From contig JACPUX010000049.1 of assembly GCA_016192065.1 (NCBI GenBank), positions 1 to 64,000 on the forward strand: a stretch of 64,000 nt of DNA. The letters are read 5' to 3'. Positions 1-64,000 of this stretch are shown here, one piece after another. The notes below the pieces were generated by a model, which did not search any database, was not told where the DNA came from, and worked only from the letters and a program-made list of their open reading frames with translations. The stretch's first letter is position 1. Every line of letters begins with the position of its first letter. Source of the DNA: Betaproteobacteria bacterium (GTDB lineage: Bacteria > Pseudomonadota > Gammaproteobacteria > Burkholderiales > Casimicrobiaceae). A program made the translations under genes and the position numbers.

Positions 1-112
1 CCGCACCCACCCCCTTCCCCTGGAAGGGCGCCGGGGGGATGGTTCGTCCACCCCCGCCCGGCCGCCCGAAGGGGGCGCCAGCCGATCACCGGAGCGAGCG
101 CAGCCCGCGAAC
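1..112 (+). repeat. 111-bp dispersed in-frame repeat, copy at window edge
   Basis: G+C-rich unit containing the core GCCCGGCCGCCCGAAGGGGG and, further on, CCGGAGCGAGCGCAGCCCGC. Translated in the frame of the downstream methyltransferase it reads HPLP...GSSTPARPPEGGAS...PERAQPAN, the same peptide as the copies at the start of holB and between gspK and gspL. The upstream part holds the self-complementary C-run/G-run block. More units may lie beyond the left edge. Confidence 0.85.
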
Positions 113-697
113 CGCGATCCAGCTCATCCGGAATTCTGGGAAAGTCGCTACCGTGAGGGTGTAATCCCCTGGGATCGCGGGGCCGCGCCGCCCGATTTCC
201 TTGACTGGCTTGCGGGAAGGGCCGCGCCGCAGCGCGTACTGGTCCCCGGCTGTGGCAGCGCCTACGAAGTGGCTGCGCTTGCGCTCGCGGGGCATGCGGT
301 CTCCGCCATCGATTACAGCCCCGCTGCCGTGGCCCGTGCGCGAGAGCAACTCCAGGATTTGGGCCGCCATGTAAAGGAAGCTGATTTCTTTGCTCTTTCC
401 GGCGATCCCCCGTGGACGGTCGTCTATGAGCGCGCCTTCCTGTGCGCCTTGCCGCCGCGCCTTTGGCCCGACTATGCGCGACGCATGGGCGAGCTCATCG
501 TCGCGGGAGGGCTCCTGCTTGGTTACTTCTTCGTTGCGCGCGAAACCGGGCGCGGCCCGCCCTTCGCCATTGAAGAAGCGCATCTGCTGGACCTCCTGGA
601 TCCCTGGTTTGCGCTCGAAGTCGACCAGCCGAGCCGCGACCCGCTTCCAGTCTTCGGCTCCTCGGAGCGCTGGCAGATTTGGTGCCGAAGGGGTTGA
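2..697 (+). CDS. TPMT-family SAM-dependent methyltransferase, 5' end outside window
   Basis: The reading frame is open to the left edge, so the start is not visible. From about codon 42 (HPEFWESRYREG, then IPWDRG) it matches the thiopurine S-methyltransferase-like family: an N-terminal aromatic segment, then the SAM-binding loop LVPGCGSAYE and a following acidic strand (SAIDY). The product would be a soluble small-molecule methyltransferase; the substrate (thiol, selenium or tellurium compounds in known members) cannot be told from sequence. The first 37 visible codons are not TPMT but a copy of the dispersed 111-bp repeat, read in frame and joined almost directly to the first conserved TPMT residues. 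An internal ATG at 269 would delete the SAM loop and is not credible as the start. Confidence 0.8.
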   Translation, partial: RTHPLPLEGRRGDGSSTPARPPEGGASRSPERAQPANRDPAHPEFWESRYREGVIPWDRGAAPPDFLDWLAGRAAPQRVLVPGCGSAYEVAALALAGHAVSAIDYSPAAVARAREQLQDLGRHVKEADFFALSGDPPWTVVYERAFLCALPPRLWPDYARRMGELIVAGGLLLGYFFVARETGRGPPFAIEEAHLLDLLDPWFALEVDQPSRDPLPVFGSSERWQIWCRRG

Positions 698-720
698 TGC
701 ATTATAAAACAATAACTTAT

Positions 721-748
721 ATGACACGCCTGGTTTTGCGGCTATAAT
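721..748 (+). promoter_or_regulatory. Probable sigma-70 promoter giving a leaderless mRNA
   Basis: ATGACA at 721-726 (five of six matches to TTGACA), a 16-bp spacer, then a perfect TATAAT at 743-748. The ATG of the NlpC/P60 gene lies at 755, about where transcription should begin, so the transcript may have no 5' leader. The surrounding stretch 695-745 is AT-rich against a G+C-rich background. No Shine-Dalgarno sequence can fit between the -10 box and the ATG. Confidence 0.6.
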
Positions 749-754
749 CCGCCG

Positions 755-1384
755 ATGCTTTTTCGCCTCCCCCCCCTCCGTGCCGCGACCGCGGCCTGCG
801 CCCTCGCCCTACTGTTCGCCACCAGCCTGAGTCGGGCCGAGGACTCTCCCCCCGCTTCGACCATCTTCGATTTGCGCACCGCCACCGAGACGGCTTGGTC
901 AGGCGCGCAAGACATCGCGGTCTACGCCTTGGGCATGATCGGAGTGAATTACAAGTTCGGGGGCAATACGCCGGACGGCGGCCTGGATTGCAGCGGTCTG
1001 GTGCGTTACGTCTTTCAGCAGGTCACCGGAGTAACCCTGCCGCGCACTTCGCGCGAACTGGGCCGGGTGGGCAAGAAAGTCGCCATCAGCGACCTCATGC
1101 CGGGGGACTTGGTGTTCTTCAATACCCGCCGCTTTGCATTTTCACATGTGGGCATCTATCTCGGTGACAACCGTTTTATCCACGCCCCCAGCAAAGGCAG
1201 CGAAGTCGAGATCGTCAAACTCACCGACGCCTATTGGCGCAAGCACTTCAATGGCGCGCGCCGCCTGGTTGGGGCGTTGCCGGGCTTGATGATTCCCAGC
1301 GCCAACGCCAGTCCGGTCGAAGCCACCGAGCTCATTCCGGTAGCCGCACAGCTGACCGCACCCCATCCTGCCGAAGCGCAGTAA
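755..1384 (+). CDS. NlpC/P60 (C40) peptidoglycan endopeptidase
   Basis: 209 residues. A signal peptide (hydrophobic stretch about 10-26, possible cleavage after SRA) is followed by an NlpC/P60 domain at about 50-170. The catalytic cysteine is in LDCSGLVRYVF (Cys79), the first histidine in SHVGIYLG (His131) and the third polar residue in FIHAPSKG (His143), so the triad is complete. Members of the family cleave gamma-D-Glu-meso-DAP bonds in the cell-wall peptide, in the periplasm. The last 40 residues are low-complexity and unassigned. It is a single gene that converges on the ankyrin gene with no bases between the two stops. The start is supported by the promoter immediately upstream. Confidence 0.85.
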   Translation: MLFRLPPLRAATAACALALLFATSLSRAEDSPPASTIFDLRTATETAWSGAQDIAVYALGMIGVNYKFGGNTPDGGLDCSGLVRYVFQQVTGVTLPRTSRELGRVGKKVAISDLMPGDLVFFNTRRFAFSHVGIYLGDNRFIHAPSKGSEVEIVKLTDAYWRKHFNGARRLVGALPGLMIPSANASPVEATELIPVAAQLTAPHPAEAQ

Positions 1385-2023
1385 TCACTCGGTCGCGCCA
1401 GCGCCGCGCAGCAGCGCCGCGATTTCGGCATGATTCCTGGCCAGCGCCCATTGCAGCGCCGTGGCGCCCGACTCCGCCCTGACCTTTGGGTCGGCGCCGT
1501 GTTCCAGCAGAAGTTTCACGGCCGCGGAGTGACCTCCGCGCACCGCCATCATCAGCGGCGTGACGCCGTTGGGCGCGACGGTTCCGACATCGGCTCCGGA
1601 TTCCAGCAGGAAACCCAGGACTGCGGCGTGCCCATTGGTTGCCGCGTAAAGTAGTGGAGTCCAGCCCGGATGGTTGATTTCGGCCCCGAATTTGCGCAGC
1701 AATCTGATCAGATCGAGGCGACCTTGCAGCGCCGCGATCATGATTGCGCTGTCGCCGTGGTTATTGCGGCGGTTGACTTTGGCCCCGGCGCGCAGCAACA
1801 CTGCCACTAGTTCGAGGTCGCCGCCGCGTGCCGCATTCACCAGGGCGGGCTGCCCCTGTTCGTCAACCAGGTTCGGGTCCATGCCGCGCTTGAGGTAGGC
1901 CGAGACCGTGGCGCGATCGCCCTTGCTTATGGCTTGGTGGAATTCCTCGTAGGCGGAGGGTTCCCCGTAGGCTGACGACACGAGTAACAGCAGGCTCAGG
2001 CTAAGCACGCGCAAGCGGTTCAT
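1385..2023 (-). CDS. Secreted ankyrin-repeat protein
   Basis: 212 residues, starting MNRLRVLSLSLLLL. A signal peptide of about 20 residues is followed by about five ankyrin repeats filling the rest of the protein; consensus pieces such as GWTPLLYAATNGH and GVTPLMMAVRGGH are clear. The start codon overlaps the stop of tatD (ATGA), suggesting translational coupling. A much longer upstream extension exists in the same frame but only reads through tatD in the wrong frame, so I reject it. Periplasmic ankyrin proteins are usually protein-binding; no partner is evident here. Confidence 0.85.
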   Translation of the reverse strand: MNRLRVLSLSLLLLVSSAYGEPSAYEEFHQAISKGDRATVSAYLKRGMDPNLVDEQGQPALVNAARGGDLELVAVLLRAGAKVNRRNNHGDSAIMIAALQGRLDLIRLLRKFGAEINHPGWTPLLYAATNGHAAVLGFLLESGADVGTVAPNGVTPLMMAVRGGHSAAVKLLLEHGADPKVRAESGATALQWALARNHAEIAALLRGAGATE

Positions 2024-2802
2024 CGCGCGCCCCCGCCAGCGGAAATCTTGAACAACCGCCGGAAATTGGCGCTGCTCGCCTCGCCCACCGTTTCGGGAGT
2101 CAAGCCCTTGAGCCGCGCGATCTCCTCTCCGACGTGCCGCACGAAGGCCGGTTCGTTGCGCTTGCCGCGATGCGGGACCGGCGCAAGGTAGGGAGCGTCG
2201 GTTTCGATCAAGAGCCGATCGAGCGGGCAGCGGCGCGCCACTTCCTTCAACTGAGTTGCGCTGCGGAAGGTGACGATGCCCGAGAACGACAGCAGAAAAC
2301 CTAGCTCCAGGGCCGCCTCGGCCACCTCCCAATCCTCGGTGAAGCAGTGGAACACGCCGCCGGCTTCGACCGGACCCAAAGCGCGCAGGATGTCCAAGGT
2401 ATCCGCTGCGGCATTGCGCGTGTGGATCACCAGGGGCTTGTGGCTGACCTGCGCCGCCTGAATATGCACGCGAAACCGCTTCCTTTGCCACTCGAGATCG
2501 CCGCTGAGCCGGTAATAGTCCAGTCCGGTTTCACCGATTCCCACGACCTTGGGATGTTGTGCATGGGCGACCAGCATTTCCACCGTGGGTTCGATCGTGT
2601 CCGGATAGTCCGGATGCACGCCGACGGTGGCATACAGCGCCTCATGCGCCTCGGCCAGGGCCAAGACTTGGGGAAACGCGGCAAGTTCGACGCTGATGCA
2701 CAAGGCGTGCGAAACCTGGTTCTCGGCCATGCGCGCGAGCAGCTCCGGAACCTCGCGGGCAAGTTCGGGAAAATCGAGATGACAGTGGGAATCGATATAC
2801 AT
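2020..2802 (-). CDS. tatD: TatD-family metal-dependent hydrolase (DNase)
   Basis: 260 residues, full family length. Metal-binding motifs are all present: DSHCHLD at the N-terminus, GETGLDYYR in the middle, a histidine in VIHTRNA, FHCFTED, and ETDAPYL near the C-terminus. Known TatD proteins are cytoplasmic Mg/Mn-dependent 3'-5' exonucleases or deoxyribonucleases involved in DNA repair or turnover. It is the usual last conserved member of the mltG-tmk-holB-pilZ-tatD string; a 132-bp gap separates it from pilZ and a 4-bp overlap joins it to the ankyrin gene. Confidence 0.92.
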   Translation of the reverse strand: MYIDSHCHLDFPELAREVPELLARMAENQVSHALCISVELAAFPQVLALAEAHEALYATVGVHPDYPDTIEPTVEMLVAHAQHPKVVGIGETGLDYYRLSGDLEWQRKRFRVHIQAAQVSHKPLVIHTRNAAADTLDILRALGPVEAGGVFHCFTEDWEVAEAALELGFLLSFSGIVTFRSATQLKEVARRCPLDRLLIETDAPYLAPVPHRGKRNEPAFVRHVGEEIARLKGLTPETVGEASSANFRRLFKISAGGGAR

Positions 2803-2934
2803 GAGTATCTGTCGCCCGGTCGGTCCGGCAGTTTTGGCAGCAATCGGACCGTTCAGGCCGCCACACCCCGCGCATTCACCGCTCGGACGCTCTTGGCGTG
2901 AAAACTCTGCCGCTCGGTGCGCGGCGCGGGCGCA

Positions 2935-3339
2935 TTACATAGTGTGGGTGGAACGCGTGGAATTGAGCGTTCCGCCGAGGATGCCCTCGATCTTGTTGCG
3001 GGCGGCGAAGCCGGTTTCGTCGTTGGTGAATTGCACCCCAATGCCCTGGCTGCGATTGCCCTGGACGCCATCAGGCGTGATCCACACCACCTTGCCTTGT
3101 ACCGCGATCTTGCTGGGATCGTCCATGAGCGATAGCAACATGAAGACTTCATCGCCGAGCGAATAGGGACGGTTGGTGGGAATGAAAATGCCGCCCCCTT
3201 TAATCCAGGGCATGTAGGCCGCATAAAGAGCGGTGCGCTCGCGGATGTTCAGGGAAAGCACTCCGGGGCGGGCCACCGCGCCCAGCACCGCGCTGCCTGC
3301 GAGATCCGGTACCTTTGCTCCGTCCCTGCCCTTGACCAT
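2935..3339 (-). CDS. pilZ: PilZ-domain type IV pilus protein
   Basis: 134 residues. The core resembles the small single-domain PilZ: GVLSLNIRERTALYAAYMPW, then GGGIFIPTNRPYSLGDEVFMLL and GKVVWITPDG. In this subfamily the c-di-GMP-binding arginines are typically degenerate and the protein acts in type IV pilus assembly rather than as a nucleotide sensor. It starts 10 bp after the holB stop, so the two are cotranscribed. The first 15 residues or so are not conserved and the exact start is less certain than the body. Confidence 0.85.
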   Translation of the reverse strand: MVKGRDGAKVPDLAGSAVLGAVARPGVLSLNIRERTALYAAYMPWIKGGGIFIPTNRPYSLGDEVFMLLSLMDDPSKIAVQGKVVWITPDGVQGNRSQGIGVQFTNDETGFAARNKIEGILGGTLNSTRSTHTM

Positions 3340-3349
3340 GCGCCCGCCC

Positions 3350-4618
3350 TCAACGATTCGAACCCGAGGCGATCGCCTCGCGATAGGCCTGGAGCATCTG
3401 CTCCGCCACCAGACGCGGCGTCAGCGGATGGGCAATCAGGCGCTTTTGCAACAGAACCTCGCGATGATAGCGAATCAGGGGCAGCGGCGCCAGCCGAACA
3501 GCCAGTACCACCAAGGCTTCGCGAAAATCCGGGTGGTAGCGGGCCGAACCGCCGTTGGCGATGGCCGCCAAGTCATAGCTCCAGGTCGCCAGGAGGTCGA
3601 GCCATTGCGCCAGGCGTGCCTTGCGCGCGGGTTTAGGAACAGCGTCGAGCCTGGCGCCTAGAGCTAGCGCGGAAAGCTTTGTGGGCAGGGCGAGCTGCCC
3701 GAGGAACACGCGGCGTTCCTCCTGGTAACTTTGCTCGCCCAAGATGATCGCCTTGAGCGGCGCGCCGCCCGCCTGGGCGAGCAGGTCCTCGGCCGCCGCC
3801 AGCGCTTGCCCGCGCAGCCAGGCAAGCGCCTGCGCCGCACTCGGTCGGGGCGCCGCGAGTTTGGTGCATCGGCTCAGGATGGTCGCCGGCAAACGCCCCG
3901 GCCGATCGCTCACGAGCAAGAGATAAGTACCCGCCGGGGGTTCTTCCAGGGTCTTCAGCAAGGCGTTCGCGGCGGCCGGGTTCATCGCCTCCGCGGGGCG
4001 GATGACGATCATTTTGGTCGCCCCTCGATGGGGCGTGAGCACGACGAAATCGGCCAGATCGCGAATCTGCTCGATGCGGATGATCTCCGTGCGAGCCTTG
4101 CCCTCAGCTTCTTCATCGCCGGTCTCCGGCTCGACCCAGCGCAGGTCAGGGTGTTGCAAATCGCGCACCCAAGCGCAGGCGGAACATCGCCCGCAGGGTC
4201 TGCCATCTTCGGCGGGCATTTCGCACAGTTTCACCTGCGCAAAATGATGCGCCAGAGCGGTCTTGCCGAAACCCGCCGGTCCATGGAGCAAGAGCGCGTG
4301 CGGCCAGGAGTCTCGCCGGGCGAGCCAAGCGGCGACCAGTTCCTCTTGCCAAGGGTAGGGGGCGCCCCCTTGGGACGGCCCGGCGGGGGTGGACGAACCC
4401 ACCCCCCGGCCCCCTCCCCGGGGAAGGGGGTGAGTACTGTTCGCGGCCTGCGCCCGCTCCGGTGGTTGGCTTGCACCTCCTTGGGACGGCCCGGCGGAGG
4501 CGGACGAACCCTCCCCCCGGCCCCCTCCCCGGGGGAGGGGGTGAGTACTGTTCGCGGCCTGCGCCCGCTCCGGTGGTTGGCTTGCGCCTCCTTGGGACGG
4601 CCCGGCGGAGGCGCTCAT
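3350..4618 (-). CDS. holB: DNA polymerase III subunit delta' with repeat-derived N-terminal extension
   Basis: 422 residues, against about 330 usual for the family. The AAA+ clamp-loader core starts near residue 88 ([14 protein letters not shown]) and has the Walker [11 protein letters not shown] at about 113-122, a four-cysteine zinc module ([18 protein letters not shown], about 131-148) and the sensor segment [13 protein letters not shown]. Residues 1-86 are two full and one partial copy of a 37-residue repeat encoded by the 111-bp element. The ATG overlaps the tmk stop as ATGA, the normal place for the start in this operon, so the repeats appear to have been added after the original initiation codon. 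Whether the extension is translated in full, removed, or bypassed by an internal start is unknown. Confidence 0.9.
4361..4618 (-). repeat. 111-bp in-frame repeat, 2.3 tandem units inside the 5' end of holB
   Basis: Units correspond to HolB residues 1-37, 38-74 and 75-86, so the period is exactly 37 codons. Each begins S-A/T-x-A-G-P-S-Q-G-G-A and contains [20 protein letters not shown]. At the DNA level the segment CCCCTCCCCCGGGGAGGGGG is self-complementary. The two complete units are nearly identical, implying recent duplication. The first unit begins immediately at the ATGA junction with tmk. Confidence 0.95.
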
Positions 4619-5229
4619 AGCTCACCCAGCAAAAAATCAAGCTCGTTGCGGATGGTGGCGATGTCCTGACTGCCGTCGATCACACGTATGCGCTGCGGGT
4701 CGGCGGCGGCGCGGACCAGATAGGCATCCCGCACGCGGGCGTGAAAATCGGCACGCTCCTGCTCGAACCGATCCAAAGGCCCTCGGTTGGCTGCGAGGCG
4801 CGCCTGGCCGAGTTCCGGAGCAAGATCGAAGAGCAGCGTGAGATCGGGTTGGAAGCCGCCATGCACCCAGTTTTCGAGCGCGTGCAAACGCTCGGGCGCA
4901 AGCCCTCGCCCACCACCCTGATAGGCAAAGCTGGCGTCACTGAAGCGATCACACAGCACCCACTGGCCCGCTTCCAGCGCGGGCCAGATCACGGTCTCAA
5001 GATGTTCGCGGCGCGCCGCGAACATCAGCAGCGCTTCGGTGGCCGGCCGCATCGGCTGGTGCAAGAGCAGCTCGCGCAGCTTCTCGCCCAGCGGCGTGCC
5101 GCCCGGCTCGCGGCTGACCAGTACGCGGTGGCCGCGGCGCGCGATCGCGTCCTTCAGCCAGGCGACGTGCGTGCTCTTGCCAGCGCCGTCGATGCCTTCG
5201 AGAGTGATGAAGCGTCCGTGCGGGAACAT
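4615..5229 (-). CDS. tmk: Thymidylate kinase
   Basis: 204 residues, normal length. The P-loop [12 protein letters not shown] is near the N-terminus, followed by the DR(F/Y) region [11 protein letters not shown] and the LID-containing segment [16 protein letters not shown]. The enzyme phosphorylates dTMP to dTDP in the cytoplasm. It lies between mltG and holB as in many proteobacteria; its TGA overlaps the ATG of holB by four bases. Confidence 0.96.
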
Positions 5230-5243
5230 GGTCGATAAAGGCC

Positions 5244-6230
5244 TCAGCGCGAGCCCCGCTGGTATTTTGCCACGGCGCGATTGTGATCGGCGAGCTTGGT
5301 GGAGAATTGACTCGAACCGTCACCGCGCGCCACGAAGTAGAGATCCCTGGTGTCCGCTGGATGCAAGACCGCCTGTAACGAGGCCAATCCCGGCAAGGCG
5401 ATGGGCGTGGGCGGCAGGCCGGCCCGGGTGTAGGTGTTGTAGGCGGAATCGGTGATGAGATCGCGCTTGCGCAGATTGCCGTCGAAGCGTTCGCCCAGAC
5501 CATAGATCACACTCGGATCGGTTTGCAGGCGCATGCCCTGGCGCAGCCGATTGATGAACACCGCGGCGACCAACGCCCGATCGGTGGCGCGGCCGGTTTC
5601 CTTTTCGACGATCGAAGCCAGGATCAAGGCTTCGTAGGGCGAGGCCAGTGGCAGATCGGGTTCACGCAATACCCATTCGGTGATCAGCCGCTCCTGCATC
5701 AGGCGGTAAGCACGGCCCAGTAACTCCAGGTCGGTCGAATTCTCGGTATAGAAATAGGTGTCCGGAAAGAACAACCCCTCCCCCTGCGTTTCCTTGGCGC
5801 CCAGGCGGGCGAGCAACTCGGGTTCGCCCAACTCGTGGCTGGTCACCCGCAAGCCGGGAGCCTTGCGCAAGATCTCCCGCAATTGGGTGAAGCTGCTTCC
5901 CTCGGGGATGGTCAGCACACGCTGCGTCACTTCGCCGCGGGTGAGCCGATCCAGCAATTCCAGTACCGAGACCGGCTCGGATAACGCATAGTTGCCCGCC
6001 TTGATCTGCGTATCGCGCTTGAGCCCCCGCGCGGCATAGCTCAGCAGTGCCTCGTGGCGCAGGATGCCAAGCTCCTCCAGCTCCCTGGCCACCAACCGAA
6101 TCGAGCTACCGGGGCGCACCGTAAACGCGAAGGGCGTCTGCGGCAGCGGCTGGGGGGTACTGAGCAGCCACCACAGCACGCCCGCGGCGACGCAACAGAG
6201 CAAGATCCCCAGATAAAGCAGACGGCGCAT
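5244..6230 (-). CDS. mltG: Endolytic murein transglycosylase MltG
   Basis: 328 residues of the YceG/MltG family. A single N-terminal transmembrane helix (about 4-24) anchors the protein in the inner membrane; a LysM-like region follows ([16 protein letters not shown]) and then the catalytic domain with GLFFPDTY and ASIVEKETG. Glu209 in the latter is the expected catalytic residue. The enzyme cleaves nascent glycan strands and is thought to terminate their growth. It heads the minus-strand operon with tmk 14 bp downstream and is divergent from gspG. Confidence 0.93.
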
Positions 6231-6244
6231 GTCACGGACCGGTC

Positions 6245-6273
6245 ATCGCGGCGCGAAAGGCAGCGATTATAAT
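6245..6273 (+). promoter_or_regulatory. Probable promoter of the gsp operon
   Basis: A perfect TATAAT at 6268-6273 lies in the 73-bp gap between divergent mltG and gspG, 31 bp before the chosen gspG ATG. No convincing -35 box is visible at the expected distance, so it may need an activator or an extended -10. Confidence 0.45.
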
Positions 6274-6303
6274 GGGCCTCTGTCCCTAAAGGCCATCGCC
6301 ATC

Positions 6304-6756
6304 ATGCCCCCGTGCCAGCGCTCGACCCGCAACCGCCACCTGCAAGGCGCCTTCACCCTGATCGAAGTGATGGTGGTGATCGTGATCCTGGGCGTAATCG
6401 CCGCTCTGGTCGTACCCCGCGTGCTCTCGCGCCCGGACGAGGCGCGCGCGGTGGCGGCGCGGCAGGACGTGGCCAGCATCATGCAGGCGCTGAAGCTCTA
6501 CCGCCTCGACAATCAGCGCTATCCCAGCGTCGAGCAAGGCTTGCAAGCCTTGGTAACGGCCCCCACGGTAGCTCCGTCGGCGCCGAACTGGAAACCCGGC
6601 GGCTACCTCGAACGCCTGCCCAAGGATCCTTGGGGCGCACCCTATCAATACCTGAACCCCGGACTGCGTGGCGAAATCGACGTCTTCAGTTTCGGCGCCG
6701 ACGGCAAACCGGGGGGCGAAGGGCTCGATGCCGACCTCGGTTCCTGGGGCTCCTGA
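6304..6756 (+). CDS. gspG: Type II secretion major pseudopilin GspG
   Basis: 150 residues. A short basic leader is followed by the pseudopilin signature GAFTLIEVMVVIVILGVIAA, then the GspG-specific region YRLDNQRYPSVEQGLQAL and a C-terminal DPWGAPYQYLNPG / DVFSFGADGKPGG calcium-site region. It forms the pseudopilus shaft in the periplasm. To place Glu at +5 the prepilin peptidase would have to cut after Ala (GA|FTLIE) rather than after Gly; most family members have Gly there. An upstream ATG at 6229 would add 25 residues overlapping the promoter, so I prefer 6304. Confidence 0.93.
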   Translation: MPPCQRSTRNRHLQGAFTLIEVMVVIVILGVIAALVVPRVLSRPDEARAVAARQDVASIMQALKLYRLDNQRYPSVEQGLQALVTAPTVAPSAPNWKPGGYLERLPKDPWGAPYQYLNPGLRGEIDVFSFGADGKPGGEGLDADLGSWGS

Positions 6757-6787
6757 GCGGAGCCGCCCCGGGCACGCCGCCCGCGCG

Positions 6788-7363
6788 GTGTCGCCTGATC
6801 GCTTCCCGTGCCGGACCGGGCGCGGCGCCGAGCCATCCTGGGCGGCCGCCGCGCCACTCCGGGGGAGCGCCGGCGCCCGGGGGACACTCAAGCGTGGCGG
6901 CGGCTTCACCTTGGCGGAACTCCTGGTGGTCATGCTGGTGCTGGGCATTGCCGCTGCACTCGTATCGGTGCGGCTGGTCGCCAGCGATCGAGACCGTGGA
7001 TTGCGCCTCGCCCAGGAGTTGGCAGTGTCCCTGGAGCACGCGGCACTGGCCGCCGAATGGCGCGGTCGCAACATCCTGTGGCGGCACCAGGAAGCCGGCT
7101 GGACCTTCCTGATCGAGGAGCGCGGCGAGGGCGGCGCGAGTTGGCAACCCTTGCGCGATGAGTCATCGCTGGCGCCTAGAAGCTTGCCCGAAGGCATGCG
7201 GATTGTGGGTTTTGAGCGCGCCGGACTGGCCCTTGTGGAGCCACGCCTGCTCTTCGCCACCCATGGCATCAATGATCCCTTTTCTTTGCACCTCGGCCTG
7301 GGCGAACAGGTCTGGCGCCTATCGGGAGACGCGCTTGGACGCGTCAAAGTCGAACCGCAATGA
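6788..7363 (+). CDS. gspH: Type II secretion minor pseudopilin GspH
   Basis: The pseudopilin signature GGGFTLAELLVVMLVLG is clear, with Glu at +5 after the glycine, and the rest shows the weakly conserved GspH globular domain (LRDESSLAPRSLPEGMRIVG). The start is uncertain: after the gspG stop the only ordinary start in frame is GTG at 6788, which gives a leader of about 40 residues, longer than normal. No closer ATG, GTG or TTG is available. The gene ends in an ATGA overlap with gspI. GspH is a low-abundance component of the pseudopilus tip. Confidence 0.82.
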   Translation: MSPDRFPCRTGRGAEPSWAAAAPLRGSAGARGTLKRGGGFTLAELLVVMLVLGIAAALVSVRLVASDRDRGLRLAQELAVSLEHAALAAEWRGRNILWRHQEAGWTFLIEERGEGGASWQPLRDESSLAPRSLPEGMRIVGFERAGLALVEPRLLFATHGINDPFSLHLGLGEQVWRLSGDALGRVKVEPQ

Positions 7364-7743
7364 AACCCACACGCCGGGATGGGGGCTTCACCTTGCTCGA
7401 AGTGCTGGTCGCCCTCACCATCATCGCCGTCGCTTTGGCCGCGGCGTTTCGCGGCGCAACCCTGGGTGTCGAAGGGGCGCAACTTCTGCGCACGCGCACC
7501 CTGGCGCAATGGGTGGCGCAAAACCGGGTCGGCCTGGCGCAATTGCAGGAGCCTTGGTCCGAACCGGGGGAACGCAATGGCCAAGCCGTGCAGGGCGGAC
7601 AGGAGTTCCTCTGGCGCGAAATCGTCAGCGGCACACCCAACCCCAACTTGCGCAAGCTCGAAGTCAGCGTCAGCGAACCCGCGACACCGGCCTATGTGCA
7701 AGCCCGCCTAGTCGCCTACTTATCTCGGACAACGCCGCGATGA
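7360..7743 (+). CDS. gspI: Type II secretion minor pseudopilin GspI
   Basis: 127 residues, normal length. The leader MKPTRRDGG is followed by FTLLEVLVALTIIAVALAAA with Glu at +5, then AQWVAQNRVGLAQLQ, typical of GspI. In characterised systems GspI, J and K form the tip complex of the pseudopilus. It overlaps gspH and gspJ by four bases at each end. Confidence 0.92.
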   Translation: MKPTRRDGGFTLLEVLVALTIIAVALAAAFRGATLGVEGAQLLRTRTLAQWVAQNRVGLAQLQEPWSEPGERNGQAVQGGQEFLWREIVSGTPNPNLRKLEVSVSEPATPAYVQARLVAYLSRTTPR

Positions 7744-8324
7744 GGCGCCGCGGGCACGGTTTCACCCTGGTGGAACTGCTGGTGGCGCTGGCGATCCTGG
7801 CGCTTCTGACGCTGGCCGGCTATCGCGGTATCACCCAGTTGATCGAGAGTGAACGCCACTTGGCCTCGGAACAAGAAGCCTGGCGCGGCCTGGCGCGGTT
7901 CTTTGACCGGCTGGAGGCTGATTTGCAAAGAGCCCTGCCGCGCCCGGTGCGCGCCCCCGCCGGGCGAGAGGGCGCGATGGTCGCGCATACCGGCGATGCA
8001 CCGTCCGCGACCCTGCGCTTCTCCCGCGCCGGCGATGCCCATCCGGAATTGGCCAACGGTGGTCAGCGCATCGAATACCGTTGGCACGAGCGTCGTCTCG
8101 AACTTTTGCTTTGGCCGGCCTTCGACAACGCGGCGCCGGACTCCCCCCAAGTCGTGCCGCTCCTGGACAAGGTCGAAGCCTTCGCCTTGCGTTTCGCGCA
8201 TGGCGGCGCTTGGACCACCGTCTGGCCGGCGGGCGCCGGAGGGCCGCCGCTGCCGCGCGCCGTGGAAGTGACGCTGCAAATGCAGGGCGGCCAGAGCTTG
8301 CAGCGGGTCGTGGTGCTGCCGTGA
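7740..8324 (+). CDS. gspJ: Type II secretion minor pseudopilin GspJ
   Basis: 194 residues. The start MRRRGHG|FTLVELLVALAILALL overlaps the gspI stop (ATGA). The family core follows: GYRGITQLIESERHLASEQEAWRGL, FFDRLEADLQRALPRPVR, and a C-terminal strand region. A longer upstream frame exists but reads through gspI and is rejected. Confidence 0.92.
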   Translation: MRRRGHGFTLVELLVALAILALLTLAGYRGITQLIESERHLASEQEAWRGLARFFDRLEADLQRALPRPVRAPAGREGAMVAHTGDAPSATLRFSRAGDAHPELANGGQRIEYRWHERRLELLLWPAFDNAAPDSPQVVPLLDKVEAFALRFAHGGAWTTVWPAGAGGPPLPRAVEVTLQMQGGQSLQRVVVLP

Positions 8325-9325
8325 GACTCCGGGTGTCGGCCCTGCGCAGTTATCCGCCGCGGCTGGGCGCCGCCCCTGCCGCGCCCCAGGCCCTTCGCAC
8401 CGCGCCGACAAGGGCGAGGCATTCGCGCGGTGCCGCGGTGGTCTTCGCCATGTTGATCGCGGCGCTCGCGGCTGCCGTGGTCGCCGGCTTGATCTGGCGC
8501 CAGCAGCTCTGGCTGCGCCAGTTCGAACTCTCCGCGGCGCGTACGCAGGCGCGCACTTTGGCCGGAGCGGGCGTACGCTGGGCGATGCTGATCTTGCACG
8601 ATGACGCACGGGCCGGCAGCATCGACCACTTGCGCGAGCCTTGGGCCCTTCGCCTGCCGCCCACGCCGCTGGAAAACGGTGAGGTTTCCGGTTACATTGC
8701 CGACCAGCAAGGCCTCTACAACCTCAACGATCTGGTGCGCGAAGGCGTCGCCGCAACCGATGCGCAGAACCGCTACCGGCGCCTGCTGCAAGAACTCAAA
8801 CTGCCCGTGGAACTCGCCGATAGCCTGACCGACTGGATCGATACCGATGCCGCCCAGCGTGGTCGTGGCGGTGCCGAAGACGCCTACTATCGCGCCCTGG
8901 CGCAGCCGCGGCTGGCGGCCAATGCGCCGTTGCTGCGGGTCGAGGAACTGGCTCAGGTGCGCGGCTACGCCGGCGAGCCCTGGCAGCGCCTGCGCCCCTA
9001 CGTGACCGCCTTGCCGCAAAGCGGGCTGCCGCTCAACGTCAACACCGCACCCGGCGCGGTGCTCGCGGCCGCGGTCGAAAATCTGGGCCATGACCAGGCC
9101 GAGGCGCTCGCCCGGACCGACCGTCGGCACGCCAACGTCGCGCTGTTTCGCAATACCCTGCCCCCCGGAGCGATTCCGCCCGCGGAAACCGCCATGAGCG
9201 TAGCCAGTCAGTATTTCGAGATCGTCGTCGAGGCCCGTCAGGGTGAAGCGCGCGCCCTGGCGCGCGCCCTCGTACAGCGCGCGCCCGCCAGCGCCCCACG
9301 CATAATCTGGCAGGTCTACGAATGA
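8321..9325 (+). CDS. gspK: Type II secretion minor pseudopilin GspK
   Basis: 334 residues from a GTG that overlaps the gspJ stop (GTGA). The N-terminal helix RGAAVVFAMLIAALAAAVVAG lacks the +5 glutamate, as is usual for GspK. The large insertion domain follows, with DQQGLYNLNDLVREG, LADSLTDWIDTD and LPLNVNTAPGAVLAAA. GspK caps the pseudopilus. The stop overlaps the ATG of a repeat-made mini-ORF rather than gspL, which would be its expected neighbour. Confidence 0.9.
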   Translation: MRLRVSALRSYPPRLGAAPAAPQALRTAPTRARHSRGAAVVFAMLIAALAAAVVAGLIWRQQLWLRQFELSAARTQARTLAGAGVRWAMLILHDDARAGSIDHLREPWALRLPPTPLENGEVSGYIADQQGLYNLNDLVREGVAATDAQNRYRRLLQELKLPVELADSLTDWIDTDAAQRGRGGAEDAYYRALAQPRLAANAPLLRVEELAQVRGYAGEPWQRLRPYVTALPQSGLPLNVNTAPGAVLAAAVENLGHDQAEALARTDRRHANVALFRNTLPPGAIPPAETAMSVASQYFEIVVEARQGEARALARALVQRAPASAPRIIWQVYE

Positions 9326-9513
9326 GCGCCCCCGCCCGGCCGCCCGTAGGGGGCGCCAGCCAATTCCCGGAGCGGGCACAGCCCGCGAACCACAAGCACC
9401 CCCTCCCCGGGGGAGGGGGCCGGGGGGTGAGCTCGTCCAGGCCCGCCCGGCCGCCCGTAGGGGGCGCCAGCCAATTCCCGGAGCGGGCACAGCCCGCGAA
9501 CCACAGTCTCACG
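9322..9513 (+). repeat. 111-bp in-frame repeat, about 1.7 tandem units at the gspK-gspL junction
   Basis: First unit 9322-9432, second from 9433 to about 9513. It begins ATGAGCGCCCCCGCCCGGCC, almost the same 5' boundary as the holB copy, and is read in the same phase. It contains the self-complementary block CCCCTCCCCGGGGGAGGGG. Confidence 0.93.
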
Positions 9514-9552
9514 GTTCCGCCGGTAGGGGGCGAGGGAAAGGTACAACCGTGA
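9322..9552 (+). CDS. 76-codon ORF made of the 111-bp repeat, between gspK and gspL
   Basis: Starts with ATG in an ATGA overlap with gspK and ends with TGA in a GTGA overlap with gspL, so it is placed exactly like an operon gene. Its sequence is one full and one partial 37-residue repeat (ARPPVGGASQFPERAQPAN twice), followed by about 15 residues (VPPVGGEGKVQP). No known fold. It could be a translated coupling peptide or just the in-frame part of an inserted repeat that happens to keep the operon coupled. I do not assign a function. Confidence 0.45.
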   Translation: MSAPARPPVGGASQFPERAQPANHKHPLPGGGGRGVSSSRPARPPVGGASQFPERAQPANHSLTVPPVGGEGKVQP

Positions 9553-10769
9553 CCACGCTCTATTTCCACCTGGACGAGCACTTCGGCGCGACCAAGCTGG
9601 CCTGCCCCTGGGTCTTGCGCGCTGGCGACGGCGCGCCCTTGGCCGAGGGCCTGGACGAACCGGCAAGCTGGCCGGTCGCCACGCGCTACTTCGGCATCAT
9701 TGGGGCGGCCCGGGCAAGGGTCCTGCGCCTTGCCCTTCCGGCACTGCCCGAGGCGAAATTCCGCGCCGCTTTGGGCTTCGCCGTGGAAACACGGATCGCA
9801 GGCGATCCGTCGCTGCAGCACATCGTCGCGGGAGAGCGTGAAGCGGACGGCAAGCGGCGCGTGGTGGTCATCGAAGAAGCTTGGCTGAAGCAAGCATGCG
9901 CCCAGCTGGCGGCATCCGGCATCGGGGCACCGACCTTGGTGGCCGAGGGCGAGTTGCCGGCCGCGCCGGATGCCGCGTGGTGGTGGTTTCGCGCAGCACC
10001 GGGCGGGTTTGTGCTGATGGGCGATGACCTGCTGCCACTGGATGACGCCAACCCCCAACCGGCCCCTCCGGCCGCCTTGCTCCTCGCCCTGGAGCGCAGC
10101 GGCAAGCTGCGCCCAGCGCGCCTGTTGGTCGCTGGCGCCCTGCCCACGCCGGAACAGGAGCTCGCCTGGGCCCGCGGTCTGGGGCTTGCCATCGAATCAG
10201 TGAGTGGCTGGAGTTGGCGAAACCTGCCCGAGGCGCGCTATGGCGAAGTGTTGGCACTTGCCCTGCCGGCGCGCCCCGCGTCGTTGGTGGCCCAGCAGGC
10301 GACACCTTGGCGCACCTGGCGCCTCGCGACCTGGTTGTTCCTCGCCGCGTTGGGATTGCAGATCTCCGCCACGGTGATCGACTATGCGCGGCTGCGCTGG
10401 CGCGTCGCCAGCCTCGAACGAGAAGCCGGCGCACTACTGCGCGAGCGCTTCTCCGGGGTCGAGGCCAAACCTACGGTCTTTGCCGCGTTTCGCGCGCAAT
10501 ATGCCCGAGCTCGACATGGCGCTGGACTCGCAGCGGCGCAGGACGCGCTGCCGCTGCTGGCCCGGGCGACCCCGGCGCTGGCGCTCTTGGGCGAGAGCGC
10601 CCTACGCCAGGCCCACTACGCCTCTGGTCGCTGGACGCTTGACTTGGCACCTCAGGAACCGGCGCTGCGGCAGCGCTTGGCCACTGCCCTGGCCCTGGCC
10701 GGACTCCAGGTATTGGATGCAGAACAAGGCGGCGGGCTACGTGTAATGCTCCAGGAGTCCGAGCCGTGA
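9549..10769 (+). CDS. gspL: Type II secretion protein GspL
   Basis: 406 residues. The cytoplasmic actin-like domain is about 1-250, a transmembrane helix lies around 258-278 (ATWLFLAALGLQISATVI), and a periplasmic ferredoxin-like domain ends the protein. GspL links the ATPase GspE to the inner-membrane platform and pairs with GspM. The GTG start overlaps the repeat-made mini-ORF. The N-terminus (MTTLYFHLDEHF) has no repeat-derived residues. Confidence 0.88.
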   Translation: MTTLYFHLDEHFGATKLACPWVLRAGDGAPLAEGLDEPASWPVATRYFGIIGAARARVLRLALPALPEAKFRAALGFAVETRIAGDPSLQHIVAGEREADGKRRVVVIEEAWLKQACAQLAASGIGAPTLVAEGELPAAPDAAWWWFRAAPGGFVLMGDDLLPLDDANPQPAPPAALLLALERSGKLRPARLLVAGALPTPEQELAWARGLGLAIESVSGWSWRNLPEARYGEVLALALPARPASLVAQQATPWRTWRLATWLFLAALGLQISATVIDYARLRWRVASLEREAGALLRERFSGVEAKPTVFAAFRAQYARARHGAGLAAAQDALPLLARATPALALLGESALRQAHYASGRWTLDLAPQEPALRQRLATALALAGLQVLDAEQGGGLRVMLQESEP

Positions 10770-11245
10770 ACCGACTCTTACAATTCTGGTGGCAACGCAC
10801 CGACCGCGAACGTCGGGGCCTCGTCGCCGCCGCCCTGGTACTTGCCGCTGGTATCGGCTACAGCTTGCTCTGGCAGCCCCTGGAAGCGGCACGCCTGGAC
10901 CTGGCCAAAAATCTTCCGGCGCGGGAACAAGCCCTAAGCACCATGCGCGCCCAAGCGAATGAATTGGCCAGGTTGCCCAACCAGCCCAAGGCGGCGCCCG
11001 CAGCCGTCGACCGCGAGGCATTGTCGCGCCGAGCAAAGGCGCATGGCTTGACTCTCGCGCCTGCGCAAGGCGAAAACCTCGGCGCGCAACGCATGAGCTT
11101 TCATCTCCCCGCGGCGGCCTTCGACCGCGTGCTGACTTTCCTCGAAGCACTGCGCGCAGAAGGTGGCTGGCAGGTGGGCGAGCTGCGTCTGGCCAAGGTG
11201 AGCCCGAACATAGTCAATGTCGACGTGGTATTGATCAGAGAATGA
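10766..11245 (+). CDS. gspM: Type II secretion protein GspM
   Basis: 159 residues, normal length. A short cytoplasmic tail with TDRERRGLVAAALVL leads into one transmembrane helix (about 17-37), then a periplasmic domain with a coiled-coil start and a ferredoxin-like C-terminus (LTFLEALRAEGGWQVGELRLAK). GTG start overlapping the gspL stop. Partner of GspL. Confidence 0.88.
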   Translation: MNRLLQFWWQRTDRERRGLVAAALVLAAGIGYSLLWQPLEAARLDLAKNLPAREQALSTMRAQANELARLPNQPKAAPAAVDREALSRRAKAHGLTLAPAQGENLGAQRMSFHLPAAAFDRVLTFLEALRAEGGWQVGELRLAKVSPNIVNVDVVLIRE

Positions 11246-11898
11246 AATCACGCTGGGCGCTTGGAGTCCTGGGGACACTGCTCCTGCTCGCCGCACTCGG
11301 GAGCCAGGCGCCCGCCTGGTTAGTGGCGCGCGCCCTGGCGGAGCACGCGGCCGGGCGGCTCGTGCTGGAGCAGGCCACGGGCACGCTGTGGTCCGGGCAT
11401 GGGCGTTTGCTGATTACTACGGCGGGAGGCCCGGTAGTCCTGGCGGAGCATCTTGCTTGGCAACTTTCGCCACTTGCACTGCTCGGCGGGCAGGCAAAAC
11501 TCGATCTCGAATTCGAGGGCGTGAAGAGCGGTCAGATCGAAATTGCGCACCAGCGCATTGCCGCCCGCGCGCTGCGCTTCACAATCCCCGCCGCGGCCTT
11601 GGCGATTTTGCCTCAGTTGGAAAAAGCGCGGCCGGTCGGCAGTCTGCTGATCGATCTCCCCGAGCTCGATTGGCGCCGCGAGAATAGCAGTGGCCGTGGC
11701 CGCATACAGTGGAGGGACGCCGGCTTGCAGCTTGCCGGCGCGGCTGCGCGCTGGCGCGGCGAAGTCAGGGTTGAAATCTCCGCCCAGGATGACTTGCTGC
11801 TGTTGCAAACCAGCACCGGGGCACCGCTCCCCTTGCGTCTGGAGCTGCGCCACACCGCCCAGGGCCTCAGCACGCGGCTGGCCGCGCCAGGCCAATGA
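11242..11898 (+). CDS. gspN: Type II secretion protein GspN
   Basis: 218 residues. An N-terminal membrane anchor (about 4-24) precedes a beta-rich periplasmic domain typical of the GspN family: AGRLVLEQATGTLWSGHGRLL and EHLAWQLSPLALLGGQAKLDLEF. GspN is present only in some type II systems and its exact role is not settled. ATGA overlap with gspM upstream and with the DUF1624 gene downstream. Confidence 0.85.
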   Translation: MKSRWALGVLGTLLLLAALGSQAPAWLVARALAEHAAGRLVLEQATGTLWSGHGRLLITTAGGPVVLAEHLAWQLSPLALLGGQAKLDLEFEGVKSGQIEIAHQRIAARALRFTIPAAALAILPQLEKARPVGSLLIDLPELDWRRENSSGRGRIQWRDAGLQLAGAAARWRGEVRVEISAQDDLLLLQTSTGAPLPLRLELRHTAQGLSTRLAAPGQ

Positions 11899-12701
11899 GC
11901 CGGGGCGCACGCCAGTCCCGGCGGGCACCCCCCGCCCTCGCGACGCCCCGCTCCACGGGGGCCGGCGCCTCGACGATCGCCCGCGCCGCACGCGGAACTT
12001 CGCGTCTGGCAAGTCTGGACGCGCTGCGCGGTTTAGCGCTGCTGGCCATGGTGGCCTACCACTTCGTTTTCGACCTGAATCACTTCGGTTTCATCCACCA
12101 GGATTTCTACCAGGATCCTTTTTGGCTTACTGCGCGCACCGTGATCCTCAGCAGCTTTCTGCTGCTCGCCGGCATGAGTCTCGCCCTCACCAGGGTGCGC
12201 GTCGACGCGGGACACAGTTTCTGGCGCCGCCTCGGCCGCATCGCCGCAGCGGCGGCGCTGGTCAGCGCCGCGAGCTGGCTAATTTTCCCGCAATCCTGGA
12301 TCTATTTCGGGGTGCTGCACTTCCTCGCCTTGGCGAGTCTCATCGCCTGGCCGCTGATGCGCCTTGGCCCATGGAACGCCTGGCTGGGCGCGGCCTGCAT
12401 CGCCCTGGGCAATGGTCCGCAGTGGCCGGCTTTCGCCTCGCCCTGGATCAATTGGCTGGGCTTCGCTCCGGTGAAGCCGCTCACCGAGGATTACGTGCCG
12501 CTCCTGCCCTGGCTGGGCGTGCTACTGCTCGGGGTCGCCGCGATGCAGGCGCGCGACGGTGCCCTGCGCGATTGGCTGACCGACTACGCGACCCGATCGC
12601 CCCGCTGGCTTTCGTGGTTGGGGCGGCACAGTCTCGGCCTTTATCTGCTCCACCAGCCGGCTTTGTTTGGCCTGCTGGAACTCGTGCGGCGCGGCGCCTG
12701 A
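11895..12701 (+). CDS. DUF1624 (HGSNAT-like) integral membrane protein
   Basis: 268 residues. After a basic, low-complexity N-terminal 38 residues comes RLASLDALRGLALLAMVAYHFVFDL, the hallmark of the DUF1624/heparan-alpha-glucosaminide N-acetyltransferase catalytic family, followed by six to seven transmembrane helices and the terminal LGRHSLGLYLLHQP motif. Members are thought to move acyl groups across the membrane; no substrate can be assigned. It overlaps gspN by four bases, so it is translated with the secretion operon although I know of no role in secretion. Confidence 0.78.
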   Translation: MSRGARQSRRAPPALATPRSTGAGASTIARAARGTSRLASLDALRGLALLAMVAYHFVFDLNHFGFIHQDFYQDPFWLTARTVILSSFLLLAGMSLALTRVRVDAGHSFWRRLGRIAAAAALVSAASWLIFPQSWIYFGVLHFLALASLIAWPLMRLGPWNAWLGAACIALGNGPQWPAFASPWINWLGFAPVKPLTEDYVPLLPWLGVLLLGVAAMQARDGALRDWLTDYATRSPRWLSWLGRHSLGLYLLHQPALFGLLELVRRGA

Positions 12702-12704
12702 TTC

Positions 12705-13493
12705 ATGCGCACCGGTTGGGCGGGCCTGGTCGGCTTGATCGCGCTGGCGCTCCACGGTGGCGCCGGACCGGCGCGGGCGGACGCGTCCACCGACCAGCCC
12801 ATCGTGGTCGCGGCTGCTGATCTCAACCCCGCGCTCGACGAGCTCGCCCACCAGTTCGAAGCTGAAACCGGCCACCGTCTGCGCCTGATTTACGGCTCCT
12901 CCGGCAACCTGCAACGCCAGATCAAGCAGGGCGCACCCTTTCAGCTCTTTCTGTCCGCCGACGAAAGTCTGGTCTTCGATCTCGCCAAGACCGGACGGAC
13001 CCGTGATTCCGGCGCGCTTTACGCCATCGGCCGACTGGCCTTGTTCGTGGGCAAGGATTCGCCGCTGCGCGCCGATGTGCAACTGAAGGACTTGGCCGCG
13101 GCCCTTCAGGACGGGCGCCTGCAGCGGCTGGCGCTGGCCAATCCGGAGCATGCTCCCTATGGCCGGGCGGCGCGCGAAGTCTTGCAGCACCTCGGCTTGT
13201 GGGAGCGCGCGCAGGCACACCTGGTAATGGGCGAGAATGTCGCCCAGGCGGCCCAGTTCGCGGCCACCGGTGCCGCTCAGGCGGGTCTGGTGGCCTGGTC
13301 GCTCACCCGCGCGCCGCGCTTTCGCGAGGCCGGCAACGCGCTTGCCTTGCCCGAGTCCTGGCACGCGCCGCTGCGACAACGCATGGTGCGCATCGAGCCC
13401 TGCGGCGAGGTCGCCAATGCCTTCTACGCCTATTTGCAAACTCCCGCGGCACGCGCCATCCTGGCGTCCTACGGCTTCACTTTTCCGGAATAA
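12705..13493 (+). CDS. modA: Molybdate ABC transporter, periplasmic binding protein
   Basis: 262 residues with a signal peptide (about 1-26). The mature part begins IVVAAADLNPALDELAHQFE and carries the ModA oxyanion-binding segments IYGSSGNLQRQIKQGAPFQLF and ALANPEHAPYGRAAREVLQ. It is first of a modA-modB-modC set and probably supplies the molybdenum enzyme encoded just downstream. Some ModA-like proteins bind tungstate; sequence does not separate the two. Confidence 0.92.
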   Translation: MRTGWAGLVGLIALALHGGAGPARADASTDQPIVVAAADLNPALDELAHQFEAETGHRLRLIYGSSGNLQRQIKQGAPFQLFLSADESLVFDLAKTGRTRDSGALYAIGRLALFVGKDSPLRADVQLKDLAAALQDGRLQRLALANPEHAPYGRAAREVLQHLGLWERAQAHLVMGENVAQAAQFAATGAAQAGLVAWSLTRAPRFREAGNALALPESWHAPLRQRMVRIEPCGEVANAFYAYLQTPAARAILASYGFTFPE

Positions 13494-13523
13494 CCCCCTA
13501 TGGCTCGGCCCGCTTGAGCGCTC

Positions 13524-14189
13524 ATGGATTGGACCGCGCTGACCGTCTCCCTCAAACTTGCCGCCGCGACGCTGCTGGTGCTGATTCCGGCCGGCCTTTT
13601 TCTGGCGCGGGCCCTGGCCTGGCACCGCTTTCGCGGCCGCGCCTGGCTAGAGGCGGCATTGACGCTGCCGCTGGTGCTGCCCCCCACGGTGCTGGGTTAT
13701 TACCTGCTCACCGGCATGGGGGCCGGCTCGCCGCTGGGCGCCTGGTTCCAGGGTATCTTCGGCGCGCCGCTGGCTTTTTCCTTCACCGCGCTGGTGCTCG
13801 CCTCAGTGATTTTCAATCTGCCATTCGCACTCATCCCCATGCAGCGTGCGTTCGAGGCCATTCCCCGCGAAGTTCTGGAAGCGGCGCAGAGCTGCGGCAT
13901 GAGCCGCGCCCGAACTCTTTGGCGCATCGAACTGCCGCTCGCCTGGCCCGGAATCATCTCGGCGGTGGTGATGTGCGCGGCACACACGATCGGTGAATTC
14001 GGCGTGGTTCTGATGGTTGGCGGCAGCATTCCGGGCGAGACCCGCACCATCGCCATCGCCATCTACGATCGCGTGCAGGCCTTCGACCTCCAGGCCGCCG
14101 GGGTGATGTCCGCGGCCTTGCTGTTCCTGTCGCTCGCCGCGCTGGCCTTCACCAGCCGCGTTGGAGGCACCCGGTTGACGCGTCCTTGA
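13524..14189 (+). CDS. modB: Molybdate ABC transporter permease
   Basis: 221 residues with about five transmembrane helices. The permease signature lies in the cytoplasmic loop EAAQSCGMSRARTLWRIELPLAWPG; LEAALTLPLVLPPTVLGYYLL is typical of ModB. It forms the inner-membrane channel with ModC. Confidence 0.93.
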   Translation: MDWTALTVSLKLAAATLLVLIPAGLFLARALAWHRFRGRAWLEAALTLPLVLPPTVLGYYLLTGMGAGSPLGAWFQGIFGAPLAFSFTALVLASVIFNLPFALIPMQRAFEAIPREVLEAAQSCGMSRARTLWRIELPLAWPGIISAVVMCAAHTIGEFGVVLMVGGSIPGETRTIAIAIYDRVQAFDLQAAGVMSAALLFLSLAALAFTSRVGGTRLTRP

Positions 14190-14191
14190 CC

Positions 14192-15280
14192 ATGCTCGAA
14201 GTCCGCCTGCACCAGCAAAGCCCCATCCCGCTCGAGGTGGCGTTCACCTGCCCGCCAGGAGAGACCCTGGCACTGGTCGGTCCTTCCGGCTCAGGCAAGA
14301 CCACCGTATTGAAAACCATAGCGGGGCTGTACCGACGCGCCACGGGCCTGCTCCGGGTGGGCGGGCGAACCTGGCTCGACAGCGAACGAGGCATCGCCTT
14401 GCCGGCGCGGGCGCGCGCGGTGGGCATGGTATTCCAAAGTTATGCGTTGTTCCCACACTTGAGCGTGTTGGAAAACGTGCTCGAAGCGGCCTGCGGCGAC
14501 AGCGGCGAGGCGCGGCTGCGACAGGCGCTGGACAAGATCGCTTCGGTGCATTTGAGCGGCCTGGAGCAACGCCGCCCGCAGGAACTGTCCGGAGGCCAAC
14601 AGCAGCGCGTGGCCTTGGCTCGGGCGCTGGCCCGCGAACCGGCGGTGCTGCTGCTCGACGAACCGTTTTCCGCCGTCGATCAGGTCACGCGCGAGCGCTT
14701 GTACGAGGAACTGGCGGGCATGCGCCGGCAGCTTTCGATCCCGGTGGTACTGGTCACGCACTCCATCAGCGAAGCGCAGATGCTGGCCGATCGTTTGGTA
14801 GTGCTGCACCATGGCCGCACTTTGCAAGAAGGCAGTCCGCGCGAAGTGCTGCGGCAGCCGGCCTCGATCGAGGTGGCGAAGTTGCTGGGCCAGAAGAACA
14901 TTTTTCGGGGCGTGATCGAGCGGCATGATCACGACGCCGCACTGACCACCCTGCGCTGGGGCGAAGTCGCGCTCAGGGCGCCGTTGGCGGCGGGGCATGC
15001 CCTCGGCGCCGAAGTGAGTTGGATGATTCCTGCGGGGCTGGTGGTCATGCAGCGCCCGGATCGTTCGCCGCCGCGCGAGACCGAAAACCCCGTCACCGGG
15101 CGCATCGAAGATCTCACCGAACTCGGCGAAGCCACGCTGGTGACGCTCTCGTTCGCCAACTGCCCCGACCGGCTGGGCTTTCCAGTTTCCACCCACGCCG
15201 CGCAACGCTACGGCTTGGCCAAGGGGGCCACGCTGGGCGTCTCGCTGTTGAGCGAAGGGCTGCACCTGTTCTCGGCTTGA
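14192..15280 (+). CDS. modC: Molybdate ABC transporter ATPase
   Basis: About 362 residues. Walker [12 protein letters not shown], signature [15 protein letters not shown] and Walker [12 protein letters not shown] are all intact, followed by the H-loop [11 protein letters not shown]-terminal TOBE-type regulatory domain (from about 290) is expected to bind molybdate and inhibit transport when the cell is replete. I chose the ATG three bases after the modB stop; a TTG six bases upstream that overlaps the stop is an alternative. Confidence 0.93.
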
Positions 15281-15377
15281 AGATTCGCCCGAAATTGCTT
15301 CATCGCCGCGCTTTCCCTATCATTGTCGCCTCGCCGCGACAGCCACCACGAGCGGCGGCGGCCTCTCGGAGATCCTC

Positions 15378-15851
15378 ATGCTCAATCTGTACATCAACGG
15401 CGATCGCTATCGCATCGACCTCCCAGGCGACACCCCCCTGCTTTGGGTGCTGCGCGACCAACTCGGCCTGACCGGTACCAAGTTCGGTTGCGGCGAAGGC
15501 TTGTGCGGCGCCTGCACGGTACATATCGACGGCGAGGCGGCGCGGGCCTGCCAGACGCCGATTTCAACCCTGAACGACAAGGAAGTCACCACCATCGAAG
15601 GCCTGTCGCCGCGCGGAGACCATCCCCTGCAAAAGGCCTGGGTGGCCGAGGAGGTCCCGCAATGCGGCTATTGCCAATGTGGCATGATCATGAGCGCGGC
15701 AGCCTTGCTGAAGAAGAAACCCAAGCCCAGCGAAACCGAGATCGACCAGGCCCTGGCCGGAAATCTGTGCCGCTGTGGCACCTACAACCGCATTCGCAAG
15801 GCGGTGCAGCGCGCCGCGCTGCCCGTGGGCAAGCAAGGGGGCTTGAAATGA
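15378..15851 (+). CDS. iorA: (2Fe-2S) small subunit of a molybdenum hydroxylase, IorA type
   Basis: 157 residues. The N-terminal plant-type ferredoxin domain has its cysteines in [17 protein letters not shown] and ARACQTP; the C-terminal four-helix domain holds the second 2Fe-2S cluster through [10 protein letters not shown] and [13 protein letters not shown]. It passes electrons out of the molybdopterin subunit encoded by the next gene, which it overlaps (ATGA). Similar to isoquinoline 1-oxidoreductase and aldehyde-oxidising relatives. Confidence 0.9.
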
Positions 15852-17989
15852 ACCCCAACAAACCCGCGTCGGTCCGCCCCCTGTCGCCCGCCAGGCGGGA
15901 CTTTCTCAAGGTATCGGCGGCGCTGGGCGGCGGCCTCCTGCTCGCCTTCTACTTGCCCGGCCGGGCGCGCGGGGCAGGGTCCGCAGCGCCTTTCGCCCCC
16001 AACGCCTGGTTGCGCATCGCCAGTGACGGAGGCATCACCATCCTGGTGGACAAATCCGAAATGGGCCAGGGCGTGATGACCGCCTTGCCGATGCTCTTGG
16101 CGGAGGAGCTCGACGCCGACTGGAACAAGGTCCGCGCCGAGTTCGCGCCCGCCGGGCCAGAATACAAGCACCCCTGGTTCGGTGTCCAGGGGACCGGCGG
16201 CAGCACCAGCGTGCGCGTCGGCTGGGAGCCTCTGCGCAAAGCCGGCGCGGCGGCACGGGAAATGCTCGTGGCGGCGGCGGCGAAGAAATGGCGGGTCGAT
16301 CCGGCCACTTGCCACAGCGACCGCGGTTTCGTTCTACACCCAAAGAGCAAGCGCAAGGCCAGTTATGGCGAACTGGCCGCGGCCGCGGCGGCACTGCCCG
16401 TGCCCGCGGAACCCAAACTCAAGGAGACCAAGCACTTCAAGCTCATCGGCAAGAGTCGGCCGCGTCTCGACACGCCGGCCAAAGTGCGCGGTCAGGCGCA
16501 ATTCGGCATGGACGTGAAGCTGCCGGGTATGCTGATCGCCGCGGCGGCTCGTTCACCGGTGCTCGGCGGAAAGCTCAAGTCTTTTAGCGCCGAGAAGGTG
16601 AAGGCGCTGCCAGGCGTGCGCTATGTGGTGGAAATCAGCAATGGCGTTGCGGTCGTCGGCACCAGCTATTGGGCCGCGCTGAAAGGACGTGAGGCGCTGG
16701 GCCTGGAGTGGGAGGCCGGCCCGTTGGCCACACTCGATTCGGCCGGGCTCTCGGCCAAGTTTCAGGAACTCATGGGCACTCCGGGGCTGGTCGCCAAAGC
16801 CATCGGCGATGCCAAGACGGCAATGGCCGCCGGTAAGCACCTCGAAGCGGACTATGAAGTGCCCTACCTCGCGCACGCCTGCATGGAGCCCATGAACTGC
16901 ACCGCCTGGGTGAAACCGGAGGGCGTGGAGCTCTGGGTGGGCACGCAGGGGCAAAGCTCTTGCCAAATCACCGCGGCCAAGATCACCGGGCTCAAGCCCG
17001 AACAGGTGAAAGTGAATACCACTTACCTGGGCGGCGGATTCGGCCGACGCTTCGCGCAGGATTTCGTCGCCGAGGCGGTAGAGATCGCCAAGGCGGTGGG
17101 CAAGCCGGTGAAACTCGTTTTCAGCCGCGAAGACGACCTGCGCGCCGCGCATTACCGCCCGGCCACCTTGACGCGCCTCGCCGCCGGTCTCGATGCCGAG
17201 GGCAAGCCGCTGGCCCTGGCAATCAAGACCGTCGGGCCGTCGATCATGGCGGCGGCTTTTCCCTCCGCGATCAAGGACGGGCTCGATTCCACGGCGGTTG
17301 AGGGCTTGGCCGACCAGCCCTATGCCGTGCCCAATTTCAGCACTGAATGGGTGCGGCACGAAGCCGGTGTGCCGGTGTGGTTTTGGCGTTCGGTGGGGCA
17401 TTCGCAGAACGCCTTCGCCATGGAGGGATTCATCGACGAACTCGCCCACGCCGCGGGCAAGGACCCCTTCGAATTCCGCCGCGCCCTGCTCGGCGCGCAG
17501 CCCAAGGCCCGCGCCGTGCTGGAATTGGCCGCGGCCAAGGCCGGTTGGGGCAAACCCCTGCCCAAGGGCCAGGCGCGCGGCATCGCCGTGCATGAGTCTT
17601 TTGGGAGCTGGGTGGCACAAGTGGCGGAAGTGTCGCTGGAGAACCAGCGCATCCGCGTGCATCGGGTGATCTGCGCGGTCGATTGCGGCCAGGTCGTGAA
17701 CCCGGACACCATCGTCGCGCAAATGGAAAGCGGCATCGCCTTCGGGCTTTCCGCCGCCTTGCACGGCGCCATCACACTGAAGGACGGCCGAGTGCAACAA
17801 GGCAATTTCCACGACTACCCGATCCTGCGTATGGGCGAGATGCCCAAGGTGGAGGTGTTTCTCGCGCCCTCCGGCGGAACCCTCGGCGGCGTCGGCGAGC
17901 CCGGTACACCGCCGATCGCCCCGGCGGTGGCCAACGCCTTGTTCGCCTTGACCGGCAAGCGCTTGCGCAAGCTGCCTTTGGCATTGTAG
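15848..17989 (+). CDS. iorB: Molybdopterin large subunit, IorB-type hydroxylase, Tat-exported
   Basis: 713 residues. A twin-arginine signal is clear near residue 16 ([20 protein letters not shown]), so the complex is probably exported folded with its small partner. Cofactor-binding segments include [43 protein letters not shown] and the C-terminal [14 protein letters not shown], which contains the expected active-site glutamate. The real substrate (N-heterocycle or aldehyde) is unknown. The adjoining modABC fits the cofactor need. I see no XdhC-type chaperone or cytochrome subunit alongside. Confidence 0.88.
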
Positions 17990-17999
17990 AGTGGCCCGC

Positions 18000-18033
18000 G
18001 GCGGCCGGCCCAAGGGGAATACGGCCGGCCGCC
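18000..18033. terminator. G+C-rich hairpin after iorB
   Basis: GGCGGCCGGCC (18000-18010) and GGCCGGCCGCC (18023-18033) form a perfect 11-bp stem with a 12-base loop, 11 bp after the iorB stop and upstream of a new gene. There is no T-run, so it may be a weak or Rho-assisted terminator or an mRNA stabiliser. Confidence 0.5.
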
Positions 18034-18061
18034 AGCCAATCCGTTCGAGGGGGGAACAACA

Positions 18062-19228
18062 ATGACACTGCAACTCGTCCGCCGGTTCGGCGGGCTGCTC
18101 TTGAGCGCGGTCGCCGCCACTCATGCCGCCGCCGCGCCGCCACCGCCGCTGGAAGATGGCGTCACCGCCAATAGCGTCACCATCGGCCAGTCCGCGGCTT
18201 TTTCCGGGCCTGCCGCGGACTTGGGCAACGAGTACCGCAATGGCGCATTGGCGTATTTCGAATACATCAACGGCCAGGGCGGAGTCCATGGCCGCAGGAT
18301 CCTACTCAAGTCCCTGGACGACGGATACGAACCTTCGCGCACCGTCACCAACACCAAAAAGCTCATTGACGAAGACCGGGTCTTCGCCCTCTTCGGGTAT
18401 GTGGGCACCCCCACCAGCCTTGCCGCCAAACCCTATTTCGTCAGCGGCAAGCTGCCCTTCTTTGCGCCCTTCACCGGTGCCGAAGCCCTGCGCACCCCCC
18501 CCAATCGCTATGTCTTCAACGTGCGTGCGAGCTACGAGGCGGAGATGCAGGCCATGGTGCAGCAGCTTTCTCGCTTCGGCATTTCGCGCATCGCGGTCTT
18601 CTATCAGAACGACGCCTACGGCCAGGCCGGTCTCGACGCGGCGGAAAAAGCCTTCGTCAAGGCCAAGCTGAAGGCGATCGCCTACGCATCAGTAGAACGC
18701 AACACCTCCGACGTAGCCAAGGCGGTGGCGACCATCGCCAAGGCCGAGCCTCAGGCGGTGCTCATGGTCTCGGCCTACAAGTCCTGCGCCGCCTTCATTC
18801 GGGAGTTGCAGAAGGCCGGCGCCAACCCGCAATTCCTCAACCTCTCTTTCGTGGGGGCGCGTTCTCTGGCCGGCGAGCTGGGTGAAGCCGGCCGTGGCGT
18901 GGTGGTGGCACAAGTGGTTCCTTTCCCCTGGAATGTCGGCACCGCGGTGGTCAAGGAATACCAGCGCGTTTTCGGTGCCTACAACGGCAAGCAGGACTAT
19001 TCCTTCACCAGCCTTGAGGGCTTTATCGGGGCCAAGCTTTTTGTCGAAGGCCTGCGTCGCGCCGGCCCGGGTCCGAAGCTGACGCGTGAGAGTTTCATCA
19101 CCGCGCTGGAAAGCGGGGGGACGATCGACCTCGGTGGTTTCAGTGTCAGCTATGGCCCTGACGATCGCGGCGGATCGCGCTTCGTGGAGCTCACCATCAT
19201 TACCAAGAATGGCGCCTTCATGCGTTGA
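18062..19228 (+). CDS. LivJ-type ABC transporter substrate-binding protein 1
   Basis: 388 residues with a signal peptide (about 1-24). Type I periplasmic fold of the branched-chain amino-acid/amide family (Peripla_BP_6): TIGQSAAFSGPAADLGNEYR, GGVHGRRI, DDGYEPSRTVTNTKKLI, then a complete second lobe with IAVFYQNDAYGQAGLDA. A strong ribosome site (GAGGGGGGAA) precedes the ATG. First of three related genes here; no permease or ATPase is near, so it works with a distant transporter or as a sensor protein. Ligand unknown. Confidence 0.88.
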   Translation: MTLQLVRRFGGLLLSAVAATHAAAAPPPPLEDGVTANSVTIGQSAAFSGPAADLGNEYRNGALAYFEYINGQGGVHGRRILLKSLDDGYEPSRTVTNTKKLIDEDRVFALFGYVGTPTSLAAKPYFVSGKLPFFAPFTGAEALRTPPNRYVFNVRASYEAEMQAMVQQLSRFGISRIAVFYQNDAYGQAGLDAAEKAFVKAKLKAIAYASVERNTSDVAKAVATIAKAEPQAVLMVSAYKSCAAFIRELQKAGANPQFLNLSFVGARSLAGELGEAGRGVVVAQVVPFPWNVGTAVVKEYQRVFGAYNGKQDYSFTSLEGFIGAKLFVEGLRRAGPGPKLTRESFITALESGGTIDLGGFSVSYGPDDRGGSRFVELTIITKNGAFMR

Positions 19229-19300
19229 GGGCCAGTGCCCGCGACGATCCGCCTGCCGCGCGCTTGTCCCGGCACGATGAATGCGCGTAAGCTGGCGCGC

Positions 19301-20143
19301 ATGATCGAAACCCCCGATAGCTTCGCGCCGGGTGTCATTCCCGAGCCCGCAGCGAGCGGCCCCACGTGGGTCTGTGTGGTGCAGGACTCGCGCGTGCTGG
19401 TGTTGGAGGACAACGGACAACTCGCTCCCGCCAGCCTGGCGCTAACGGTTTTTGAGGCCCAGGCCGAAAAGCACTACCTTGGGCGACTCGGTACTCAACC
19501 ATGCTGGTTGCTTCTGGCCCCCCCCGATGCAGCCGCGCCGCCCGGGCTCGTATGGCAGGGGCTGCGCAGCCTGTTCGCAACCCTTGACGGCGCGCACCTG
19601 GCAGTACTCACTCGAGCCCTGCAAATCGCCGAGTGGAGCGCGACGCACCGCTATTGCGGCGCCTGCGGGGTCGCCACCACGGAAGTTACCGGGGAACGCG
19701 CGCGCGCCTGTCCGCAGTGCGGGCGCACCGCCTACCCGCGTCTTTCTCCGGCGGTCATGGTTCTAGTCACGCGCGGCCCGGAGCTATTACTTGCCCGCGG
19801 TGCCCGCTTCAAGGTCCCAATCTGGAGTGCGCTGGCGGGCTTCGTGGAACCGGGGGAGAGCCTTGAGGACACCATCCATCGCGAAGTGCGCGAGGAAGTC
19901 GGGATCGAAATCTCCGACCTCGCCTATTTCGGCAGCCAGTCCTGGCCTTTTCCGCACTCCTTGATGGTCGCCTTCACCGCCCGTCACGCTGGCGGCGAAT
20001 TGCAGCCGGATGGAGACGAAATCGTCGAAGCCGGCTGGTTCCGGCCCGATGCTTTACCCGCCCTGCCCACGTCCGCGAGCATCGCCCGCAAACTGATCGA
20101 CCGCCTGGCCACCGACCTGCGCTCCGGCTCAGCGCGAGCCTGA
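19301..20143 (+). CDS. nudC: NADH pyrophosphatase / NAD-capped RNA hydrolase NudC
   Basis: About 280 residues. A zinc ribbon (YCGACG ... ACPQCGRTAYPR), the Nudix box GFVEPGESLEDTIHREVREEVGIE split by normal spacing, and the NudC-specific SQSWPFPHSLM are all present. The family hydrolyses NAD(H) to NMN(H) and AMP and removes NAD caps from RNA. ATGs at 19235 and 19277 give longer N-termini that are not conserved; I prefer 19301. It sits between two of the substrate-binding-protein genes with no obvious functional link. Confidence 0.88.
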   Translation: MIETPDSFAPGVIPEPAASGPTWVCVVQDSRVLVLEDNGQLAPASLALTVFEAQAEKHYLGRLGTQPCWLLLAPPDAAAPPGLVWQGLRSLFATLDGAHLAVLTRALQIAEWSATHRYCGACGVATTEVTGERARACPQCGRTAYPRLSPAVMVLVTRGPELLLARGARFKVPIWSALAGFVEPGESLEDTIHREVREEVGIEISDLAYFGSQSWPFPHSLMVAFTARHAGGELQPDGDEIVEAGWFRPDALPALPTSASIARKLIDRLATDLRSGSARA

Positions 20144-20225
20144 TCCACCCCCTTCCCAAACAGTCACGGACGCGCTAAACTTCGATCATCAATTACCTAA
20201 ACGGTTACTTACACGTCGAGGGAAT

Positions 20226-21038
20226 GTGGTGATCGGACTGGGCCAATTCCGGAAATACCTCAAGACCGTGGCGATCGCGACCACACTGGTCGCCTGCGCC
20301 GGCATGGGCAGCGCGGAGTTGGGCGTGGGCGATCAAATCGTCTTGTTGGGGCAGTCGCTACCTTTGAGCGGCGCCTCGGCGGAAGCCGCGGCGCAGCGCC
20401 GCGACGGCGCCGCCCTACATTTCGAAGCCCTCAACGCCGCCGGCGGGGTGCATGGCCGCCGCGTCGAAGTGCTGATCCTCGACGACGGCAACGACCTCCA
20501 GCGTGCCCTCGCCAATACCCGCAAGCTGCTCTATGAACATCGCGTGTTCGCGCTCTTCGACTACCTCGGCGCCGGCACCCGAGCGGCACACCAGCCGATC
20601 GTCGAGGCCGAGCGGGTGCCCTTGCTCGTCAGCGTGTTGCCGGGGCCGAACGCGCCAAGGCGTTATCAGCGCTATTACTTTCAGTTCGAACAACCGCAGG
20701 CGTTCGCCCCGACATCTGGCGACCGCAGCGGCGTGGCCGCGCAGCGCCGAAACCGCATTAGCGCGATGGCCGGCGACTACCTTGCGGCGCTCGCCGCGCG
20801 ACGGCCTACCGCCCACCCCAACGAGGCGCACTTCGGCGGCTATGTCACAGCACGGGTGCTGAGCGAAGCGCTGGCGCAGTCCGGCCGGGACCTCAATCGC
20901 GAGAAACTCGTCGCCGCGCTCGAACGCCTGGAACAGACCGGCATCGAGGGCACCCGCATCGCCTTTTCCCCCAGCCATCAGCTCGGTGCGACCAGCACCG
21001 TGCCGGTACTCCTCGCCGCCAGCCGCCCCGCACACTGA
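20226..21038 (+). CDS. LivJ-type substrate-binding protein 2 with internal deletion
   Basis: 270 residues instead of about 380. The signal peptide and first lobe are normal (VLLGQSLPLSGASAEAAA, GGVHGRRVEVLILDDG, RALANTRKLLYEHRVFALF). After about residue 160 (QFEQPQAF) the sequence jumps to the region that follows residue 290 of its neighbour (EAHFGGYVTARVLSEALAQ, REKLVAALERLEQTGI). Roughly 110 residues of the second lobe are missing while the frame is kept. It starts with GTG after GAGGGA. It may be a decaying gene or a protein reduced to one lobe; a two-lobed ligand clamp is not possible. Confidence 0.75.
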   Translation: MVIGLGQFRKYLKTVAIATTLVACAGMGSAELGVGDQIVLLGQSLPLSGASAEAAAQRRDGAALHFEALNAAGGVHGRRVEVLILDDGNDLQRALANTRKLLYEHRVFALFDYLGAGTRAAHQPIVEAERVPLLVSVLPGPNAPRRYQRYYFQFEQPQAFAPTSGDRSGVAAQRRNRISAMAGDYLAALAARRPTAHPNEAHFGGYVTARVLSEALAQSGRDLNREKLVAALERLEQTGIEGTRIAFSPSHQLGATSTVPVLLAASRPAH

Positions 21039-21140
21039 CGCGCCCCCCCCCGGCAGCTCCCTCTAAGCCGGGCTCAAGCCACGGCTGCGGTTTGCCGTTA
21101 TCATTAGCGGTTACCGCCACCCCCTTGGAGCATCCGCAAA

Positions 21141-22289
21141 ATGGGCCTATCCCTTGGCCACTTCGTGCGCGCGAGTCTACTGGCACTCGCCTTTTTATCT
21201 TCCAACCTGCTCAAAGCCGAAACCGGCCTCAGCGACCGCGAAATCCTGCTCGGTCAATCGGTGGCCGTTTCCGGTACCCTGGCCGCACTGGGCAAGCAAT
21301 ACACCGCTGGCGCGCAACTCTATTTCGATGCTGTGAACGAAGCCGGAGGCGTGCATGGCCGCCGCCTTCGCATGATCTCGCACGATGACGGTTACGACAC
21401 CCAGCGCGCCCTGGACAACACCAAGAAACTCCTCCGCGAGGAGAAGGTCTTCGCGCTCTTCAATTATCTGGGCACCGGCATCACCACCGCGCACTTACCG
21501 GTGATCGTGGCGGAGAAAGTGCCCTTCTTCGCCCCCTACACCGGCGCCGATCACTTGCGCAAGGCGCACAACCGCTACCTCTTTCATATTCGCGCCAGTT
21601 ACGGCGACGAAGCGGAAAAGATCGTCGAGCATTTGTATTCCCTAGGCTACGCGCGCATCGGCGTGGTCCACCAGAACGACGTGTTCGGGCGCTCGGCGCT
21701 AGCGAGCGTGGAAGAAGCGATGGCCAAACGCAAGATTCGTCCGGCCGCCATCGGCGTAATCGAATCCAACAGCACCGACGCCAAGGCGGCCGCCGCGGCT
21801 CTGACGCCGTATGATCCGCAGGTGATCATCCTCGCCACCGCGGGCGGTGGCGCGATCGCTTTCATTCGCGAATATGCCAAGAAGGAGCTGCGCACCCAGT
21901 ATTACGCTTTTTCCGTGGTTTCCAGCGAACAGCTGATCCGCGAGCTCGGACCCGACAGCCACGGCATTACCGTCACTCAGGTGATGCCCTTTCCCTGGAA
22001 GTCGCTGTCCGGCATCACCCGCGAATACCAGCGCCTGCTCAAGGCCAGAGACCCGGAGGCCAAGCCCGGCTACACCCATTTCGAGGGCTATGTGGCCGCC
22101 AAGGCCTTGGTCGAAGGCCTGCGCCAGGCCGGACGCGACCTCACCCGCGAGAAGCTGGTCGCCACCCTGGAACGCATGGATGCCCTGGACCTCGGCGGCT
22201 TCGTCGTCTCCTTTCGCCCCGGCAATCACAACGGCTCGCGCTTCGTGGAACTCACCCTGATTGGGAAGGACGGACGGTTCGTGCAATAA
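21141..22289 (+). CDS. LivJ-type ABC transporter substrate-binding protein 3
   Basis: 382 residues with a signal peptide (about 1-27). Same family as the two preceding binding proteins and closest in layout to protein 1: LLGQSVAVSGTLAALGKQY, GGVHGRRLRMISHDDGYDT, FAPYTGADHLRKAHNRY, VVHQNDVFGRSALASVEEA and a complete second lobe. It gives the reference for recognising the deletion in protein 2. Ligand not predictable; no transporter partners adjacent. Confidence 0.88.
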   Translation: MGLSLGHFVRASLLALAFLSSNLLKAETGLSDREILLGQSVAVSGTLAALGKQYTAGAQLYFDAVNEAGGVHGRRLRMISHDDGYDTQRALDNTKKLLREEKVFALFNYLGTGITTAHLPVIVAEKVPFFAPYTGADHLRKAHNRYLFHIRASYGDEAEKIVEHLYSLGYARIGVVHQNDVFGRSALASVEEAMAKRKIRPAAIGVIESNSTDAKAAAAALTPYDPQVIILATAGGGAIAFIREYAKKELRTQYYAFSVVSSEQLIRELGPDSHGITVTQVMPFPWKSLSGITREYQRLLKARDPEAKPGYTHFEGYVAAKALVEGLRQAGRDLTREKLVATLERMDALDLGGFVVSFRPGNHNGSRFVELTLIGKDGRFVQ

Positions 22290-22371
22290 GCAGCGCGGCC
22301 GGCCAGTTCCGCAGTCGGTGACATGAGCGCCGCCAAAGTCGGAACGGTCGCCTCAAGCGAGGACTGATGCA

Positions 22372-22402
22372 CCTTCCCCCCAGCCCTCGTCCTGGGGAAG
22401 GG
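22372..22402. terminator. Possible bidirectional hairpin between convergent genes
   Basis: CCTTCCCC (22372-22379) pairs with GGGGAAGG (22393-22400) around a 13-base loop, in the gap between the convergent binding-protein and FkbM genes. Its C-run/G-run resembles the self-complementary core of the 111-bp repeat but the rest of that repeat is absent. Confidence 0.4.
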
Positions 22403-22407
22403 GGCGC

Positions 22408-23337
22408 TCAGACCAAGGCGGGGTCGTGGACACTTTCTCCCAGCAAGGGTTCGATCGGCTCCTTGGCGGCGAGCACGAAAATATCGCCATGCCGGTCGTA
22501 GAGCAGCATCTCCCGGGTATCGCGTGTAAGCGCTTGGTAGGCGAAGCGCCCGGTCTCCAGAAACACCTTCAACCCGCCCGACCAGGTATAGCGATGCCCG
22601 GCCACGTAATAGAGCCGGAAGCCGGCGTCCTCGATCAAATCGAGGATACCGAGCCGCGTGTGTCCAGGGCTGTACTGGCGCAAATAGACGTTCTGGTGCA
22701 ATTCAAGCAGCAGAAATCGTAGCGGGCCACGCAGCGTCCGGGCCATGCCGCCGAGAATCTTGCCCTCGGTACCATGGACATCCATCTTGGCGATGTTGGG
22801 CGCGAGACCCTGTTCGGCGCAGAGCGCGTCGAAGGTCGTGGTGGCCACCGCCACCGGGGCACCATCGTAGCCGGGGACACCCGGCGGACGCGTGCTGAGA
22901 TGCTCGGGCTGGAGCCGAAAATCGAAGTCGCGCTCGGCATTGCCACGGTGCAAGGTGGTTCCTTGCGCGATCAGCGTCTCCTCTCGATCGGAAAGGGCCG
23001 CGGCAAAAACGCGCGCGTTGGTGTAGCCGTTCAGTTTCACCATGGCCTTGAGCACATCGACGTAAGCCGGATTGCTCTCGAACGCGAAGACTTCGCCCCG
23101 CCCCTCGAGCACCTTCGCCCCGTAGCCGGTGTAGTAGCCGATGAACGCACCCATGTCGGCGAACGCGGGCCGATCCAGGCACTCGAACAGACGCCCGAGT
23201 ATGGCGGTCATCACCGCCTCGTAGTGGCCATTGCGCTGGAACACCTCGCGAAAGTGGGTAGCGTTGGTGCTCTCCGGAGGAATCAGCAATTGGTATCGGG
23301 TACCGGCGACATCGAGGTCCATGGGTTCGTAGTTCAT
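22408..23337 (-). CDS. FkbM-family SAM-dependent methyltransferase
   Basis: 309 residues from the ATG that follows a GGAAG ribosome site; a TTG nine codons upstream is possible. Methyltransferase_21 (FkbM) features: FADMGAFIGYYTGYGAKVL as the SAM loop, VFAFESNPAYVDVLKAMVKLN, NGYTNARVFAAALSDREE and IAKMDVHGTEGKILGGM. The family O-methylates sugars, polyketides or lipids. No glycan or polyketide genes flank it, so no substrate can be suggested. Convergent with binding protein 3 and divergent from the thiolase. Confidence 0.85.
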   Translation of the reverse strand: MNYEPMDLDVAGTRYQLLIPPESTNATHFREVFQRNGHYEAVMTAILGRLFECLDRPAFADMGAFIGYYTGYGAKVLEGRGEVFAFESNPAYVDVLKAMVKLNGYTNARVFAAALSDREETLIAQGTTLHRGNAERDFDFRLQPEHLSTRPPGVPGYDGAPVAVATTTFDALCAEQGLAPNIAKMDVHGTEGKILGGMARTLRGPLRFLLLELHQNVYLRQYSPGHTRLGILDLIEDAGFRLYYVAGHRYTWSGGLKVFLETGRFAYQALTRDTREMLLYDRHGDIFVLAAKEPIEPLLGESVHDPALV

Positions 23338-23555
23338 GCTCGCTTCCGCAAGAATCTTGGCCAAGCCCGAATGTTATGGGTATTGGGCGGGTTGTGCCAG
23401 CGCGAGGCGAAGTGCGCTCGCCCGAGGCTGGCCAAATCAAGTCCGCCCTGGCGCCGCGGCCGGTCCACAGGACCTGGCGATCGGCGACTTCAGCGCCGCG
23501 TGACCTGAACGGCCGCTGGGTTAAAATGAGCCACTTCCCGAACTGGAGCCCTGCC

Positions 23556-24761
23556 GTGCCCGATGCCTTCATCTGTGACGCGATCCGTACCCCAATCGGC
23601 CGCTATGGCGGTGCCTTGGCGAGTGTGCGCACCGACGATCTCGCGGCGATGCCGATTCGCGCCCTGATGGCACGCAACACCGCCGTAGATTGGTCGGCGC
23701 TCGACGAGGTACTTCTTGGCTGCGCCAACCAGGCCGGCGAAGACAACCGCAACGTCGCGCGGATGGCTCTGCTGCTCGCGGGCTTGCCGGTGAGCGTCGC
23801 GGCGGCGACTATCAATCGCCTCTGCGGCTCGGGGCTCGATGCCGTCGGTACCGCGGCGCGCGCCATCGCCCAGGGGGAAATCGACCTCGCCATCGCTGGC
23901 GGCGTGGAGAGCATGACCCGCGCGCCGTTTATCATGGCCAAGGCGGACAGCGCCTTTTCGCGCAGCGCCAGAATCGAGGACAGCACCATCGGCTGGCGCT
24001 TCGTCAATGCCCAAATGAAAGCGCGCTTTGGCATCGACTCCATGCCCGAAACCGCCGAAAACGTTGCCCAGGAATTCAATGTGGCCCGCGCCGACCAGGA
24101 CGCCTTCGCCTGGCGCAGCCAGCAGCGCTGCGCGGCGGCCCAAGCCGCGGGCCACTTCAAGGACGAGATCGTGCCGGTCGAAGTTCCCGCCGGCCGGGGG
24201 AAGACCGTGACCGTCGACACCGACGAACACCCCCGTGCCGACACCACCCTCGAAGCCCTCGCCAGGCTCAAAGGCATCGTGCGCGAAGACGGCAGCGTGA
24301 CCGCGGGCAACAGTTCGGGGGTCAACGACGGTGCCTGCGCGTTGCTGCTCGCCAGTGCGGTAGCCGTCAAACGCCACGGTCTCACCCCGAAAGCGCGGGT
24401 GGTGGGCATGGCCACCGCCGGGGTGGAGCCTCGCCTCATGGGCATCGGTCCGGCACCGGCAACGCACAAGCTCCTGGCGCGCCACGGTCTCAAGATCGAA
24501 GCCATGGAGGTGATCGAATTGAACGAAGCCTTTGCCGCCCAAGGCCTGGCAGTGACACGCCTGCTCGGCCTCCCGGATGACGCGCCACAGGTCAATCCGC
24601 AAGGCGGCGCCATTGCCCTGGGCCACCCTTTGGGCATGAGCGGCGCGCGGCTCGTCACCACGGCGCTCTCTCAGCTCGCCCGCGGCAAGGGCCGCTACGG
24701 CCTGGCGACCATGTGCATCGGCGTGGGCCAGGGCATCGCCTTGATCATCGAACGTGTTTGA
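23556..24761 (+). CDS. pcaF: Acetyl-CoA acyltransferase, 3-oxoadipyl-CoA thiolase type
   Basis: 401 residues from a GTG with GGAG eight bases upstream; this gives PDAFICDAIRTPIGRYGGAL at the N-terminus, as in PcaF/PaaJ. An ATG at 23526 is the alternative. Catalytic Cys lies in NRLCGSGLDAVG, the histidine in GGAIALGHPLGMSGAR and the second cysteine in ATMCIGVGQG. PcaF splits 3-oxoadipyl-CoA into succinyl-CoA and acetyl-CoA. Other beta-ketoadipate genes are absent from the window, so a broader beta-oxidation role is possible. Confidence 0.85.
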   Translation: MPDAFICDAIRTPIGRYGGALASVRTDDLAAMPIRALMARNTAVDWSALDEVLLGCANQAGEDNRNVARMALLLAGLPVSVAAATINRLCGSGLDAVGTAARAIAQGEIDLAIAGGVESMTRAPFIMAKADSAFSRSARIEDSTIGWRFVNAQMKARFGIDSMPETAENVAQEFNVARADQDAFAWRSQQRCAAAQAAGHFKDEIVPVEVPAGRGKTVTVDTDEHPRADTTLEALARLKGIVREDGSVTAGNSSGVNDGACALLLASAVAVKRHGLTPKARVVGMATAGVEPRLMGIGPAPATHKLLARHGLKIEAMEVIELNEAFAAQGLAVTRLLGLPDDAPQVNPQGGAIALGHPLGMSGARLVTTALSQLARGKGRYGLATMCIGVGQGIALIIERV

Positions 24762-24768
24762 GGAATCA

Positions 24769-25236
24769 ATGATGAAAGCTCTGAACCGCGTCATCGCGCT
24801 GCTGGGTCTAGCCGGCGCTGCCCTGACCGCCCCTCTGGCGCTCGCCGACTATGGCCCGCCCGAGGCCGCCCCTGGCGCCATCGCCTCCGCCAAGAGCCAA
24901 GCCAAGGATGCCAAGCGCGCGGTGCTGCTGGTCTTTGGCGCGGATTGGTGCAAGGACTGCCGCGTACTCGAAGCCGAAATGACCAAGCCCGAACTTGCCG
25001 CCAGGCTGGCCGCACGCTACCAAGTGGTCAAGGTCAACGTCGGACGCTTCGACCGGAACACCGATCTCGCCGAGCGCTACGGCGTGCCGCTCAAGAAGGG
25101 CATACCCGCGCTGGCGGTGATTGCCCCGGATGACCAAGTGCTCGCCGCTACCGCCGCCGGCGAGCTGGCGAGTGCGCGCTCGATGTCCAGCCAAGGCATC
25201 AGCACCTTTCTGCTGGGCTTGCCACAGGCAAAGTAG
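24769..25236 (+). CDS. Periplasmic thioredoxin-like protein
   Basis: 155 residues. Signal peptide (about 1-26, ending near ALADYG). Thioredoxin fold with the redox motif ADWCKDCRVLE (CxxC = CKDC) and the cis-proline region KKGIPALAV. GAGG precedes the first of two adjacent ATGs. It is seven bases after the thiolase stop. Function is probably thiol-disulfide exchange or reduction in the periplasm; no partner is identified. Confidence 0.8.
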   Translation: MMKALNRVIALLGLAGAALTAPLALADYGPPEAAPGAIASAKSQAKDAKRAVLLVFGADWCKDCRVLEAEMTKPELAARLAARYQVVKVNVGRFDRNTDLAERYGVPLKKGIPALAVIAPDDQVLAATAAGELASARSMSSQGISTFLLGLPQAK

Positions 25237-25243
25237 CGCGACC

Positions 25244-25477
25244 ATGATCATCATCTATTGGTGCGGCGCTTGCCGCAAGCTGCACGGGGCGGGGGAGATT
25301 ACGTTTCCGGCGCAAGCGGGCGAGGCCTATCATTGCCAGGAGACCGGCAAGATCGTGCTCCCGCGCGGGATCGCCGACGACCCCGAGGACGAAAATCATG
25401 GCCTGCCGCGCTGCCCGATCTGCCAGCGCCCGCGCGCCGGCGAAACCGGAGTTTGCCCCGATTGCGGCAGCAATTGA
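25244..25477 (+). CDS. Small zinc-ribbon hypothetical protein
   Basis: 77 residues. Two cysteine groups: YWCGACRKLHG near the N-terminus with a following YHCQETGK, and CPICQRPRAGETGVCPDCGS at the C-terminus. These look like one or two structural zinc sites. Start ATG is eight bases after the thioredoxin-like gene, so the two are probably cotranscribed. I do not recognise the family and assign no function. Confidence 0.6.
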   Translation: MIIIYWCGACRKLHGAGEITFPAQAGEAYHCQETGKIVLPRGIADDPEDENHGLPRCPICQRPRAGETGVCPDCGSN

Positions 25478-25678
25478 GGTCCGGCGACGGCGACGAAAGC
25501 GCGGTGACAAGCGGGCCGCCGCGCCGCAGCTCGTCACCGCGCCGGGTATGGGCGGTCAGACCATAGCACCAAGTCCTTCGCGGCCAAGGCAGCGCCGGTC
25601 CGAAACCTGAGGCGGCGCAGTGGCCTCCCCACGGAGCAGGCGCCCTATTCTCTTGATTCCTCCCCAGGGACCCATGCC

Positions 25679-26395
25679 ATGACCCAATGCACCCTCGCCA
25701 ACTTTCCGATCACCCGAAAGTGGCCACCGCAACATCCGGATCGTTTGCAGCTCTACTCCCTGCCCACGCCCAACGGCGTGAAAGTGTCGATCCTGCTGGA
25801 GGAGATCGCCCTGCCCTACGAGGCGCATCGCGTTGAGTTCGCGCGCAACGAGCAGATGTCGCCGGAGTTTCTGTCACTCAGCCCCAACAACAAGATTCCC
25901 GCCATCATCGATCCCGACGGGCCGAGTCATGAACCTCTGGGCTTGTTCGAATCCGGCGCCATTCTCATCTACCTCGCCGAAAAGACCGACCGGTTGCTGC
26001 CCGCGGACGCGGCGCAGCGCTACGAAACCCTGCAATGGCTGATGTTCCAGATGGGCGGCGTCGGCCCGATGTTCGGACAGCTCGGCTTCTTTCACAAGTT
26101 CGCCGGCCGCGAGTGGGAAGACCAGCGCCCGCGCGATCGCTATGCGACTGAAAGCCGCCGCTTGCTGGGCGTGCTCGACCAGCAGCTCGCCACGCACCAA
26201 TGGCTGGTCGGCGACATTTACACCATCGCCGATATCGCGGTTTTTCCCTGGGTGCGCAACCTCGTCGCCTACTACGAGGCCGGGCCGCTGGTGGAGTTCG
26301 AGCGCTTCAGGAACGTGCAGCGCGCCCTGGAGCAATTCCTCGCCCGCCCCGCGGTGGCGCGGGGACTCACCATTCCGGCCGCCCCCAGCGCCTGA
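25679..26395 (+). CDS. Glutathione S-transferase family protein (YghU/YfcG-like)
   Basis: 238 residues. N-terminal thioredoxin-like GSH domain: LQLYSLPTPNGVKVSILLEE, then SPNNKIPAIIDPDG (cis-Pro) and LFESGAILIYLAEKT. The C-terminal helical domain has QWLMFQMGGVGPMFGQLGFFHKFA and YTIADIAVFPWV. The long N-terminus and TPNG motif point to the Nu-class YfcG/YghU group, which uses a Thr/Asn pair rather than Ser/Cys and shows disulfide-bond oxidoreductase activity. Confidence 0.85.
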   Translation: MTQCTLANFPITRKWPPQHPDRLQLYSLPTPNGVKVSILLEEIALPYEAHRVEFARNEQMSPEFLSLSPNNKIPAIIDPDGPSHEPLGLFESGAILIYLAEKTDRLLPADAAQRYETLQWLMFQMGGVGPMFGQLGFFHKFAGREWEDQRPRDRYATESRRLLGVLDQQLATHQWLVGDIYTIADIAVFPWVRNLVAYYEAGPLVEFERFRNVQRALEQFLARPAVARGLTIPAAPSA

Positions 26396-26413
26396 GCCGC
26401 GGCGGGTAGCCGC

Positions 26414-27916
26414 TCAGAAATCGAAGCGGATGCCCTGCGCCAGAGGCAAAGCGCTGCTGTAGTTGATGGTGTTGGTCGCGCGGCGCATATAGGCTTTCCA
26501 GGCGTCGGACCCGGATTCGCGTCCGCCCCCGGTTTCTTTCTCGCCGCCGAACGCGCCACCGATCTCCGCGCCGCTGGGGCCGATGTTGACGTTGGCGATG
26601 CCGCAATCGCTGCCTTGCGCGGAAACGAAGAACTCCGCTTCGCGCAAGTCGGTGGTGAAGATGCTCGATGCGAGGCCCTGTGGCACGGCGTTCTGCTGCG
26701 CGATGGCGTCTTCCAACTGGTCATAGGCCAGCACATACAGAATGGGCGCGAAGGTCTCGTGGCACATCACCGCGCTTTGTGCCGGCATTTCCACCAACGC
26801 GGGGCGAAGGTAATAGGCGCTTTCGTGCATCTGGGCCAAGACCCGCTCGCCACCGTGCACTTTCCCACCTTCGTCGCGAGCCTGATCGAGGGCGTTTTGC
26901 ATGCCTTTGAAAGCCGCCGCATCGATCAGCGGGCCGACCAGGTTGCCTTCGACCAAGGGGTCGCCGACCCGCACGCTGGCGTAGGCGGCCACGACCTTGT
27001 TCACTAATTGCGCATAGACGCTGTGATGTACGAAGAGGCGCCGCAAGGTGGTGCAGCGCTGGCCGGCGGTGCCCACGGCGGCAAAGACGATGGCCCGCAG
27101 CGCCAGCGACAGATCCGCCGAGGGCGCCACGATCATGGCATTGTTGCCGCCCAGTTCGAGCAAGGTGCGCAAAAAACGCGGCGCGGCGCGTGCCGCTACG
27201 GCGCGGCCCATGCGTGTGGACCCGGTGGCACTGATCAACGCCAGGCGCCCATCGTCGAGCAGGGCCTCGCCCACTTGTGCGTCGCCCAGCGCCACTTCCA
27301 GCAGGCCGTCGGGGGCATCGGACCCGAAACGCGCCACGGCGCGGCGAAAAAGCGCGGCGGTGGCGAGCGCAGTCAGCGGCGTCTTTTCCGAAGGCTTCCA
27401 AACCACGCTGTTGCCGCAAACGTAGGCCAGGGCGGCATTCCAGGCCCACACCGCGACCGGGAAATTGAAGGCGCTGATCACCCCCACCACCCCCAGGGGA
27501 TGCCAGGTTTCCATCATGCGATGTCCGGGACGTTCGGAAGCAATGGTGAGGCCATAGAGCTGGCGAGAGAGGCCCACCGCGAAGTCGCAAATGTCGATCA
27601 TCTCCTGCACTTCGCCCAGCCCCTCTTGCCGGATTTTGCCCGCCTCGATGGTCACCAGCTGGCCCAGCACCTCTTTGTGGCGACGCAGCTCCTCCCCGAA
27701 AAGGCGCACCAGCTCGCCCCGCCGCGGCGCCGGCAATTGGCGCCAGGCCTGAAACGCGGCTTGCGCTCGCGCCATTTTTAGGTCGACGCTTGCCTTTGAA
27801 TCCGCCGCCAATTCGGCCAGCACCTCACCATCGATAGGCGAACGCGCGACAATTCCAGCGCCCCGATGGGCTTTGAGATCGACGCCCAGTTCCTGCAGCA
27901 AAGATTCGATGTTCAT
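26414..27916 (-). CDS. amaB: alpha-Aminoadipic semialdehyde dehydrogenase (ALDH7 type)
   Basis: 500 residues. NAD-dependent aldehyde dehydrogenase with LELGGNNAMIV (general-base Glu), VGTAGQRCTTLRRLFVH (nucleophile Cys) and the ALDH7 ending GGAFGGEKETGGGRESGSDA plus NTINYS. ALDH7 enzymes oxidise alpha-aminoadipic semialdehyde to alpha-aminoadipate. It lies 116 bp downstream of a lysine-6-dehydrogenase-like gene whose product would make exactly that aldehyde. The ATG in front of NIESLLQELG follows GAGGAAGAC; a longer frame upstream is not conserved. Confidence 0.88.
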   Translation of the reverse strand: MNIESLLQELGVDLKAHRGAGIVARSPIDGEVLAELAADSKASVDLKMARAQAAFQAWRQLPAPRRGELVRLFGEELRRHKEVLGQLVTIEAGKIRQEGLGEVQEMIDICDFAVGLSRQLYGLTIASERPGHRMMETWHPLGVVGVISAFNFPVAVWAWNAALAYVCGNSVVWKPSEKTPLTALATAALFRRAVARFGSDAPDGLLEVALGDAQVGEALLDDGRLALISATGSTRMGRAVAARAAPRFLRTLLELGGNNAMIVAPSADLSLALRAIVFAAVGTAGQRCTTLRRLFVHHSVYAQLVNKVVAAYASVRVGDPLVEGNLVGPLIDAAAFKGMQNALDQARDEGGKVHGGERVLAQMHESAYYLRPALVEMPAQSAVMCHETFAPILYVLAYDQLEDAIAQQNAVPQGLASSIFTTDLREAEFFVSAQGSDCGIANVNIGPSGAEIGGAFGGEKETGGGRESGSDAWKAYMRRATNTINYSSALPLAQGIRFDF

Positions 27917-28032
27917 GTTGTCTTCCTCATTCGATTCGCCTGGCGTAGGAGCGGCCGTGTCCGCCATGCAAGATTCCAACCCTATCGATCATTGTGATCG
28001 CGGAAAGTCCGCTTCGACCCCCACCCCTCACC

Positions 28033-29106
28033 TCAAGCGTAATACTTCCCAAACCGGTTCCCAAGAAACTTGCCCAAATCAGCATCTTCCTGGCGCACGA
28101 AACCATGCGTGGGCAAATCGCCGCCGCGCATCATATCCACCATGGTGCATATGCCCGCGGCGGTGGTGAGCTGTATGGCCGAGAGCAGTTCGCCGTTCAC
28201 TTCCTGGCTGTAGATCTTCTTGGCGTAGGTTTGCTGCGCGAGATGGCCATTGCGCCAGCCCGAGACCGTGACGAAAATCAGCACCACGTCCTGCAGGGTG
28301 ATCGGAATCGCGGTCTCCAGCACATCTTTCAACAGATCGCGGCGTTGCCCCAGGCGCAGGTCGCGGATGAGCATCTTAATGATGTCGCGATGGCCGGGGT
28401 AGCGCACGGTCTTGTAATTCAAGTTCTCCACGCGACCGGCGAGCGTTTCGCACAGCGTGCCCAGACCGCCTGAGGTGTTGAAGGCCTCGTAGGCGACGCC
28501 GTCGAGCGAGAAGTGCTCCACCTCTTCCAACGCGAGGGTTTCGCGCAAATCGCCATCGATGATCGCTTCGCAGGGGTTGCAGTATTCGTTGATGAGCCCG
28601 TCGGTACTCCAGGTGAGGTTGTATTTCAGCGCATTGGTGGGATAAATCGGCAAGGCGCCCACACGCATATGCACCTCACGCAGACGCTCGAACTGGCGCG
28701 CCAGATCGTTGGCGACGATGGAAATGAAGCCCGGCGCCAGGCCGCACTGCGGCACCAGCGCGGTTTTCGCGCCGCGCGACAGTTCCTTCACCTGGCGGGT
28801 ACTCGACACGTCCTCAGTCAGATCGAAGTAGTGCGCGCCGCGCTCGCGTGCCGCGCCAGCGATCACCGGTGTAAGGTAGAAAGGGCAGGCGGAGAGCACC
28901 AACTCCTGGCCGGCCAGAAGGTCCCGCAGCACCTCGGGGCGCGAGATGTCGGTGGCAACGGTGTTGACGCCGCGTTTGGCGAGCGGTGCAAGGCGGCCAC
29001 GGTCCTGGTCGGCGACGGTGAGTTCATAATCGCCGGTAGCCTGCAGCAAGTTGACGATGGCGTGGCCGATCTTGCCGGCGCCAAGCAGGGTGAGTTTGGT
29101 GGACAT
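28033..29106 (-). CDS. Lysine 6-dehydrogenase / saccharopine-dehydrogenase family
   Basis: 357 residues. Rossmann NAD(P)-binding N-terminus LTLLGAGKIGHAIVNLLQ, then GLAPGFISIVANDLAR, FNTSGGLGTLCETLAGRV and LNYKTVRYPGHRDIIKMLI. These segments resemble single-domain lysine 6-dehydrogenases, which deaminate L-lysine to alpha-aminoadipic semialdehyde in one step; saccharopine reductase is the alternative within the same fold. The downstream amaB supports either reading. GAGGAAACC lies just upstream of the ATG. Divergent from an Lrp-type regulator. Confidence 0.8.
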   Translation of the reverse strand: MSTKLTLLGAGKIGHAIVNLLQATGDYELTVADQDRGRLAPLAKRGVNTVATDISRPEVLRDLLAGQELVLSACPFYLTPVIAGAARERGAHYFDLTEDVSSTRQVKELSRGAKTALVPQCGLAPGFISIVANDLARQFERLREVHMRVGALPIYPTNALKYNLTWSTDGLINEYCNPCEAIIDGDLRETLALEEVEHFSLDGVAYEAFNTSGGLGTLCETLAGRVENLNYKTVRYPGHRDIIKMLIRDLRLGQRRDLLKDVLETAIPITLQDVVLIFVTVSGWRNGHLAQQTYAKKIYSQEVNGELLSAIQLTTAAGICTMVDMMRGGDLPTHGFVRQEDADLGKFLGNRFGKYYA

Positions 29107-29182
29107 GCGGGTTTCCTCAAGTTTTAGGGACAACTTTGATCGGTCGATTGTCCCGCGCTGCCCTGTCGGATTGAAGGCTTCG

Positions 29183-29242
29183 TTTCGGCGAAAAAGTGGT
29201 AATATTTTGGCATTTCGCCGATTATTGCATTCGTTTCGCCGA
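29183..29242. promoter_or_regulatory. Three TTTCGCCGA half-sites, likely operator of the Lrp-type regulator
   Basis: The 137-bp divergent gap carries TTTCGCCGA at 29213-29221 and 29234-29242 on the plus strand, spaced 21 bp (two helical turns), and the inverted form TTTCGGCGAAA at 29183-29193. The last copy ends one base before the regulator ATG and between them lies the AT-rich GGTAATATTTTGG. This is the pattern expected for an Lrp-family octamer that binds phased sites and controls both itself and the lysine genes. Confidence 0.6.
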
Positions 29243-29243
29243 T

Positions 29244-29669
29244 ATGAAGCCCGAGGACCAAACCCTGCTGTCACTGCTCAAGGCCAACGCGCGCATGTCC
29301 ACGGCGGAACTGGCGCGCCGCCTCGGGGTGTCGCGCACCACCGTGCAGTCGCGCCTGCATCGCCTAGAGAAGGCCGGAGTGGTCACCGGCTACACCGTCA
29401 AGCTCGCCAGTGAAGTCTTGCGTCGGCGCATCACCGCCCATGTGCTCCTGGCGGTCAACCCCAAGCAGGCGGAAAAGGTCGTGCGTGCGCTCAAAAACAT
29501 TCCCTTTGTCACCGCCGTCTACGCGCTCTCCGGCAATTTCGACTACCTTGCCGTCATCCAGGGTGAAACCACCCAGGAAATCGACGTGATTCTGGACCAG
29601 ATCGGTCGGCATGAGGGGATCGAGCGCACCCAAACTTCGATTGTCCTGACCGTGAAGTTCGAGCGCTGA
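29244..29669 (+). CDS. Lrp/AsnC-family transcriptional regulator
   Basis: 141 residues, normal length. N-terminal HTH (DQTLLSLLKANARMSTAELARRLGVSRTTVQSRLHRLEKAG) and a C-terminal RAM ligand-binding domain (VYALSGNFDYLAVIQGETTQEIDVIL). Divergent from the lysine dehydrogenase/amaB pair, so lysine or a product is the likely effector. No Shine-Dalgarno sequence precedes the chosen ATG, and the nearest operator half-site ends one base upstream of it. A GTG at 29196 would add 16 unconserved residues. Confidence 0.88.
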   Translation: MKPEDQTLLSLLKANARMSTAELARRLGVSRTTVQSRLHRLEKAGVVTGYTVKLASEVLRRRITAHVLLAVNPKQAEKVVRALKNIPFVTAVYALSGNFDYLAVIQGETTQEIDVILDQIGRHEGIERTQTSIVLTVKFER

Positions 29670-29742
29670 GCCTGGCGCCACAGGAACGCAGCGTGTATAA
29701 AGCGTGGAAGTAGCCGCGCCCGCGGTCAGGATCTGAAGAAGA

Positions 29743-30891
29743 ATGCTGCTCGACATTCGCACGCTGGTCATTTGTGTGCTGGTCTTCGCGGTGGTGTTTT
29801 CGCTGGGCATGTACCTCGCCCAGCGCAGCCAGCCCAAACTGCAAGGCCTGCGCTGGTGGTCCGCGGCTTATGCCCTGACCGCCAACAGCTTCTTGCTCTT
29901 CGCCCTGCGTGGCGAAATCAGCGACCTACTTTCGGTCATGGTCGGCAATACGCTGCTGGTGATCGCGCTGGGTCTGTTTCTCGAAGGTGCCATGCAGGTG
30001 CGTGGCCAACCCGGGCGCATGAGCTGGCTCAGCCCGGCGCTCCTGGTGGTGCTGCTGCCGGTGCTCGCCTACTACGTTTATGTGCGACCGGACTTTCAGG
30101 CCCGCATCATCAGCGCCTCCATCGTCTACGCCATTCCGCTCGCCGCGACGGCCTGGGTGCTGGTACGCGACATCCCGCGCCATTTGCGCTACTCGCACTG
30201 GTTTACGGCGGCGGCTTTTGGGCAGCTTGCCGCAATGTGCCTGCTGCGCGCCGGCATCTCGGTGTATGCGCCGCCCCAGACGCTGCTCGAGAGCACCCCC
30301 GCGCAGACGGTGGCCTTCCTGTCGATTTTCGTGATGCTGATCCTGGCTTCCTTCGGCTGCGTCTGGATGGTGACCGAATCACTTTCCGAGCAACTCGAAC
30401 GCCAGGCCCGCACCGATCCGCTCACCGGCAGCATGAATCGCTTCGCCCTCGAGGACATCGTTCCCATCGAACTGGCGCGCGCTCTGCGCAGCGGCCGACC
30501 CTTGTCGGTGCTGATGTTCGATCTCGACCGCTTCAAGCACTTGAACGACCGCATGGGCCATCAATACGGCGACATGGCGCTGCAAACCGTCGCCGACCTG
30601 GCCCGGCGCCTCCTGCGCGCCGGCGATCACCTGGCGCGTTATGGCGGCGAGGAATTCCTCGCGGTTTTGCCCGACACCGGCAAGACCGAAGCGGCAGAGA
30701 TCGCCGAGCGCTTGCGACAGACCCTCGAAGCCCAGGCCATCTCCATAGGCGAAGGCGCCATCCTCACCGCAAGCTACGGTTTGGCTACTTTCCCGGATGA
30801 CGGTGGTGACTTCCATCGCCTCATCGGCCGCGCCGACAGCGCGCTTTATCGAGCCAAAAAGGAGGGGCGCAATTGTGTGGTCGTGGCTTGA
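29743..30891 (+). CDS. Membrane-bound diguanylate cyclase
   Basis: 382 residues. About six transmembrane helices occupy residues 5-210, followed by a GGDEF domain with FDLDRFKHLNDRMGH and the active motif YGGEEFL. The product-inhibition site RxxD is present (RAGD, five residues before GGEEF), so the enzyme is probably active and feedback-inhibited. It makes c-di-GMP from two GTP. The N-terminal sensor has no recognised ligand. Stand-alone gene. Confidence 0.88.
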   Translation: MLLDIRTLVICVLVFAVVFSLGMYLAQRSQPKLQGLRWWSAAYALTANSFLLFALRGEISDLLSVMVGNTLLVIALGLFLEGAMQVRGQPGRMSWLSPALLVVLLPVLAYYVYVRPDFQARIISASIVYAIPLAATAWVLVRDIPRHLRYSHWFTAAAFGQLAAMCLLRAGISVYAPPQTLLESTPAQTVAFLSIFVMLILASFGCVWMVTESLSEQLERQARTDPLTGSMNRFALEDIVPIELARALRSGRPLSVLMFDLDRFKHLNDRMGHQYGDMALQTVADLARRLLRAGDHLARYGGEEFLAVLPDTGKTEAAEIAERLRQTLEAQAISIGEGAILTASYGLATFPDDGGDFHRLIGRADSALYRAKKEGRNCVVVA

Positions 30892-30897
30892 GTTCAG

Positions 30898-31209
30898 TCA
30901 GCCGGTTGGCGGCTCGGAAACGCCGTAACGCCGCCGCGCCTTGAGACAGGCCGGCGACCCTGCTTCGAGTTCGCGGCAGGGGCCGGGGCGTTTCGCGTAG
31001 ATCGCGCAGGAGACGCTCTGCCCCAGGTCGCCGAAGAGCGCCACACAACGCGGCGGAAAAGCGTCGGTGCCGCGCATGCGCAGGAGGCTTGCGTTGAGCG
31101 GCAGCGTCCAGGCCACTGGGACAAAGCCGCCTGGGACATCGTCGCCATCGAGCCGATGGAAATCCACCCGATAGAAGGCGCAGCAGGCGCCGCAGCGGGT
31201 GCAATCCAC
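30898..31209 (-). CDS. YkgJ-type cysteine-cluster protein
   Basis: 103 residues. N-terminal CTRCGACCAFYRVDFH and later CVALFGD ... SCAIYAKRPGPCREL ... ACLKAR give the eight-cysteine pattern of the YkgJ/UPF0153 family, thought to bind zinc or an iron-sulfur cluster. It is 16 bp downstream of the 3-hydroxyacyl-CoA dehydrogenase stop, so the two are probably one transcript. Convergent with the diguanylate cyclase. Function is not established. Confidence 0.8.
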   Translation of the reverse strand: MDCTRCGACCAFYRVDFHRLDGDDVPGGFVPVAWTLPLNASLLRMRGTDAFPPRCVALFGDLGQSVSCAIYAKRPGPCRELEAGSPACLKARRRYGVSEPPTG

Positions 31210-31225
31210 GACGCTGTTTCCGGGT

Positions 31226-32077
31226 TCAGGCGTAGGTAAAAAAACCGCGCCCGCTCTTGCGGCCCAGATAACCCGCCTCGACCATTTCCACCAGCAACGG
31301 CGCGGGGCGGTATTTGGGATCCTTGAAACCTTCGAAGAGCACGTTCATCACCGCGAGTTCGACATCGAGACCGATCATGTCGCACAGTGCCAGCGGGCCG
31401 ATGGGATGGTTGGCGCCCAGTTTCATCGCCTCGTCGATCTGCGCGGCCGTTGCGAGGCCTTCGCCCAGCGCAAAAATCGCTTCGTTGATCATGGGGCAGA
31501 GCATGCGGTTGACCACGAAACCCGGGCTGTTCTTCACTTGCACCGGCGTCTTGCCCACCGCCTTGGCCGCGGCCTCCACCGCCTCATAGGTGGCCTGCGA
31601 AGTTTGCAGCCCGCGAATCAGCTCCACCAGCGCCATCAAGGGCACGGGGTTGAAGAAATGCATGCCGATCACCTGCTCGGCTCGGCCCGTGGCCGCGGCA
31701 AGCCGGGTGATAGAAATCGACGAAGTGTTGCTGGCCAGAATGGCCCCTGGGCTCAGCAGGCCATCGAGTTCCTGGAAGATCTTGAGCTTGAGGCCAAGGT
31801 TCTCGGTGGCCGCTTCGATCACCAGTTCGCTGTCCTTCAGCGCCGCCAGGGTGGTGCTGGTGCGAATGCGCGCCAAGGCGGCGGCTTTCTGCTCGGCGTT
31901 CATCTTTTCTTTCTTGATCAGTCGCTCGAAACTCCCGGCGATGGTGGCCAGCGCCTTGTCCAGGGCGCCCTGCGCCACGTCGGTCAGAGTGACCGCAAAG
32001 CCCGCCTGGGCAAAGGCCTGTGCGATGCCGTTGCCCATGGTGCCGGCGCCCACGACGCCGATGTTCTGCACTGCCAT
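31226..32077 (-). CDS. 3-Hydroxybutyryl-CoA dehydrogenase
   Basis: 283 residues. NAD-binding N-terminus VQNIGVVGAGTMGNGIAQAFAQ, then ASNTSSISITRLAAATGR, IGMHFFNPVPLMALVELI with the catalytic His, and NSPGFVVNRMLCPMINEA. The enzyme interconverts 3-hydroxybutyryl-CoA and acetoacetyl-CoA, as in PHB/butanoate metabolism or beta-oxidation. PaaH-like homologues exist, so a substrate of other chain length is possible. The Met of MAVQNIG was chosen; a Met five residues upstream is not conserved. Confidence 0.92.
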   Translation of the reverse strand: MAVQNIGVVGAGTMGNGIAQAFAQAGFAVTLTDVAQGALDKALATIAGSFERLIKKEKMNAEQKAAALARIRTSTTLAALKDSELVIEAATENLGLKLKIFQELDGLLSPGAILASNTSSISITRLAAATGRAEQVIGMHFFNPVPLMALVELIRGLQTSQATYEAVEAAAKAVGKTPVQVKNSPGFVVNRMLCPMINEAIFALGEGLATAAQIDEAMKLGANHPIGPLALCDMIGLDVELAVMNVLFEGFKDPKYRPAPLLVEMVEAGYLGRKSGRGFFTYA

Positions 32078-32248
32078 GTCGAATGCTCCCATAAAAGTCC
32101 GCGGCGCCGAGCGGCCGCCAGGCCGGCGAGTTTACCTCCTCCGGCGCGCCATTCGCTGTCGCCCGGATTACACCGGGGCGCCCTTTGTGGTAAAAAGTGG
32201 CCACCGCCGACAAGAAGTCCAAGCGCCCATTTCCGGAGGAGGAAGATC

Positions 32249-33217
32249 ATGAACGTCCGTTCGCTGCTCGCCACTGCCCTAGTCGCCGCCCTGCCCTTTG
32301 CCGCCGCTGCCCAGACCAAGTGGGATTTGCCCACCGCCTACCCCGCCAGCAATTTCCACACCGAGAACATCCAGCAGTTCGCCAATGAGGTGGATAAGGC
32401 CACCAACGGCCAACTCAAGATCACCGTCCATGCCGGCGCGTCGCTATTCAAGGCACCGGAGATCAAACGCGCGGTGCAGGGTGCTCAGGCCCAAGCGGGA
32501 GAGATCCTGCTGGTCAATTTCGAAAACGAAAACGCCTTTTTTGGCCTCGACGGCGTGCCTTTCCTGGCCACCTCCTATGCGGATTCGCATAAGCTTTTCG
32601 AGGCCTCACGGTCCGCGCTGCAAGAACTTCTGAGTAAGCAGGGCATCAAGCTGCTGTTCAGCGTGCCCTGGCCGCCGCAAGGCATTTATTCGAAGAAGCC
32701 GCTCAGTGGCGTGGCCGACATGAAAGGGCTCAAGTGGCGCGCCTACAGCCCCGCCACCGCCAAAATCGGCGAATTGGTAGGCGCTCAGCCGGTTACGGTG
32801 CAGGCGGCGGAAGTGTCGCAGGCCCTGGCCACCGGAGTGATGGACTCCTACATGTCTTCCGGCGCCACCGGCTTCGATTCCAAGACCTATGAGCACCTCA
32901 AATATTTCTACGACACCCAGGCTTGGCTGCCCAAGAACGCAGTGATCGTCAACCAGAAGGCTTTCGATGCTCTGGACAAGAATGTTCAGAACGCCGTGCT
33001 GAAGGCCGCCGCAGAGGCCGAGGCCAGGGGCTGGAAGAGCTCCATGGACAAGAACACTTGGTACCTCGATCAACTCAAGCAAAAGGGCATGAACGTGCAG
33101 CCGCCTTCGGCGCAACTGGCTGCCGACATGCGCAAGGTGGGCGAGCAGTTGCTCAATGACTGGCTCGTCAAGGCGGGGGACACCGGCCGCAAGGTCGTCG
33201 AAGCTTATCGCAAGTAA
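32249..33217 (+). CDS. dctP: TRAP transporter substrate-binding protein
   Basis: 322 residues with a signal peptide (1-21, ending AAAQ). DctP/TAXI-type fold: KWDLPTAYPASNFHTENIQQF, LKITVHAGASLFKAPEIKRAV, GLKWRAYSPATAKIGELVGA and VTVQAAEVSQALATGVMDSYM. The conserved arginine (KWRAY) usually binds the ligand carboxylate. A strong GGAGGAGGAA ribosome site precedes the ATG. The permease genes follow. A C4-dicarboxylate or another organic acid is likely; the exact ligand is unknown. Confidence 0.92.
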   Translation: MNVRSLLATALVAALPFAAAAQTKWDLPTAYPASNFHTENIQQFANEVDKATNGQLKITVHAGASLFKAPEIKRAVQGAQAQAGEILLVNFENENAFFGLDGVPFLATSYADSHKLFEASRSALQELLSKQGIKLLFSVPWPPQGIYSKKPLSGVADMKGLKWRAYSPATAKIGELVGAQPVTVQAAEVSQALATGVMDSYMSSGATGFDSKTYEHLKYFYDTQAWLPKNAVIVNQKAFDALDKNVQNAVLKAAAEAEARGWKSSMDKNTWYLDQLKQKGMNVQPPSAQLAADMRKVGEQLLNDWLVKAGDTGRKVVEAYRK

Positions 33218-33256
33218 GCCGGTGGTTTTGCCTCGCTGCGGCCGGAGCGCGCGGTG

Positions 33257-33760
33257 ATGCGCCGCGCGCTCGACCGGCTGTATCTCCTGGCCGGCTACGC
33301 CGCGGCGTTGTGTATGGTGGGCACGCTCGCCATGGTGCTCCTGGGCATCGCCTCGCGGCTCTTGCACTTTCAGGTTCCTGGCACCGACGCCTACGCCGGT
33401 TATTGCATGGCCGGCGCCGGCTTTCTCGCGCTGGCGCATACCCTGGGACATGGCGAGCACATTCGCGTGGGGCTCCTGCTCGACCACGCCGGGCCGCGCC
33501 TGAAGCGCGCCTTGGAGCTTTGGTCCCTGGTGGCGGGCCTGGCGCTGGCGGTGCTGCTGGCCTGGTTCAGCCTGCGCCTCGCCTGGATGTCTTGGGATTT
33601 GCACGATGTGTCCACCGGCACCGATGCCACGCCGCTGTGGATTCCACAGTTGACCATGGCCCTGGGCACGTTGGTCCTGGCCATCGCCCTGGCCGACGCG
33701 CTGCTGCGCTGTCTCGCTGGCGAGCGGCGCGGCCCGGCGCCCTCGCCGCAGCACGAGTAG
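33257..33760 (+). CDS. dctQ: TRAP transporter small permease
   Basis: About 167 residues with four transmembrane helices. The conserved region GTDAYAGYCMAGAGFLALAHTL-type loop followed by GEHIRVGLLLD is typical of DctQ. Start is one of two adjacent codons (GTG ATG); I use the ATG. It pairs with the large permease six bases downstream. Confidence 0.88.
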   Translation: MRRALDRLYLLAGYAAALCMVGTLAMVLLGIASRLLHFQVPGTDAYAGYCMAGAGFLALAHTLGHGEHIRVGLLLDHAGPRLKRALELWSLVAGLALAVLLAWFSLRLAWMSWDLHDVSTGTDATPLWIPQLTMALGTLVLAIALADALLRCLAGERRGPAPSPQHE

Positions 33761-33766
33761 CGGCTC

Positions 33767-35065
33767 ATGGACGGTTGGATCGCCTTTCTCCTGATCCTGG
33801 CGCTTTGTTCCCTGCTCGGCAGTGGCGTGTGGATCGGCCTGGCCCTTGCCGGCGTGGCGTGGGTGGGCATGGCGCTCTTCAGCGCACGTCCGGCGGGCGA
33901 CGCCATGGCACTCACCATCTGGGGTTCGGCCTCGTCGTGGACGCTCACCGCCTTGCCACTTTTTTTGTGGATGGGGGAGATTCTTTTTCGCACGCGGCTC
34001 TCGGAAGACCTGTTCAAAGGTTTGGCGCCCTGGCTGGAGCGTGTTCCGGGAAGGCTCCTGCACACCAACATTTTGGGCTGCACACTCTTCGCCGCGGTCT
34101 CGGGGTCCAGCGCCGCCACCTGCGCCACCATCGGCAAAATGACCTTGCCGGAACTCAAGGCGCGAGGGTACCCCGAGGGCATCACCATCGGCACCCTGGC
34201 CGGCGCGGGCACCCTGGGATTGCTGGTTCCGCCTTCGATCATCATGATCGTTTACGGCGTCAGCTCGAATGTGTCAATCGCCCAGCTTTTCATCGCCGGT
34301 GTCATTCCCGGGCTGCTGCTGGCGTCGTTGTTCTCGGGTTTCATCGTGGTCTGGGCCTTGCTGAACCCCAGGAAGGTGCCGGCCGTCACTCAGCACACGA
34401 GCTGGCGCGAGAAGTTGGTCGCATCACGGCACATCATTCCGGTGCTGGTGCTGATCGGCCTGGTGCTAGGCTCGATTTACGCCGGCATCGCCACCGCCAC
34501 CGAGGCCGCGGCACTGGGTGTGGTCGGGGCGCTGGCCATCGCTGCGACGCAAGGCGCGCTCAGCCGCAAGACCTTTCTCGACAGCCTAATGGGCGCCACG
34601 CGGCTCTATTGCATGATCGCCCTCATCCTCACCGGTGCGGCCTTCCTCACCTTGTCCATGGGCTACCTCGGCCTGCCGCGCAATCTCGCCGAGTGGATCG
34701 GCGGCCTGGGCTTGAGCCCGTTTGCGCTGATCATCGCGCTGACGGTGTTCTACATCATTCTGGGCAGTTTTCTCGATGGCATTTCCATGGTGGTGCTGAC
34801 CATGGGCGTGATCCTCCCCACCGTGGAACGTGCCGGCATCGACCTCTTGTGGTTCGGTATTTTTCTGGTGCTGGTGGTGGAAATGGCGCAAATCACCCCG
34901 CCCGTAGGCTTCAATCTTTTCGTGCTGCAAGGCATGACCGGGAAGCAGGTGACTTGGATCGCCAAACACACCCTGCCGATGTTTGTGCTGATGATCTTGG
35001 CCGTGGGCCTGATCTGGTGGTTGCCGGAACTCGTGACCTGGCTGCCGCGGCAGATGAAGTTTTGA
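33767..35065 (+). CDS. dctM: TRAP transporter large permease
   Basis: 432 residues, normal DctM length, about twelve transmembrane segments. Conserved pieces include FAAVSGSSAATCATIGKMTLPEL, GYPEGITIGTLAGAGTLGLLVPPSI and EMAQITPPVGFNLFVLQG. It uses a Na+ or H+ gradient to drive uptake of the ligand delivered by DctP. Confidence 0.93.
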   Translation: MDGWIAFLLILALCSLLGSGVWIGLALAGVAWVGMALFSARPAGDAMALTIWGSASSWTLTALPLFLWMGEILFRTRLSEDLFKGLAPWLERVPGRLLHTNILGCTLFAAVSGSSAATCATIGKMTLPELKARGYPEGITIGTLAGAGTLGLLVPPSIIMIVYGVSSNVSIAQLFIAGVIPGLLLASLFSGFIVVWALLNPRKVPAVTQHTSWREKLVASRHIIPVLVLIGLVLGSIYAGIATATEAAALGVVGALAIAATQGALSRKTFLDSLMGATRLYCMIALILTGAAFLTLSMGYLGLPRNLAEWIGGLGLSPFALIIALTVFYIILGSFLDGISMVVLTMGVILPTVERAGIDLLWFGIFLVLVVEMAQITPPVGFNLFVLQGMTGKQVTWIAKHTLPMFVLMILAVGLIWWLPELVTWLPRQMKF

Positions 35066-35233
35066 GCGTGAGCTGGAATCGCGCGCCGGCCCGCGCTTGA
35101 CCCACCCTGCTGGAACGCTTTGCCCCGCAGCACCAACGACTAAGGGTCTTGGCGCGCCGGGCTCCCTGGCCCAATGGTGACACCGCGGGTCTGTGGCACA
35201 ATCCCGCTTGCTTCGCGCTGCGCACCTCTGCAC

Positions 35234-36094
35234 ATGTTGCTTCGACCCCACGCCACCGCCCAGGATTTTCTCGCCGCCGCCCAAGCGTGGCTGATGCGCG
35301 ACGAATCGGCGAACAACCTGCTGCTCTCCTTCGCCTCGCGTCGCGCGGTGCATGGCGCGGCGGGCGACCAGGATTACTACGCCACCATCGCCGAGGGTCG
35401 CGAGCTGTGTCTCGCCGCCACGGCCGGGCAAGACGGGGGCGTACTGCTGGGCGGCAACCATCGTCAGGCGCTGCGGATGCTGGCGCGCGACCTCGCGCAG
35501 CGCGGTCTACGCCCGCAAGGTGTGGTCGGCGAGGCCCAGGCCGCCGCCGACTTCGCCACATGCTTTGCCGCCGCAACCCAGGCGCGAGTTGCACCGCGAC
35601 ATCGCCTCAAGCACCTGGCGCTCTACACTCTGCCGCTGCCTCCGGTGGTGGCTGGCGGGATGCGCGATGCCGGCCCCGCCGACCTCGCCCTGGTCGAAGA
35701 TTGGTGGGAGCATTTTCGCGAGGAGACGCGCACGCCTGGGCAACTGCGTGACCTCCTTGCCGCGGTCGCGAGCCGCATTCCTGGCCGCGGCATCGTGCTC
35801 TGGTGCGCGCCCGAACCCATCGCCATGGCCGCTTACACGCTCTTGTTGCCCGATACCGCGCGCCTGAGCGCGGTGTTCACCGCCCGAGGGGCCAGGCAGC
35901 AGGGTTACGCCAGCGCCCTGGTCGCGCAATTGTCGCGCCAATTGATGCTGCGCGGCACTGACGATGCGCGCCCGCGCCGCGCCTGTTTTCTTTCCACCGA
36001 TGCGCACAACCCCGTGAGCAACGCCATCTACGAGCGCATCGGCTTTCGCGAACAAGGCGAGCACCAGCACCTCGACTTCGTTTACGCCACATGA
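35234..36094 (+). CDS. GNAT-family N-acetyltransferase
   Basis: 286 residues. The C-terminal half is a GNAT domain: VFTARGARQQGYASALVAQLS (motif A with the acetyl-CoA loop) and NPVSNAIYERIGFRE (motif B). The N-terminal half (LRPHATAQDFLAAAQAWLMRDE) is typical of two-lobed GNAT proteins. An upstream ATG at 35174 reads into a region without conservation. Its stop overlaps the rsmE start (ATGA). Substrate unknown. Confidence 0.82.
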   Translation: MLLRPHATAQDFLAAAQAWLMRDESANNLLLSFASRRAVHGAAGDQDYYATIAEGRELCLAATAGQDGGVLLGGNHRQALRMLARDLAQRGLRPQGVVGEAQAAADFATCFAAATQARVAPRHRLKHLALYTLPLPPVVAGGMRDAGPADLALVEDWWEHFREETRTPGQLRDLLAAVASRIPGRGIVLWCAPEPIAMAAYTLLLPDTARLSAVFTARGARQQGYASALVAQLSRQLMLRGTDDARPRRACFLSTDAHNPVSNAIYERIGFREQGEHQHLDFVYAT

Positions 36095-36837
36095 AAGCGC
36101 CGCCGCGCCTCTTCTGCGCCACGCCACTCCATCCTGGCGCGTCGATCCACTTGCCCGAGGCGCCCGCGCATCACGTGGCGCGAGTGCTGCGCCTGGGCGA
36201 AGGCAACGCACTTATTCTGTTCGACGGCCGAGGCGGCGAGTGGCGCGCCACCATCAGCCACGTCGACAAGCGCGGAGTGCGCGTGACCCTGGGGCAGCAT
36301 TACCCGCAGGAGACCGAATCGCCGCTGCAACTGACCCTCCTGCAGGGCATCGCCAGCGCCGACAAGATGGACTGGATCATCCAGAAGGCCGTGGAGCTGG
36401 GTGTGAGCGCCATCGCGCCCCTGCTCACCGAACGCACGCTGTTGAAGCTCAGCCCCGAGCGCGCCGAAAAACGCAGCTTGCATTGGCGCAACATCATCAT
36501 CAGCGCCTGCGAGCAATGCGGCCGCACTCGCCTGCCGGAACTACACGCCCCCGAGCCGCTGAGGGCGCGCCTCGCCCGCGCGAGTGCCGGCCAGCGTCTG
36601 GTACTCTCGCCCAAAGCGCAGACACCGCTCGCCGCGCTGCCCGGAGATCTCGGCGCCGCGGAAATCCTCATCGGCCCCGAAGGCGGCCTCGCCGAGCGCG
36701 AACTCGAAGAGGCGCTCGCCGCAGGGTTCACGCCCGTGAGCCTCGGTCCCCGCGTGCTGCGCACTGAAACCGCGGGCATGGCGGCTTTGGCGGTGATGCA
36801 GGGGCGGTGGGGGGATTGGGGCCTGCAGCGGCCTTAG
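36091..36837 (+). CDS. rsmE: 16S rRNA (uracil1498-N3)-methyltransferase
   Basis: 248 residues. N-terminal PUA-like part (HHVARVLRLGEGNALILFDG) and a SPOUT methyltransferase C-terminus with the knot motifs LLQGIASADKMDWIIQKAVELG, LIGPEGGLAERELE and LGPRVLRTETAGMAAL. It methylates U1498 of 16S rRNA. Coupled to the GNAT gene by a 4-bp overlap. Confidence 0.94.
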   Translation: MKAPPRLFCATPLHPGASIHLPEAPAHHVARVLRLGEGNALILFDGRGGEWRATISHVDKRGVRVTLGQHYPQETESPLQLTLLQGIASADKMDWIIQKAVELGVSAIAPLLTERTLLKLSPERAEKRSLHWRNIIISACEQCGRTRLPELHAPEPLRARLARASAGQRLVLSPKAQTPLAALPGDLGAAEILIGPEGGLAERELEEALAAGFTPVSLGPRVLRTETAGMAALAVMQGRWGDWGLQRP

Positions 36838-36850
36838 AGTTCACAGAATC

Positions 36851-37396
36851 ATGTCCGCCCTCGTCATCCTTCTGCGCGGTGTCAACGTCGGCAAGGCCAA
36901 GCGCCTGCCGATGGCCGAATTCCGAGCCCTGCTTTTGCAACTCGGGTGCGACCAGGCGACCACCCTGCTCAATAGCGGCAATGCCGTGGTCCTCGCGCCC
37001 AGGCTCAGCCCCCAGCGCCTGGCGACAAAGCTCGCCGCGGCAATCATCGAGCGGTTTGGCTTCACGGTGCCCGTGGTGGTGAAGTCCGCCGAGGCATTCG
37101 CGCGCATCATCGCGGCCAACGAACTGGCCAGCGGCGCAGGCGATCACTCCCGTCTGCTGGCTGCCGTGGCGCAAGACGATCAAGGCTTGCGTTCGCTGCA
37201 CGCACTGGCCGACCTGGTGGCGCCGCCTGAGCGCCTGCTGCTCGGCGAACACGCCGTCTACCTCGATTGCGCTGGCGCCATCCTTGAGAGCAAGGCTGGC
37301 GCGGCGCTACTGGGGAAATTTGGCCACGCGGTGACCACGCGCAATTGGGCGACGATGCAGAAGCTTCAGGCGCTCGCGCAGGAGACCTTGAAGTGA
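36851..37396 (+). CDS. DUF1697 family protein
   Basis: 181 residues. Opens with VILLRGVNVGKAKRLPMAEF and continues with TTLLNSGNAVVLAPRLSP and a C-terminal NWATMQKLQAL; all are DUF1697 hallmarks. No biochemical function is known to me for the family. It lies 13 bp after rsmE and converges with holA. Confidence 0.85.
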   Translation: MSALVILLRGVNVGKAKRLPMAEFRALLLQLGCDQATTLLNSGNAVVLAPRLSPQRLATKLAAAIIERFGFTVPVVVKSAEAFARIIAANELASGAGDHSRLLAAVAQDDQGLRSLHALADLVAPPERLLLGEHAVYLDCAGAILESKAGAALLGKFGHAVTTRNWATMQKLQALAQETLK

Positions 37397-37432
37397 CGCG
37401 CCATGGTTCTCATTGGGAAGCAACGAACTCGC

Positions 37433-37456
37433 TGGTGGGCAGTTGCTAGCCCGCCA
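37433..37456. terminator. Hairpin at the DUF1697 / holA convergence
   Basis: TGGTGGGC (37433-37440) and GCCCGCCA (37449-37456) form an 8-bp stem with one G-T pair and an 8-base loop that contains the holA stop codon. No T-run on either side, so termination strength is uncertain. Confidence 0.35.
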
Positions 37457-38480
37457 ATGGCCGCAGCACGGCCCGCCCTGCTCCGGCGAGCTGCAAGCCG
37501 AAGTTGCGCAGGGCGCCCCACACTTCGTCTTTGCCCAGGCCCTTGGCCAGGGCGTCGAGGCGCGCGGCCTCGCTGATGAGGGCGCCCAGGAGCGCGGGTT
37601 CGATGCGCCGCGCCGCGGCTTCCATGGCGGCTTGGCGCCGACCCCAGACCCGAGCGTTCTTCACCGCCTGCGCCAGCGGCATCCCGCCGCGCGCGGCGGC
37701 GACGACATTGCACAGCGCATGCAAATCGTCGGAAAGCTGCCACACCACTAGCGGCGCGCCCTCGCCTTCCGCTTCGAGACCGGCCAGCACTTTGCAAAAC
37801 CTCGCGACATCGCCCAGCAACACGGCTTCGGACATTTGCGTGATGTCGTAACGCGCCACCCGCGCGACAGCGTTCTCGACGGCCTCGGGTGCGAGTTCTC
37901 CTGGAGGCAGCAGGAGGGCAAGCTTTTCGATTTCCTGTTGCGCGGCCAGGAGATTGCCTTCGCAGCGATCGGCCAGCATTTGCAGGGTTTCTGGTCGCGC
38001 TTTCTGGCCGCGTGCAGTCAGGCGCGCGCCGATCCAGGCAGGCAGCTCCTCGCGCTCCAGCACCGCGATGGCGACGCTCACCCCGGCGGCTTCCAGCGCG
38101 CCAAACCACTTGCTCTGCTGGGTGGCGCGGTCGAGCCGTGGACAGCTGATAAGCAGCACGTGGTCGGGGCTGGGCGCCCCGGCATAGGCTTCGAGCTGGC
38201 GCGCGCCTTCCACACCCGGCTTGCCGGTAGGCAAGCGCAGATCGATCAAGCCCCGGCCTCCGAAGAGCGATAGGTTCTGGTGTGCGGCGGCGAACTCGTC
38301 CCACTTGAAGCCACTCTCCGCCACCAGCACTTGCCGGTCCTCGAAACCGGCGCGGCGCGCGGCGGCGCGCAGGGTATCGGCGGCTTCGAAAAGCAGCAGC
38401 GGCTCGTCGCCGTGCAACAGGTAGATCGGTGCCAGCCCTTTGCCGAGCAGCGCCCCAAGCTGCGCCAGCCGCGCCTGCAT
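37446..38480 (-). CDS. holA: DNA polymerase III subunit delta
   Basis: 344 residues, normal length. The N-terminal clamp-loader domain has APIYLLHGDEPLLLFEAAD and LIDLRLPTGKPG; later segments include LLISCPRLDRATQQSKWFGAL and RCEGNLLAAQQEIEKLALL. It opens the beta clamp on DNA. The ATG overlaps the lptE stop (ATGA). Together with holB at the other end of the window, both delta subunits are present; only holB has the repeat extension. Confidence 0.93.
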   Translation of the reverse strand: MQARLAQLGALLGKGLAPIYLLHGDEPLLLFEAADTLRAAARRAGFEDRQVLVAESGFKWDEFAAAHQNLSLFGGRGLIDLRLPTGKPGVEGARQLEAYAGAPSPDHVLLISCPRLDRATQQSKWFGALEAAGVSVAIAVLEREELPAWIGARLTARGQKARPETLQMLADRCEGNLLAAQQEIEKLALLLPPGELAPEAVENAVARVARYDITQMSEAVLLGDVARFCKVLAGLEAEGEGAPLVVWQLSDDLHALCNVVAAARGGMPLAQAVKNARVWGRRQAAMEAAARRIEPALLGALISEAARLDALAKGLGKDEVWGALRNFGLQLAGAGRAVLRPLAG

Positions 38481-38989
38481 CAGGCCCCGGGGCGCCGCGC
38501 CGAAGCGAGCCGGCGCATGATCTGGTCGAGCGCGTCGGTGTACATGGTTTGCACCAGGGCACGTTCCTCGGCTTCCTTGGCCAGCGCCTGGCTGTCGTTG
38601 AAGGAGAAGTCGCGCTTGATGCTGATCTCGCCGCTTTTCAGCCACTCGCCGCCCTTGCCGTCATGCACGCGAAAGACGATGCGCAGCGTCAGCAGGAATT
38701 CGCGCACCCGGCCGCCGCCAGAAATGGTGAGCACCTGCTTGTCGAAATTGAACATCGCGACTTCGATGATGGCTTCGGCCTGGTCCGCCGCTTCGACAAG
38801 GCGCGCCCCGGCGTCCCCCCGCAGGCGACGCGCGAGTTCGGGATAAAGCGGCGTACCTTGGCCGCCGGAAATGAACACCGTGCGAAAAGGCAGGCTCGCA
38901 TCACCACGCAGACGAAAGCCGCAAGCACTGGCCATGACCACGGCCAGCAAGAGCAGGAACGCACCAAGCAGGGGTGTAGGCCGTGCCAT
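38480..38989 (-). CDS. lptE: LPS-assembly lipoprotein LptE
   Basis: 169 residues. The signal peptide ends in a lipobox (ASAC followed by GFRLRG), which places the lipidated protein in the outer membrane. Family features: RTVFISGGQGTPLYPELARRLR and EFLLTLRIVFRVHD. LptE plugs and assembles the LptD barrel for LPS export. Start ATG is 10 bp after the leuS stop; a TTG six codons upstream overlaps leuS and is less likely. Confidence 0.9.
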   Translation of the reverse strand: MARPTPLLGAFLLLLAVVMASACGFRLRGDASLPFRTVFISGGQGTPLYPELARRLRGDAGARLVEAADQAEAIIEVAMFNFDKQVLTISGGGRVREFLLTLRIVFRVHDGKGGEWLKSGEISIKRDFSFNDSQALAKEAEERALVQTMYTDALDQIMRRLASARRPGA

Positions 38990-38999
38990 GCCTCGCCCC

Positions 39000-41615
39000 T
39001 CAGGCAACGACGTTCACCAGGCGGCCCGGCACCACCACCACCTTGCGCGGCGCCTTGCCGGCGGCGTGGCGCTGAAATTCTGGACTGGCGGTGGCGGCCG
39101 CTTCGATAGCCGCCTGATCCGCAGTGGCCGGCACTTCGATCTGGCCGCGGGTTTTGCCGTTGATTTGCAGCACCAGGGTAATCACTTCCTGCACCAGCGC
39201 GGCTTCGTCCACTTGCGGCCAGGGCGCATCGATCAGTTCACCCCAGCGCGCGGCGTAACCAAGCTGCGCCCAAAGCGTGTGGGTAATGTGCGGCACCACC
39301 GGGTTGAGCACCCGCAAGAGGATGGCGAGGCCTTCGCGCAAAACCTCGGTGGCCGTCGCTTCGGTGCTCGCGGGTGCGGCTTCCAGGGCATTGAGCATTT
39401 TCATGCCGGCAGAAACCACGGTATTGAACTGCAAGCGGGTGTAGTCGTAATTGGCTTGCGCGAGATGTTTGTAGATCTCGCGGCGCAACTCGCGCTCGGG
39501 CTTGGCCGTTTCGTTCCAGTTCACGGCTTGGGGCGCAGCGGCGAGCCGTTCCGAAGCGCCTTGCGCGAAGGCCCACAAGCGCTTCAAGAAACGGTAAGCG
39601 CCCTCGACGCCGGCATCGGACCACTCGAGGGTCTGCTCGGGGTGGCTGGCGAACATCACGAAAAGCCGCGCGGTATCGGCCCCGTATTGCTCGATCAGCG
39701 CCTGCGGGTCGACGCCATTGCGCTTGGATTTCGACATCGTGCCCACGCCGCCGTAATCGACGGCCAGGCCATCGCTCCTGGCGACGACGCCGGTGACGTG
39801 GCCCTCGGCGTCGCGCTGCACCTCGACTTCCTCGGGCGCGAAATAGCTGATCCCGCCTTTGTCACTTTTGCGCGAGTAGATGTGGTTCAACACCATGCCC
39901 TGGGTGAGCAGGTTGGTGAAAGGCTCGTCGAAATTTACCAAGCCCTGGTCGCGCATCACCTTGGTCCAGAAGCGCGAGTACAAGAGGTGCAGGATGGCGT
40001 GCTCGATGCCGCCGATATACTGGTCGACGGGCAGCCAGTGTTGGACCCGCGCATCGACCATGGCGCCATGGTTGTCGAAGGAGGCGTAGCGCGCGTAGTA
40101 CCAGGACGAATCGACGAAGGTGTCCATGGTATCGGTTTCGCGTTTCGCCGGCCGGCCGCAGCTTGGGCAGGTGCAGTTGACGAAATCCGCGCGCTTGGCG
40201 AGCGGATTGCCCGAGCCATCGGGCACGCAGTCTTCAGGCAGCCGCACCGGCAAGTCCGCGTTGGGCACCGGCACTTCGCCGCAGTGTTCGCAATGAATGA
40301 GCGGAATGGGGCAGCCCCAATAGCGCTGCCGAGAAATGCCCCAATCGCGCAGGCGCCATTGCACCTGGGTGTCGCCCAGCGCCTTGACCCTGAGGTCGGC
40401 GGTGATGGCAGCGACCGCCTGGCGATAGGCGAGTCCATCGTATTTGCCCGAGTGCAGGCACGCGCCTTGCTGCTTGTCGGCGTACCATTCGGCCCAGGCG
40501 TCGGTGGAAAAGCTCTGCCCCTCTACGGCGATGACTTGCTTGATCGGCAGGCCGTACTTCTGGGCGAAATGAAAGTCGCGCTCATCATGCGCCGGCACGG
40601 CCATGACCGCGCCTTCGCCGTAGCCCATCAGGACGTAATTGCCCACCCAAACCGGCACCGCTTCGCCGGTGAGCGGGTGCGTCACCGCAAGACCCGTGGG
40701 CAGGCCCTTCTTTTCCATGGTCGCCATATCAGCTTCCATTACCGAGCCCTGCTTGCATTCCTCGATGAACGCGGCGAGCTGGCGATTGTTCTTCGCCGCG
40801 TAGGCGGCCAGCGGATGTTCAGCGGCGACAGCGCAGAAAGTCACGCCCATGATGGTGTCGGCACGGGTGGTGAAGACCCAGAGTTTGCCCTCTTGGCCGT
40901 CGGGCAAAGTGTAGGGAAAGGCAAAACGCACGCCCTCGCTCTTGCCGATCCAGTTGGCCTGCATGGCCTTGACCCGCTCGGGCCAGCCGGGAAGCTGGTC
41001 GAGGTCGGCGAGGAGATCTTCGGCGTAGCGGGTGATGGCGAGGTAGTAGCCGGGAATCTCGCGCTTTTCGACCAGCGCGCCGGTGCGCCAGCCGCGGCCG
41101 TCGATCACCTGCTCGTTGGCAAGCACGGTCTGGTCCACCGGATCCCAATTCACCACCTGGGTCTTCTTGTAAGCGATGCCCTTTTCGCGCATGCGCAAGA
41201 ACAGCCATTGGTTCCAGCGGTAATAAGCGGGGTTGCAGGTCGCCAGTTCGCGCCGCCAATCGATAGCGAAGCCCAGCGAGCGCAACTGCATTTTCATGTA
41301 GGCGATGTTGTCGTAAGTCCACTTCGCCGGCGGCACGCCGTTGGCCATAGCGGCGTTTTCCGCGGGCAGGCCGAAAGCGTCCCAACCCATGGGCTGCAAG
41401 ACGTTTTTGCCGTTCATGCGGTGGTAACGCGTCAGCACGTCGCCAATGGTGTAGTTGCGCACGTGTCCCATGTGCAGCTTGCCCGAAGGGTAAGGGAACA
41501 TCGACAGGCAATAGAATTTTTCCCGGTCGGGGCGTTCGATGGCCTCGAAGGCTTTGGTGGTATCCCAGTGGTGCTGGGCCGCGGCTTCGATCTCGGCGTG
41601 GCGGTAGGGCAACAT
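39000..41615 (-). CDS. leuS: Leucyl-tRNA synthetase
   Basis: 871 residues, full length. Class I motifs: HIGH-type [14 protein letters not shown] near the N-terminus and KMSKS-type [13 protein letters not shown]. The editing domain lies between, with [19 protein letters not shown] and the HDERD segment of its active site. A zinc-binding module ([10 protein letters not shown]) is present. First gene of leuS-lptE-holA. Divergent from the FecR gene across 79 bp. Confidence 0.97.
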
Positions 41616-41694
41616 GGCTCGGGAATGTGCTAAATTGCGAGGAATTCTGGATTATACCGGCTTCGGCACGCCGATTCGTTTGGGAGGTGATTTC

Positions 41695-42567
41695 ATGAGA
41701 CAACTACTGGCGGCTTGTGCCGCCTGTTTTCTTTGCCTCGGCCTGGCCCAGGCCGCCCCCACCGCTGTGGTCGAGGGCGTGCAGATGCCCGCCTGGCTCG
41801 AACGCTACGGCCGTTTGCAACCGATCGCTCCGGGCATGGAGCTGCGCGCCAGCGATACCGTACGCACCGGCCGCAATGCCCGCATTCTGCTCAAGCTCGC
41901 GGAAGGCAGCCTGGTTCGGCTGGGCGAGAACGGCCAACTGAAACTGACGAGCCTCAACGAAAGTAATGATGGCAAGAGTGTGTTTCGCGCCGCTTTCGAG
42001 GTGCTGCGCGGCGCGTTCCGCTTTACCACCGACCGAATTGCTGCTCCGCGTCAGCGAGATGTGCAAGTGAAGATCGCCAGCATCACCGCCGGTGTGCGTG
42101 GCACCGACTTATGGGGCAAGGCCGCGGCAGACCGGGATCTGGTCTGTCTGATCGAAGGCCGCATCAGCGTGGCGCGCGAAGGTTCGCCAGAGATCAGCAT
42201 GAGCGACCCCTTGAGTTTTTATGTCGCACCCAAGGGCGCGGCGCCCGAACCGGTGCAGGCGGTACCGCTGGCGAAGCTTGCGCAATGGGCGCAGGAGACC
42301 GATTTGGCGGCCGGTCAGGGTGCGGCGCAGCAGGGTGGCGCCTGGCACCTAATGCTCGCCGAGGGTCGGGATCAGGGTCCGGCATTGGACGTGTACATCA
42401 AATTGCGCACAGCGGGCTACGCCGCGCGCATCGAAACCGTCGGCAAGGGCGCCCAGTTCCGCTATCAAGTGCGCCTGCCGCAGATCGCTGACGAGGCTGG
42501 GGCGCAGGCACTCGCCGCGCGCTTGGCTTCCGAGTTGGGTGTGCCTGGCGCTAAGGTTTTCAAGTGA
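41695..42567 (+). CDS. Periplasmic FecR-domain protein with C-terminal SPOR domain
   Basis: 290 residues. Signal peptide (1-20, ending LAQA); FecR domain at about 45-165 (ELRASDTVRTGRNARILLKL, LRGAFRFTTDRI, ITAGVRGTDLWGKA); a C-terminal SPOR-like repeat from about 215 (WHLMLAEGRDQGPALDVYIK, LRTAGYAARIETVGKGAQFR). SPOR domains bind denuded septal glycan, so the protein may localise at the division site. A good GGGAGGTGA ribosome site precedes the ATG. The combination of a FecR domain with SPOR is not one I meet often. Confidence 0.8.
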   Translation: MRQLLAACAACFLCLGLAQAAPTAVVEGVQMPAWLERYGRLQPIAPGMELRASDTVRTGRNARILLKLAEGSLVRLGENGQLKLTSLNESNDGKSVFRAAFEVLRGAFRFTTDRIAAPRQRDVQVKIASITAGVRGTDLWGKAAADRDLVCLIEGRISVAREGSPEISMSDPLSFYVAPKGAAPEPVQAVPLAKLAQWAQETDLAAGQGAAQQGGAWHLMLAEGRDQGPALDVYIKLRTAGYAARIETVGKGAQFRYQVRLPQIADEAGAQALAARLASELGVPGAKVFK

Positions 42568-42585
42568 AGGCGGCGGCGCGAACCC

Positions 42586-42698
42586 GGGAACCACTGGATG
42601 GAGCTGTCACACCGGCGAAGGCAGGTGCCCGGTTCGTCGCAGTTCCTGGACTCCGGCTTGCGCCGGAATGATGAAACCCGATTTGCTTTGAGTTTCCC
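42586..42698. repeat. MITE-like element, degenerate copy E
   Basis: Left end GGGAACCACTGGAT and right end TTTGAGTTTCCC are imperfect inverted repeats of the family. The interior has CACCGGCGAAGGCAGG and CTCCGGCTTGCGCCGGAATG, a nested hairpin shared with copy D. It fills the gap between the FecR gene and a LysE exporter. Confidence 0.5.
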
Positions 42699-42713
42699 TG
42701 ACTCGTCACCCCC

Positions 42714-43352
42714 ATGAACCTCGATACCTGGATCGCTCTTTTCTTCGCCGGCTGGCTGATTTCGATTTCTCCCGGCCCGGGGGCGATTTCCTGCCTGTCC
42801 ACCGGTCTGCAACATGGCCTGCGACGGGGGCGGTGGAACATCTATGGCTTACAGGCCGCGCTGGCGATTTCCATCGCCATCGTCGCGACCGGCTTGGGGG
42901 CGCTTTTGGCGACCTCGAGCATGGCCTTTTCGGTGGTCAAATGGCTGGGCGTGGCCTACCTCGTGTACCTCGGCATCCGCCAATGGCGGGCCCCTGATCA
43001 CCTCAACCTCGGCGCGCCCAGTCAGCCCGGAACAGGTAGCCGCTGGTCCTTGTTCCGTCAGGGGCTGCTGGTGAACCTGGTCAATCCCAAGGGGATCGTG
43101 TTCTTCTTGGCCGTGCTGCCGCAATTCATCGATCCCGAGGCGCCGCAGGCGCCACAGTACTTGATCGCGGCGGCGACTCTGATCGCCATCGATCTCGTGG
43201 TCATGCACGGTTACACCGCTGCGGCGGCCAGCATCCAGAGCTGGCTCAGATCACCGACCCAAGTGCGCTGGATAAACCGCTCCTGCGGCAGCCTGTTCGT
43301 CGTCGCGGGCCTGTTGCTGGCTGGATTCCAGAAGGCCGCAAAGGAAGGCTGA
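42714..43352 (+). CDS. LysE/RhtB-family amino-acid exporter
   Basis: 212 residues, six transmembrane helices. Starts LDTWIALFFAGWLISISPGPGAI, with the family's PGP motif, and has LGVAYLVYLGIRQWRAP and NPKGIVFFLAVLPQFIDP. Exports amino acids or derivatives across the inner membrane; specificity unknown. A second, distinct family member lies at 61086-61754. Confidence 0.9.
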   Translation: MNLDTWIALFFAGWLISISPGPGAISCLSTGLQHGLRRGRWNIYGLQAALAISIAIVATGLGALLATSSMAFSVVKWLGVAYLVYLGIRQWRAPDHLNLGAPSQPGTGSRWSLFRQGLLVNLVNPKGIVFFLAVLPQFIDPEAPQAPQYLIAAATLIAIDLVVMHGYTAAAASIQSWLRSPTQVRWINRSCGSLFVVAGLLLAGFQKAAKEG

Positions 43353-43492
43353 GCAGCTCCACGCTGGCCGGCCGGAGGCGCCGCGGCGGTGTGCATTACA
43401 GGCAGTCTGTTCCGCAACATAGCACCGCCGGCCCTGCGCACCACCTACGGTGGCCACGCGATGCCGCACTCTCCAGCGCCGGGCAAAGGCTG

Positions 43493-43594
43493 CTGAAAAC
43501 CCTCCCACCGACGCAGGTTGGTGTCCGGTTCGCTGAAGGTCCTGGAAGCCGCCTTGCGCCGGGATGAGGAATGCCGAATTGATCAGCGTCGCCC
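43493..43594. repeat. MITE-like element, degenerate copy D
   Basis: The right end ATTGATCAGCGTCGCCCC is close to the family end; the left end near 43493 (CTGAAAACCC) is eroded. The interior GGAAGCCGCCTTGCGCCGGGATGA matches copy E. It lies in the 265-bp gap between convergent LysE and diguanylate-cyclase genes; the rest of that gap (43353-43490) holds nothing I recognise. Confidence 0.45.
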
Positions 43595-43617
43595 CAGCGA
43601 AAGCAACCGACGAACTA

Positions 43618-45525
43618 CTAACCTGCGGCGTCTTTTGCTTCCCGCAAAACCGGAAATTCGATCACCTCGGCTTCGGGAGTGAAGTTCTCGGCCGCCACGC
43701 ACATACGATTGCGGCCCTGCTGCTTGGCCCGGTAGAGTGCTTGGTCGGCCAGTTCCACCAGCATTTCCGAACGCAAGCCGAGCTTGGGCCGCAGTGCGGC
43801 CACGCCGACGCTGGTGGTGAGCCGCAGCCAGGATCCATTGGCGGAGACTTCCAGCTCGGCGATGGTCTTGCGCAGCGACTCGCCGATGCGCGCGGCACCG
43901 AAGGGGTCGGTGGCCGGCAGCACGATGGCGAATTCCTCACCGCCGAACCGCGTTACACGATCACCAGAACGTCGAATCACGTCACTGATGGCATGCGCGG
44001 CGGAGACGAGGCACGCGTCGCCGGCCGGGTGACCGAAGGTGTCGTTGATGCGCTTGAAATGATCGAGATCGAGCAGAATTACGGCCAGCCAATTCTCGCC
44101 ACGCAAGGCGCGATCCCACTCGGCCTCCAGGCGCTCGTCGAAATAGCGGCGGTTGCGGATGCCGGTGAGCGGATCGACCAGGTTGGACTTGCGCAGGCCG
44201 CGATTGGCCGACTCCAGCGATTCAATGGTCTCGCGCAAATCGGTGGCGCGCTGGCGAATTTCCTCTTCGATCGATTCCTTCTCGCGGCGCAGTTGCGCCA
44301 GGCGCTGAAGCAGGCTGCGCCGGCCATGGTCGGCAAGCCCCACGGCGATCAGCAAGGCCCCCACGGCGCTACCCAGGACCGGCCCGGCGGCGGCCACCGC
44401 GTGAATGGGCCAGAACCCCAGGAGCATGGCGAGCAGCAGGAAATTGCCCACCAGCAGGGCGAAACTGGCCAACTGAAACCAGTTGGCGCTCGACATGCCT
44501 TCGCGCACGCGCAGCGCGGCGGCTACCATCATGTAAACGATGGCCGCGGGCAGCAAGAGCAGACTGAGATTGCCGGCCGCCACGGTGGAGACCGAAACCA
44601 GCACGATTTCGAGGGCAAAAGCCAGAAGCAGGCCGCGCCCGATCAGGTTGAGCAGCGGTTTCGCGTGGTCGATCTGCAGCGCCTCGCGGGCCAACGCCAC
44701 GAACACGAGGCCCGCCACACCGGCGAAGAGCGGCACGGCGACCTCGTTAAGTTCGGGGTGCTCAGGCCAGAGGTACTGTGCCGAGACCCCGTAGAGCGCC
44801 ATGCCGGACAGCGCCAAGGACATTACCCAAAGCGCGCAATAGAGATAGCCTCGATCACGCGCCACCAGCGCGTTCGCCAGGGCATAGAGACAAAACGCCG
44901 CCAGCAGCCCCAAGAGTAGGCCGACGGCCATTTGCTCGTTCTCAGCGTACTCGTGAAAGGCGGCCGGTCGCCAGAGCGTCGCTTCGGCAAAGACGATCCC
45001 GGCGGTTTCCAAGCGCACATATAGCTCTACCGTCTGGTCAGCGGCGATCGGCAACAGGAAATTCGGAGTGCGATGGGGTAAGCCACGGTGATTGAACGGT
45101 CGCCGCCCGCCACCATGCTGCTCCGAGACTCGGCCATCGGGGTAAACCAGGTACACATCGATGGCCCCCAACAGCGTGTACGGGAACTCCAGGATCCATT
45201 GATTCGAGAGCGCCCCCTGATTGGTCAGACGCAAGCGCAGCCAATATGCGACTTCCCCCGCACCCAGGCTGGCGGTGGCACCGGAGGCGGCCTGAAAACT
45301 GCCCGAACGATCGATCTGACGCACATCCTCCAGGGTGAGGCGCCGCGACGCGTCGGTTAGGTACGCCCATTGCCCACCGAGAGACAGGCGCTGGGTGCCG
45401 GTGTCGAGTTCCACGCCCGGCGCGTTGGCGCGAGCCGCCACGCCGAAAGTGAAGGAAAGCAGCCCCAGCAGGGCCGCGCCTCGGCCCGCATGCTTGCCCC
45501 ATCGACCCCAAAACCCGCCCGACAT
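43618..45525 (-). CDS. 7TM sensor diguanylate cyclase (7TMR-DISM type)
   Basis: 635 residues. Signal peptide to about residue 34; an extracytoplasmic 7TMR-DISM_2-like sensor domain (YWLRLRLTNQGALSNQWILE), seven transmembrane helices (about 190-400), a short coiled coil (LRREKESIEEEIRQRATDL) and a GGDEF domain with LDLDHFKRINDTFGHPAGD and FGGEEFA. The inhibitory RxxD (RSGD) is five residues before GGEEF, so the enzyme should be active and feedback-controlled. Second such enzyme in the window. The GGDEF output ends in a 30-residue unassigned tail. Confidence 0.9.
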   Translation of the reverse strand: MSGGFWGRWGKHAGRGAALLGLLSFTFGVAARANAPGVELDTGTQRLSLGGQWAYLTDASRRLTLEDVRQIDRSGSFQAASGATASLGAGEVAYWLRLRLTNQGALSNQWILEFPYTLLGAIDVYLVYPDGRVSEQHGGGRRPFNHRGLPHRTPNFLLPIAADQTVELYVRLETAGIVFAEATLWRPAAFHEYAENEQMAVGLLLGLLAAFCLYALANALVARDRGYLYCALWVMSLALSGMALYGVSAQYLWPEHPELNEVAVPLFAGVAGLVFVALAREALQIDHAKPLLNLIGRGLLLAFALEIVLVSVSTVAAGNLSLLLLPAAIVYMMVAAALRVREGMSSANWFQLASFALLVGNFLLLAMLLGFWPIHAVAAAGPVLGSAVGALLIAVGLADHGRRSLLQRLAQLRREKESIEEEIRQRATDLRETIESLESANRGLRKSNLVDPLTGIRNRRYFDERLEAEWDRALRGENWLAVILLDLDHFKRINDTFGHPAGDACLVSAAHAISDVIRRSGDRVTRFGGEEFAIVLPATDPFGAARIGESLRKTIAELEVSANGSWLRLTTSVGVAALRPKLGLRSEMLVELADQALYRAKQQGRNRMCVAAENFTPEAEVIEFPVLREAKDAAG

Positions 45526-46024
45526 GTTGGTCCTCCGCCCTGCTACCCCGGAAGTCACGTCGGACGAACGGCCGAGCGCCCGGAACTGGTCGCCCGTCAC
45601 ACGCCGCCCCCCAGCGGCGCGTTCCTCCCTGCGAACTTCCCCTGGGGCGGGTTCAAGCGACCCGCCCGCATCGGCCTGAAATCGCGCTTCAGCGTTTCAG
45701 CCAGACCGAAGCATGACAAATGTTACCGCTGCCAGGCAAGCCCTTCGTCGGGAGCTTGGCGCCGTGCGACCGGCCCGTCGGTCGCAGCGAAGGCAGGGCG
45801 ACTCTCGCCGCGGTTCGCGTCATTCCGGCGACCGCGCGAATCCGGGAGGTTCAACGATCCGGGCAACTGCCTTCGGCGGAGGTGACGGAATTGACGGGCC
45901 AGGCGAAGGCAAACCTGAAGCAGTGGCGTCGCCGTGCCAATTTCCACCCCCGCGTCACCTCCCGCAGCGGGGCAGGGGAAGACTGGCGCGTCGCCTCGCG
46001 TCGTTCCGGCGAATCAGCGCGTCC
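45526..46024. other. 499-bp gap without a convincing gene
   Basis: No frame shows protein-family features. I see only fragments of repeats: TCAGCGTTTCAG at 45689-45700 and AATCAGCGCGTCCC near 46014-46026 resemble one end of the MITE-like family, and GCGTCATTCCGGCGACCGCG near 45815-45835 is a common intergenic palindrome type. The start of the diguanylate cyclase needs a promoter here; none is clear. The region looks like a graveyard of short repeats. Confidence 0.5.
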
Positions 46025-46909
46025 CTAGCTCGTAGCACCCAGGGCGAGCGTCAGCCCGACGGTTACGAACACTACCGAGAGCATGTTGCCGATGAGCACC
46101 ACCGAAGCCACTTTTTCCGGCTCCTGATGATATTGCTCGGCGACCATGAAGTTGAGCACCGCCGGAGGCAAGGAGCCGAACAGCACCAGCATGCCCCATT
46201 GGTCACGACCCAGCCCCAAGAGCGGCCCCAGCGCGACCGCCATGGCAATTCCGGTGAGCGGGCAAACTATGCCTCCAATCAGCCCCAAGCGCCAACCGGC
46301 CCAGGAGACATCGACCATGCGCACACCCAGGGAGATGAGCATGAGCGGAATGAGCGCTTCGCCGACCATTCGTGTGGCGGCCATCGCCCACACCGGCAGG
46401 CTCCAATGAAAGGCGCCGAAGAGAAAGCCCAGAAAAGTGGCGATCACGATCGGGCTCTTGAAGACGCGCCCGAAATGCGCGTCTCGGCTCACCATGTAGG
46501 TGCCCAAGGTGAAATGCAGGAGATTGGACACAGTGAACAAGGCCACCATCATCGACAGCCCCTTCGCCCCGTAGGCAAGTGCCGCCAAGGGCAGGCCCAT
46601 GTTGCCGCAGTTGTTGAACATCATCGGTGGCAGAAAAGTGCGCCATTGCACGTCCAGGGCGCGCACGAAGGGCCAGGCCAGCAAGCCCGAACCGAGCACC
46701 ACGCCGATGCTGCCGAGGATCAGGCCGCCGCTGGCGGCAAGTTCGAACTCCTTGGCGGCAAGCGCCGAGAAGACCAGCGCCGGCGCCAGGACATTGATGC
46801 TCAGGTGATTGACCGTGGCCATGGTCGGCCGCATCTTGCGGCCGTAGAGGTAGCCCAGCAGCACCATGCCGAAGACCGGCAAGATGATGCCGACGATGCG
46901 CATGATCAT
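46025..46909 (-). CDS. AEC-family (auxin efflux carrier-like) transporter
   Basis: About 294 residues and ten transmembrane helices. Family pieces include PVFGMVLLGYLYGRKM, VNHLSINVLAPALVFSALA and FNNCGNMGLPLAALAYG in the mobile core, then SLPPAVLNFMVAEQYHQ. Members export or import small organic acids such as malate or malonate. It begins 28 bp after the hslU stop and is probably read through from it. Two adjacent Met codons are possible starts. Confidence 0.87.
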   Translation of the reverse strand: MIMRIVGIILPVFGMVLLGYLYGRKMRPTMATVNHLSINVLAPALVFSALAAKEFELAASGGLILGSIGVVLGSGLLAWPFVRALDVQWRTFLPPMMFNNCGNMGLPLAALAYGAKGLSMMVALFTVSNLLHFTLGTYMVSRDAHFGRVFKSPIVIATFLGFLFGAFHWSLPVWAMAATRMVGEALIPLMLISLGVRMVDVSWAGWRLGLIGGIVCPLTGIAMAVALGPLLGLGRDQWGMLVLFGSLPPAVLNFMVAEQYHQEPEKVASVVLIGNMLSVVFVTVGLTLALGATS

Positions 46910-46937
46910 CGCCAGCGCCCCCGGACGGCGCGGCGGT

Positions 46938-48266
46938 TCAAAGGATGAACCTCGCCAAATCCTCGTCTCCGGCGATGCCGGCCAGCTTGTTGTCCACATA
47001 GGCCGCGTCGATGGCCACGATCTGGCCGCTGTGCGCGGCGGCATCGAAAGACAGATCTTCGAGCAGACGCTCCATCACGGTGTACAGCCGGCGAGCGCCG
47101 ATGTTCTCGTTCTTCTCGTTCACCGACCAGGCGATTTCGGCCAGGCGGCGAATGCCCTCGGGGGTGAAGCTGATCGCCACCGCTTCGGTCTCTAGGAGCG
47201 CCTGGTACTGTCGGGTCAGGCAGGCGTCGGTGGCGGTGAGGATCTGCTCGAAATCCTCGACCGAAAGCGAAGCGAGTTCGACGCGAATGGGGAAGCGCCC
47301 TTGCAGCTCGGGAATGAGATCCGAGGGCTTGGCCAGATGAAAAGCGCCCGAGGCGATGAACAGAATGTGGTCAGTGCGCACCATGCCGTACTTGGTGGAC
47401 ACCGTGGTGCCTTCGACCAGCGGCAGCAAATCGCGCTGCACGCCCTGGCGCGAGACATCGGCTCCCTGCGCTTCCTGGCGCGAGGCGATCTTGTCGATTT
47501 CATCCAGGAAGACAATGCCGTTCTGCTCGACATTGGCCAGGGCCTTGGCTTTGAGATCCTCGTCGTTGATGAGTTTGGCCGCTTCCTCGTCGACCAGCGC
47601 CTTGATCGCCTCGGCGACCGTCATCTTGCGCGCCTTGCGGCGGGTTCCGGACATTTGCTGGAACATGCCCTGAATCTGCCCAGTCAATTCCTCCATGCCC
47701 GGCGGGGCCAGGATTTCCATGGACGGCGCCACCGCGGCAACTTCGATTTCGATTTCCTTGTCGTTGAATTTGCCCTCGCGCAGGCGCTTGCGGAAGGTCT
47801 GGCGGGTGGCGGAATCGGCGTGTTTCAAGTCGCTGAAGTTCACTTCGCGCACCGGCGGCAGCAGCACGTCGAGGATCCGATCCTCGGCAAGATCCTGGGC
47901 GCGGTCGCGGACCTTGCGTTTCTCGCCTTCGCGGGTCTCTTTCATGGCCGCTTCCACCAGATCGCGAACAATGGTGTCCACGTCGCGACCCACATAACCC
48001 ACTTCGGTAAACTTGGTCGCCTCCACTTTCACGAAAGGCGCGTCGGCAAGACGCGCCAGGCGCCGCGCGATCTCGGTCTTGCCCACCCCGGTCGGTCCGA
48101 TCATGAGGATGTTCTTGGGGGTGATTTCCTGGCGCAGCGGCTCGGGCACCTGTTGGCGCCGCCAGCGGTTTCTCAAGGCGATGGCCACGGCGCGCTTGGC
48201 CTCCTGCTGGCCGACGATGTGCTTGTCGAGTTCGTGAACGATTTCCTGGGGGGTCATGCCGGACAT
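46938..48266 (-). CDS. hslU: ATP-dependent protease ATPase subunit HslU
   Basis: 442 residues, full length. N-terminus [17 protein letters not shown], Walker [16 protein letters not shown], the pore motif GYVGRD, Walker [12 protein letters not shown] and sensor-2 [16 protein letters not shown]. It unfolds substrates for the peptidase HslV. In most proteobacteria hslV lies immediately upstream; here that place holds a terminator and an unrelated hydrolase gene, so hslV must be elsewhere or missing. Confidence 0.96.
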
Positions 48267-48285
48267 GGCGGTCTCGTTGCGGTTG

Positions 48286-48320
48286 AAAAAAAAGCCGGGC
48301 GTCGTTGCGGACGCCCGGCT
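48286..48320 (-). terminator. Rho-independent terminator of the oligomer-hydrolase gene
   Basis: Read on the minus strand: AGCCGGGCGTC, a 6-base loop, GACGCCCGGCT, then a run of eight T. The 11-bp stem is perfect. It separates the hydrolase gene upstream from hslU downstream, leaving only about 20 bp between the T-run and the hslU start. Confidence 0.9.
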
Positions 48321-48346
48321 CTATTCTACCGCCCCGCGAGCGGAAC

Positions 48347-50461
48347 TCAGTCGGGCACGTTGACCGTATTCGCCCCGAAGGTGATCTGATTGGTGCCGGT
48401 CGGGCTAGTTGAAATCGGCGGCAGGTTGGCGCTGGTGATCGCCGGCGCCGCGCCAGGCGTGCCTCCCCGCGGCGTGGTGCGAACCACTTGGGAGGGCGGC
48501 AGGGCCACGCCGCTCTTGAGATTGGCATAGATCATGTTGAGCGCTTGAAAGACGTATCCGTGCAAAGGCACCAGGCGTGTGTCGTAGCCGGCCAGCGGCA
48601 GGAAGGCATCGAAGTGGTTGGCATTGGTGACCTCGACATAGGAGAGCTTGCTGGCCGCACCTTCGATCATCTTGTTGGCCCCGAAATAGGGCCGGGAGGT
48701 GTGGTTCACCGGCAGCAGCGCGTCGGAGCGACCATGCACGATGATCCCTGGCCGCCCGCGCAGATTGCCACTGCGCCGGACCTCATTGATGCCGGCCTGA
48801 GTTCGCGTCGCCAGGGCATCGGTACCGGACAGCAGATTGCGCAAGCAAATCGCCCCATCAAGGTTGTAGTCGGCGACGCCACTGCCCGGCGAAGTGGACA
48901 GATCATCCTTGAGCGGGCCGCCCACCGAGCTGTTATTGATCAAATTGATGCCGCTGGTCGGTGGAACGCCGTTGCCGGTGCCGAAAATGCGCGGGAACGC
49001 GCTTGCCGCGAGCGCGACTGGTGCGCCCGTGGCATCGGTGGCGCCAAAACTGATGCCGCACAGGTTTTCCTTCACGCTGGCACGCGCGTAGGTGTTGGCG
49101 TAGGTCACCGTGACCGCTGGCGTGGCGAACGCGTAGTGGGAAGCATGCAGCAGGCTCGCCTCGGCCTCCCACCCGTAGCTGAGCAGTTTCTGCAAGGCCT
49201 CGTCGGCTTGCTCGGCGCTGGTCGTTCCGGCCAAAAGGCCCCGAGCCTTGAGCTGGGTGCAGCGGTTGGTGGCCCGAGCGGTGTTGATCATGATCAGGAA
49301 CGGCGAGGCCGAAAGGCTTGAAGAGAGTGCCGCGCAAGGCTGGTAGAGATTGGCCACGGTGAAGTAGTCGTACAGGCCACGCGCGGTGGTGTCCACAGTG
49401 ACGCCGCCGCGCTTCACTTGCACGGCCGCGTTGACCAGCGGCTGGATTTCCGGCTCGCCCGCGACCACGCCGTCGATCAGGCCCGAAGTATCGGCTTCCA
49501 CCGCCTGCAGGACAGCACCGCCACCGTTGGAGACACCCGCGGCGATGACCAGGGTATTGTCGGGCCGGAAATCCTGGTACTTCTGCCCGGTGTATGGATT
49601 GGCACTGGCGAACTGTTCGTTGAGCACGTACAGCGCAAACTCGATCGCCTGAAGGGCGTGCTTGCCCCAGTCCTTTTCCGGGTTTTGTTGCGAATGGGCG
49701 TGCTTGAAGGCGTAGCGGTTGGGGGTGGCGCTATTGAATGCCGTACGTTCGGCGGCGCTCAGCCCGGCGTTGAACTGAGCGCTCTTGCCCGCCGCGCCAG
49801 CGTCGGCGACGATGCCATGCATGAGCGTGACCTTATCGCTTTGCAGGTCGTGGGCGCCGTTGCCGGTACCCTTGTCGGCATAGGCGACCGCGCAGCCGCG
49901 CTTCAAACCCCACTCGCCCACCGCGACCGGACCATAGATCCCGCGTGAACCACTCGAGACCACCGCGTGAATGCAGGGATTGGCCTTGTCGAAGCTGGTC
50001 GGCACCTGAACCATCAGAGTGACATTTTGCCGGCCGCTGCCATCATCGGCATAGGCAAGGTACTCGCTTCCGGCGACACGGCCCTCTCCGGTGCCGGCGA
50101 CGCCGTTCAAATCAACATTGGGTCCGTAGAGCGTGCCGTAGCCCCCATTGGAGGTCGGATCGATCAGCGCGCGGTAGTTGCTATAAATGGCGAGGCGCCG
50201 CAATTCCGCCGCAGTCGGGTTGGCGGGATCGGTGACAGCCGGTGCCACGGCCGATTGCAGACCGGTCTTGCCGAGGCCGGCGGTAAGCAGGTCGTCGCTG
50301 GTACCATCGTAGGCGATTTTGCTGATCACGCTGCTGATGAACGCGGGGAGCAGGTTGTAGCTGACGCTGCTGCCGCCGCCGCCCCCGCCACCACCGCAGG
50401 CCGCGACCACCGCGCCCGCCACCAAGCCGAGCACCAAACCCCTTGCCGATCTGCCTGCCAT
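48347..50461 (-). CDS. 3-Hydroxybutyrate oligomer hydrolase, lipoprotein
   Basis: 704 residues. The signal peptide ends in a lipobox (VVAAC) followed by eight glycines, predicting a lipid-anchored exported enzyme. The body matches D-(-)-3-hydroxybutyrate oligomer hydrolases: NPCIHAVVSSGSRGIYGP, CAVAYADKGTGNGAHDL and the nucleophile elbow AAGVSNGGGAVLQA (GxSxG). It degrades short PHB oligomers to monomers, in keeping with an organism that uses polyhydroxybutyrate. AGGAGG lies seven bases before the chosen ATG; an ATG 11 codons upstream is less likely. Confidence 0.85.
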   Translation of the reverse strand: MAGRSARGLVLGLVAGAVVAACGGGGGGGGSSVSYNLLPAFISSVISKIAYDGTSDDLLTAGLGKTGLQSAVAPAVTDPANPTAAELRRLAIYSNYRALIDPTSNGGYGTLYGPNVDLNGVAGTGEGRVAGSEYLAYADDGSGRQNVTLMVQVPTSFDKANPCIHAVVSSGSRGIYGPVAVGEWGLKRGCAVAYADKGTGNGAHDLQSDKVTLMHGIVADAGAAGKSAQFNAGLSAAERTAFNSATPNRYAFKHAHSQQNPEKDWGKHALQAIEFALYVLNEQFASANPYTGQKYQDFRPDNTLVIAAGVSNGGGAVLQAVEADTSGLIDGVVAGEPEIQPLVNAAVQVKRGGVTVDTTARGLYDYFTVANLYQPCAALSSSLSASPFLIMINTARATNRCTQLKARGLLAGTTSAEQADEALQKLLSYGWEAEASLLHASHYAFATPAVTVTYANTYARASVKENLCGISFGATDATGAPVALAASAFPRIFGTGNGVPPTSGINLINNSSVGGPLKDDLSTSPGSGVADYNLDGAICLRNLLSGTDALATRTQAGINEVRRSGNLRGRPGIIVHGRSDALLPVNHTSRPYFGANKMIEGAASKLSYVEVTNANHFDAFLPLAGYDTRLVPLHGYVFQALNMIYANLKSGVALPPSQVVRTTPRGGTPGAAPAITSANLPPISTSPTGTNQITFGANTVNVPD

Positions 50462-50557
50462 TTTCTGCCTCCTCTTAGTATCCGGTTTGAGCATCTAGAC
50501 CCCACGGCGCCTCGCGCCGCAGCTCCGCCGCGGCCTGGCGCCTCAACCTGCCGCGCA

Positions 50558-50597
50558 TTTTAACCGTACGGATAATAAAAAGTAAACCTACGGTTAA
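50558..50597 (-). promoter_or_regulatory. Promoter with flanking inverted repeat for the oligomer hydrolase
   Basis: On the minus strand TTTACT (50586-50581), a 17-bp spacer and TTAAAA (50563-50558) make a fair sigma-70 promoter. A 9-bp perfect inverted repeat, TTAACCGTA at 50560-50568 and TACGGTTAA at 50589-50597, overlaps the -10 and sits just upstream of the -35, in the right position for a repressor. The block is AT-rich. It leaves a leader of about 90 bases. Confidence 0.5.
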
Positions 50598-50685
50598 TTA
50601 GGGAAAACACCAATGGCCAGGGAATTTGGACCACTTTCTCCAGGCGCGACCGAGGCAGCGCATAATGTGCCAAGCGGGAGCACTC

Positions 50686-50797
50686 GGGAAACGCTGATCA
50701 ACGCCGCCAAAACGGCGAAGGCCGTTCTCCAGTTCCTCGAACTTCCTGGATTTCCGTTGGCGCCATATTGATGGATCCTGAGTTGACCAGGGTTCCC
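50686..50797. repeat. MITE-like element, copy C
   Basis: Left end GGGAAACGCTGATCAACGCC, right end GAGTTGACCAGGGTTCCC, an imperfect inverted pair. Inside is a hairpin-prone AACGGCGAAGGCCGTT. About 112 bp, ending 47 bp before the sodC start. Confidence 0.65.
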
Positions 50798-50844
50798 CTG
50801 GCGTTATGGCCTCATCCACACACCAAGCCAAGAACGGAGGCAAT

Positions 50845-51375
50845 GTGCAACGAACTTCAGCGACTGGATTTGGGGTGCTTACGGTCGCGCTCGCCCTCAG
50901 CGGATGCGCTACGTCCACCGGCACGCAGGGGCCCAACGCGAGCGCCGAGCTCGAAGCGACCAAAGGCAACACGGCACGCGGCACCGTGAGCTTCCGCCAG
51001 ACCGGGGAGCGAGTGCGCGTCCAGGCAAGTGTCTCCGGCCTGACCCCGGGGCCGCATGGCTTCCACATTCACGACCAGGGCGATTGCAGTTCCGGGGATG
51101 GCGCCAGCGCCGGCGGACATTTCAATCCCCTGGCCAAGCCCCATGCTCATCCGCAAGCGGCGGAACGTCACGCCGGCGACCTCCCACAGTTGACCGCCGA
51201 TGCCGCGGGCAAGGCCACGCTCGATTTCGAGATCGATCTGCTTCGCATTGGCACCGGCCCCACCAACATCGTCGGCCGCTCGGTGATCGTGCATGGCGGA
51301 CCCGATGACTTCAAGTCGCAACCGGCGGGAAATTCAGGGCCGAGGGTTGCCTGCGGTGTCATTCGCGCCGGCTGA
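50845..51375 (+). CDS. sodC: Cu,Zn superoxide dismutase, lipoprotein
   Basis: 176 residues from a GTG with GGAGG seven bases upstream. Signal peptide with a lipobox (ALSGC, Cys21), so the enzyme is probably membrane-anchored on the periplasmic side. Copper and zinc ligands are all visible: HGFHIH (His74, His76), GGHFNP (His92), His100, ERHAGD (His109, Asp112) and VIVHGG (His150). Cys81 and Cys170 can form the usual disulfide. It dismutates superoxide outside the cytoplasm. Confidence 0.93.
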   Translation: MQRTSATGFGVLTVALALSGCATSTGTQGPNASAELEATKGNTARGTVSFRQTGERVRVQASVSGLTPGPHGFHIHDQGDCSSGDGASAGGHFNPLAKPHAHPQAAERHAGDLPQLTADAAGKATLDFEIDLLRIGTGPTNIVGRSVIVHGGPDDFKSQPAGNSGPRVACGVIRAG

Positions 51376-51595
51376 GCACGCCCGAGGTTGCTTGCGCCGG
51401 GTCTTGCGCCTCCTGCCCGGGCGTCGCGCACCGCGCTCGAGTTAAATCCAGACCGCACGGCACCTGGCCGGCGGCGCCGTGTTGGCGAAACAGCGTTGGT
51501 AGTCGGCACTTGGGCCAGAGGGCTCGCTTGTCTTTGCCGGTTTCGCCCGGCATACTTGCGGCCAATTTTGCCTCGCCGCTGCATAAGGATCGACA

Positions 51596-52390
51596 ATGGG
51601 CTTTCTGGCCGACAAAAAAATACTCATCACCGGACTCATCAGCAACCGTTCCATCGCTTTTGGCATCGCCGGTGCGATGCGGCGCGAGGGTGCCGAACTG
51701 GCCTTTACCTATGCCGGCGACGGCCTAAAGGACCGGGTGATCAGGCTCACCCAGGAGTTCGGCGAGTCTCCACTGGTATTGCCCATGGACGTCACCCGCG
51801 ACGACGAAATCGCCGCGACCTTTGAAACCTTGGGCAAAGAGTGGGGCGCGCTCGATGGCATCATCCATTCAGTCGCCTTCGCGCCGCGCGAGGCGCTGGC
51901 CGGGGACTATCTCGACGGCCTGACCCGCGAAGGTTTCGCCTTGGCCAACGATGTCTCCTCCTACAGCTTCGCCGCTCTGGCCAAAGCCGGGAGGCCGCTG
52001 ATGCGGGGTCGCAAGGCCGCGCTCTTGACCCTTTCCTATCTCGGTGCCATGCGCTGCGTACGCAACTACAATCTCATGGGCCTCGCCAAGGCCAGCCTCG
52101 AGGCCAACGTGCGCTACCTCGCCTACTGCATGGGCCCGGAAGGCATTCGGGTCAACGGCATTTCCGCCGGCCCGATCAAAACCCTCGCCGCCGCGGGCAT
52201 CGGCAGTTTTCACAAGATCTTTCATCACGTCGAAAAAAACGCGCCCCTGCAGCGCAACGTGACCATCGAAGAAGTAGGCAACGCCGCGGCCTTCCTGTGC
52301 AGCGATCTGGCCAGCGGCATCACCGGTGAAATCACCTACGTCGATTGCGGTTACAACATCGTCGCCGTGGGGCTGGGCGAAGAAGCTTAG
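51596..52390 (+). CDS. fabI: Enoyl-[acyl-carrier-protein] reductase (NADH)
   Basis: 264 residues. [25 protein letters not shown] opens the NADH-binding domain; [22 protein letters not shown] holds Tyr148, Tyr158 and Lys165 of the FabI active site, and [17 protein letters not shown] the substrate loop. Final reductive step of fatty-acid elongation and the target of triclosan in sensitive FabI enzymes. Single gene; the 220 bp before it contain nothing I recognise except AAGGA seven bases before the ATG. Confidence 0.96.
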
Positions 52391-52658
52391 GGGTCGGACG
52401 AAAATCGCGGCAAGGCGGCGTGTGCGCAGCGCGCCGACGCCGACGGAGCAGTGAATTGGGCGCGGGCTCACGGGTCGGGCAACATTCCTGGGAGCGGTAG
52501 TTTTCTCGCTGCCCCCTCGGGCACGCCCGCGGCATCGGCCACCCCGGGGCGGTTTTGCGATTACCAAAGAGCGCCGGCGGCCACGAGTGGTCGGCCGCGG
52601 CGCGAAGCTCGCCAGCAAGCGCCGGTCGGCGTCCCGACCCGGAACCACCTCCAGGAAC

Positions 52659-54266
52659 ATGAACCAGAACTACGACGCCATCATCATCGGAGCCGGTCAC
52701 AACGGCCTTACCTGCGCCGCCTACCTCGCCGCGGCGGGTCTGCAAGTGCTGATGCTGGAACGACGCGGCGTGGTTGGCGGAGCCGCTGTCACCGAGGAAT
52801 TCTTCCCCGGCTTTCGCAATTCCACCGCCAGCTACACCGTCAGCTTGCTGGCCCCGGAAGTCATTCGCGATCTGCGCCTGGCCGAACACGGCCTCAGGAT
52901 CATCGAGCGCCCCTACTCGAATTTTCTGCCCCTGCCCGATGCTGGCGCGCTGCGCGTCGGTGGCGGACTCGCCGCAACCCAGGCCGAGGTGGCGCGCTTT
53001 TCGCGGCGTGATGCCGAGCGCCTGCCCGAGTACTACGCCCGGCTCGAAGCCGTGGCGGAAGTCTTGCGCCGCCTGGCGCGGGAGATCCCCCCCAATGTCG
53101 GCGGCGGCCTCACCGACTGGCTGCGTGCCGGTTTGCTGGGCAAGAAGCTCGGCGACCTGCCCATGGCGGCCAAGCGCGACGCCCTGGAACTCTTCACCAA
53201 GTCGGCCGGCGAACTGCTCGACGCCTGGTTTGAATCCGCGCCGATCAAGGCGGCTTTCGGTTTCGACGCGGTGGTAGGCAATTACGCCTCGCCCTATGCA
53301 CCCGGCACGGCCTACGTGCTGCTGCATCATGTCTTCGGCGAGGTCAACGGCAAGCGGGGCATCTGGGGCCACGCCCTGGGCGGCATGGGGGCGATCACCG
53401 AAGCCATGGCCCAGGAGGCCCGGGCGCGCGGGGTAACGATCGTGCTCGAGGCTCCGGTGGCCAAGGTACTGGTGCGCGAGGGCCGCGCCCGCGGGGTGGT
53501 GCTGGCCGATGGGCGCGAGTTCTCCGCCCCGCGCGTCATCGCCAATGTCAATCCCAAACTGCTCTGTCTGGAGATGATCGAGCCGGCCGCGCTGCCCGCC
53601 GATTTCCTGCAGCGCATGCGTCACTATGCCTGCGGCTCGGGCACACTGCGCATCAACGTCGCGCTCGCTCAATTGCCCGACTTCCGCTGCGCGCCGGGAA
53701 CCGTGGCGGCGCCCCACCACCGCTCCGGCATCATCATGGCGCCGAGCCTTGCCTATCTCGATCGTGCCTACGACGATGCACGCCGCGAGGGCTTCGCGCG
53801 CGAGCCCATCGTGGAAATGCTGCTGCCCAGCATTATCGACGACCGCCTGGCGCCGCCGGGCCAGCATGTGGCGAGCCTCTTCTGCCAGCACTTCGCGCCC
53901 ACCCTGCCGCAAGGACGCGATTGGGACCGCGAAAAGGCCGCCGCGGTCGAGCGCGTCTTCGCGGTCGTCGAGGCACAGGCGCCGAACTTCCGCGCTGCGC
54001 TCCTGGGCTACCGTGCCTTGACGCCGCTCGACCTGGAACGCGAATTCGGCCTGCTGGGCGGCGATATTTTCCACGGGCGCCTTAGCCTCGACCAACTCTT
54101 CAGCGCCCGCCCCGTGCTCGGCCATGCCGACCACCGTCTGCCGCTCCAGGGGCTTTATCTGTGTGGCTCGGGCGCGCACCCCGGCGGTGGGGTCAGCGGT
54201 CTGCCGGGGCGCAACGCCGCGCGCGAAATCCTGCGCGACCGTTCCTGGTGGCGCCGCCGGCCTTGA
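52659..54266 (+). CDS. Phytoene-desaturase-like FAD-dependent oxidoreductase
   Basis: 535 residues. FAD-binding YDAIIIGAGHNGLTCAAYLAAAG at the N-terminus with the ERR signature LERRGVVGGAAVTEEFFPGF; C-terminal LYLCGSGAHPGGGVSGLPGRN matches the carotenoid-desaturase/retinol-saturase family (PYROXD2-like). Ligand and reaction unknown: no carotenoid genes nearby. CAGGAA precedes the ATG. The 268 bp between fabI and this gene hold no recognisable feature. Its stop overlaps the next gene's probable TTG start. Confidence 0.85.
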   Translation: MNQNYDAIIIGAGHNGLTCAAYLAAAGLQVLMLERRGVVGGAAVTEEFFPGFRNSTASYTVSLLAPEVIRDLRLAEHGLRIIERPYSNFLPLPDAGALRVGGGLAATQAEVARFSRRDAERLPEYYARLEAVAEVLRRLAREIPPNVGGGLTDWLRAGLLGKKLGDLPMAAKRDALELFTKSAGELLDAWFESAPIKAAFGFDAVVGNYASPYAPGTAYVLLHHVFGEVNGKRGIWGHALGGMGAITEAMAQEARARGVTIVLEAPVAKVLVREGRARGVVLADGREFSAPRVIANVNPKLLCLEMIEPAALPADFLQRMRHYACGSGTLRINVALAQLPDFRCAPGTVAAPHHRSGIIMAPSLAYLDRAYDDARREGFAREPIVEMLLPSIIDDRLAPPGQHVASLFCQHFAPTLPQGRDWDREKAAAVERVFAVVEAQAPNFRAALLGYRALTPLDLEREFGLLGGDIFHGRLSLDQLFSARPVLGHADHRLPLQGLYLCGSGAHPGGGVSGLPGRNAAREILRDRSWWRRRP

Positions 54267-55549
54267 GCAAGGCGCTCGACACCGCCCACAGCCAGGCGAG
54301 CGAGACCGCCTCGCTTTACCTCGATGCCCTGACCGGCGTGCGTGGCTTCGCCGCCTGCTGGGTGTTGCTCTACCATGCCTGGGTAGCGGCCGGGCCAGAG
54401 AACCTGTATCTCTTTCTTGGCGATCAGCGGATCGATGTCACGCCCTTCTTGAGCGGCGGCGGCCTGGGCGTGACGGTGTTCTTCGTGCTCTCCGGGTTCC
54501 TCCTGGCCCTGCCCTTCGCCCAGGCAAGGGCACGGGGACAAGCGCGGCCGCGCTTCCCGGAGTTCTTCCGGCGCCGGGCCTTGCGCGTCTTGCCGGCCTA
54601 CTACGCGCAGCTCTTGCTCTTGATTCCGCTCCTATGGTTTGGGCTGGCGCCCGGCCCGGCGGAAGTCGCCAATGTGGCACTGCACGCGCTGATGGCGCAC
54701 AACTTCAATCTGCATTACGTGGCGACGATCAACGGCCCCTATTGGAGCATGCCCACGGAGTGGAATTTCTATCTGCTGTTTCCGCTCCTGATCCTCTGCT
54801 GCGGCCCGCGCCGCTGGCCCTGGCTGCTGGCGATTACGCTGCTCCTGGTGCCGCTCTACCGCTGGACGCTCTTCCAATACATCGCCGCCTGGCCGCTGGG
54901 CGAACGCGTCTCGCTGATCGATCAATTGCCCGGTCGGCTCGATCAATTCGTCTTCGGCATGCTGGCGGCGCATCTCTTGGTCTTCTGGCGCGGCACTCCC
55001 GGAGGCCGCGCCGCGCTGGCCCGCTGGGGCGACGCGATCCTCGCCCTGGGCTGCCTGATCGGGCTGGTGCTGCTCTACTGGATGCACGAACACTTCCGGC
55101 GCTACCTCGCCGGGCACTGGAGCCTTTACGCCTGGAATACCGCCTTCGGCCTGGCCACCGCCTTATGCATCCTGGGCATCGCGGCCGGCGGGCGCTTCGG
55201 CCTGGCCTTGTTCGCCAACCCGGTCTCGGTGTGGCTGGGCGTGGTGAGCTACAGCGTGTATTTGTGGCACTTTCCGGTGGTCGATGCGCTGTCGCGGCAA
55301 ACCTGGATCGCCAGCCTGCCCGGGCCGCATTGGCTGCCGCTCACCCTGGCCGCTCTGCCGCCCATACTGGCGGTTTCCGCGCTGTGGTATCGCTATGTGG
55401 AGCGACCCTTCCTCGTCCCCGAGACCCTCGCCGAAGGACCGCTCGCCCGCCTGGCGCCGCTGGCGCGGCGGCGCACTTGGCTGGTAGCGGCCCTGGCGGC
55501 GCTGGGCCTCGTGACCTGGGCGGCGATGTGGCAACTGCTCCGCCATTGA
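54263..55549 (+). CDS. Acyltransferase 3 (OafA/YrhL-type) membrane protein
   Basis: About 428 residues, ten or more transmembrane helices. LTGVRGFAACWVLLYHAWVA at the start contains the family histidine; FFVLSGFLLALPFA, RRRALRVLPAYYAQ and WSMPTEWNFYLLFPLL follow, and VVSYSVYLWHFPVV closes the domain. The family O-acylates sugars of LPS, peptidoglycan or other glycans. The TTG overlapping the previous stop (TTGA) is my best start; a GTG at 54248 is possible. Confidence 0.82.
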   Translation: MSKALDTAHSQASETASLYLDALTGVRGFAACWVLLYHAWVAAGPENLYLFLGDQRIDVTPFLSGGGLGVTVFFVLSGFLLALPFAQARARGQARPRFPEFFRRRALRVLPAYYAQLLLLIPLLWFGLAPGPAEVANVALHALMAHNFNLHYVATINGPYWSMPTEWNFYLLFPLLILCCGPRRWPWLLAITLLLVPLYRWTLFQYIAAWPLGERVSLIDQLPGRLDQFVFGMLAAHLLVFWRGTPGGRAALARWGDAILALGCLIGLVLLYWMHEHFRRYLAGHWSLYAWNTAFGLATALCILGIAAGGRFGLALFANPVSVWLGVVSYSVYLWHFPVVDALSRQTWIASLPGPHWLPLTLAALPPILAVSALWYRYVERPFLVPETLAEGPLARLAPLARRRTWLVAALAALGLVTWAAMWQLLRH

Positions 55550-55742
55550 AGCGACGGGGTCGCGATTCGCGCTTGGTCACCCCTCGCTCCGCTCCTCGAA
55601 ATTTCGCCAGCATACTGATGCTGGACCGGTCGAGGCTCGGCCCGGTGTGCCCGCATCGCCACACCACCAGTCCACGGATGCTCAGGCGGCGCGGGCCGGT
55701 GGAACCGCGCCTCGGTGCCAGGCCGGCAGCGGGCGCAAGCGT

Positions 55743-56708
55743 TCAGGGCCGCGCGAAGGCGCGTACACCCAACACTACCCCCGCGACCAGGAGCGCGACC
55801 CCGCCGAGCACTTCCGCCCCCGGAAACACCCCGCGCCAAACAAACGCGTAGGCGAGGGCGGCGAGGGTTTCGAAGACGATCAATTGCCCGACCAGCGCGG
55901 TCGGCAAGAGTTGGCTGGCACGATTCCAGAGCAAGGTGCCGAGCCACGAAGCGCTCAGGCCGATCGCCAGCATCCACCCGGCAAAAGCCCAGGGCCGCGG
56001 CCCCAAAGGCATGGCCAGGCCACCTTTGAGGGAATACCAGGCAAGACAGCCCGCCATCCCCACTGCAGCCAGTGGCAGCGTGGCCACCCCCTGCGCCGTC
56101 GCCCAAGTGGCGGAGTTGAGCTCGGGGTGTAGGCGCAGCCAGCGTGAATTGCGCACCGGGTACCAAGTCCAGGCCACCAGTGCGCCCAAGGCGGCGAGGG
56201 CTCCCAGCAGGTAATCGGACAAATTGCGCACGCCATCCAGGGCGCGCAGCTCGGCCTGATTGACCAGCAGGATGCCCGCGGCGATCACCCCCAGCGAAGG
56301 CACAAGCCGCAGCCAGGGCATGCCTCCTTCATGCAGATTGGCGACGATGGCGATGACCACCGGCAAGGTCCCGATGATCATGGTGGGCAGCGGTGCGTCC
56401 GCCAGTTGAATCGCCGCGGCCAGGCAGAGGTAGTAGGTGATATTGCCGCTGAGCGCCAGCTCGAACGCGGCGCGCCAATCCGCCGGGCGCAGGGCGAGAA
56501 GTCGCACGCGGTCGCGCCAGGCCAGCGGCAGGGCAATCAAGCCGAAGGCGAGATAGCGCCCGAAGGCGAGCATGGCCGGCGGGTAATCCGCCAGCACCAG
56601 CGGCGCCACGAACACGATGCCCCAGGCGAGCCCCGCGCCCAGGGCACAGGCCACGCCCCAGACCAGTGGCTCGGCTGTTGGCCGCGATCTTTGGTTGATG
56701 TCAGACAT
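55743..56708 (-). CDS. EamA-family (DMT superfamily) transporter
   Basis: 321 residues, ten transmembrane helices in two EamA repeats (CALGAGLAWGIVFVAPLVL and LLGALAALGALVAWTWY). Typical of drug/metabolite transporters; substrate unknown. The 193 bp after the acyltransferase show no gene. Convergent with it. Confidence 0.85.
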   Translation of the reverse strand: MSDINQRSRPTAEPLVWGVACALGAGLAWGIVFVAPLVLADYPPAMLAFGRYLAFGLIALPLAWRDRVRLLALRPADWRAAFELALSGNITYYLCLAAAIQLADAPLPTMIIGTLPVVIAIVANLHEGGMPWLRLVPSLGVIAAGILLVNQAELRALDGVRNLSDYLLGALAALGALVAWTWYPVRNSRWLRLHPELNSATWATAQGVATLPLAAVGMAGCLAWYSLKGGLAMPLGPRPWAFAGWMLAIGLSASWLGTLLWNRASQLLPTALVGQLIVFETLAALAYAFVWRGVFPGAEVLGGVALLVAGVVLGVRAFARP

Positions 56709-56844
56709 GCGCCATTATCGCCGATCGGCGCGACCTCTCTTCCGCGAGTGATCCACGCGCCAGCGCTAGTCACCAACTTCAAATCGAAGGGTATCGGCGA
56801 GGCAAAGCGCTCGCCCCCAAGCGCCCTTTCTGGCGCCGCCGGCC

Positions 56845-57492
56845 TCAAAGGCGCGGGCGGCTCCTGGCGCGCCCGCGGGTTCGCCAGGCCGCGGCCAGGC
56901 CCAGTGCTCCAAGGCCCAGCGCGATGCCGCCCCACACCAGGGCGGCGAAGTGCGCCTGCACTCCGGGCAGGTTGCCGAAAACATACCCTGCGGCGAGCAA
57001 AGGTACCACCCAAAGCACCGCGCCCAGACTCACGCAGAGCAAGAAGCGCAGGGGCGACATTTGCGCCACCCCACCGACGAAGGGCGCGCAGGTGCGAATC
57101 ACCGCCAGATAGGGCGAAAATACAAAGGTCAAACCACCGTGCGCCTCATAGAAGTCATGGGTACGAGCCAGCATGGCGCGATCGGGCCAGCGCCAATGCC
57201 AGTGGTCCAGGCCGTTGGCCAAGGCGCGCCCAGTGACGTAGTTGAGCAGGCTGCCCGTCACCATGGCTAGCCACAAGGCCGCGCCTACCGCGCCCAAGTT
57301 GAGCACGCCCTGGGCGCAGAAGGCGCCGCACACAAACACGAACGGGTTGCCGGGCAAGAAGAACAGTGGCAGTACACCCAACTCCAGAAAGATCAGGGTG
57401 AAAATGAGCGCGTAGACCCAAGCGCCGTACGCCGCCAGCAAGCTGCCGAGGTGCTGGTCGAAATGCCAAAGCTGGTGCAGGATTTCGGGCAT
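56845..57492 (-). CDS. DedA-family membrane protein
   Basis: 215 residues. The DedA/SNARE-associated core is present: FLELGVLPLFFLPGNPFVFVCG with the helical hairpin, and the re-entrant loop SPYLAVIRTCAPFVGGVAQM. Members flip undecaprenyl phosphate or phosphatidylethanolamine or serve membrane-potential homeostasis. The 5' flank holds MITE-like copy A. Confidence 0.88.
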   Translation of the reverse strand: MPEILHQLWHFDQHLGSLLAAYGAWVYALIFTLIFLELGVLPLFFLPGNPFVFVCGAFCAQGVLNLGAVGAALWLAMVTGSLLNYVTGRALANGLDHWHWRWPDRAMLARTHDFYEAHGGLTFVFSPYLAVIRTCAPFVGGVAQMSPLRFLLCVSLGAVLWVVPLLAAGYVFGNLPGVQAHFAALVWGGIALGLGALGLAAAWRTRGRARSRPRL

Positions 57493-57516
57493 GAGGAAGG
57501 GCCGCGTCGGGACTTG

Positions 57517-57629
57517 TGGAAACGCTGATTAAAGCCACCACACCGGCGATGGCCGGTTTTCGGGTCGCGAAATTTTCTGGATCCCGGCTTTCCCCGGACC
57601 GACCAGTCCTGACTCGATCAGCGTCTCCC
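57517..57629. repeat. MITE-like element, copy A
   Basis: Left end GGAAACGCTGATTAAAG; right end CTCGATCAGCGTCTCCC, an inverted pair with two mismatches over 12 bases. Inside: CACCGGCGATGGCCGGTTTTC. It fills most of the gap between dedA and the exosortase-partner gene. Similarity to copy B extends about 10 bp further left (GACTTG). Confidence 0.7.
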
Positions 57630-57652
57630 TGCGCTCCGGCGAGGCTGGCCGT

Positions 57653-58243
57653 TCACCGCGGTGCGACTCGCCAGCGCTCCAAAAAGCGGCGGTCCAGCAC
57701 CACCCACAAGATCGCCGGCGCCACCGCGGGCACGATCAAGCTGCTGAACTGATACACGAACACCACCACTTCGCGCTGCACTTGCGAGAACCCCGCCTGC
57801 ATGGCCACGCCTGGTCCGGCGAGAATGGCCACTTGGCGCAGCACATCGGAGGCCACGCCAACGATTTGTAGCGGCAACAGGATCGCGAAACCGATCACCA
57901 ATTTCTTGGGCCATCCGGGCGCACGCGCGGCCAGAACCAGGGCGCAAAACAGCGGCAGGCCGAAGCTGTAGACCAGAGTGTTCACCTCGGGCACCAGCAC
58001 CGCGCGACTGCCCAAAGGAGCATTCTCCGGCCGCAGCGTGGTCATGGCCGAGAGCGTGCCATGGGCGAGTTCCACGCCGCTGATGAAATCGCCAAAGCCC
58101 GACTGCAACAAGGTCTTCACCAGCATTCCTACCGGCCAGACCAGGACTGGTGTGCCGAAATACCAGATCGCGAAGCAAAGCGGCAGCCAGAGAAAGACCA
58201 TACCGATGAAGCGCGGCAGGCTCATCTCCTCGCCCTTGGCCAA
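57653..58243 (-). CDS. Exosortase H-associated membrane protein
   Basis: 196 residues and about four transmembrane helices (FIGMVFLWLPLCFAIWYF, SFGLPLFCALVLAARA, LVIGFAILLPLQIVGV, FSSLIVPAVAPAILWVVL). It lies 84 bp downstream of the exosortase H gene on the same strand, and its length and layout fit the membrane partner found with XrtH. I give this on context and resemblance, not on a catalytic motif. The Met six residues further in is an alternative start. Confidence 0.65.
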   Translation of the reverse strand: MAKGEEMSLPRFIGMVFLWLPLCFAIWYFGTPVLVWPVGMLVKTLLQSGFGDFISGVELAHGTLSAMTTLRPENAPLGSRAVLVPEVNTLVYSFGLPLFCALVLAARAPGWPKKLVIGFAILLPLQIVGVASDVLRQVAILAGPGVAMQAGFSQVQREVVVFVYQFSSLIVPAVAPAILWVVLDRRFLERWRVAPR

Positions 58244-58327
58244 AGAGCCTCGCCCACGGTCCCCACGACTCCTGTCGATCCACGCGCGGCGGTGCCCTCA
58301 AGCGGAGCAAGGATACGGGCGCACATG

Positions 58328-58852
58328 TCAGGCCGGTGCCGGCGGTGGGCTGCCCGGTGGCACCTCGCCCAACCCCGCGCGCGGTAGGAAGCGCACCCAG
58401 AGTAACCAGACGATCAGCACATCGAGCATGATCAGCGCCTGCCAGACGTACAGATGCGCCCACTCGAAAACCTGATAACTCCACTGCCCGAGATAAAAGA
58501 GGCTGATGATGCGCACCACGTTCAGGCCCTGTACCGCCACGATGCCGGCGGCCAGGCCCGCGGCCTTGGCCTTCCAGGACGAGGGAAAAGCCAGCATTGC
58601 CGCCAGCAGCACGATCGTCGCCTCGACACCGTTGCAGCCGGCCTCGATGGACACGGCGAAACCATTGGAGAGGCTTTGCAGCACTTTGCCCTGGGCTGAA
58701 ACCTGCGGGTCGAAAAAGGCCACCAGTTGCGAGCTGAACACCGCCAGGCCGTGGGTCCAGGGCTCGACAAAATATTGTTGTGCGGGTGAGGTCAACTCCA
58801 GGCCAAAAAGCACCGCCTGGATCACCAGGAAAAGCACGAAAAAGCGGATCAT
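58328..58852 (-). CDS. xrtH: Exosortase H
   Basis: 174 residues, about five transmembrane helices. The exosortase/archaeosortase catalytic triad is complete: Cys73 in SIEAGCNGVEA, Arg114 in NVVRIISLFY and His133 in FEWAHLYVWQA. Short XrtH-type enzymes cleave and probably attach or transfer proteins carrying an IPTLxxWG-type C-terminal sorting signal. I see no protein with that signal in this window, so the targets are elsewhere. The ATG giving IRFFVLFLVIQA is preferred over one 12 codons upstream. Confidence 0.88.
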   Translation of the reverse strand: MIRFFVLFLVIQAVLFGLELTSPAQQYFVEPWTHGLAVFSSQLVAFFDPQVSAQGKVLQSLSNGFAVSIEAGCNGVEATIVLLAAMLAFPSSWKAKAAGLAAGIVAVQGLNVVRIISLFYLGQWSYQVFEWAHLYVWQALIMLDVLIVWLLWVRFLPRAGLGEVPPGSPPPAPA

Positions 58853-58910
58853 GGGGCCGGATTGTAGCCGCAGGCGGTCGCGGCGCAAAGGCTTCTGGTC
58901 CGCGACTTGA

Positions 58911-59005
58911 GGAAACGCTGACTGACGCCGTCACGCCGGCACCGATCGGTATGCAGTTTTCCGGCATGCACCGGGAGGACGAATTCTAAGTTGATCAGCG
59001 TTTCC
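58911..59005. repeat. MITE-like element, best-preserved copy B
   Basis: The ends GGAAACGCTGA (58911-58921) and TCAGCGTTTCC (58995-59005) form a perfect 11-bp inverted pair; total length 95 bp. Inside is a hairpin-prone CCGGCACCGATCGGTATGC. The element ends on the base before the stop codon of the neighbouring beta-helix gene, whose last codons may therefore be shaped by it. Confidence 0.8.
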
Positions 59006-61054
59006 TTAGTCGGTCGTGCAAAACACCACGCCCTCCCGCACCCAAGCTTGCGCCACCATCGATTGAATTACGCTCTCCTCCAAAACGAAGCGGTGATTGG
59101 GGTCTCCACGCACATGCCCGAGGTTGTAGAGCCGCGTCACGGGACGGCCGCGGGCACAGCCTCCGTCGCTTGCCGGCCAGGGCGCAAACCCGGCGGCCTC
59201 ATAGTTCATGCGTGGTGCGCCGGCTGGGGTGGCCCAGGATTGACGCAGCAAACCGTCGCGCTCCTGGGGCACGGCGGTGTAGAAATGCGTATTGGGGCCG
59301 ATCACCGGGTCGCCATAGAACCGCCAGGCGGTCACCGCGCCGGGTGCCGAACCGTCGCCCCCCACGGCGAAGCGCACCCCGGTTGCCTGCCAGCCCAGAC
59401 CGGGATTGGACTCCAGGGCCTGCTGCTCGGCGGCGCTGGCAGTGATGAAGTAGTGATTGAGCGTGGGAGCGTAGAACTCTGCCACGATCAGCGGTAGCGC
59501 GCTCGCCTGAATCGCCCCGGCCGGCCCGCTCACCGAACGCAAGGCGCCGCGGCGATCGGTGTCACTGGGCACATAGCTCGGACCAGGGGGCAGCTCGGGT
59601 CGGGTTGGGCGGTCGGCGTTGCTGAAGATCGGCAATCCGAAGCTCGGTGCCGTGAGCCAGGCGCCACCGGGCATCGGGCGGACGTCTTCGGCGGCGAGAT
59701 CAGCGAACGCGGGTTCCAAGGTGTTGATGGCGTTGTCACGCGCGAGCTGCGCGGCATTGCAATCGGGATTGGAATCGGTGCAGACCGGTGAATCTTCGAT
59801 CCCCAAGGGGTGCGTGGCGGGTCCGTTCCAAATGACGTTGCCCCGGATCACCAATCCATCGTCCACGCGGGCAGGCGCAGGAACGTTGGATCCCGCCGGT
59901 GGTGTGATCGGCGTGGCGATGGCGAACTGCTGCCAGCGGCTGGGTGCGTCCGGCGGGTTGTAGATGACGTTGTTGAGGATGGCGACATTGCGGCTGGGTA
60001 TCCATTGGCCGCCTTCATCCGCCGTGCCCCAACCACCGATCTGCTGGCGTTCACGGCAGGCAGTAACCGCCGCGGAGCTTGCCGGTGCGCCGTCGCAACT
60101 CCTGGAACCATGCACCACTTCGAGCACATGGCTTTGGCGTCCGACTCGCCAAGCGGTGTTATAGGCGATCGTGACGTTGTAACCGCCGTTGACCCCGAAG
60201 GCCGCGCCCACGGTGTCATGCACCAGGTTGTTGAGCACCCGCACATGGCTGCCTTCGTAGTGCAGGAAGGGCGCGCTCATGAACTGGAAGCCGGTGCCCT
60301 GCCCCACCGTGAAGCCGCCGTTGCCACAATCGAAAAAGGTGTTGCCCTCGACCGTGAGATCGAACGCGCCGCCCTTCACATAGCCGCACCAATCCACGGC
60401 ATCGTGGATGCGCGAATTGAGGATGTGGCCGTATTGCACGGCGACGAAATCGAGGGCGTTGTCACCGGCTCCAGCAATGTCGGAATCCTCGACGAAGACG
60501 TATTGCGACTGATTGACCTTGAGCCCTTCCTGGACACCGCGCGGCCGCGTGGCATTGCCATTGATGGTGACCTGACGGAGCAGCAGGAATTCGCAACGCT
60601 CGCATTGCAGCCCATCGCCGCCATCACCGCCGGAGAAATAGAGGCCGAGGAGATAGAGGTGACGGACATCGAAAAAGGTCGAAGCCGGCAAGCGCGCGGT
60701 GCCCGAGCCATCGGCCGCCTCAATGACGATGGGGGCGGCGAAGCTACCCCAGCGGCTCTCCCAGTAGTTCGGCACCACGTGGTTGCCGGCGGTGAGCTTG
60801 ATGCGCACACCTTCGGCGATCAGCGTCTGCTGCAAGGGAATGCGCCGCCAAGCTTCGGTGACAGTGCGCAAAGCGTCAAGTCTGGTGGTACCGGAGCGGG
60901 TATCATCGCCCGAGGCTGGATCGACCCATACTTCGCGCCAGGGACCGCTGCCAATGGGGAAAGGCGGTGTGAGCGCCGCCGCTGGTCCGTGCAGCAGACC
61001 AACCACGCAAAGGCAACCCAAGGCAAGCAAGCGGTTCACACTGAAAGCATACAC
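59006..61054 (-). CDS. Secreted right-handed beta-helix protein with DUF5648-like C-terminus
   Basis: 682 residues. Signal peptide (about 1-28). A parallel beta-helix from about 45 to 430 has many short repeats (VFVEDSDIAGAGDNALDFVA, VRVLNNLVHDTVGAAFGVN, VAILNNVIYNPPDAP). From about 525 the C-terminus has paired YF/HF-T motifs (FYAPTLNHYFITASAAE; FYGDPVIGPNTHFYTAVP) of the DUF5648 type. Such helices often bind or cleave polysaccharides; catalytic residues cannot be named. It lies 153 bp upstream of xrtH on the same strand but has no visible C-terminal sorting signal. Confidence 0.82.
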   Translation of the reverse strand: MYAFSVNRLLALGCLCVVGLLHGPAAALTPPFPIGSGPWREVWVDPASGDDTRSGTTRLDALRTVTEAWRRIPLQQTLIAEGVRIKLTAGNHVVPNYWESRWGSFAAPIVIEAADGSGTARLPASTFFDVRHLYLLGLYFSGGDGGDGLQCERCEFLLLRQVTINGNATRPRGVQEGLKVNQSQYVFVEDSDIAGAGDNALDFVAVQYGHILNSRIHDAVDWCGYVKGGAFDLTVEGNTFFDCGNGGFTVGQGTGFQFMSAPFLHYEGSHVRVLNNLVHDTVGAAFGVNGGYNVTIAYNTAWRVGRQSHVLEVVHGSRSCDGAPASSAAVTACRERQQIGGWGTADEGGQWIPSRNVAILNNVIYNPPDAPSRWQQFAIATPITPPAGSNVPAPARVDDGLVIRGNVIWNGPATHPLGIEDSPVCTDSNPDCNAAQLARDNAINTLEPAFADLAAEDVRPMPGGAWLTAPSFGLPIFSNADRPTRPELPPGPSYVPSDTDRRGALRSVSGPAGAIQASALPLIVAEFYAPTLNHYFITASAAEQQALESNPGLGWQATGVRFAVGGDGSAPGAVTAWRFYGDPVIGPNTHFYTAVPQERDGLLRQSWATPAGAPRMNYEAAGFAPWPASDGGCARGRPVTRLYNLGHVRGDPNHRFVLEESVIQSMVAQAWVREGVVFCTTD

Positions 61055-61085
61055 CGGCTTCCTTCCCGACCGGGTTGAATTCGCA

Positions 61086-61754
61086 CTATCGTTGCCTGAT
61101 CAAGGCGGGGGATCCGGCGTGATCAAGGACGTAGTGCTGCTCGACCAGCGCGCGTACCGAACTCAAGGCGAGCGCGAGAAAAGCCGCCGCACACAAGCGG
61201 TAGGTCAGTCTCACCCAGGCGGCGCCGGCACCACGAAAAAGGCGCGCGACGATTGCCGCGCAGACGAAAGCCCAGACCACCGAGGAAACCATGAAGCCAA
61301 GGAAGAACACCACGTAGTCGGCCACTTGCGGTTCGCGTATGCCCACCGCGCCCAAGGCGCTGCCCAGCGCGGCCCAGTAGGCGACATTCTGGGGATTGGT
61401 GATGGAGAGCAGCATGCCCGCGTGCAATGCGTGTTTGCGCCGGGAGGCGGCGCACGCGGAAACGGCAAACTCGACGCTGGCCGCGCGCCAGGAATCCCAG
61501 GCCAGCCAGGCGAGATAGGCGGCGCCAGCGAGGCCCACGGGCAGTCGCAAGGCTTCGGTCTGCAGGAGTAGTCCCACGCCGACGAGTCCCAGCACGGCCC
61601 AAGTGGCATCACCGACCAGGGACCCGAGCTGTACCGCCAAGGCGTGGCCAAACCCGCCGCGCGCGCCTTGACGCACGGTCTCGGCGAACACCGCTCCAGG
61701 AGCGGCATTGAAGATGAGGCCAAGGAGAAAGGCGGAAACGAACAGCGTGGTCAT
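61086..61754 (-). CDS. LysE-family exporter
   Basis: 222 residues, six transmembrane helices. TTLFVSAFLLGLIFNAAPGAVFAE at the N-terminus and SITNPQNVAYWAALGSALG with the family's NP motif. Unrelated in detail to the LysE gene at 42.7 kb. The family exports amino acids or similar small molecules. An upstream frame extension without conservation is rejected. Divergent from the DUF456 gene. Confidence 0.87.
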   Translation of the reverse strand: MTTLFVSAFLLGLIFNAAPGAVFAETVRQGARGGFGHALAVQLGSLVGDATWAVLGLVGVGLLLQTEALRLPVGLAGAAYLAWLAWDSWRAASVEFAVSACAASRRKHALHAGMLLSITNPQNVAYWAALGSALGAVGIREPQVADYVVFFLGFMVSSVVWAFVCAAIVARLFRGAGAAWVRLTYRLCAAAFLALALSSVRALVEQHYVLDHAGSPALIRQR

Positions 61755-61897
61755 GGCGCCGGGGCGACGAGGACAAGTGACCTTGGAGCATACCAGAGCC
61801 CAAGTCGCGCCTACACCGATGCGGAAGCCTACTCGGCTGCTGCGCCTCGATGCCTGATGCATAATGCCCGCCTCATCAATGCCGCATGGAGAGCGCG

Positions 61898-62374
61898 ATG
61901 GAATGGTGGTGGCTGGGCGTGTTGTTGTTGGTTGGCACTGGGTTCGCGGGGCTGATCCTGCCGGTGCTTCCGGGCTTGCTCTTGATCTTCGCGGGATTAT
62001 GGCTGGGTGCCTGGATCGACGGGTTCGAACGAGTCGGTGTCACCACCGTGGTGGTCCTTGGCGTACTGGGGGCGGTGGGCTGGATCATCGATTTCGTCGC
62101 CGGGCTGTTGGGGGCCAAGGCCGTCGGTGCCAGCGGCGCGGCACTGGCGGGCGCGGCGCTGGGCGCGGTGCTGGGGCTCTTCGCCGGTTTGCCCGGGCTC
62201 ATCCTCGGGCCGGTGATCGGCGCCGCGGCCGGTGAGTTGATCGCGCGTCAGAACGCCCGGCGCGCCGCGGTGGTCGGGGTGGCCGCGGGCCTGGGCTTCG
62301 TGCTGGCCTTGGCGCTCAAGATCGGTCTGGCGTTTGCGATGGTCGGAGTATTCGCCTTCGCTTGGGCGGTCTGA
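61898..62374 (+). CDS. DUF456 membrane protein
   Basis: 158 residues and four or five transmembrane helices, rich in Gly and Ala: FAGLILPVLPGLLLIFAGLWL, GWIIDFVAGLLGAKAVGAS and FAGLPGLILGPVIGAAAGEL match DUF456. Function unknown. GGAGAG precedes the ATG used; an ATG four codons upstream is the alternative. CATAAT near 61860 could be its -10 box. Confidence 0.8.
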   Translation: MEWWWLGVLLLVGTGFAGLILPVLPGLLLIFAGLWLGAWIDGFERVGVTTVVVLGVLGAVGWIIDFVAGLLGAKAVGASGAALAGAALGAVLGLFAGLPGLILGPVIGAAAGELIARQNARRAAVVGVAAGLGFVLALALKIGLAFAMVGVFAFAWAV

Positions 62375-62413
62375 ACCCGCCGGGCCACGCTCAAGGGGCC
62401 ACTACGCGCTTCC

Positions 62414-63727
62414 CTACTCGAGTAGCGCGAGTTGGGTGCGCGCCAACGGCGGATTCTGGGCGAAATAGCGCTTCACCCCGCCGAGTATCGAACCGGCGAG
62501 TTGCGTTTGATACTTGTCGTCGCGCAGGCGTTTCTCTTCTTCCGGGTTGGAAATGAAGGCTGTTTCGACCAGGATCGAGGGTACGTCGGGCGCCTTGAGC
62601 ACGGCGAAGCCGGCTTGTTCGACATAGGCTTTGTGCAGGGTGTTCAGTTCACCAATTTCCGACAAGACTTCGCGTCCGAGCTTGAGGCTGTCGCTGATGG
62701 TCGCGGTCTGCGACAAGTCGAGCAGGGTGCGCGCAAGGAAGGGGTCCTTGACATCGAGATTGACGCCACCAATCAGGTCCGCCTGATTTTCGCGCTGCGC
62801 CAGCCAACTGGCCGCGGCACTGGTGGCCCCGTTTTCCGAGAGCGCGAACACCGAGGCCCCGCGCGCGCTTTTTTTCGGGAAAGCGTCGGCGTGAATGGAG
62901 ATGAACAGGTCGGCACGCAGGCGGCGCGCCTTTTCCACCCGCGCGGTGAGCGGCACGAAGTAGTCGCCGTCGCGCGTGAGCACCACCCGATAGTTGGCCT
63001 CGCGTTCAATCTGCGCCTTGAGTTTGTTGGCGACCGCGAGGGTGATGTTCTTCTCGTAAGTACCCTTACGCCCGACGGCACCTGGATCCTCGCCGCCGTG
63101 CCCCGGGTCGAGCACCACGATGATCGGGCGCTTGCCGCGCCCTTTGGCGCTGTTGGCGCCACGACCCTTGCCGCCATCGTCTTCGCGCCCTGCTAGCGCG
63201 AGCGCCGCCTCCTTGCGCTCGTGCTGTTCCAGCAGGCTCAGCATGGGGTCCGGCGCTTCAGTGGGATAGAGATCGAGCACCAGGCGGTGACCATAGTCGC
63301 CCACCGGCTTGAGCGTGAACACTTGCGGATTCATTTCGGCGCGCAAGTCGAGCACGATGCGCACTACCCCGGGCTTGTTCTTGGCCACCCGCACCGCAAT
63401 TACGTGCGGATCGGTGCCCAAAACGCGGCTGGCCAATTGCAGCAGCTCCGGAGCGAGTTCCACGCCCTCGAGGTCGAGGACCAGGCGCTCGGGGCTCTTC
63501 ACCGCAAGTACTTGGTAGGCGAGTGGCGCACTGCTCTCCAGGGTCAAGCGGGTGTATTCGCGGGCCGGCCAGAGCCGGGCCGATTGAACCTGCGGCGCGG
63601 CGTTCGCCCAGGCCAGGCCCGGCACCAGCGCCGGCAGCGCCGGCACCGTCAACCATTGGCAAAAGCGGCGGCGCTCCAGATTCAGGCCGGTAAGGCGGGG
63701 GGCACACGGGCGAAGCAATCGAGGCAT
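62414..63727 (-). CDS. amiC: N-acetylmuramoyl-L-alanine amidase AmiC
   Basis: 437 residues. Twin-arginine-like signal near residue 19 (ERRRFCQWLTVPALPAL), AMIN domain at about 45-155 (peptidoglycan/septum targeting) and a C-terminal Amidase_3 zinc domain with VLDPGHGGEDPGAVG, the catalytic His in FISIHADAF and the Glu in ILVETAFISNPEEE. Cleaves the peptide stem from glycan during daughter-cell separation. The start overlaps the tsaE gene by 46 bp; GAGG lies upstream of the ATG. tsaE-amiC is a common pairing. Confidence 0.93.
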   Translation of the reverse strand: MPRLLRPCAPRLTGLNLERRRFCQWLTVPALPALVPGLAWANAAPQVQSARLWPAREYTRLTLESSAPLAYQVLAVKSPERLVLDLEGVELAPELLQLASRVLGTDPHVIAVRVAKNKPGVVRIVLDLRAEMNPQVFTLKPVGDYGHRLVLDLYPTEAPDPMLSLLEQHERKEAALALAGREDDGGKGRGANSAKGRGKRPIIVVLDPGHGGEDPGAVGRKGTYEKNITLAVANKLKAQIEREANYRVVLTRDGDYFVPLTARVEKARRLRADLFISIHADAFPKKSARGASVFALSENGATSAAASWLAQRENQADLIGGVNLDVKDPFLARTLLDLSQTATISDSLKLGREVLSEIGELNTLHKAYVEQAGFAVLKAPDVPSILVETAFISNPEEEKRLRDDKYQTQLAGSILGGVKRYFAQNPPLARTQLALLE

Positions 63728-64000
63728 TGTTCACCGTCCTCGCTGTACGCGGAAAGGCGCGCCAGGCGGCCGTCTTCGCGATGATCCAGGTGAACGTGCA
63801 GAGCCAGGGCCGGCATCAGCCCGGCGGCTTTTTCCGGCCATTCGACCAGGCAAATCGCCTGCTTGTTGAAGTATTCCCGAAAGCCCGAGGATGACCATTC
63901 TTCCGGATCAGTGAGCCGATAAAAATCAAAGTGATATAAGTATAAGCTCGAAACTTCGTAAACTTCAAGCAGAGTATAGCTGGGGCTCTTGATTCGCCCC
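63682..64000 (-). CDS. tsaE: tRNA threonylcarbamoyladenosine biosynthesis protein TsaE, 5' end outside window
   Basis: 105 codons of the C-terminal two-thirds are visible (minus strand). IKSPSYTLLEVYEV matches the family's SPTYTLV motif, YHFDFYRLTDPEEW the D-Y-R switch region and ICLVEWPEKAAGLMPA the C-terminal part. TsaE is the ATPase that drives t6A37 formation by TsaBD. The P-loop is beyond the right edge. A patch at about 63915-63975 is AT-rich with two TTA leucine codons, unlike the rest of the gene. Confidence 0.92.
   Translation of the reverse strand, partial: GRIKSPSYTLLEVYEVSSLYLYHFDFYRLTDPEEWSSSGFREYFNKQAICLVEWPEKAAGLMPALALHVHLDHREDGRLARLSAYSEDGEQCLDCFARVPPALPA

What the first reader, a model, noticed from the sequence alone, without database searches (positions are those of the whole stretch)
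1..9552. A 37-codon repeat that occurs in one reading frame at the 5' ends of three unrelated genes
The unit is found at 1-112 (methyltransferase), 4361-4618 (holB) and 9322-9513 (before gspL). In every case it is translated in the same one of its possible frames, giving (R/G)PPxGGASxxPERAQxANxxHPLP. The two sites whose 5' edge is visible begin exactly at an ATGA stop/start overlap with ATGAGCGCC. It looks like a palindromic element tolerated, or selected, when it lands right after an initiation codon, comparable in principle to the in-frame palindromic elements of Rickettsia. The core is a C-run/G-run self-complementary block. Three of three in the same frame by chance would be about 1 in 9 even ignoring position and strand; the exact start-codon boundary makes chance less likely.
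Basis: partly seen in the sequence, partly recalled or inferred. Interest (0 to 1): 0.8.

Follow-up and report, generated by a model that had tools for sequence, protein, structure and literature searches.

The report
Repeats that bridge stop-start gene overlaps
A family of small hairpin-forming DNA repeats sits where one bacterial gene stops and the next one starts, and at most of the sites whose two ends could be read the repeat looks readable by ribosomes right across the gap, so that the second gene would still be made.

Summary
The 111-bp unit is at 1-112, 4361-4618 and 9322-9507; 161 units in 95 arrays lie in 87 fetched stretches of this genome. The sister species and many Rhodocyclales and other betaproteobacterial assemblies have it too.

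Here the 5' edge lies on RTGA, where the upstream gene stops and a start codon overlaps: 31 of 39 arrays followed by a same-strand gene, 0 of 8 followed by an opposite-strand gene. Some copies are N-terminal fusions (HolB, MurG, IspH, Cmk, RecO). Others, like the one before gspL, are separate mini-ORFs ending on the next gene's RTGA.

Of 207 sites examined, 56 have RTGA at both ends: distance 3n+2 in 39, and in 38 the ORF closes exactly on the right RTGA. Merged to 57 junctions with 14 opposite-strand cases: 42 close exactly, against 158 of 1943 control pairs. All three frames of the unit are used, so stop-start continuity is kept, not the peptide. Sister empty sites are RTGA in 11 of 18 cases.

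Best reading: a REP/MITE-like repeat tolerated because it preserves termination-reinitiation. Translation, coupling and mobility are inferred; no expression data.

The parts
1..112 (+). end of an array cut by the contig start; fused in frame to a TPMT-type methyltransferase (open frame 2-694)
   Evidence: Pfam TPMT; empty counterpart in the sister reads GAAGCATGAACGAT
4361..4618 (-). two full units and a partial one, fused in frame to HolB (ORF 4618-3353); HolB's own start is not visible
   Evidence: Pfam DNA_pol3_delta2 at residues 101-254 of 422
4615..4618 (-). ATGA: tmk stop codon overlapping the start codon of the element-HolB ORF
9322..9552 (+). mini-ORF of 76 codons made of two units, between gspK and gspL
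   Evidence: no Pfam or NCBIfam family
9322..9325 (+). left ATGA: gspK stop overlapping the mini-ORF start
9549..9552 (+). right GTGA: mini-ORF stop overlapping the gspL start; preceded by AAAGGTACAACC
   Evidence: the sister has one ATGA here and no element
8321..8324 (+). GTGA at the gspJ/gspK junction: empty here, occupied by an element in the sister

Best explanation
It is a non-autonomous, REP/MITE-like palindromic repeat of about 110 bp with three hairpins. It comes to lie at start codons, mostly at the 4-base RTGA overlap where one gene stops and the next starts. The copies that are kept can be read through by ribosomes: either the RTG at the left edge opens a mini-ORF that ends exactly on the RTGA of the next gene (length 3n+2), or the element is fused in frame to the next gene (length 3n). 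Termination-reinitiation is largely lost when about 20 nt of gap separate two genes, so a translatable bridge with a stop-start overlap at both ends should keep the downstream gene expressed. A purine-rich tract about 7 nt before the next start may add a ribosome-binding site. Tandem units then expand locally, mostly in steps of three bases. Shown by sequence: position, phase, empty sites, stem covariation, fusions. Inferred: translation of the element, coupling, selection as the cause, transposition.
For: RTGA at the 5' edge 31 of 39 with a sense downstream gene against 0 of 8 antisense; sister 16 of 20 against 2 of 5. Base before the stop at 34 sites with the upstream stop at -5 (33 TGA, 1 TAA): A 19, G 10, C 3, T 2; background of 32 TGA stops A 2, G 3, C 16, T 11 (p 1.5e-8). 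39 of 56 sense sites with RTGA at both ends are 3n+2, 38 close exactly; 14 of 14 on the opposite strand; 57 merged junctions, 42 with an exact closure, against 158 of 1943 control RTGA pairs elsewhere. Lengths 104 to 449, three phases of the unit. Unit spacing a multiple of three in 36 of 40 beside a sense gene, 7 of 14 beside an antisense gene (p 0.004). Empty sites RTGA in 11 of 18 against 5 of 46 background stops (p 1e-4). Distance dependence of reinitiation: PMC10666635, passages.
Against: Only 56 of 207 sites have RTGA at both ends in the sense direction; 24 of 102 sites outside the genus show neither TGA nor TCA at either edge. Five of 56 are 3n+1, and that rarity is not striking beside the control (336 of 1943). 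Copies share ancestry, so the p values overstate independent selection. The bases before the left and right TGA differ in 13 of 20 sites here, and one site (L156) has no left RTGA, so a clean target duplication is not shown. Among the six frames the element's main frame has the highest synonymous fraction (0.404 against 0.226-0.376), which fits some peptide constraint. Gene frames rest on a home-made codon score. No expression data.
Confidence: 0.72

Rival explanations
1. Peptide-level element: the repeat encodes a tag or linker peptide that is useful or harmless, and selection acts on the protein, as suggested for in-frame palindromic elements.
For: In this genome 26 of 32 left-RTGA sites use one phase; the main frame has the highest synonymous fraction of six; 29 of 62 arrays with a sense downstream gene share its frame.
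Against: All three phases are used in the sister and elsewhere, and opposite-strand copies give unrelated peptides with the same length rule. No known family for the peptide.
Confidence: 0.1
2. Target-site preference alone: the element inserts next to TGA/TCA words, which are common at gene junctions, and translation plays no part.
For: Outside the genus both orientations occur, with TGA or TCA near the edges; at opposite-strand sites the first bases of the element often complete a stop codon (TAAGC, TAGC).
Against: It does not predict the 3n+2 length, the exact closure on the right RTGA, or in-frame unit spacing beside sense genes only.
Confidence: 0.1
3. Regulatory RNA element: the hairpins act in the mRNA between cistrons (stability, attenuation, pausing), and translation across is secondary.
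For: Stem 1 pairs well beyond shuffled arms in all three groups; one unit folds with z -2.62, 3 of 200 shuffles as stable.
Against: No Rfam match overlaps the elements. The hairpins would equally serve a DNA element. The length rule needs translation to explain it.
Confidence: 0.05

Closest known systems
Rickettsia palindromic elements (RPE)
   Same: Short palindromic repeats fused in frame to unrelated genes (described in PMC10969869 section 4.2, read; PMC2229807, passages).
   Different: RPEs are described there as insertions within ORFs with a conserved peptide; here most copies sit at stop-start junctions, all frames and both strands are used, and many are separate mini-ORFs.
REP/BIME and bacterial MITEs (ERIC, Correia/NEMIS)
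   Same: About 100-200 bp, hairpin-forming, many copies, no gene of their own; some carry ORFs fused to host ORFs.
   Different: No terminal inverted repeat was recognised and no linked Y1 transposase found; placement follows stop-start overlaps with a 3n+2 length rule.
Termination-reinitiation at ATGA/GTGA overlaps
   Same: The junctions occupied are the classic coupled overlaps; coupling is nearly abolished at about 20 nt (PMC10666635, passages).
   Different: That work concerns native gene pairs, not repeats lodged inside the overlap.

Membership tests
Rickettsia palindromic elements | Sequence kinship with RPE families | not tested
   No RPE sequence was compared.
Rickettsia palindromic elements | In-frame insertion inside protein genes with one conserved peptide | tested here: not met
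   Fusions are N-terminal or separate ORFs, and three phases are used; one clear intragenic case, L111.
REP elements of RAYT systems | Linkage to a Y1 (RAYT) transposase gene | tested here: not met
   Eight Y1_Tnp matches in three genomes (one below the cut-off); no unit within the fetched flanks of about 1.5 kb or less.
REP elements of RAYT systems | Hairpin-forming palindromes in many copies | tested here: met
MITE | Terminal inverted repeats | tested here: inconclusive
   Stem 1 is a 5' hairpin; no pairing of the two element ends was recognised by eye, and no systematic test was made.
MITE | Target-site duplication | tested here: inconclusive
   One RTGA in empty sites, two when occupied, at several junctions, but left and right bases differ in 13 of 20 sites here and L156 lacks the left one.
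Termination-reinitiation coupling | Stop-start overlap at each junction | tested here: met
   38 of 56 sense sites with RTGA at both ends, 14 of 14 opposite-strand.
Termination-reinitiation coupling | Downstream expression depends on upstream translation | not testable with these tools
   Needs reporters or ribosome profiling.

The most novel reading that the evidence does not exclude
A class of mobile repeat adapted to the translation apparatus: it colonises stop-start overlaps and carries an open frame of length 3n+2, so that each insertion becomes a ribosome bridge that keeps operon coupling intact, on either strand and whatever the peptide. This would let it live inside operons, where an untranslated insert should silence downstream genes, and would seed N-terminal extensions of essential enzymes.
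Probability: 0.58. Interest if true: 0.87.

Novelty: new variant of a known kind. Interest (0 to 1): 0.8.

Why it matters
Coupled gene junctions should be hostile to insertions, since reinitiation fails over about 20 nt. A repeat family that enters such junctions and keeps them readable is a natural experiment on termination-reinitiation, with dozens of copies and empty counterparts in a sister species. It also offers a route by which small proteins and N-terminal extensions arise, here on HolB, MurG, IspH and cytidylate kinase among others, and could explain some odd hypothetical ORFs in betaproteobacterial assemblies.

Tried and rejected
One frame, one peptide: dropped. A Y1 transposase partner: not linked. 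Viral carriers: 44 candidate stretches, none confirmed. Known families: no Pfam or NCBIfam match for the mini-ORF and no Rfam match over the elements. My first stem-1 test was off by one base and was redone. Locating the upstream stop by coding score alone missed sites with weakly coding upstream DNA; the motif count was added.

Counts that changed: the junction count (61, 47 of them 3n+2) let two sites read on both strands count twice and did not merge crossed flanks; one search replaces it (57; 42 of them 3n+2, 10 3n, 4 3n+1, 1 tie; with one random site per junction 41 to 43). The empty-site count (11 of 15) left out L125, L150 and L152; with them it is 11 of 18. L106 was set aside as ambiguous (the sister reads ATGAGCGCACCGGTGAGC); L119, C1/C11, L157+, L163 and L140+ were left out because the downstream gene is antisense or unclear, or because no clean empty form aligns. 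An exact RTGA duplication was considered and left open.

Print: searches (listings only) showed no account of this element; they cover open-licence papers only. Read: passages of PMC10969869 (and its section 4.2), PMC2229807 and PMC10666635.
Full report
THE OBSERVATION. The core matches five times in the window against 0.02 expected and 145 times in the genome against 6 for the reversed pattern; a peptide search gives 127 places, from 150 scored of 203 candidates. In 87 stretches fetched around such places an HMM of the unit finds 161 units in 95 arrays. The usual spacing is 111 bp (43 of 62 here). Among ungapped units of this genome and its sister, units of one site are 92% identical (70 pairs) and units of different sites 80% (2775 pairs), so sites seem to amplify locally. 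At 9322-9552 the repeat is a complete ORF between gspK and gspL, not the 5' end of gspL.

THE 5' EDGE. Of 63 arrays with a visible edge and a sense upstream gene, 34 have that gene's stop exactly 5 bases before the unit start (33 TGA, 1 TAA); the base before the stop is A in 19, G in 10, C in 3, T in 2. Among 32 TGA stops of window 12001-64000 it is A 2, G 3, C 16, T 11 (p 1.5e-8). The upstream gene is on the same strand in 63 of 65. RTGA is at the edge in 31 of 39 arrays followed by a sense gene and 0 of 8 followed by an antisense gene; in the sister species 16 of 20 and 2 of 5. Not usable there: 32 of 95 arrays here and 12 of 38 in the sister (edge cut or degenerate); one more array here had a non-coding and 15 a cut-off downstream side (10 of those 15 with RTGA). 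At several sites the edge reads TAAGC or TAGC, so that the first bases of the element (AGC) complete a stop codon.

THE LENGTH RULE. Of 207 sites examined (68 here, 37 in the sister, 102 in other bacteria), 56 have RTGA at both ends in the sense direction. The distance from left RTG to right RTG is 3n+2 in 39, 3n in 12, 3n+1 in 5 (here 12/7/1, sister 10/2/3, others 17/3/1), and in 38 the ORF from the left RTG stops exactly on the right RTGA. Lengths run from 104 to 449. Read on the opposite strand, 14 sites have RTGA at both ends and all 14 close exactly, with different peptides; two of them are also among the 56. Merging sites with homologous flanks leaves 57 junctions: 42 are 3n+2, 10 are 3n, 4 are 3n+1, 1 is a tie, and 42 hold an exact closure. 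RTGA pairs of like spacing elsewhere in the same loci are 3n in 1218, 3n+2 in 389 and 3n+1 in 336 of 1943 draws, with 158 exact closures (draws may repeat). So 3n+2 and exact closure are clearly in excess; the rarity of 3n+1 alone is not.

THE FRAME. Among the 3n+2 sites in which the loop word was found, the unit's phases 1/0/2 are 10/0/0 here, 4/5/1 in the sister and 2/7/8 elsewhere. The peptide is thus free while the stop-start continuity is kept. Unit spacing is a multiple of three in 36 of 40 cases beside a sense gene, 7 of 14 beside an antisense gene (p 0.004) and 8 of 8 at contig edges. Against this reading, or at least beside it: the main frame has the highest synonymous fraction of the six, 0.404 against 0.226-0.376. 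Ancestry is the main caveat: copies share a parent of some length, so p values overstate independent selection; the variety of lengths that keep the rule is the stronger point.

FUSIONS. In 62 arrays with a sense downstream gene, its frame is that of the element in 29, +2 in 26, +1 in 7. Nineteen of the 29 were given to Pfam and all 19 have a recognisable domain downstream of the element (in L111 on both sides of it); in 14 of the 19 it begins within 30 residues of the element end. By those domains and recalled gene names: HolB, MurG, cytidylate kinase, HemN-like, TPMT-type methyltransferase, RecO, IspH, ProB, IspG, S13 peptidase; CcmH, ABC transporter, UPF0261, DUF1365, LUD, molybdopterin-binding, xanthine dehydrogenase type, TPR with glycosyltransferase 41, NADH dehydrogenase-like. 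Ten of 29 have no ATG, GTG or TTG in frame from 12 nt before to 36 nt after the element end, which suggests that they start in or before the element; one of these (ProB) has a GTG 48 nt on. L111 is intragenic, between two domains; L098 looks like an insertion inside HypD, by recalled resemblance only.

EMPTY SITES. Of 18 sense junctions with an aligned counterpart lacking the element, 11 have RTGA at the aligned place: gspK/gspL, the junction before the methyltransferase, L089-, L112, L132, L154, L156, L157-, L162, and, empty in this genome, gspJ/gspK and L149/L237. One is TGATG (L153-), six have gaps (L160, L140-, tmk/holB, L125, L150, L152). Background: 5 of 46 stops; p 1e-4. Shared sites differ in copy number (1 against 3 at L144, 1 against 2 at L170 and at L145). 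Occupied sites usually have two RTGA words, which suggests a duplication, but left and right first bases differ in 13 of 20 sites here, 6 of 15 in the sister and 10 of 21 elsewhere, and L156 lacks the left one.

STRUCTURE. Stem 1 varies in sequence while staying paired: mean uninterrupted length 6.14 in 74 copies from the named loci (a few of them the sister's) against 2.38 with shuffled arms (maximum 3.0 of 1000), 5.07 against 3.49 here (107 copies), 5.17 against 3.07 in the sister (48); it could be located in 229 of 262 distinct units. One unit folds with z -2.62. Where a start and a purine run could be found (28 of 62 sense arrays), the run ends 7 nt before the start in 15 and 5-9 nt in 25.

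DISTRIBUTION. With a peptide query 2 of 100 genomes match, this one and its sister. The scan of named genomes gives 108 confirmed stretches of 484, 80 kept, most of them labelled Rhodocyclales, Rhodocyclaceae, Sulfuritalea, Candidatus Desulfobacillus denitrificans or other Betaproteobacteria; the last has 48 matches. Both searches used one frame and are lower bounds. At 65 distinct sites outside the genus RTGA stands at the left edge in 26 and the right in 23, against 0-7 and 2 at shifted places; the edges of the rest are antisense or unclear, and 24 of 102 show neither TGA nor TCA.

MECHANISM. Reinitiation falls steeply with distance and is nearly abolished at about 20 nt, and the last 15 nt of the upstream gene can suffice (PMC10666635, passages). 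An untranslated insert of 100-450 bp in such an overlap should therefore uncouple the downstream gene. A translated insert ending on the next start would not, and 3n+2 is what that predicts; 3n, a fusion, is the other tolerable outcome. I infer that selection against uncoupling filters the copies, perhaps on top of a preference for TGA/TCA. What moves the element is unknown; Y1 transposase genes are present but not linked.

NOVELTY. Palindromic elements fused in frame and MITEs with ORFs are known. The searches listed under Tried and rejected showed no repeat bound to stop-start overlaps by such a length rule. I rate it a new variant of a known kind; the bolder case is stated separately.

Noticed in passing
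L241 (Gallionellaceae BIN13), L244 and L245 (Myxococcaceae CAJPFO): Copies very like those of this genus sit in assemblies with distant names; binning error or contamination is likely but was not tested.
   Followed up: no
ends of many G000 contigs, for example window 1: Many contigs of this genome begin or end inside an element array, so assembly breaks there and the copy number is probably underestimated.
   Followed up: partly
L334, L269, L293, L284, L288 and other opposite-strand copies: In opposite-strand copies the 5' arm of stem 1, read on the gene's strand, is a GGAGG-like ribosome-binding site before the next start, while the paired arm changes with it.
   Followed up: partly
L098 (C9 near 132,500): An element copy lies in frame inside what resembles hypD; not confirmed by a family search.
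   Followed up: no
window 8203-8239 (-): Weak chrB-b RNA match, 24.2 bits against a cut-off of 36.5; probably chance.
   Followed up: no
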